A stretch of DNA of 20,846 bases from a virus. Positions 1-20,846 of this stretch are shown in pieces. Under the pieces are notes generated by a model. It was given only the letters and a program-made list of their open reading frames with translations. It did not search any database and was not told the DNA's origin. The position numbers and the translations under genes are program-made. The stretch covers positions 1 through 20,846 of the IMG/VR virus record IMGVR_UViG_3300028188_000035. One strand, 5' to 3'. Position 1 is the stretch's first letter, and each line of letters starts with the position of its first letter.

Positions 1-939
1 CCCTACCGTAAGGGCTTCGGCACTACCTAATCCAAATCCTTCATTGGATGCTAAATTAACATAAACATCAGATGTATTAAATAATAAATTCATCGCTTCG
101 TCACTAAATGGTCCACTTTTATCATAAGTAAAACATATATCATAATCGGGACACAAATGCTTATGAACTCTTGGTAAATCAGTTCCATTATCATCTACTG
201 GAGCACAATGAAATATCAATACACATTCATCTCGTTGTTCTGGAGTTAATCCATCCATAAAGTATTTATAAGCCAATAATACATCATTTGGTTGTTTCCT
301 ACGAATATTTCTATTGCTGTAGAGTATTTTATATTTCTTATCCAATATGCCAAACTTTTCATCAAAATCCATTAATTTGACATCATCATCTTGAACTTTG
401 TAAAATCTCCGTGGCGATATACCGTGTGGTACAAATGTAGTTTGCCAATCCTCATATTCAGGTAATAAACGATTATTAATACCATAAGTTTGTTTTGATA
501 TCCCCATTAATAAATCACTACTTTTGTAATAATTTGTATTGTATTGTGGATCTGGTAAATCATCCCAAATGTTATAATAGAAAATTGGAATATTACGTCT
601 TATTTCAGCTTCCATATTATAGAACCAAATCCAAAAACGTGGATCCGTATAGTGAAGAATAGCATCGGGTTTCTCTACTGCAAGTACTTCTCGTAATAAA
701 TCTTCATTTCCATAACCATCAACGGGATAAATTTTCAAATACCCATCTTTAATCCCAAACTCGTCAAGACCTTCAGACATATCAACAATCTTACCTGACT
801 CAGGATGTTTGATTGCTCCACCCATTTGAACCCAATCATATTCATTTAGTGTTTCCATAACTATATCTTTAGACACGGTAGCGACACCACTATGCATCCG
901 TAAATCATCGGACATTAATAGAATTTTCTTTTTAGCCAT
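1..939 (-). CDS. GT4-like glycosyltransferase, 3' end cut by window edge
   Basis: The reading frame opens at the ATG at 937-939 and runs off the left edge, leaving 313 codons. The start reads MAKKKILLMSDDLRMHSGVA, a Rossmann-type beginning seen in GT-B glycosyltransferases. The visible end holds ASNEGFGLGSAEAL, the E-x7-E donor-nucleotide motif of the GT4 (glycosyl transferases group 1) family, in the second Rossmann domain. Proteins of this kind move a sugar from a nucleotide sugar to an acceptor. The acceptor here cannot be told; DNA bases, phage proteins or host surface glycans are all possible. It overlaps the upstream small gene by 8 bases, so translation is probably coupled. Perhaps 50 to 100 C-terminal residues are missing. 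Family assignment is firm, substrate unknown. Confidence 0.85.
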   Translation of the reverse strand, partial: MAKKKILLMSDDLRMHSGVATVSKDIVMETLNEYDWVQMGGAIKHPESGKIVDMSEGLDEFGIKDGYLKIYPVDGYGNEDLLREVLAVEKPDAILHYTDPRFWIWFYNMEAEIRRNIPIFYYNIWDDLPDPQYNTNYYKSSDLLMGISKQTYGINNRLLPEYEDWQTTFVPHGISPRRFYKVQDDDVKLMDFDEKFGILDKKYKILYSNRNIRRKQPNDVLLAYKYFMDGLTPEQRDECVLIFHCAPVDDNGTDLPRVHKHLCPDYDICFTYDKSGPFSDEAMNLLFNTSDVYVNLASNEGFGLGSAEALTVG

Positions 940-1171
940 TTAAAACCTCTTTAGATCCTGTATTACCTTTAAAGTATTTTTGCAATACATTTAATTTTTC
1001 ATCATAGTTAGCAATAACTTGTAATTCCTTTTCAATAGTCTCTACTATATCTGGATGTTCTGCTACCCCTACTTGATTTTCAAGTAAATTTTCCACATTA
1101 ATTTTATGTTTTTGAATTTGAGCATTAAAATACAACTCACTAACTTTAATTAAATCTTCTCGATAATTCAT
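932..1171 (-). CDS. small conserved-type phage protein, function unknown
   Basis: This 79-aa soluble protein has no cysteines, no membrane segment and no motif I can assign. It is mostly helical in character, with alternating charged and hydrophobic residues. The middle part (AEHPDIVETIEKELQVIANY) and the following EKLNVLQKYF resemble small helical proteins found in marine T4-like phages, but I cannot name a family. Its start abuts the stop of the ribbon-helix-helix-like gene upstream (shared base at 1171), and its end overlaps the glycosyltransferase start by 8 bases. It therefore belongs to the same transcript. That it is a real gene is supported mainly by this tight packing. Confidence 0.6.
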   Translation of the reverse strand: MNYREDLIKVSELYFNAQIQKHKINVENLLENQVGVAEHPDIVETIEKELQVIANYDEKLNVLQKYFKGNTGSKEVLNG

Positions 1172-1368
1172 TAAAATCGACTCCCACTTGCATATAGTTT
1201 ATCATAGTTTTCTATTTGTTCTTTAACTACAACATTATTTAAATATTGATGAACTGATCTATTGACTAATTTCTGTAAATTCATTGAAGAATTAACAGTT
1301 TTGAATTTAAATTGCTCGTATAGTGTTTTTATTATTTTAACGGATGTTAATTTTGTTTCATGCTTCAT
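1171..1368 (-). CDS. small ribbon-helix-helix-like phage protein
   Basis: I place the start at the ATG at 1366-1368, giving 65 aa beginning MKHETKLTSVKIIKTLYEQF. The frame is open back to 1446, but that longer start lies inside the upstream SLOG gene and has no Shine-Dalgarno sequence. The segment TKLTSVKI, then a helix, then LQKLVNRSVHQYL has the strand-helix-helix pattern of MetJ/Arc-type DNA-binding proteins. Similar short proteins occur in marine T4-like phages, as I remember them. A role as a transcription regulator is inferred, not shown. GGTAAGG lies just before the start, closer than ideal. Function not established. Confidence 0.6.
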   Translation of the reverse strand: MKHETKLTSVKIIKTLYEQFKFKTVNSSMNLQKLVNRSVHQYLNNVVVKEQIENYDKLYASGSRF

Positions 1369-1405
1369 AACCTTACCACTTTTGTATATACATAAATATA
1401 AAACT

Positions 1406-1822
1406 TCAATCGATAACGAGTGTTTTTTTTCCAAATTTATTAGCATAATTTATCGTAGACATAGAACCCTTTGATTCAACTCCTCTTGGTATGAATGCCA
1501 CGACATATTCTGAATAGATAGCAATTATTTTATTACGAGCAAAAAAGTTTTTCACACTATATGGTCTACCATAATCCTTTTGATTCTTTGGGCAATATAA
1601 ATTCCAATTTTCATGTTGTGGTGGAAACTCTTGATACTGCATTCCCAATTCTAAAGCATATTTTTTAGCGTAATAATCAGCGCCTGTTTTACACCCACCA
1701 CTAACTATAATAGTATCTGGTCCTTTCTCGGTTTTTAATTTAAATATAAATTCCTTAATCTTTCTTCGGTTTTCATATTTTCTACTACCGACTATCCCTA
1801 CTCTTAAAGTATCTTTCCCCAT
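1406..1822 (-). CDS. SLOG-superfamily (YspA/cpYpsA-like, DUF2493-type) protein
   Basis: A 138-aa Rossmann-like protein. Near the N-terminus it has VGIVGSRKY (GSRKY at residues 12-16), then IIVSGGCKTGADYYAKKYA (residues 38-56). These are the two phosphate-binding loops typical of the SLOG fold in YspA/YpsA-like proteins. A C-terminal segment, SKGSMSTINYANKFGK, matches the usual last helix. Members are thought to bind nucleotides or nucleotide-derived ligands, and many are found in phages next to nucleotide-metabolism or DNA-modification genes. A good Shine-Dalgarno (GGAG, 8 bases before the ATG) supports this start, which lies within the last codons of the nuclease gene upstream (19-base overlap). 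The exact ligand or reaction is unknown. Confidence 0.8.
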   Translation of the reverse strand: MGKDTLRVGIVGSRKYENRRKIKEFIFKLKTEKGPDTIIVSGGCKTGADYYAKKYALELGMQYQEFPPQHENWNLYCPKNQKDYGRPYSVKNFFARNKIIAIYSEYVVAFIPRGVESKGSMSTINYANKFGKKTLVID

Positions 1823-2667
1823 TTACAATGCTCCGTTTTTACAAACTCACAGAACTTACAAGCACTACCAGGAGAAGCATTATAATCTCTGTCTATTTTG
1901 TGGTTTCCTTCTTCATCATAGATAGCTTCACGAAATTCTGTGAATGCTTTCATGGTCTTATTGACACTAACTTTACCATTAGACGGTTCAAACCTCTGTA
2001 ACCTACTGATTGGAAAATCACTTTGTTTTGCTATCTTTCTTTTTAATATCAAGAACTCTACTGTTATCTTATCCAACGGTACATTGAATTTCTCTGAATA
2101 GAATTGTTTATATATTAATAATTGAGCTTTCTTGTAAAAGTTCTTCTTATGATAATTTGTCCAACTTCTAGTTGATGTTTTTAAATCAATGATGGTTATT
2201 CTACCTGATATCTTATTTCGTATCACTACATCAAGAAAACTTTTTAACTCTACGTTCTCTTGTAGTTCCATAGTTATAGGCAACTCAATACCAACTAACT
2301 CGTAGTTCTTTTTCATAAAATACTTACCACGATGTTTTCTAAAGTGATCAAGTATAGCCAAACCATCTTGGTAAAACTCAATCATATCATCTTGACTACA
2401 AGGTAAGGTTTCTTGGTTTTCTTTTATCTTTGTAAACTCACTCATCATCTCTTCTTTTAATCGAGACTCCATATTAAGTTTATCAGCAGCTATAATAGAA
2501 GTGCCATACATAACCGTGAGATATTCTTGTATGACGGTGTGGCAAGCTGATCCGAACAATGTATGAATATTACCTGTAAATGTTCCTAACTTATCTATAT
2601 AACGAAGTTTCCATTTAAGGTTACATTCGTTATAACTTACAAACTGACTATGTGATACGTGTCCCAT
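1804..2667 (-). CDS. PD-(D/E)XK nuclease with predicted 4Fe-4S cluster (Cas4/AddB-like)
   Basis: This 287-aa protein carries the RecB-family nuclease core in order: a histidine motif (GSACHTVIQEYL, His43), the metal-binding Asp146 in SFLDVVIR, the Asp-x-Lys of IIDLKTS (D161, K163) and QLLIYKQF (Q182, Y186). Four cysteines sit as in Cas4 and AddB: one near the N-terminus (C15) and three near the C-terminus (C270, C273, C281). They probably hold a 4Fe-4S cluster. Such enzymes cut or resect DNA ends as single-strand exonucleases. The start overlaps the ClpP-like stop (TAATG). With no Cas1/Cas2 in view, a job in phage recombination, DNA-end processing or host-DNA breakdown is more likely than CRISPR adaptation. 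Confidence 0.85.
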   Translation of the reverse strand: MGHVSHSQFVSYNECNLKWKLRYIDKLGTFTGNIHTLFGSACHTVIQEYLTVMYGTSIIAADKLNMESRLKEEMMSEFTKIKENQETLPCSQDDMIEFYQDGLAILDHFRKHRGKYFMKKNYELVGIELPITMELQENVELKSFLDVVIRNKISGRITIIDLKTSTRSWTNYHKKNFYKKAQLLIYKQFYSEKFNVPLDKITVEFLILKRKIAKQSDFPISRLQRFEPSNGKVSVNKTMKAFTEFREAIYDEEGNHKIDRDYNASPGSACKFCEFVKTEHCKWGKIL

Positions 2668-3266
2668 TATACTATCTCGTCAATCATACCATAATCCAAA
2701 CAAGTCTGAGCATCCCACAATAAATCACGTTTTAATATTTCATCAAGTTTTTTCATTGGTAGTTTAGTGTATTGTTTATAAACGTCTTTTATTGTTTTCA
2801 TCATTAAATCTAAGTTTTTTTTCTCATCCTCAAAGTTAGAATATGTTCCCCAAAAGTTACTACTTAACTGATGAATCAACATATAAGAATTTCTACTCAT
2901 AAATCTTTTATCACCAACAACAGTTAAAAAAGTAGCAGAACTAGCAGAAAATCCATCAACGTAAGTGTGAACTGGAACTTCTGTTCTTATTATCGTATCC
3001 ATAGATGCGATACCAGTTACGATTGAACCCCCACCTGAATTGATAAATAACTTTATCGGTGGTGGTAATATACCAAGAGTTTTTGATAAAGTCAAGCTTT
3101 TACTTTCCATTTCTCCAATTTTTTTATTTAACTCAACACAAGAGTTTCTATTTACGCCAGAATAAAAATAAATCTTATTATCCTGTACTGATATATGTTT
3201 TTCGTTATTGTCACCATTTGTCGTATTAGCTGATTCTTTTCTTTCTCCCCAATGTCTTTCCATCAT
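2667..3266 (-). CDS. clpP: ClpP-like serine protease
   Basis: A 199-aa protein about the length of bacterial ClpP. The oxyanion-hole/substrate loop is INSGGGSIVTG (residues 75-85). The catalytic triad aligns as Ser109 in GFSASSATF, His132 in MLIHQL and Asp181 in KRDLLWDAQTCLDYG, matching the ClpP positions, so the enzyme should be active. The first 30 residues are polar and may be a disordered leader. ClpP assembles into a barrel that degrades proteins fed by an ATPase; no Clp ATPase is visible here, so it may borrow the host's. Phage ClpP-like enzymes also act as prohead proteases, but here the neighbours are replication and nucleic-acid genes. It overlaps the preceding gene by ATGA. Confidence 0.9.
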   Translation of the reverse strand: MMERHWGERKESANTTNGDNNEKHISVQDNKIYFYSGVNRNSCVELNKKIGEMESKSLTLSKTLGILPPPIKLFINSGGGSIVTGIASMDTIIRTEVPVHTYVDGFSASSATFLTVVGDKRFMSRNSYMLIHQLSSNFWGTYSNFEDEKKNLDLMMKTIKDVYKQYTKLPMKKLDEILKRDLLWDAQTCLDYGMIDEIV

Positions 3267-3649
3267 TTACCCCACTTTCCATTTTTTACGATTGTTGCCA
3301 TTATACCATAGTTGGACATATCCAAAAAGGCATCTTCTAATGGTTCACCCTCTACGGCATTAACTCTTCCACCAATCAACAAGGTCTTTACTCTTTGGAT
3401 TTTGTCATTAATTCTGAAGAACAATCCTGTAAGAGATAGTTTTATATCTTCTTCTGTTTGTAATTGTGTCCCAACTGAAATATTCCCTGGGCCGTAATCA
3501 TGTTGCTTGTGACAGAACAATTCATATTGTTCTCGTTGTAATCTTTTAAATTCTTCGGTCATCTCTGGCCATTCTTGTTCCATCATTGTTACAATATCAC
3601 TACTGTTACTCATTGAACTAGAATTTGCTTCTTTTTCTGTAATAACCAT
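3263..3649 (-). CDS. Nmad1/DUF1599-type protein (nucleotide-modification associated)
   Basis: A 128-aa mainly helical protein. Around residues 45-54 it has FCHKQHDYGP, then GLFFRINDKIQRVKTLL (residues 75-91), then EPLEDAFLDMSNYGIMA (102-118). This K-x-x-DYG, R-x-x-DK-x-x-R and ED-x-x-x-D series is the signature of the DUF1599 family, also called nucleotide modification associated domain 1. The acidic and basic residues suggest binding of a metal and a nucleotide phosphate. The family is linked by comparative genomics to modified phage nucleotides; the reaction is not settled. A clear Shine-Dalgarno (GAGG, 5 bases before the ATG) sets the start, although Met13 is also possible. It overlaps clpP by ATGA. 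Confidence 0.8.
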   Translation of the reverse strand: MVITEKEANSSSMSNSSDIVTMMEQEWPEMTEEFKRLQREQYELFCHKQHDYGPGNISVGTQLQTEEDIKLSLTGLFFRINDKIQRVKTLLIGGRVNAVEGEPLEDAFLDMSNYGIMATIVKNGKWGK

Positions 3650-3657
3650 AACTTCCT

Positions 3658-4002
3658 CTATTTTATTATTAAATGTGATAATTGTATAACAATAATAACA
3701 ACTGATAAAACCAAACTTATTATTGTTCTCGTGTCAGGTACTTCGTGTAAAATCAAATAAGTCAATACGGTAAATACTATTGTAGCCATTCCAAATCCAA
3801 TGGGCCTAACATACCAATAATTTTGAAAATATTCATAATACCATTTTGTCCCATACCAAAAAGCAATACTAATCGGTATACCACCAAATACAACCCACCA
3901 TAAAGACTTAGCCCATTCATATTTAAATTGACCTTGCATATGAAACCAAGCCCATATATGACCTATCAATGATATTCCTAATGCCATCCATAGCTTACTC
4001 AT
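3658..4002 (-). CDS. small integral membrane protein, four predicted helices
   Basis: This 114-aa protein is almost all hydrophobic. I see four membrane segments, at about residues 4-20, 33-51, 66-86 and 92-113, with many Trp/Tyr residues at the boundaries and little extramembrane sequence. The size and four-helix pattern recall small multidrug resistance or half-EamA (DMT) transporters, but there is no clear diagnostic residue, so this is only a resemblance. It begins inside the last codon of the gp62-like gene (ATG overlapping TGA) and lies 8 bases before the Nmad1-type gene. It is thus embedded in the clamp-loader operon. Function unknown; it would sit in the host inner membrane. Confidence 0.65.
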   Translation of the reverse strand: MSKLWMALGISLIGHIWAWFHMQGQFKYEWAKSLWWVVFGGIPISIAFWYGTKWYYEYFQNYWYVRPIGFGMATIVFTVLTYLILHEVPDTRTIISLVLSVVIIVIQLSHLIIK

Positions 4003-4418
4003 CTAATTTTCATCTTCTTTATTTCTTTATCGGATTTTCCATATTTTTTTACTAACAATATCAATTCTTCTTTTGACATCAAATCATAGTATTCAGCAGC
4101 CTGATGTTTACTTACTTCAAAGTAAGTCATAATGAAAGGAACAACTAAATCATTTGTCTTTTCTTTCTTACCACTCAAATACTTTAAGTAAGTCTTTTTC
4201 TTTGGTAGTAAATTACAATAGAATTGATACACGGCTTTATGTGGCATAACTTCTATCGTATATGTTTGAAAGTGATTTACGAAAGGTAAAAACTCATCAC
4301 CCATGCTCAAATAACGATTTACCATAAATGGACTAAACTTCTTTTTGTCGGCATCCGAAAAAGAATCCCAATCTCGTTTACCGACAAATAGTTCATTAAT
4401 CCAACTAAATAAGTTCAT
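3999..4418 (-). CDS. 62: clamp-loader small subunit, gp62-like
   Basis: A 139-aa protein with the pattern of phage gp62 clamp-loader subunits: a short N-terminal helix (LFSWINELF), then FSPFMVNRYLSMGDEFLPFV, a middle block with YQFYCNLLPKKKTYLKYL, and a C-terminal helical segment (YFEVSKHQAAEYYDLMS) before a basic tail. In T4, one gp62 and four gp44 subunits form the pentamer that opens and loads the gp45 ring. The gene comes soon after the gp44-like gene, as in T4, but with one small gene between. It is shorter than T4 gp62 (187 aa), as in many marine relatives. The family diverges strongly, so the call rests on the PFMVNRYLS block, the KKK block and gene order. It overlaps the zinc-ribbon gene by 14 bases. 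Confidence 0.75.
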   Translation of the reverse strand: MNLFSWINELFVGKRDWDSFSDADKKKFSPFMVNRYLSMGDEFLPFVNHFQTYTIEVMPHKAVYQFYCNLLPKKKTYLKYLSGKKEKTNDLVVPFIMTYFEVSKHQAAEYYDLMSKEELILLVKKYGKSDKEIKKMKIR

Positions 4419-4644
4419 TTATCTCATTTAACGGTAATATCTCACCACAGTTTCCACAATTAAACACTTGAATTGGAGCTATGACTTCTTTACCCGTTGG
4501 TGACATAATAGCTGATATTTTCTTTATGACATACCCTTGAATGAAAATCTTATTATTGCATTCTAGACAAGTCATTGTTTCTGCATCCTGTAAGTCTACC
4601 TGGACTTCTTGTTTTGGTAGTGGTTTCATTGGTTTTGTACTCAT
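4405..4644 (-). CDS. small zinc-ribbon protein between gp44 and gp62
   Basis: A 79-aa protein with two CxxC knuckles, CLEC (C26, C29) and CGNC (C63, C66), separated by 33 residues. This is a typical zinc ribbon. The first 20 residues are proline- and lysine-rich and probably flexible. It overlaps the stop of the gp44-like gene by ATGA and the start of the gp62-like gene by 14 bases, so it is made together with the clamp loader. No enzymatic residues are visible. It may bind DNA, RNA or a replication or transcription protein; a link to clamp-dependent late transcription is only a guess. AGGA nine bases upstream is a plausible ribosome binding site. Confidence 0.7.
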   Translation of the reverse strand: MSTKPMKPLPKQEVQVDLQDAETMTCLECNNKIFIQGYVIKKISAIMSPTGKEVIAPIQVFNCGNCGEILPLNEINELI

Positions 4645-5552
4645 TGTAATTTTCCTAATATGCTTGACATGGTTGCAATAAAGTTAATCTCTTTATCCAC
4701 ACACATCACATCTTGATAAGCTCCCTTTGATATTTCAACAATAACATCGGGTATCTTATCACTTGTTATGTTTTCAACTTCATCATAAAGAAACCTAAAC
4801 AATTCCGTGTAGTCACTAAAACCACTATCAGCAATCAATTTACGAATTGACCGAATATCAGAATTATTTTGAATCATCTCCAAAAACTGAAGTTTAAACT
4901 CATTATGTAACATTCCATCTTTGTCAATCTTCAACTTACCATCTATTGACATTCGTTGTAATTCATTGATTACCCTTCGTAAATCAGGATAACCAGCAGT
5001 TACAACGAGTGCCAAATCATCCAAGTCAAAAGATATGTTCTCTTTCTCCAAGATAGTCTTAGCATGTAGAGCAACATCTTTTTTACTTGGTGGTACTATT
5101 TTGTAGCTTTGACAGCGACTCTGTATGGGATCAATAATCTTTTCTACATAATTACAGGTTAAGATAAACCTACAATGAGCAGAAAAGGTTTCCATTAGAT
5201 TACGTAGAGCAGGTTGAGCAGAATTTACATTTAAGTAATCGGCTTCATCAAGAATAACTATTTTCATTGGCTTGAAACCAATTGAAGAAGCAAATGTCTT
5301 CAATTTGTCTCGAACCAAATCTATGTTTCTTTCATCCGACGCATTAATATATAAATAATCACACTCAACGTGATTAACAATAATCTTAGCAAGTGTGGTT
5401 TTTCCACCGCCAGCTCTACCATATAAAAGTAAATGTGGGACATTTCCATCAGTTATAAACCTCTCTACTTTTGATTTAAGATGGTCATTACCAACATATG
5501 TTGATAAATCTTTCGGCCGGTATTTTTCTACAAATAATCCATGTGATTCCAT
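4641..5552 (-). CDS. 44: clamp-loader ATPase, gp44/RFC-like
   Basis: A 303-aa AAA+ ATPase, close to T4 gp44 (319 aa). The N-terminus has FVEKYRPKDLSTYVG, the RFC box. Then come Walker A GRAGGGKT (residues 45-52), Walker B VILDEADYL (99-107, DEAD at 102-105), sensor 1 around LTCNYVEK, and the SRC arginine-finger motif (145-147). Residues after about 230 form the collar domain. With gp62 it uses ATP to open the sliding clamp and place it at primer ends for the polymerase. The gene starts one base after the clamp stop, with CAGG six bases upstream as ribosome binding site. No key residue is missing. Confidence 0.95.
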   Translation of the reverse strand: MESHGLFVEKYRPKDLSTYVGNDHLKSKVERFITDGNVPHLLLYGRAGGGKTTLAKIIVNHVECDYLYINASDERNIDLVRDKLKTFASSIGFKPMKIVILDEADYLNVNSAQPALRNLMETFSAHCRFILTCNYVEKIIDPIQSRCQSYKIVPPSKKDVALHAKTILEKENISFDLDDLALVVTAGYPDLRRVINELQRMSIDGKLKIDKDGMLHNEFKLQFLEMIQNNSDIRSIRKLIADSGFSDYTELFRFLYDEVENITSDKIPDVIVEISKGAYQDVMCVDKEINFIATMSSILGKLQ

Positions 5553-5553
5553 A

Positions 5554-6267
5554 TTAAACCTGCTGTGAAACTAACCAATATTTAACATTGAAGTCATCAA
5601 CATTAAACTCGATGTGAGCCAAACCTTTATCACTAATCTGAAGTGTTGCTTTGGAACACTCTTTATTAGCATTTAAAAGTTCTTTAAAAAGATTAGCATT
5701 AAAGACAATCGAATCCGTCATATTAACAGCATCACTTTTTGCCTTAATACTAATACGATTTGAATTAATATCGCTATATCCAATTACAAACTCAACTCCA
5801 CCATCTACTGGATTAATAGCAAATGTATCAACATCACCTAAAGCACCTTTACCTCGAATGAATGAATTGATAAACTGACTATCAATATTCACAATCGTAT
5901 TAAACTCAGGTATGTTCTTTAATTCAGGTACATCTGGTATGACACCAATGGCCGCCAATACATAATCAGCTTTCATTATCGAATCCGATAACTTAAAGGC
6001 AACTGGCATATTATCAACTTCAGTTAAACTGAAATCAACCTTGTCGGCTAAAGTACCTATCATTTTTGACAATAATGGTGTATCATAAACACCAACTTCA
6101 AACTCAGGTAAAGTTTGTTTTGACAAAGTTAATTCACCTAATAGACTTTTGTCTGGTGAAATGAATCGAGTGGATAATGTATCTCCAGTTGATTCCCACT
6201 TGACGGAATTTATACTTCCACCAAGATTGTATTTTTGGATAAATGTATCCAATGTTATTTTATTCAT
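5554..6267 (-). CDS. 45: sliding clamp, gp45-like
   Basis: A 237-aa acidic protein, similar in length to T4 gp45 (228 aa). It has the two-domain, strand-rich layout expected of trimeric DNA clamps and no enzyme motif. The call rests on its size and composition and on position: directly before the gp44-like gene, with gp62 close behind, which is the T4 order. It has one cysteine and ends WLVSQQV. The clamp ring tethers the polymerase to DNA and, in T4, also activates late transcription. Translation starts at the ATG at 6265-6267 with AGGAG eight bases upstream. A strong promoter at 6291-6319 probably drives it and the whole downstream cluster. Confidence 0.88.
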   Translation of the reverse strand: MNKITLDTFIQKYNLGGSINSVKWESTGDTLSTRFISPDKSLLGELTLSKQTLPEFEVGVYDTPLLSKMIGTLADKVDFSLTEVDNMPVAFKLSDSIMKADYVLAAIGVIPDVPELKNIPEFNTIVNIDSQFINSFIRGKGALGDVDTFAINPVDGGVEFVIGYSDINSNRISIKAKSDAVNMTDSIVFNANLFKELLNANKECSKATLQISDKGLAHIEFNVDDFNVKYWLVSQQV

Positions 6268-6290
6268 TATTACGACTCCTATTGTGTGTT

Positions 6291-6319
6291 AATATACGAA
6301 TTTTTTTCATTAAAGTCAA
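6291..6319 (-). promoter_or_regulatory. sigma70-type promoter for the clamp/clamp-loader operon
   Basis: On the minus strand: -35 TTGACT (6314-6319), a 17-base spacer with seven A's, and -10 TATATT (6291-6296). The block AAAAAAATTCGTATATTA is repeated exactly at the gp32 promoter. The -35 box begins one base after the polymerase stop codon. The predicted transcript starts near 6284, about 17 bases before the clamp ATG. T4 middle genes use a MotA box in place of the -35 box, whereas this site has a full -35. Confidence 0.75.
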
Positions 6320-6320
6320 G

Positions 6321-8849
6321 TTAAAAAAACCTTTCAATTGAAGTTTTTTTATCAATGGGCATATCCCATTTCATACTCTCATAGAACAACTCTATTTTCT
6401 TCTTTAGGGCTTTATCAAATAACTTATCCCTATCTATATATTGAGCTACGAAATCCATAATCTCTTTAGGATCATCATAACCCTTGTAAGCGATAGCATC
6501 GATATTAAATGGATTGTCTTTCAGATAAACCCATCTAATTTTACTACTATTTCTAATCTGCTCGTGATTATTGACTTTAAAATGTTTTAACAAGTCATTA
6601 TAGATAACTGATGCCTTAACGTGGACTGGTGCACCCTTTTCCATCTCGGTAAACATAGTCTTACTACCAAAACCATGTTTTGTCTTTTTCTTCGTGTATT
6701 TCTTTATACCCTTGACACCACTCGGTAAAGATATGTTTGTAATATCATGGTCGTTTAGACCCTTTTTAAATTCTAAAATGAATTCATCAATTCTTTCTTT
6801 TGGAACTTTAAAAAGAATAGCTTTCAATACCTTAGTCATGAAATCACGAAATGCTGGTGGGAATGAACTACGGACAATATCTAATCCCTTAACATCTAGC
6901 TTCTCACATGGAGTACCACCATCATTAATAATCCATTGACCATATCGTTTTTTAGTAACCCAAAAAGCAGCCTTAGCAATCATTTCTTGTTTAATCTCAA
7001 ACCTATGTCCTTCATGTATGTTTAAGAAGTTTTTAGCAAAGTAATCATATGATTTGTTAATATATATTTGAACCTCTGAAGCAATATCAAGAATTTGTTC
7101 TGTCATAAACTTCTCATCTTTAACATCAGCATTTGGGAATCTATCCTTAACTAATGGTAAAGCACTATAGAATACTGAATCCGTATCCGTGTAGATACAA
7201 TAGTCTTTATCGGTTTTCAATATCTTATTATAGTAGTTATTGGTAACTTTCTCCGTGAACTGAATTAACTTCACTCCAGTAGTCGTTGTACCCTCGGCAT
7301 TATCTATATCATAAAACCTAAATACCGATAACCCCAAGACACCATATAAACTGTTAAGTAAAATCTTTTGAACGTGCTGTCTTCTATTGAAATGACTACT
7401 TAATTCTTCATCACCCGCTTTACCATATTTTTTAGACAATGCTCTATATTCAACTCTTTCATCAAACCACTTTTCCAAGATAGCTGGTATAACACCTTTC
7501 TTGGTTAAATCATATATAACTCCGTTGGAAGATATTGAGACATTATTTTTATTGAAGAAATCTTTCAACTCACCATTACTGAATCGTCTAATTATCTTAC
7601 CGTTCTTTTCTACGGAATATGTCTTTGTGACTCCTTTAATAAACTCTTCCGCATCCCAACCGTTAATCTTACCTATCTTGGTTTCGGGAGACATATTCAA
7701 ACTCATAATGATACTTGGATACATAGAAGTTAAATCCAAATCAAATACCCAATCATAACAACCAGGTTCAGGACTCTTTACGTAAGCACCACTAAACCTA
7801 CCATCCGAACCATCATAACTAACATCGTAGGCTTTACTCGGAGCGACTAAATTTAAACTTTTTAAATAAACTAACATCGCACCTTCAATATAACGAGAAC
7901 TAAAGTAAACCTCTTCATAAGGTATCCTACCTAAATGACATACACCCTTTGCTAAATCAATTAATTTTAATTTATCATCAAGAGCCTTAACAATCTTAAC
8001 GTCATTCAAGTTATATTCAATAAACTTATCAATATCATCTCTGTATAAATCATCTAATGTGCCTTCATACTCAACCTTACCAATTCCAACCTCAATAGTT
8101 CCTATATGGTCTAATCTATAACTTGATTGCTGAGTAAAGGTGAACTTTTTATATAAATCCATATAATCCAAAGCACTAACACCAGCAATTCGATACATCT
8201 TTTTGTTTGGGTTATACTTTACGATTTGAATCGGTGAAAGGGCATTGGCAAACTCCTCACCCAAGACTTTAGATATTCTATTATATAAATAAGGTACATC
8301 AAACCCATTTATGTTCCAACCAGTAATTATAGTCGGTTTAACATTCATCCAATATTGTAAAATAGCTTTTAATAACTCTATCTCGGTCTTGAAGAATTGA
8401 ATATCAACCCCATCCTTAATATTACCTTTACCTTCACCTAAAACATAAACTGAATACTCTCCATTATGTTTAGTATAAAATGCTACTGATGTGATTTTAT
8501 TACTAGCTTTTGCTGGTTCAGGGAAACCATCCGTGACTTCTACTTCAATGTCAAAGAATAGTTCTCTGTGATTTTTAGATGGTTCGTCTGAATCTGAATA
8601 TCTATCTAAAAGTACTCTCGTATCTAATGGTATATCCGATTCGAATACTTTGCCTGTTTTAAAATCTTCTTCTGTCCAATACGTTACTTTCTTTAACTTA
8701 TCTCCGTAAATAGAACGATATTGACCACTTCCGTCTTTTACGTAAGCGTAATTCTTAAATATAAAATTTTGATAACCAGCAACATCATCCCATAGATGAA
8801 CTTCTACTTGATTACCACCTCTCTTTTCACACCACAAATTTTGATAAAT
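6321..8849 (-). CDS. 43: family B DNA polymerase, gp43-like, with probable ATT start
   Basis: Replicative polymerase with proofreading. Numbered from the ATT start (842 aa): Exo I FFDIEVE (about 98-104), Exo II TGWNINGFD (176-184), Exo III YNLNDV (279-284), motif A DLDLTSMYPSII (370-381), motif B KILLNSLYG (495-503), motif C YTDTDS (553-558) and a TKKRYG block. All catalytic aspartates are present. The C-terminus KTSIERFF is a likely clamp-binding tail, like the hydrophobic end of T4 gp43. No ATG or GTG exists near the N-terminus. AAGGGAG lies six bases before ATT at 8847-8849, and the homologous core begins there (YQNLWCEKR). A TTG at 8904-8906 is in frame but overlaps the promoter's -35 box. 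The start is the only uncertain part. Confidence 0.93.
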   Translation of the reverse strand: MYQNLWCEKRGGNQVEVHLWDDVAGYQNFIFKNYAYVKDGSGQYRSIYGDKLKKVTYWTEEDFKTGKVFESDIPLDTRVLLDRYSDSDEPSKNHRELFFDIEVEVTDGFPEPAKASNKITSVAFYTKHNGEYSVYVLGEGKGNIKDGVDIQFFKTEIELLKAILQYWMNVKPTIITGWNINGFDVPYLYNRISKVLGEEFANALSPIQIVKYNPNKKMYRIAGVSALDYMDLYKKFTFTQQSSYRLDHIGTIEVGIGKVEYEGTLDDLYRDDIDKFIEYNLNDVKIVKALDDKLKLIDLAKGVCHLGRIPYEEVYFSSRYIEGAMLVYLKSLNLVAPSKAYDVSYDGSDGRFSGAYVKSPEPGCYDWVFDLDLTSMYPSIIMSLNMSPETKIGKINGWDAEEFIKGVTKTYSVEKNGKIIRRFSNGELKDFFNKNNVSISSNGVIYDLTKKGVIPAILEKWFDERVEYRALSKKYGKAGDEELSSHFNRRQHVQKILLNSLYGVLGLSVFRFYDIDNAEGTTTTGVKLIQFTEKVTNNYYNKILKTDKDYCIYTDTDSVFYSALPLVKDRFPNADVKDEKFMTEQILDIASEVQIYINKSYDYFAKNFLNIHEGHRFEIKQEMIAKAAFWVTKKRYGQWIINDGGTPCEKLDVKGLDIVRSSFPPAFRDFMTKVLKAILFKVPKERIDEFILEFKKGLNDHDITNISLPSGVKGIKKYTKKKTKHGFGSKTMFTEMEKGAPVHVKASVIYNDLLKHFKVNNHEQIRNSSKIRWVYLKDNPFNIDAIAYKGYDDPKEIMDFVAQYIDRDKLFDKALKKKIELFYESMKWDMPIDKKTSIERFF

Positions 8850-8876
8850 AACTAACTCCCTTATTTCCGATACCTC

Positions 8877-8906
8877 AATATACAACAAAAACCCTATACA
8901 AGTCAA
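8877..8906 (-). promoter_or_regulatory. sigma70-type promoter for DNA polymerase gene
   Basis: Minus-strand TTGACT (8901-8906), an 18-base spacer and TATATT (8877-8882). The predicted start lies near 8870, about 8 bases before the AAGGGAG ribosome binding site of the polymerase gene. This gives a very short leader and rules out the in-frame TTG at 8906. The -35 lies in the loop of the hairpin at 8887-8914. It shares GTATATT with the other two promoters but not their A-tract. Confidence 0.65.
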
Positions 8907-8914
8907 GGGTTTTT
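8887..8914 (-). terminator. second hairpin, AT-rich, terminator-like, overlapping promoter
   Basis: A perfect 9-bp inverted repeat: AAAAACCCT pairs with AGGGTTTTT across a 10-base loop. Its A- and T-tracts would let it act in either direction. It follows the stronger hairpin at 8924-8947 and may back it up. The polymerase promoter's -35 box is in the loop and stem. Confidence 0.55.
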
Positions 8915-8923
8915 TTAGTAAAA

Positions 8924-8947
8924 CGGGGGCTATATTTCAAGCCCCCG
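8924..8947 (-). terminator. rho-independent terminator of the TonB-receptor gene
   Basis: A perfect 7-bp stem, CGGGGGC with GCCCCCG, around a 10-base loop, followed on the minus strand by TTTTA. It begins 11 bases after the receptor stop codon. The G+C run stands out in this AT-rich genome. It should end transcripts coming from the reductase/receptor side, separating them from the polymerase gene. Confidence 0.85.
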
Positions 8948-8958
8948 CACTTTACTAT

Positions 8959-11697
8959 TTAAAAATTAACAGATAGTCCTACATTGTAGTATCTTGGTGT
9001 TCCCAAGAATACTTCAGCGTTATGAGCTAAGTGAAGTTTATCACCATACCCATTGTACTGACTATTGTCAACTGCGTCTTGAACATAAACACCATCAAGA
9101 GCATTAAAGATATGAGCACTAAGCGTCATATCATAACCACCAATTTCTGGTAGTTTGTATGCTATATGTAAGTCAAGTTTTGAATAGCCAGGAGCTTTCC
9201 AAACTTGAGTTTCATCGGCACCATCTTCATCGACTTCACGAGAATCGGGAGACCAATCAGCGTAATTATCATCATACATTTTATACAAACCCTGTATGCT
9301 AAGTCCTTCCAATGGTTTAAGTGTTAAACCACCAACATAAGCTGTTTGTGGTTGGTCACCGACCATTAGACCATCAAGAGCGTACTCATACTGAGTTGTA
9401 GTTTGACCGACAACTTGGTTGTCGTCATTATACTCCATCTCTTGATAATCACCTTTGGCATCACCATCGAACTGCCAAGTACCTTTACTGAATACTAAAT
9501 TCAAGTCAACCATTTCGTGAAGAGCAATTTTAGACTCTACTTCAAAACCAGTATGACTTTGATTTACACCAGTTAGATAAATGACATCTGTATCACCTGA
9601 ATCTCCAGCACCTGTTTCAACAGATTTGGTAAGGTTTCTATCTTTCCATTGAGTATTATATGAACTCAATTTAAGATCAACATTACCACTTGCATACTTT
9701 CCACCAATTTCGAAACTTGTAAATTTCTCATTGATTGGGTTGGTAGCAACTGTACCATCAAATTTGATTACATTATCTAAGATGGGTGGCTTCTCAACAT
9801 ACCCACCATTAATAAATGCAGACATTCTATCATCAAGGTTATAAACACCACCACCTTTCACTTGGAAAGTTGTAATAGCATCAGCCGAAACTTTAGAAGC
9901 ATCAACAGCAAAATGGTCAAGATAAGAATATCCTATTGCGGATACTCCACCCATTCCATAAAGGTTGAATTTGTCAGTAGAATATTTACCTTGTAAAAAT
10001 CCACCAATCCAATCTACGGTTGTTTCATTATGATAAGCGATAATATCACCTAACATAACTTTCTTCCCATCAGTAGCATTTTTATCGGCGTAATCAACAT
10101 AGTAATCACCACCTAATAAATCACGAACTTCACGTGCGTGTTCTATACCAGCAGTTCGCCAATCAATACCAACTTGAACTTCAAGTTCATCTGATACATC
10201 ATAGTTTAATTTAGAAATCAAACCATAAGTGTTTTGACGATTGATTGAATTACGAAGAATACCAGTTGAACGGTTTTCAGTATCAGAGAAAGAAGAATCT
10301 ACATTAGCAGAGTTCTGAGCTATCTCAGCATTCCAATCCCAAGTCCAAGGAGAACTTGCATACCAAGCACTTCCTTCAACTGCGGGTTGTCTTGATACAC
10401 TACCATAAGTTCCAGTTCCACCACCTGAACCACCACTCCAATAAGCAACAGTACTCAAACGAGTCTTGTCATTTATAGTTAAGAAATGGTTTAGGTTAAC
10501 TAATGGTTTATGGAAAAAGTTCTCTCTTTCATTTAAGAAATCAGAACTATACCTATCGGTTGTTTTAGCACCATACATATACCAATACTGCTGGCCTTTG
10601 TATGAAGCGTCAATGGGTGCAACATTTTGATTGAACAACCTACCTGGTTCATGTTCGAACTTCTCACCAACAGCAAAGGCTTCAGCATCATAACCATCAA
10701 TATCACCAGCCAACTCTTGAGAGTAAGTAGCAATATTTTGCTTATATAAGTTCTGTCCGTGTCTTTGTGGAGCTCCAACCGCATACAACTCAAATCGTTG
10801 GTCATCACTTACGGCATAAGAACCACCGAAGTAGTAAGCCCAAGCATCTGTCCAAGTCCCATCAATAAATCCATCACCAGTCTTACGAACAATAGTTCCA
10901 CTAAGTGCTAGTTTATCATTGATTAGACCAGAGTTATAATTCAAAGTAGATTTAAGGAATCCACCTTCACCTACTTCTTGTTTAACTTTACCACCCTTCT
11001 CGTGTTGAGCGGGATCGGTAATGATGTTCATAGTTCCACCAATTGATGGTGTAGCTAGATTTACAGCTGATAGACCTCGTTGCATCTGAATTGATTTCGT
11101 AGCATCTCCTACTCCATCCCAATTAGACCAATAAACCCATCCGTTCTCCATATCATTCTGAGGAACACCATTTATCATAACGGCTACATTTCGCTGGTTA
11201 AACCCACGAACATTGATACGAGCATCACCCGCACCACCACCTTGTTGAGTAGCATATACACTTGGCGTAGTATTAAGAATCATTGGAATGTCTTGACTAC
11301 CAAGACGAACTTCCATTTCTGCTTTATTTATCGTAGTGTAAGCTACAGGTGTTGTTTCATCAGCACGGGAAGCCAAAACTTCTAATGCTGACATAGCAAG
11401 TACATCAATCACCAATGTGAAATTAACACCTACATTTTCTTCGCCCACAACAACTTCCTCCGAAGCTGGTGTGTGTCCAATGAATGAAGTTGTTATAGTA
11501 TAAGTCCCTGGTGCCACTTCGACACGATAAGAACCGTCATCCGAAGATACAGCTCCCAAATCAGTTCCCTCTACTACAACATTTGCTCCAGCCAAAGGTG
11601 TATCTCCATTATCAACGATTCCTGAAATTGATTGTCCGAAAAGGAAAATCGGTAGGAACATCGTTAACAATAAAGTTATTAGATTACATGTTTTCAT
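8959..11697 (-). CDS. TonB-dependent outer-membrane receptor (complete, cellular type)
   Basis: A complete 912-aa receptor. Residues 1-22 are a signal peptide ending FLFGQ. Residues 23-95 form a carboxypeptidase-D regulatory-like domain (PLAGANVVVEGTDLGAVSSD). About 115-228 is the plug (INVRGFNQRNVAVMINGVPQ; QRGLSAVNLATPSIGGTMNI). About 235-912 is the beta-barrel, ending in Phe. Such proteins import bulky nutrients such as siderophores, cobalamin or glycans across the outer membrane, powered by host TonB-ExbBD. This N-terminal layout is common in Bacteroidota and related FCB bacteria. No SusD partner is present. GC is about 42 % in samples against about 30 % in nearby phage genes, suggesting transfer from a host. 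AGGAG seven bases before the ATG marks the start. The substrate cannot be told. A chimeric assembly is unlikely, since both junctions look natural, but not excluded. Confidence 0.95.
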   Translation of the reverse strand: MKTCNLITLLLTMFLPIFLFGQSISGIVDNGDTPLAGANVVVEGTDLGAVSSDDGSYRVEVAPGTYTITTSFIGHTPASEEVVVGEENVGVNFTLVIDVLAMSALEVLASRADETTPVAYTTINKAEMEVRLGSQDIPMILNTTPSVYATQQGGGAGDARINVRGFNQRNVAVMINGVPQNDMENGWVYWSNWDGVGDATKSIQMQRGLSAVNLATPSIGGTMNIITDPAQHEKGGKVKQEVGEGGFLKSTLNYNSGLINDKLALSGTIVRKTGDGFIDGTWTDAWAYYFGGSYAVSDDQRFELYAVGAPQRHGQNLYKQNIATYSQELAGDIDGYDAEAFAVGEKFEHEPGRLFNQNVAPIDASYKGQQYWYMYGAKTTDRYSSDFLNERENFFHKPLVNLNHFLTINDKTRLSTVAYWSGGSGGGTGTYGSVSRQPAVEGSAWYASSPWTWDWNAEIAQNSANVDSSFSDTENRSTGILRNSINRQNTYGLISKLNYDVSDELEVQVGIDWRTAGIEHAREVRDLLGGDYYVDYADKNATDGKKVMLGDIIAYHNETTVDWIGGFLQGKYSTDKFNLYGMGGVSAIGYSYLDHFAVDASKVSADAITTFQVKGGGVYNLDDRMSAFINGGYVEKPPILDNVIKFDGTVATNPINEKFTSFEIGGKYASGNVDLKLSSYNTQWKDRNLTKSVETGAGDSGDTDVIYLTGVNQSHTGFEVESKIALHEMVDLNLVFSKGTWQFDGDAKGDYQEMEYNDDNQVVGQTTTQYEYALDGLMVGDQPQTAYVGGLTLKPLEGLSIQGLYKMYDDNYADWSPDSREVDEDGADETQVWKAPGYSKLDLHIAYKLPEIGGYDMTLSAHIFNALDGVYVQDAVDNSQYNGYGDKLHLAHNAEVFLGTPRYYNVGLSVNF

Positions 11698-11704
11698 TCA
11701 TAAT

Positions 11705-11760
11705 CTCCTGTTAGTTAGTACATTAAGGCACATTTTTCTACAGGTGTGCCAGCTGCCTGT
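11705..11760 (-). promoter_or_regulatory. candidate H-type pseudoknot / riboswitch-like leader of the receptor gene
   Basis: On the minus strand, ACAGG (11756-11760) pairs with CCTGT (11740-11744), and GGCACA (11745-11750) pairs with TGTGCC (11727-11732). Each stem has an arm in the other's loop, with a 5-base first loop and an A-rich 7-base last loop (AGAAAAA). This is H-type pseudoknot geometry. CCTGT can instead pair with the Shine-Dalgarno ACAGG at 11707-11711. This suggests translational control of the receptor. I do not recognise the motif as a known riboswitch class; the aptamer would be only 34 bases, far too short for a cobalamin riboswitch. Confidence 0.4.
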
Positions 11761-11773
11761 AAGTCTTTGTATT

Positions 11774-13786
11774 TTAATTTGAATACTCCTGGTCATCGTT
11801 GTCGCCGGCTATAGGAATAATTTCACAGGTATCAGAATTACAAAATTTATCTATTTCTGCTTCTTCATTTTTGATTACACCGAAAGATAACTTACCTAAC
11901 TTACCCACCATCTTATCATACTCTTCTTCGGTAATAGCTTCATAAGGCATTTGTTTGTAAGCACCTAATTCATGCCGTGGTAATAACGATATACCCTTTA
12001 ATTTATACTGAAAGTAATTAAGTACATGTGGTAGTTGGTCAGCTTCTGTTTTAGGATCGAATGTAGCAGTACAACTAACTTGGTTGTCTGCCCAATGTCT
12101 TTGTAGAAAAGCTGCTAAACTGAATTGTTCCCATATTGATAATTCACCAACCGTTCTAATACCCTCACCGACATCAACTGGAACCTCTACAACCATAGTT
12201 GTATCTTCCGCACCGAATGCAGGTTCTAATGGGTAGTTAGCTTTCTTCAATGGTTCTAATAGTTCTGACTGTTTTGATAATCTCATTCTTCTTATATAAA
12301 ATCTTGATTCTGGATAATGCATTCCTGGAGTAGCACCAACCAATAATGAAACTGTACCACTTGGTTTAACTGATGTTGTTTTAATTGACTTTGGAACAGC
12401 AAACCAATCACTATATTGGTTATCCCATTCTTGTATTGTATCATATCCCGTCTCCAACCAAGTTCTTAATTCTTCCATTCCATTTTTAGTAATAAACTGA
12501 GCAACACCACTTACACTACATCCAATCCGTCTATTTCTCAGCATAACTCTATTGGTTTCAGGCCAATGTGTTCTACCTAATGTTACGGTCTTGGCATACA
12601 GATAAGCGTATTTTAATGTTCGTTGATAATCTTCTAATGAATCATGGTTGGCTGGAAATGTTTCTACGAGGCAACATAGCTCATATGATTCTAATGATTG
12701 TTCCAGACATGGATTACCACCCATAACTCTATGGTCTTTATTATCCCCACCATTCTTCATACGAGAATACTTTCTCATATTTTCTAACCAAGCAAAACCA
12801 GGCTCACCATTATCCACGATTCGTTTACATACATCAGTATAATCCATACCCAACTCGGCAAATATACTATTATTACTTGTCCATCCATATTGTTCTCTAT
12901 GTGGGTTAACTTTATAATTCTTTAAGTCTAAATATTCTTCATCGTCTGGATCACCGAACACAATCTCTGCTGTTCGTCTTACGTTCCCCGCCACGACACA
13001 TTTACCAATAAGGTTCATTATATCTACAATAGTTGTTATGGTGATTGGTTCTCCTACATTTATATTTAATACTTTTCTTATTTCTTCATGTATTTCTTTT
13101 AGTGGTTCGTGGCCACTTGAGACTCCACCAAAACCTTTGATTACGGCCCCCTCTGGTCTAATTAATGTGTAATCAAATTGAACTTCGGCAGAAGCATGAA
13201 AATAACTCTCTAACAATAACTTTAATGATTCCACCCAACCTTCACGAGTATCGGGTATCACATATTCTTCTATACCTCTATTTGGGTTGGGTAATTTAAT
13301 CATAACCTCACCCGCACCCTTTGTATCAAATCCAACACCCACACCTAACATACTCGCATCCATCAAAAATGTAAATGGTTTGGAATAGTCATCTTTGATT
13401 GTTTTAGTTGATACGAATGCACAATTATTTAGGGCGGCGTACAAACCTTTTTCTTCGGTTATGGCTGTTCCCATAGCCCAAAGACCTCGGCCGGGTGGTA
13501 AAAACTTCATATTAAACATTCTGTCATACATCTCTTGTGCTGACCTTTGAGCTTGCCACGGATTCCACCCCAATTGATGTGTATCAATGTGATTTTTTTG
13601 CATAGAGTAAGTTCCCTCTACGACTCTTTTAATGGTTTCCCACCAACGTTCATTTTTTCCATCTGCTTTAATTCTTGAATAGGTTCTCATATAAACTAAT
13701 TCACCTAATCCGTTAAAACCGAATGGTACTTTCTTTCTTTTGTATTTGTTAATAAAATTTTCCGATAAAACAAATTTCTTACTCAT
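11774..13786 (-). CDS. nrdJ: class II (adenosylcobalamin-dependent) ribonucleotide reductase, monomeric RTPR type
   Basis: A 670-aa enzyme that reduces ribonucleotides to deoxyribonucleotides, using adenosylcobalamin to make the thiyl radical. Visible features: FLPPGRGLWAMGT (95-107); NNCAF with redox Cys122; NPCLEQ with radical Cys360 and catalytic Glu362; ELCC with the partner redox cysteine (371 or 372); SVKPSGTVSLLVGATPGMHY; and a C-terminal pair, Cys649 and Cys654, that re-reduces the active site. The pattern and single-chain layout match Lactobacillus leichmannii RTPR (739 aa). No R2-type or glycyl-radical subunit is present. AGGAAAG six bases before the ATG fixes the start. A 129-base leader precedes it, with only a weak 5-bp hairpin (13864-13879). 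The reductant could be the thioredoxin-like protein at 19689-20300. It supplies dNTPs for the replication genes around it. Confidence 0.93.
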   Translation of the reverse strand: MSKKFVLSENFINKYKRKKVPFGFNGLGELVYMRTYSRIKADGKNERWWETIKRVVEGTYSMQKNHIDTHQLGWNPWQAQRSAQEMYDRMFNMKFLPPGRGLWAMGTAITEEKGLYAALNNCAFVSTKTIKDDYSKPFTFLMDASMLGVGVGFDTKGAGEVMIKLPNPNRGIEEYVIPDTREGWVESLKLLLESYFHASAEVQFDYTLIRPEGAVIKGFGGVSSGHEPLKEIHEEIRKVLNINVGEPITITTIVDIMNLIGKCVVAGNVRRTAEIVFGDPDDEEYLDLKNYKVNPHREQYGWTSNNSIFAELGMDYTDVCKRIVDNGEPGFAWLENMRKYSRMKNGGDNKDHRVMGGNPCLEQSLESYELCCLVETFPANHDSLEDYQRTLKYAYLYAKTVTLGRTHWPETNRVMLRNRRIGCSVSGVAQFITKNGMEELRTWLETGYDTIQEWDNQYSDWFAVPKSIKTTSVKPSGTVSLLVGATPGMHYPESRFYIRRMRLSKQSELLEPLKKANYPLEPAFGAEDTTMVVEVPVDVGEGIRTVGELSIWEQFSLAAFLQRHWADNQVSCTATFDPKTEADQLPHVLNYFQYKLKGISLLPRHELGAYKQMPYEAITEEEYDKMVGKLGKLSFGVIKNEEAEIDKFCNSDTCEIIPIAGDNDDQEYSN

Positions 13787-13915
13787 AACTTACTTTCCTG
13801 TTTAATTGTTAACTATTCTTTGGTGTGGGGTCTATGATAAATATTAACTTCATATCCATTGTTCCCATTGTTTTATGGGTTTTTCCAATTTATTTACTCA
13901 TTAATGATTATAAAT

Positions 13916-14035
13916 TTACATTGCACATAAAGTATTATTTTTAATTGCCAACTCAAAAACTTCTCTTGGGTTAGATAAATCTTTTCTTAACTTATATATC
14001 AACTCTTTCTCACACTCAGGACAATTTCTTTTCAT
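13916..14035 (-). CDS. 39-aa zinc-finger fragment resembling homing-endonuclease N-terminus
   Basis: The ORF starts with MKRNCPECEKELIYKLRK and ends with AIKNNTLCAM. CPEC, the KELIYK segment and the final NNTLC match the first zinc-finger half common at the start of phage HNH/NUMOD-type proteins, where the last Cys would normally be followed by another Cys two residues on. Here a stop follows after Ala-Met, so this looks like a truncated remnant or a minimal stand-alone version. GGAG seven bases upstream of the ATG supports translation. It overlaps the gene before it by 20 bases. No nuclease domain is present. Confidence 0.55.
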   Translation of the reverse strand: MKRNCPECEKELIYKLRKDLSNPREVFELAIKNNTLCAM

Positions 14036-14156
14036 AATACTTCTCCATACGTTTTTTCTTTATCTTTTCAGCGTTTTTGAGATAATATTTACGGGCTTTT
14101 AATCTATTAGCCTGTTTTTTTTCTGCTTCAGTTTTATATATTTTTTTTCTACCCAT
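14016..14156 (-). CDS. 46-aa very basic protein, function unknown
   Basis: The ORF runs from MGRKKIYKTEAEKKQANRLK to a stop at 14016, with about 20 Lys/Arg residues and the repeat-like ARKYYLKNAEKI and MEKYYEKK. The strongly charged helix with YY-x-K-N-x-EKI recalls short linker or DNA-binding segments of phage HNH-type proteins. An excellent Shine-Dalgarno (AGGAG, 8 bases before the ATG) makes it a real gene. It lies in the 423-base gap between methyltransferase and reductase together with the zinc-finger fragment. It may bind nucleic acid; nothing more can be said. Confidence 0.6.
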   Translation of the reverse strand: MGRKKIYKTEAEKKQANRLKARKYYLKNAEKIKKKRMEKYYEKKLS

Positions 14157-14179
14157 TTATATCTCTCCTATATAAATAT

Positions 14180-14204
14180 AAGTAATAACAAAAAAGTAAT
14201 AACA
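14180..14204. repeat. short tandem direct repeat (two copies, 14-base period)
   Basis: AAGTAATAACA occurs at 14180-14190 and again at 14194-14204 on the plus strand, separated by three A's. It lies just upstream of the 46-aa gene and just after the methyltransferase stop. It could be a protein-binding site or simply low-complexity AT-rich sequence. Confidence 0.5.
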
Positions 14205-14209
14205 TTTTT

Positions 14210-15268
14210 TTATTTGACAAAGACATAAATTGGCTCATACTTGTATCCAGCTCCCATAATGCTTGATAGAGTTAATTCTATCGTTTGTTCTTGTTTAAAT
14301 CCCAATTCTTTTGAAATCCTTACTGTTTCTTCTTCAATAAATTTATACTTCGGTGTGTTTGCTATATTGATTAACATATACTTATTGGGTTTTAATCCAT
14401 TGTAGCAATTCTCAATAGTTTTTTGTAAAAATCCATTTACCCATTCATCTGCAGTCGGGTACTTTTTAAAACTTTGAGTTGGTTCATCTGAGTATTTCTC
14501 CGTATCAAAATAAGGTGGTGATGTGAAACACAAGTCCAGAGACTCTTTATCTGGTTCAAATACTTCACTACCTAATTTATGTAATTCTACTGTCTTTGTC
14601 AAGTAATTAAAATCTTTTTTTATCTTTTTCAATCCTTCAAATGCTCTACTGGATGGTTCTGTTCCGATATACTTCTTTCTTGAACTTGCTAAAAATCCAA
14701 TCAACCTTCCACCCCAACCACAACTCATATCCCAAATAACATCACCACCATATTTCTCATAGATTAATTTAGCAGCAGTTGGTCGGAAATTACTTACGGC
14801 TTGTGTTCCGCTATATATCTTCAATGATTGTCTTAGTCTATTTTCATGAAAAATACTTATACCATCACCGTGCTTTAAACACCAAGTCCAACATTTCCGT
14901 ATAACTGATTTAAACTTATCATCATCTAAAAAGGTTTCCATTGGTGTTAATTTAGCATTACCACATTGTATTTCCCAAAAATATGGAAAATAAGTCCAAG
15001 CCAATCTCAATCCATGCATTGTCTGAATAATTTTATTATCTTTGAATATCGTATCTACATCAAACCTTTGAATCTTTCTCATATGTTGATGTTTCTCGTT
15101 TTCATGAATCTGATAATGTGGAAATCCATGTCTACGATAATAATCAAATATAACTTCAATGCCATATTCTATATCCACTACATCTATTGAATTTGTAACG
15201 CTTTCAAACTCCAAATCTCTTTCATCATATCCGAGAAATTCACTTAATACTTGTGGATTATTAATCAT
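14210..15268 (-). CDS. SAM-dependent DNA amino-methyltransferase (SPPY type)
   Basis: A 352-aa protein. The C-terminal half holds a class I methyltransferase fold: motif I WDMSCGWGGRLIGFL (179-193) binds S-adenosylmethionine, and motif IV is TSPPYFD (249-255). SPPY is characteristic of enzymes that methylate exocyclic amino groups, N4 of cytosine or N6 of adenine. The N-terminal 160 residues do not match a domain I recognise and may recognise the target. No restriction enzyme lies nearby, so it probably protects or marks phage DNA. Its start overlaps the helicase stop by 8 bases, with a weak Shine-Dalgarno, so translation is likely coupled. Which base and which sequence it methylates are not visible. 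Confidence 0.82.
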   Translation of the reverse strand: MINNPQVLSEFLGYDERDLEFESVTNSIDVVDIEYGIEVIFDYYRRHGFPHYQIHENEKHQHMRKIQRFDVDTIFKDNKIIQTMHGLRLAWTYFPYFWEIQCGNAKLTPMETFLDDDKFKSVIRKCWTWCLKHGDGISIFHENRLRQSLKIYSGTQAVSNFRPTAAKLIYEKYGGDVIWDMSCGWGGRLIGFLASSRKKYIGTEPSSRAFEGLKKIKKDFNYLTKTVELHKLGSEVFEPDKESLDLCFTSPPYFDTEKYSDEPTQSFKKYPTADEWVNGFLQKTIENCYNGLKPNKYMLINIANTPKYKFIEEETVRISKELGFKQEQTIELTLSSIMGAGYKYEPIYVFVK

Positions 15269-16622
15269 TCATTAAATCATCATAACGAGCAGATAATATA
15301 GCTTTCGTTTGATTATCTCGATTATTAATTTTATGTTGAATACCCTTACCTTGTATTGAACTTGATTCAAAGATTTCAATCTTACCAATGTTAGTATTTA
15401 TCTTTGCTGGATAAGTTAATCCATCAGGACCGAATCGATTCTTAATAACATGAAATCTACCTGTATTTCCTATCTTATCTTCTATCTTACGACTCAATGA
15501 TATAACGAAATCTGCTGTCATGACTTTAGCATAGGATTCAGCAACTTTACTGGCTTCAATGACATCTTCATCCAAAGCACTTCTATTAGCTTGACTTGCT
15601 GTCCATATTGGAATTTGCATCTCACCAGCCAAACCACGTAAGTCCTCATAGATATTACCCAAAGCATGTCTCATCTCAGTATGTTTATTTACATCTTTCA
15701 TAATATCAGCGTAATCAACCAATACCATATCAACCTTTTCTCCAAATGTTGTTACTTTTTTCAAATGAGCAGACAATGTATTTACCGTACAGGCTTTAGT
15801 TGGATAATACTTAATAGTCAAATTACCATCTAGCTTTTCTAATCTCTCCAGTACCTCGTCCTTATGATATTTAAGATTTTGACTCTCTACGCCAGTAAAA
15901 ATACTATCGTATCGTAACCCTACGTATGCTTCATTTAATTCTAATGTATAATGAACTACATTCAGCCCCTTAGATATAGCATAAGCACCCATAGCACTTA
16001 ATACCCAAGATTTACCAATACCAGCCGGAGCAACTACAACTCCCAACTCACCAGCACCCAATCCACCTTGCATTACCTCGTTTATAATATCCCACGGTGT
16101 TGGTGATGTAATTCTTGCTGTTTCTGAATATCTTTCTTCAATATCTTCTAAATAATCATGTCCTAAATTTCTTTCAACGCCAGCTTGCATCGCATTATCT
16201 ATTAAACCTTTTATCTCATCACTATCGCCGTCTCGTTCTAATATTTCAGCTGACCTAATGATAGCATCCTTTAATACTTGTGATTTATGGAAATCTAATG
16301 ACTTATCTTTAATATAATCAAGGTCTGTTGCTTCAATATTTTTAAATACCTCTTTTAATATATCCTTAACGTTAACCTGTAGTAAATCGGAGTCTATTTC
16401 TTGTATTTTAATTTTAAATACATTCATAGTGATAACATCTTTATATTCGTTGTAATATTCTCGTATTTCCTTTATTAACCAACAAAAAGCATCATTACTT
16501 GTATATTTCTCATCTAATATATCTACAATTTGCTCTAAAAATAATTTATCTGAAATCAAGCATACTATAAACTTAATTTGAAAGGAATATCCGTATTCTG
16601 ATATGCTTTTTGTTTTATTCAT
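15261..16622 (-). CDS. 41: replicative DNA helicase, DnaB family (gp41-like)
   Basis: A 453-aa RecA-fold hexameric helicase, close to T4 gp41 (475 aa). The N-terminal 150 residues are helical, as in the DnaB primase-interaction domain. Walker A is APAGIGKS (198-205), the following helix has HYTLELNE, Walker B is MVLVDYADIM (299-308), and the polar motif is TASQANRSA (341-349). Late in the domain, VIKNRFGPDG is the usual arginine-finger region of this family. It unwinds DNA 5'-3' ahead of the polymerase. A strong GGAGG five bases before the ATG sets the start, which overlaps the exonuclease stop by ATGA. The partner primase is not in the window. Confidence 0.92.
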   Translation of the reverse strand: MNKTKSISEYGYSFQIKFIVCLISDKLFLEQIVDILDEKYTSNDAFCWLIKEIREYYNEYKDVITMNVFKIKIQEIDSDLLQVNVKDILKEVFKNIEATDLDYIKDKSLDFHKSQVLKDAIIRSAEILERDGDSDEIKGLIDNAMQAGVERNLGHDYLEDIEERYSETARITSPTPWDIINEVMQGGLGAGELGVVVAPAGIGKSWVLSAMGAYAISKGLNVVHYTLELNEAYVGLRYDSIFTGVESQNLKYHKDEVLERLEKLDGNLTIKYYPTKACTVNTLSAHLKKVTTFGEKVDMVLVDYADIMKDVNKHTEMRHALGNIYEDLRGLAGEMQIPIWTASQANRSALDEDVIEASKVAESYAKVMTADFVISLSRKIEDKIGNTGRFHVIKNRFGPDGLTYPAKINTNIGKIEIFESSSIQGKGIQHKINNRDNQTKAILSARYDDLMND

Positions 16623-17677
16623 TTATTCCTCCAATAATGATCTAAAATGTTAAATTCCGTTAACCAATTATCAAAATTTGGGATATGTCCTTGTAATTTA
16701 TCCTTTACGAACAGAGTTTGTAGTTGATACTTAACTAACTTAGGTGCTAAGGAGTTAACTGCATCAACAATCTTCAATTTCGTTTGATTTTTAATGTCTG
16801 GATCATGTAGTTGCATTAAAATAAAATTTCTTTTTATAATAAATTCATTTTTAACCAACATCTCTGAAACTCTCGTTGTTTTTTTATTCGCCGAAACCAA
16901 TAACTCCTTAGCATCAAAATGCTCATCCTCGGTTAGTGTTGGAAACTCTTTTACTAATGTCTTTACTCCAATTCCCCTTACGCCAGGTATACCATCAGAT
17001 TTATCCCCATCTACTATTCTACAGGTTAAGACATTTTGTGGATAAACTCCAAACTCTTTTCTTATTAAGTCTCTATCGTAGGTTACTTTCTTAGTAGGTG
17101 AGTATAATTGAATTTTATCATTAACTAACTGATAAAAGTCTTTGTCGGATGACATAATTGTGCATTTCGACTCTTTTAATGTCGATGTACATATGTAACT
17201 TATAACATCGTCAGCTTCGAGATTATCTAATGCCAATAAAGTCAAAGGTAAGTGTTCTAAATACTCAACTAACCTACCTAATTGTCTTTTTATTGATTCG
17301 GATTCATCTTGCGGTGTGGTTGCCCAATCGACATTTCTATTTAATCGACTTCGTACTTTCCTACCAGCCTTATATTCAGGAAATACTTTTTGGCGTGGTT
17401 TGGATGAGTTTTTACCATCAAAAACAATAATACAACGAGTAGGCTTAAACTTATTAATCGTATATCGTATAGATTTTAAAAACCCAGTCAAACCACCCAC
17501 GTGATTACCATCTTCATTCAAAGATGGGTTAACGCTAAATGCCCTTATGAAAGTATTGAAACCATCTACAACTAAAACGTGATCATTTAGTTTTTTTGTT
17601 GTAGGATTGGTTTCAATATCATCTTCGTAGTCATAAAATCGCTTAGTTAATAAAGTTTTATCATAACTATTACTCAT
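16619..17677 (-). CDS. rnh: 5'-3' exonuclease / flap endonuclease, RNase H (rnh)-like
   Basis: A 352-aa nuclease of the FEN/PIN-like family that removes RNA primers and 5' flaps. Metal-binding residues are visible in order: VVDGFN (Asp38), IVFDG (Asp87), NLEADDVI (E154, D156, D157), SSDKDFYQL (D178, D180) and VDGDKSDGIPGVRGIG (from 223), the last being the helix-hairpin-helix region. I use the ATG at 17675-17677, which gives an 8-base overlap with the recombinase gene. The frame is open to an ATG at 17707, which would add ten residues and a 38-base overlap; neither start has a strong Shine-Dalgarno. T4 RNase H is 305 aa. All acidic residues are kept, so it should be active. Confidence 0.9.
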   Translation of the reverse strand: MSNSYDKTLLTKRFYDYEDDIETNPTTKKLNDHVLVVDGFNTFIRAFSVNPSLNEDGNHVGGLTGFLKSIRYTINKFKPTRCIIVFDGKNSSKPRQKVFPEYKAGRKVRSRLNRNVDWATTPQDESESIKRQLGRLVEYLEHLPLTLLALDNLEADDVISYICTSTLKESKCTIMSSDKDFYQLVNDKIQLYSPTKKVTYDRDLIRKEFGVYPQNVLTCRIVDGDKSDGIPGVRGIGVKTLVKEFPTLTEDEHFDAKELLVSANKKTTRVSEMLVKNEFIIKRNFILMQLHDPDIKNQTKLKIVDAVNSLAPKLVKYQLQTLFVKDKLQGHIPNFDNWLTEFNILDHYWRNK

Positions 17678-18767
17678 TCGCAAACTCATCTTCAGTAGTG
17701 ACATCATCTATGCCCAATTGACCAGAATCATACTTTAAAATTATCTTTTTACAGATAGAATCATAAATATATTCCTGAGTATCTACGTCTGAGAGTAAAG
17801 CGCCAAAGTCTTTTGATTGAAACTTATGTTCTTTATTATTTTGGTCAACTAAAGTATACCAAGCACCAGCTTGTTTAACTAAGTTGTGGTCTTTCATTAC
17901 ACTTAACCAACTAGCAAAATCATCAATACCTTTATCAAAGAAAAGTGGGAATTCAGCACTCCGTAATGGAGGACCTAATCTATTCTTAATGACTTGAGCT
18001 TTGATTTTAATACCAACAGTATTCTTTTTTGTATCTTTGATTTGTCCCATATTCTTTAATCGAATACGAGTAGAAGCGTGGAAAGGTAAAGCCTTACCAC
18101 CACTTGTAGTCCAAGGATCACCGAACATTACTCCGAGTTTTTGACGTAATTGGTTCGTAAAGATTAAACATACTTTTTGACGAGCAATAAGTTGTGTAAT
18201 CTTTCTCATAGCCTTTGATAAGACTATGGCTTTTGATGTAGCCCAACCATCTTTATCAAAGTCAGCATCCATCTCTACTTTTGTAGAAGCAGCAGCTAAA
18301 CTATCGACTAATATGGTGACTAATTTATCTTTATCGGATTCGCGAATCTTCGTGATAATCGTTTCAATCGTATCAAATATGTCTTCAACTGTTTCCAGAT
18401 GAACGTATAGCATATTATCAGTATCTACTCCAATTGCCTGTAAGAATTCAGCTGAAACAGCAGACTCAGTATCTATATAGACAGCAAGACCACCTTTCTT
18501 TTGAGTGGAGGCAAGAGCGTGAGCTCCAATTAAAGATTTACCACTACCTTCAAGTCCATTTATTTCTGCTATTCGACCAGCAGCAAATCCACCGTTAGGT
18601 TTATTTGATATTGCTAAATCTAATAACGTAGAACCCGTAGAAACCCAATCCGTAACATCAGTTGGAGTTTCTTGTTTTCCATCAAGAAAATAAGCTACTT
18701 GATGAGATTTGAATTGTTTGTTAAGTTCGCTAGCTAATACTTCAGCTAGCTCATCTCTGTTTGACAT
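17670..18767 (-). CDS. uvsX: RecA/UvsX-type recombinase
   Basis: A 365-aa strand-exchange ATPase. Walker A is GLEGSGKS (71-78), catalytic Glu101 lies in YIDTESAVS, Walker B is TILVDS (151-156), and the DNA-binding L2 region is NQLRQKLGVMFGDPWTTSGG (205-224). The last block is closer to bacterial RecA than to T4 UvsX, while size and phage setting are those of UvsX. The C-terminus is acidic (DDVTTEDEFANE), as in RecA proteins, which tempers DNA binding. It acts in recombination-dependent replication together with the gp32-like protein just upstream. AGGAG six bases before the ATG sets the start. A GC-rich hairpin lies in the 63 bases between the two genes. Confidence 0.92.
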   Translation of the reverse strand: MSNRDELAEVLASELNKQFKSHQVAYFLDGKQETPTDVTDWVSTGSTLLDLAISNKPNGGFAAGRIAEINGLEGSGKSLIGAHALASTQKKGGLAVYIDTESAVSAEFLQAIGVDTDNMLYVHLETVEDIFDTIETIITKIRESDKDKLVTILVDSLAAASTKVEMDADFDKDGWATSKAIVLSKAMRKITQLIARQKVCLIFTNQLRQKLGVMFGDPWTTSGGKALPFHASTRIRLKNMGQIKDTKKNTVGIKIKAQVIKNRLGPPLRSAEFPLFFDKGIDDFASWLSVMKDHNLVKQAGAWYTLVDQNNKEHKFQSKDFGALLSDVDTQEYIYDSICKKIILKYDSGQLGIDDVTTEDEFANE

Positions 18768-18785
18768 ATGTTTCTCCTATTAAAC

Positions 18786-18818
18786 GATGGGGCGGAGAAA
18801 GGAGTAAACCACCCCACC
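18786..18818 (-). promoter_or_regulatory. GC-rich hairpin between gp32-like and recombinase genes
   Basis: On the minus strand GGTGGGGTGG pairs with CCGCCCCATC (10 bp, two G-U pairs) across a 13-base loop. It is followed only by CGTTTAAT, so it is a poor intrinsic terminator. It may partly stop transcription or protect the 3' end of the gp32 message, giving more SSB than recombinase. A palindrome, CCCGCGGG, sits just after the gp32-like stop. Such GC density is exceptional in this window. Confidence 0.6.
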
Positions 18819-18830
18819 GAGCCCGCGGGA

Positions 18831-19574
18831 TTATGAATTAAATAATTTATCAAAGTCATCTTCTACTGTAGAAGATGCATTGGTAGTAACCATTTCGGGT
18901 TCTGGCGTACCAGAACTGTCATCATTATCCGTTGGATTTAAGAAACTTGAGAGGTGTTCTTTCAACTCATCAAAGGTTGGTTCTTTATATAACTCACCAA
19001 TGTTGGGTTGACCATTTAACAGTTTTTCTAATTGATCAGAATCATCAGATAACGTAGTTTGATTTGGTTTTACTCTGATAGTAGTTTTACCATACTGATT
19101 TCCAGCTTCAGCAGGCGTTTGTCGTTCAACAACAATGTCACGACCAACTGTAGCATCAGAAATATCACCATAATCAGGATCTGCGATTATACCCAAAAGT
19201 TCTTGATAAACTGTTTTACCAAAACCCCAGAATTTAACTCCTTCTGATTCTTCACCACGAACTATAACGGGAACAAATGTTCTCATTTTAGGTTCAATTC
19301 GTTTTCCTTGAATCCATTCATCTTTATTGCCAGACGATTTAAGTTTGTCAGCAAATTGTTGAACTGGATCAGGTCTACCAAATGATAGTGGTGATAGGAC
19401 AGTTTTGTTAGGAACTAAACTGTAATGAAAAAACAACTCACTAAAAGGATTGTTCTTATCGTGTGTATAAGGTACAATTCTTACTTGTGATTTTCCTGGT
19501 TGTGGTTTCCAAAACGAGTTTGAGGTTGTGTTTTGTAACTGATTAAGACGGCTTTTTATAGCATCAATATCCAT
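18831..19574 (-). CDS. 32: single-stranded DNA-binding protein, gp32-like
   Basis: A 247-aa protein with the gp32 OB-fold pattern: WKPQPGKSQVRIVPY (22-36), NPFSELFFHYS (41-51), LSPLSFGRPDP, RTFVPVIVRGEESEGVKFWG and DPDYGDISDATVGRDIVV. The C-terminal 40 residues are low-complexity and acidic, ending VEDDFDKLFNS. This is the usual tail through which gp32 contacts other replication proteins. T4 gp32 (301 aa) carries a structural zinc finger; this protein has no cysteine at all, so it lacks that finger. It coats single-stranded DNA and supports the recombinase, polymerase and helicase. GGAG seven bases before the ATG and a promoter at 19657-19685 suggest strong expression. Confidence 0.88.
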   Translation of the reverse strand: MDIDAIKSRLNQLQNTTSNSFWKPQPGKSQVRIVPYTHDKNNPFSELFFHYSLVPNKTVLSPLSFGRPDPVQQFADKLKSSGNKDEWIQGKRIEPKMRTFVPVIVRGEESEGVKFWGFGKTVYQELLGIIADPDYGDISDATVGRDIVVERQTPAEAGNQYGKTTIRVKPNQTTLSDDSDQLEKLLNGQPNIGELYKEPTFDELKEHLSSFLNPTDNDDSSGTPEPEMVTTNASSTVEDDFDKLFNS

Positions 19575-19656
19575 TTTTATTCTCCATAGTTATGTTTAGT
19601 GTTATTGTTATTAATAAATATTTAATTAAAAACATTTAAGTATAACGTATTCATAT

Positions 19657-19685
19657 AATATACGAATTTTTTTGTTAAAATACAA
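19657..19685 (-). promoter_or_regulatory. sigma70-type promoter for the gp32/recombinase operon
   Basis: Minus-strand TTGTAT (19680-19685), a 17-base spacer with seven A's, and TATATT (19657-19662). The 18-base block AAAAAAATTCGTATATTA (19656-19673) is identical to the one at 6290-6307. The -35 lies three bases past the stop codon of the thioredoxin-like gene. The predicted leader is about 75 bases long and otherwise AT-rich and featureless. Confidence 0.7.
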
Positions 19686-19688
19686 GCT

Positions 19689-20300
19689 TTATTTTAGTCT
19701 TTTTAACTTTTTTATTTGTAGCTTTAGGATTTTCAATTCCTTATTCATCATCTCACATTCTTCACGATAATTTTGTGGTTCGTGTGATTGTTCTTCTAAT
19801 TTACTTAATCTATCTTCAATAGTCAAGGGTTTTGTTCGATATGCCATAAATTGCGTATAAACCATATCAATCATTCTTTCTTGTGATATGACATTACTTG
19901 GTAAATCTTTTTGGTTTTCTCCATACCATAATATAACACTTTTTTTCCAATTATCAAAGTCTTTTTTTGAAGAATTTTGAATATCAAATGTAGGAATGGG
20001 TTTTAGTGGTTTTCTTTCTTTCAAGGGGTTGGCTTTTAAAAATTGTTCTACATTTCGTTTATCCTGATAACCTAGTAGAAAAGTTCCTATGTTTGAATTA
20101 TATAACATTGGAGTTATTGCTCTTAATTTATTACTCGTAAGGATAGTATCGTAAATAACTCTTGATTTTTTATCATCAACATTTAGAATTTGAATTTTTT
20201 GTTCATCATTCAAAGTCTTGTTGATGTGTTCTATTGATGGTTGCATTCTTGTACACCAAGCACAACCACTTCTGGTAAAATAATATATAGGTGATGCCAT
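19689..20300 (-). CDS. thioredoxin/glutaredoxin-fold protein with C-terminal coiled coil
   Basis: A 203-aa protein. Residues 1-90 form a thioredoxin-like domain: YYFTRSGCAWCTRMQP holds the redox pair Cys13/Cys16 (CAWC), and AITPMLYN holds the cis-proline expected opposite it. After about residue 95 there is no known domain, and residues 160-203 form a charged coiled coil (ending ELKILKLQIKKLKRLK). The domain could reduce the class II ribonucleotide reductase, as phage NrdC/thioredoxins do for their reductases, but the long tail is unusual and suggests tethering to a partner. It directly abuts the 131-aa gene upstream (stop TAA, then ATG) and is followed by the gp32 promoter. No Shine-Dalgarno is seen; coupling is likely. 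Confidence 0.78.
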   Translation of the reverse strand: MASPIYYFTRSGCAWCTRMQPSIEHINKTLNDEQKIQILNVDDKKSRVIYDTILTSNKLRAITPMLYNSNIGTFLLGYQDKRNVEQFLKANPLKERKPLKPIPTFDIQNSSKKDFDNWKKSVILWYGENQKDLPSNVISQERMIDMVYTQFMAYRTKPLTIEDRLSKLEEQSHEPQNYREECEMMNKELKILKLQIKKLKRLK

Positions 20301-20696
20301 TTATAAGTCTATAATCTTTAATATCCGTGTAGGTATTCTTTGTAAGCCTTCTTTGTTAGAAATCAGTATCATGTTTTTGTATAAATCCCATGGCACTTGA
20401 TAACTCGTATCCAATACGCCATTATTAATTAGTTTGATTAATTCATTTAATGCATTAATCGTATAAAGTGTATTGGTTATTTTCTTTCTATGTAGTGAAA
20501 TAGTATTCTGAACTAAATTAAAGTCAATGTCATCTTCTTGATTTACATTATAAGTACAGATTAATTCTTTTGGTTTATCTTCGTTTTGTAATACATAAAT
20601 CTTATCAAATACGATTTTAAAATTCTTTGTTATGTCAATAATTGATTGGTCAAGATTAAATTGAGTCGTGAATGTACAGAGTAGTTGCGTTTTCAT
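20301..20696 (-). CDS. 131-aa conserved-type phage protein, function unknown
   Basis: A soluble protein with a strand-rich N-terminus (MKTQLLCTFTTQFNL; KIVFDKIYVLQN; ELICTYNV) and a C-terminal block HRKKITNTLYTINALNELIK, then SYQVPWDLYKNMILI and RIPTRILKIIDL. The TLYTINALN-x-LI and final TRILKI blocks look like a small conserved family of marine T4-like phages as I remember it, without known function. It starts two bases after the stop of the Lys/Trp-rich gene and ends exactly where the thioredoxin-like gene starts, so all three are co-translated. No Shine-Dalgarno lies before its ATG. No catalytic motif is visible. Confidence 0.65.
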   Translation of the reverse strand: MKTQLLCTFTTQFNLDQSIIDITKNFKIVFDKIYVLQNEDKPKELICTYNVNQEDDIDFNLVQNTISLHRKKITNTLYTINALNELIKLINNGVLDTSYQVPWDLYKNMILISNKEGLQRIPTRILKIIDL

Positions 20697-20698
20697 AA

Positions 20699-20846
20699 TT
20701 AATTATTTTTTTGTAGTAAAGATTGCCAGCCTCTCCACTTGTTTAGACGCCATTCATCATATTCCTTCTTTAATCTAGCATATTCTTCAGGATTATCTGG
20801 TTTTTTTGCTTTACCCTTACCAGCAGCTTTTTTCATATCTTCTTTA
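20699..20846 (-). CDS. small Lys/Trp-rich protein, possibly cut at its 5' end
   Basis: The frame is open from the right edge to a TAA at 20699-20701. If it starts at the ATG at 20834-20836 it is 45 aa: a basic Ala/Gly/Lys stretch (MKKAAGKGKAKKPDNPEEYA), then a helix with ARLKKEYDEWRLNKWRGW. The upstream codons remain open (KED), so it could equally be the C-terminal tail of a larger protein outside the window. The basic tail and Trp-rich helix suggest nucleic-acid or protein binding, but I do not recognise it. Its stop lies two bases before the start of the 131-aa gene. Confidence 0.5.
   Translation of the reverse strand, partial: KEDMKKAAGKGKAKKPDNPEEYARLKKEYDEWRLNKWRGWQSLLQKNN

Follow-up and report, generated by a model that had tools for sequence, protein, structure and literature searches.

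The window (the whole stretch of DNA that we analysed, 20,846 nt) is a 20.8-kb virus record with T4-like replication genes, and its main open reading frames all lie on the minus strand. The RNA element described here sits in a 76-nt gap between two of these genes. The upstream gene, for a class II (B12-dependent) ribonucleotide reductase, is context and is outside the element; the downstream gene encodes a TonB-dependent receptor.

11774 to 13786, minus strand: adenosylcobalamin-dependent ribonucleoside-triphosphate reductase gene (TIGR02505, E 1.9e-105; phrog_367)
11727 to 11760, minus strand: H-type pseudoknot of 34 nt with a second loop (L2) of 0 nt (sequence, same fold in homologous leaders, covariation, core length)
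11710 to 11726, minus strand: A-rich spacer of constrained length between the pseudoknot and the Shine-Dalgarno sequence (distance statistics, base composition)
11705 to 11709, minus strand: Shine-Dalgarno sequence AGGAG of the receptor gene (sequence)
11681 to 11706, minus strand: predicted start-codon hairpin, AGAUUAU...GUAAUCU (predicted fold, start-region statistics, permutation)
8959 to 11697, minus strand: TonB-dependent receptor gene, 912 amino acids (Pfam, NCBIfam, model and PDB fold matches)

The matches from Pfam, NCBIfam, and fold searches give the receptor protein a signal peptide, CarbopepD_reg_2, Plug, and a barrel. The quality of its AlphaFold model is mediocre (mean pLDDT 62.6). 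Fold searches with this model matched receptors for siderophores, PQQ, and metals alike, at 10-15% identity. Bacterial homologues of the receptor, from the class that contains the Flavobacteriales, are up to 49% identical. In the phage collection, we found no close relative of the receptor (the best identity is 43% in a short stretch, or 29% over the full length), no close relative of the reductase (best identity 49%), and no cultured relative of these viruses. In IMG/VR, a TonB-dependent receptor gene lies beside a class II reductase in hundreds of contigs from a T4-like marine virus group. (The window also has a DNA polymerase open reading frame at 6321-8906. Its listed start is a TTG and its N-terminal stretch looks untranslated, so the true start is probably further downstream.)

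On the minus strand from 11760 to 11727, the pseudoknot RNA reads ACAGG-CAGCU-GGCACA-CCUGU-AGAAAAA-UGUGCC. Its parts are:

11756 to 11760, minus strand: 5' strand of the first helix (P1), ACAGG, which pairs with 11740-11744
11751 to 11755, minus strand: first loop (L1), CAGCU (consensus CAGNN), with C and A invariant and G nearly so
11745 to 11750, minus strand: 5' strand of the second helix (P2), GGCACA, which pairs with 11727-11732
11740 to 11744, minus strand: 3' strand of P1, CCUGU (pairing variants, covariation)
11733 to 11739, minus strand: A-rich third loop (L3), AGAAAAA, with an invariant AAAA directly before the 3' strand of P2
11727 to 11732, minus strand: 3' strand of P2, UGUGCC (pairing variants, covariation)

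The two helices (5 bp and 6 bp) are fully paired and interlock within 34 bases, with an A-rich loop, just as the original prediction had them; there are zero bases between the helices. When the 76-nt leader was shuffled 4000 times with its dinucleotides preserved, such a pseudoknot arose 4 times, and this is the one G+C-rich pseudoknot of its kind across both strands of the window. The nested fold energy of the leader is ordinary (z = -0.68). Folding a single sequence could therefore not decide whether the pseudoknot is real, and the case rests on homologous leaders.

We collected these leaders in two sets. For the first, we scanned IMG/VR with both the receptor and the reductase and obtained 159 loci, including 78 distinct receptor leaders, and the pseudoknot is present in all 78. 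For the second, we used diverged receptors in two more scans and searched the resulting 92 loci with a covariance model. The model matched 91 of them, once per locus (at the remaining one, L368, the contig ends within the leader). So the compact H-type fold proposed for the window is shared by its homologues. Of 73 distinct versions of the core, 69 have a length of 34 nt.

The helices are maintained by compensating changes, which the original prediction had named as a check for both stems. Among 117 distinct sequences, 98.0% of the cells are paired, versus 91.6% in shuffles and 18-57% with the partner strand slid, and the double-changed cells in the two helices number 80 where 14 are expected. 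P1 occurs as ACAGG/CCUGU, AUAGG/CCUAU, ACUGG/CCAGU, GCAGG/CCUGC, CCAGG/CCUGG, CCUGG/CCAGG, and GCUGG/CCAGC, with pair switches from CG to UA and from AU to UA. P2 occurs as GACACA/UGUGUC, GGCACA/UGUGCC, GACGCA/UGCGUC, AGCACA/UGUGCU, and AACACA/UGUGUU, with switches from AU to GC at two positions and from GC to AU at one. On the receptor tree, the minimum number of changes per pair state ranges from 5 to 22. (This count presumes that leader and receptor share a common history; recombination could inflate it.) The outermost pair of P1 is unformed in 23 of the 117 sequences. Some unpaired bases are near-invariant, namely CA(G) in L1 and AAAA in L3, and the pairs at the helix junction are invariant. 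The pseudoknot is under selection as a pseudoknot.

We also asked which gene the pseudoknot goes with, and several results show that it belongs to the receptor gene. First, we scanned with a DNA pattern of the knot that was independent of the receptor. In nearly every contig that was long enough, the knot lay about 60-80 nt ahead of a matched receptor start, and the receptors behind these knots are of the same family as the one in the window. (The pattern match at L173 is a chance match.) Second, each of 21 long virus records with the receptor has exactly one copy of the pseudoknot, at the receptor; the other genes of these viruses have none. There are zero copies in a 131-kb record that has this reductase but lacks the receptor. 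Third, where the reductase stop codon and the receptor start are about 0.5-1.1 kb apart, the knot stays with the receptor. Fourth, the pseudoknot decays where the receptor gene has been lost: two loci (L258, 5119-5280, and L271, 7884-8044) keep the leader and the first receptor codons without the rest of the gene, and at both of them P2 has acquired a mismatch.

These results also bear on whether the knot is a recoding pseudoknot (for frameshifting or readthrough) at the end of the reductase gene, or part of a conserved leader peptide. In most genomes the knot does start shortly past the reductase stop codon. But the distance from this stop to P1 is not constant (6 to 52 nt), the knot persists where the stop is 0.5-1.1 kb from the receptor start, and it was not found at reductase ends that lack the receptor. 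Furthermore, no reading frame stays open across the core in more than 45 of the 73 versions. We give recoding or a leader peptide practically no chance. (An upstream open reading frame from the AUG in AAAAAUG was also rejected; it is in frame with the receptor about a quarter of the time, and many copies stop early.)

We also scanned the genomes of 84,980 cellular species with the pattern. Only two hits were true, and both are contigs with the viral reductase and the receptor (L332 and L342). L332 is from the Flavobacteriales metagenome-assembled genome NAT55 and L342 is from the Euryarchaeota metagenome-assembled genome SP3014; in both, the contig holds the reductase, the knot, and the receptor. 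As these are contigs of this virus group, the two genomes are either contaminated with viral sequence or include an infecting virus. Across 295 genomes of the class that includes NAT55, the covariance model matched in the genome of NAT55 only, and the leaders of three bacterial homologues of the receptor (48-49% identity) have no such knot. In short, the bacterial genomes that we searched have no such pseudoknot outside of virus-derived contigs.

The region between the knot and the gene is constrained in length rather than in sequence. From the end of the knot to the AUG is 28.9 nt on average (standard deviation 2.4), and 28-30 nt in 101 of 146 leaders, while spacers of equal length share only 55% identity in their first 12 nt. 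The distance from the knot to the reductase stop codon is more variable (standard deviation 8.0, range 6 to 52 nt). Thus, the knot keeps its distance from the receptor start codon. Counting back 28-30 nt from a start codon leads to roughly where an initiating 30S subunit has its upstream edge. The spacers are 53% A and 6% G, and the Shine-Dalgarno sequence mostly follows 16-19 nt after the end of the knot. (A GGA motif resembling a Shine-Dalgarno sequence precedes the start in the analysed leaders, where it was also a criterion for selecting them.)

In the window, the CCUGU strand of P1 is complementary to ACAGG at the Shine-Dalgarno sequence (11711-11707), and the nested minimum-energy fold of the leader uses this pairing, with CCUGUAG paired to CUAACAGG. 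On this basis, the original prediction had proposed a switch in which CCUGU alternates between the pseudoknot and a blocked ribosome site. The complementarity is there, but the pairing is not conserved across leaders. ACAGG is present at the Shine-Dalgarno sequence in only about 5 of 128 leaders, and it does not change together with P1. When P1 becomes CCAGU, CCAGA, or CCUAU, the Shine-Dalgarno sequence does not follow with a compensating change. Nor is there more complementarity than chance would give, as 463 of 500 leader permutations reach the observed value. Sequestration of the Shine-Dalgarno sequence is refuted as a conserved mechanism and seems very improbable as an account of this family. 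The pairing is a peculiarity of this window, where a switch local to its leader is possible.

More generally, when we compared the strands of the pseudoknot with the spacer, the start region, the beginning of the coding sequence, and the upstream sequence, conserved complementarity was marginal at most.

A second structure lies around the start codon. The longest stem there averages 5.1 bp for the receptor genes versus 3.6 bp for 521 other starts with a Shine-Dalgarno sequence in the same viruses, and the minimum free energies of the start region are -6.8 and -2.7 kcal/mol, respectively. The positions at -3 and +9 form a pair in 88 of 101 sequences (A-U in 44, U-A in 41, and C-G in 3). Random re-pairing of the two arms of the hairpin gives shorter stems (observed mean 5.13, permuted maximum 4.74). 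We conclude that the start-codon hairpin exists in most leaders. Its 3' arm is within codons 3-6. The codons CGU AAU CUN (R-N-L), inside the signal peptide, are nearly fixed at the nucleotide level. We saw no coupling between the pseudoknot and the start hairpin.

On the other side of the knot, UUCACAUAC sits 0-21 nt 5' of it in 65 of 119 leaders (for instance L032), and 108 of the 125 occurrences of UUCACAUAC in 2.6 Mb of virus sequence, which is partly overlapping, are at the knot. The window has no clear copy. This element may be an RNA-processing site, a protein site, or part of a promoter. We rejected an alternative hairpin between UUCACAUAC and the 3' strand of P2: UUCACAUAC is as frequent with UGCGUC, which could not pair with it, as with UGUGUC.

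Given its constant place before one gene and its upkeep by paired changes, the pseudoknot is almost certainly a control element for making the receptor. How it would act is less clear. The reading that we favor, tentatively, is that the leader acts in cis as a translational operator for the viral receptor gene and responds to a trans-acting factor in the manner of gene 32 of phage T4. The 34-nt pseudoknot would be a compact recognition site, placed near the upstream edge of 30S loading; after it come an A-rich spacer that would be unpaired, the Shine-Dalgarno sequence, and a weak start-codon hairpin. A factor (most likely a viral or host RNA-binding protein) would grip the knot and so govern the loading of the 30S subunit on the spacer and the opening of the start hairpin. 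We infer translational control, the existence of a factor, its protein nature, and the sign of its effect. An operator is the most economical account of an element that serves one gene, has a fixed distance to the start codon, and was not found outside of virus-derived contigs in the cellular genomes that we searched; this last result also fits a partner that is specific to the virus.

In T4, the operator of gene 32 is a pseudoknot of about 28 nt, and the RNA on its 3' side, which contains the ribosome site, is less structured (PMC535899). The leaders described here share with the gene 32 operators of T4 and RB69 a small pseudoknot with less structured RNA and the ribosome site on its 3' side, the same orientation relative to the start codon, and a T4-like phage as the carrier. 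They differ in the gene, which encodes a TonB-dependent receptor instead of a single-stranded-DNA-binding protein; in the knot, which has 34 nt, helices of 5 and 6 bp, and an L2 of zero; in the extra hairpin at the start codon; and in that we saw no UUAAA repeats in the leaders that we read. Also, no such pseudoknot is found upstream of the virus's own gp32-like gene, which excludes autoregulation of the gp32-like protein. That this protein might be the partner of the knot is only a guess, and the operator itself is putative.

The knot could also act alone, without any factor. It might protect the 5' side of the receptor cistron, mark a processing site, or insulate the spacer, which would then stay single-stranded as a stand-by site for the ribosome. 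The knot does lie between cistrons of a run of genes on the same strand, the spacer downstream of it is rich in A and poor in G, and we found no alternative pairing that would form a switch. However, for mere stabilisation there would be no need to fix the spacing from the start codon, to keep CA(G) and AAAA near-invariant in the loops, or to hold the core at 34 nt, and no other gene of these viruses uses the knot. We consider a purely structural role possible but doubtful.

A third reading is a small-molecule riboswitch, in which a metabolite tied to the substrate of the receptor would bind the knot and alter the initiation of translation. The compact knot with its conserved loop residues and invariant junction pairs would suit this, and so would control of an uptake receptor, a feature that fits protein operators equally well. 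The adjacent B12-dependent reductase makes a ligand linked to cobalamin conceivable. There are precedents for candidate riboswitches in marine T4-like cyanophages: manA (RF01745) and wcaG (RF01761) are candidate cis-regulatory RNAs upstream of host-like metabolic genes (PMC2864571). But we found no expression platform (the Shine-Dalgarno sequence is outside of the knot, and there is no conserved competing pairing or coupled terminator) and no match to a riboswitch in Rfam. Also, the knot controls a single gene family, we found no cellular genome that uses it, the fold search did not resolve a substrate for the receptor, and having zero bases between the helices would leave little room for a ligand. 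A riboswitch seems unlikely, and slightly less likely still is its most specific form, a new minimal class of 34-nt viral riboswitches in which a cargo-linked metabolite, possibly cobalamin, would time receptor synthesis in the infected cell. As judged from the sequences, the original label of riboswitch is only a possibility and looks premature.

Comparisons with known RNAs suggest that the element has not been described before. Four leaders (the window, L203, L080, and L044) searched at E up to 10, and the window at the gathering score, have no match in Rfam 15, in keeping with the original prediction of a possible new motif. The preQ1-I and SAM-II riboswitches share the H-type pseudoknot topology, and preQ1-I has an A-rich third loop. 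In both of them, the knot includes the ribosome site, and preQ1-I has an unpaired L2 with a cytosine that pairs with the ligand. In contrast, our leaders have the Shine-Dalgarno sequence 16-19 nt downstream of the knot, and the homologues that we read have an L2 of zero and hence no unpaired L2; they also lack matches to the Rfam models for preQ1-I (at E up to 10), SAM-II, and SAM-V. Compared to manA and wcaG, which gave no Rfam match either, this is a much smaller, single pseudoknot with one gene family. Another small pseudoknot, the STAXI motif, has been reported near genes for single-stranded-DNA-binding proteins and other DNA-handling genes, in two or three tandem repeats (PMC2864571). The knot described here is instead present as a single copy per genome. 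In the literature that we searched, we found no paper that joins this motif, a TonB receptor, and these phages, and the paper on B12 and virioplankton has no mention of TonB.

Overall, the pseudoknot is a real and selected RNA element, apparently undescribed, and it defines a new family of pseudoknot mRNA leaders. This family, which is supported by covariation and is absent from Rfam, occurs in uncultured marine viruses that are apparently abundant, and it is small enough for a direct test by probing and reporter assays. These viruses carry a gene for an outer-membrane receptor and very probably control it. Such control would imply a timed role for the receptor in infection, which may be to feed the B12-dependent reductase or to alter the cell surface.
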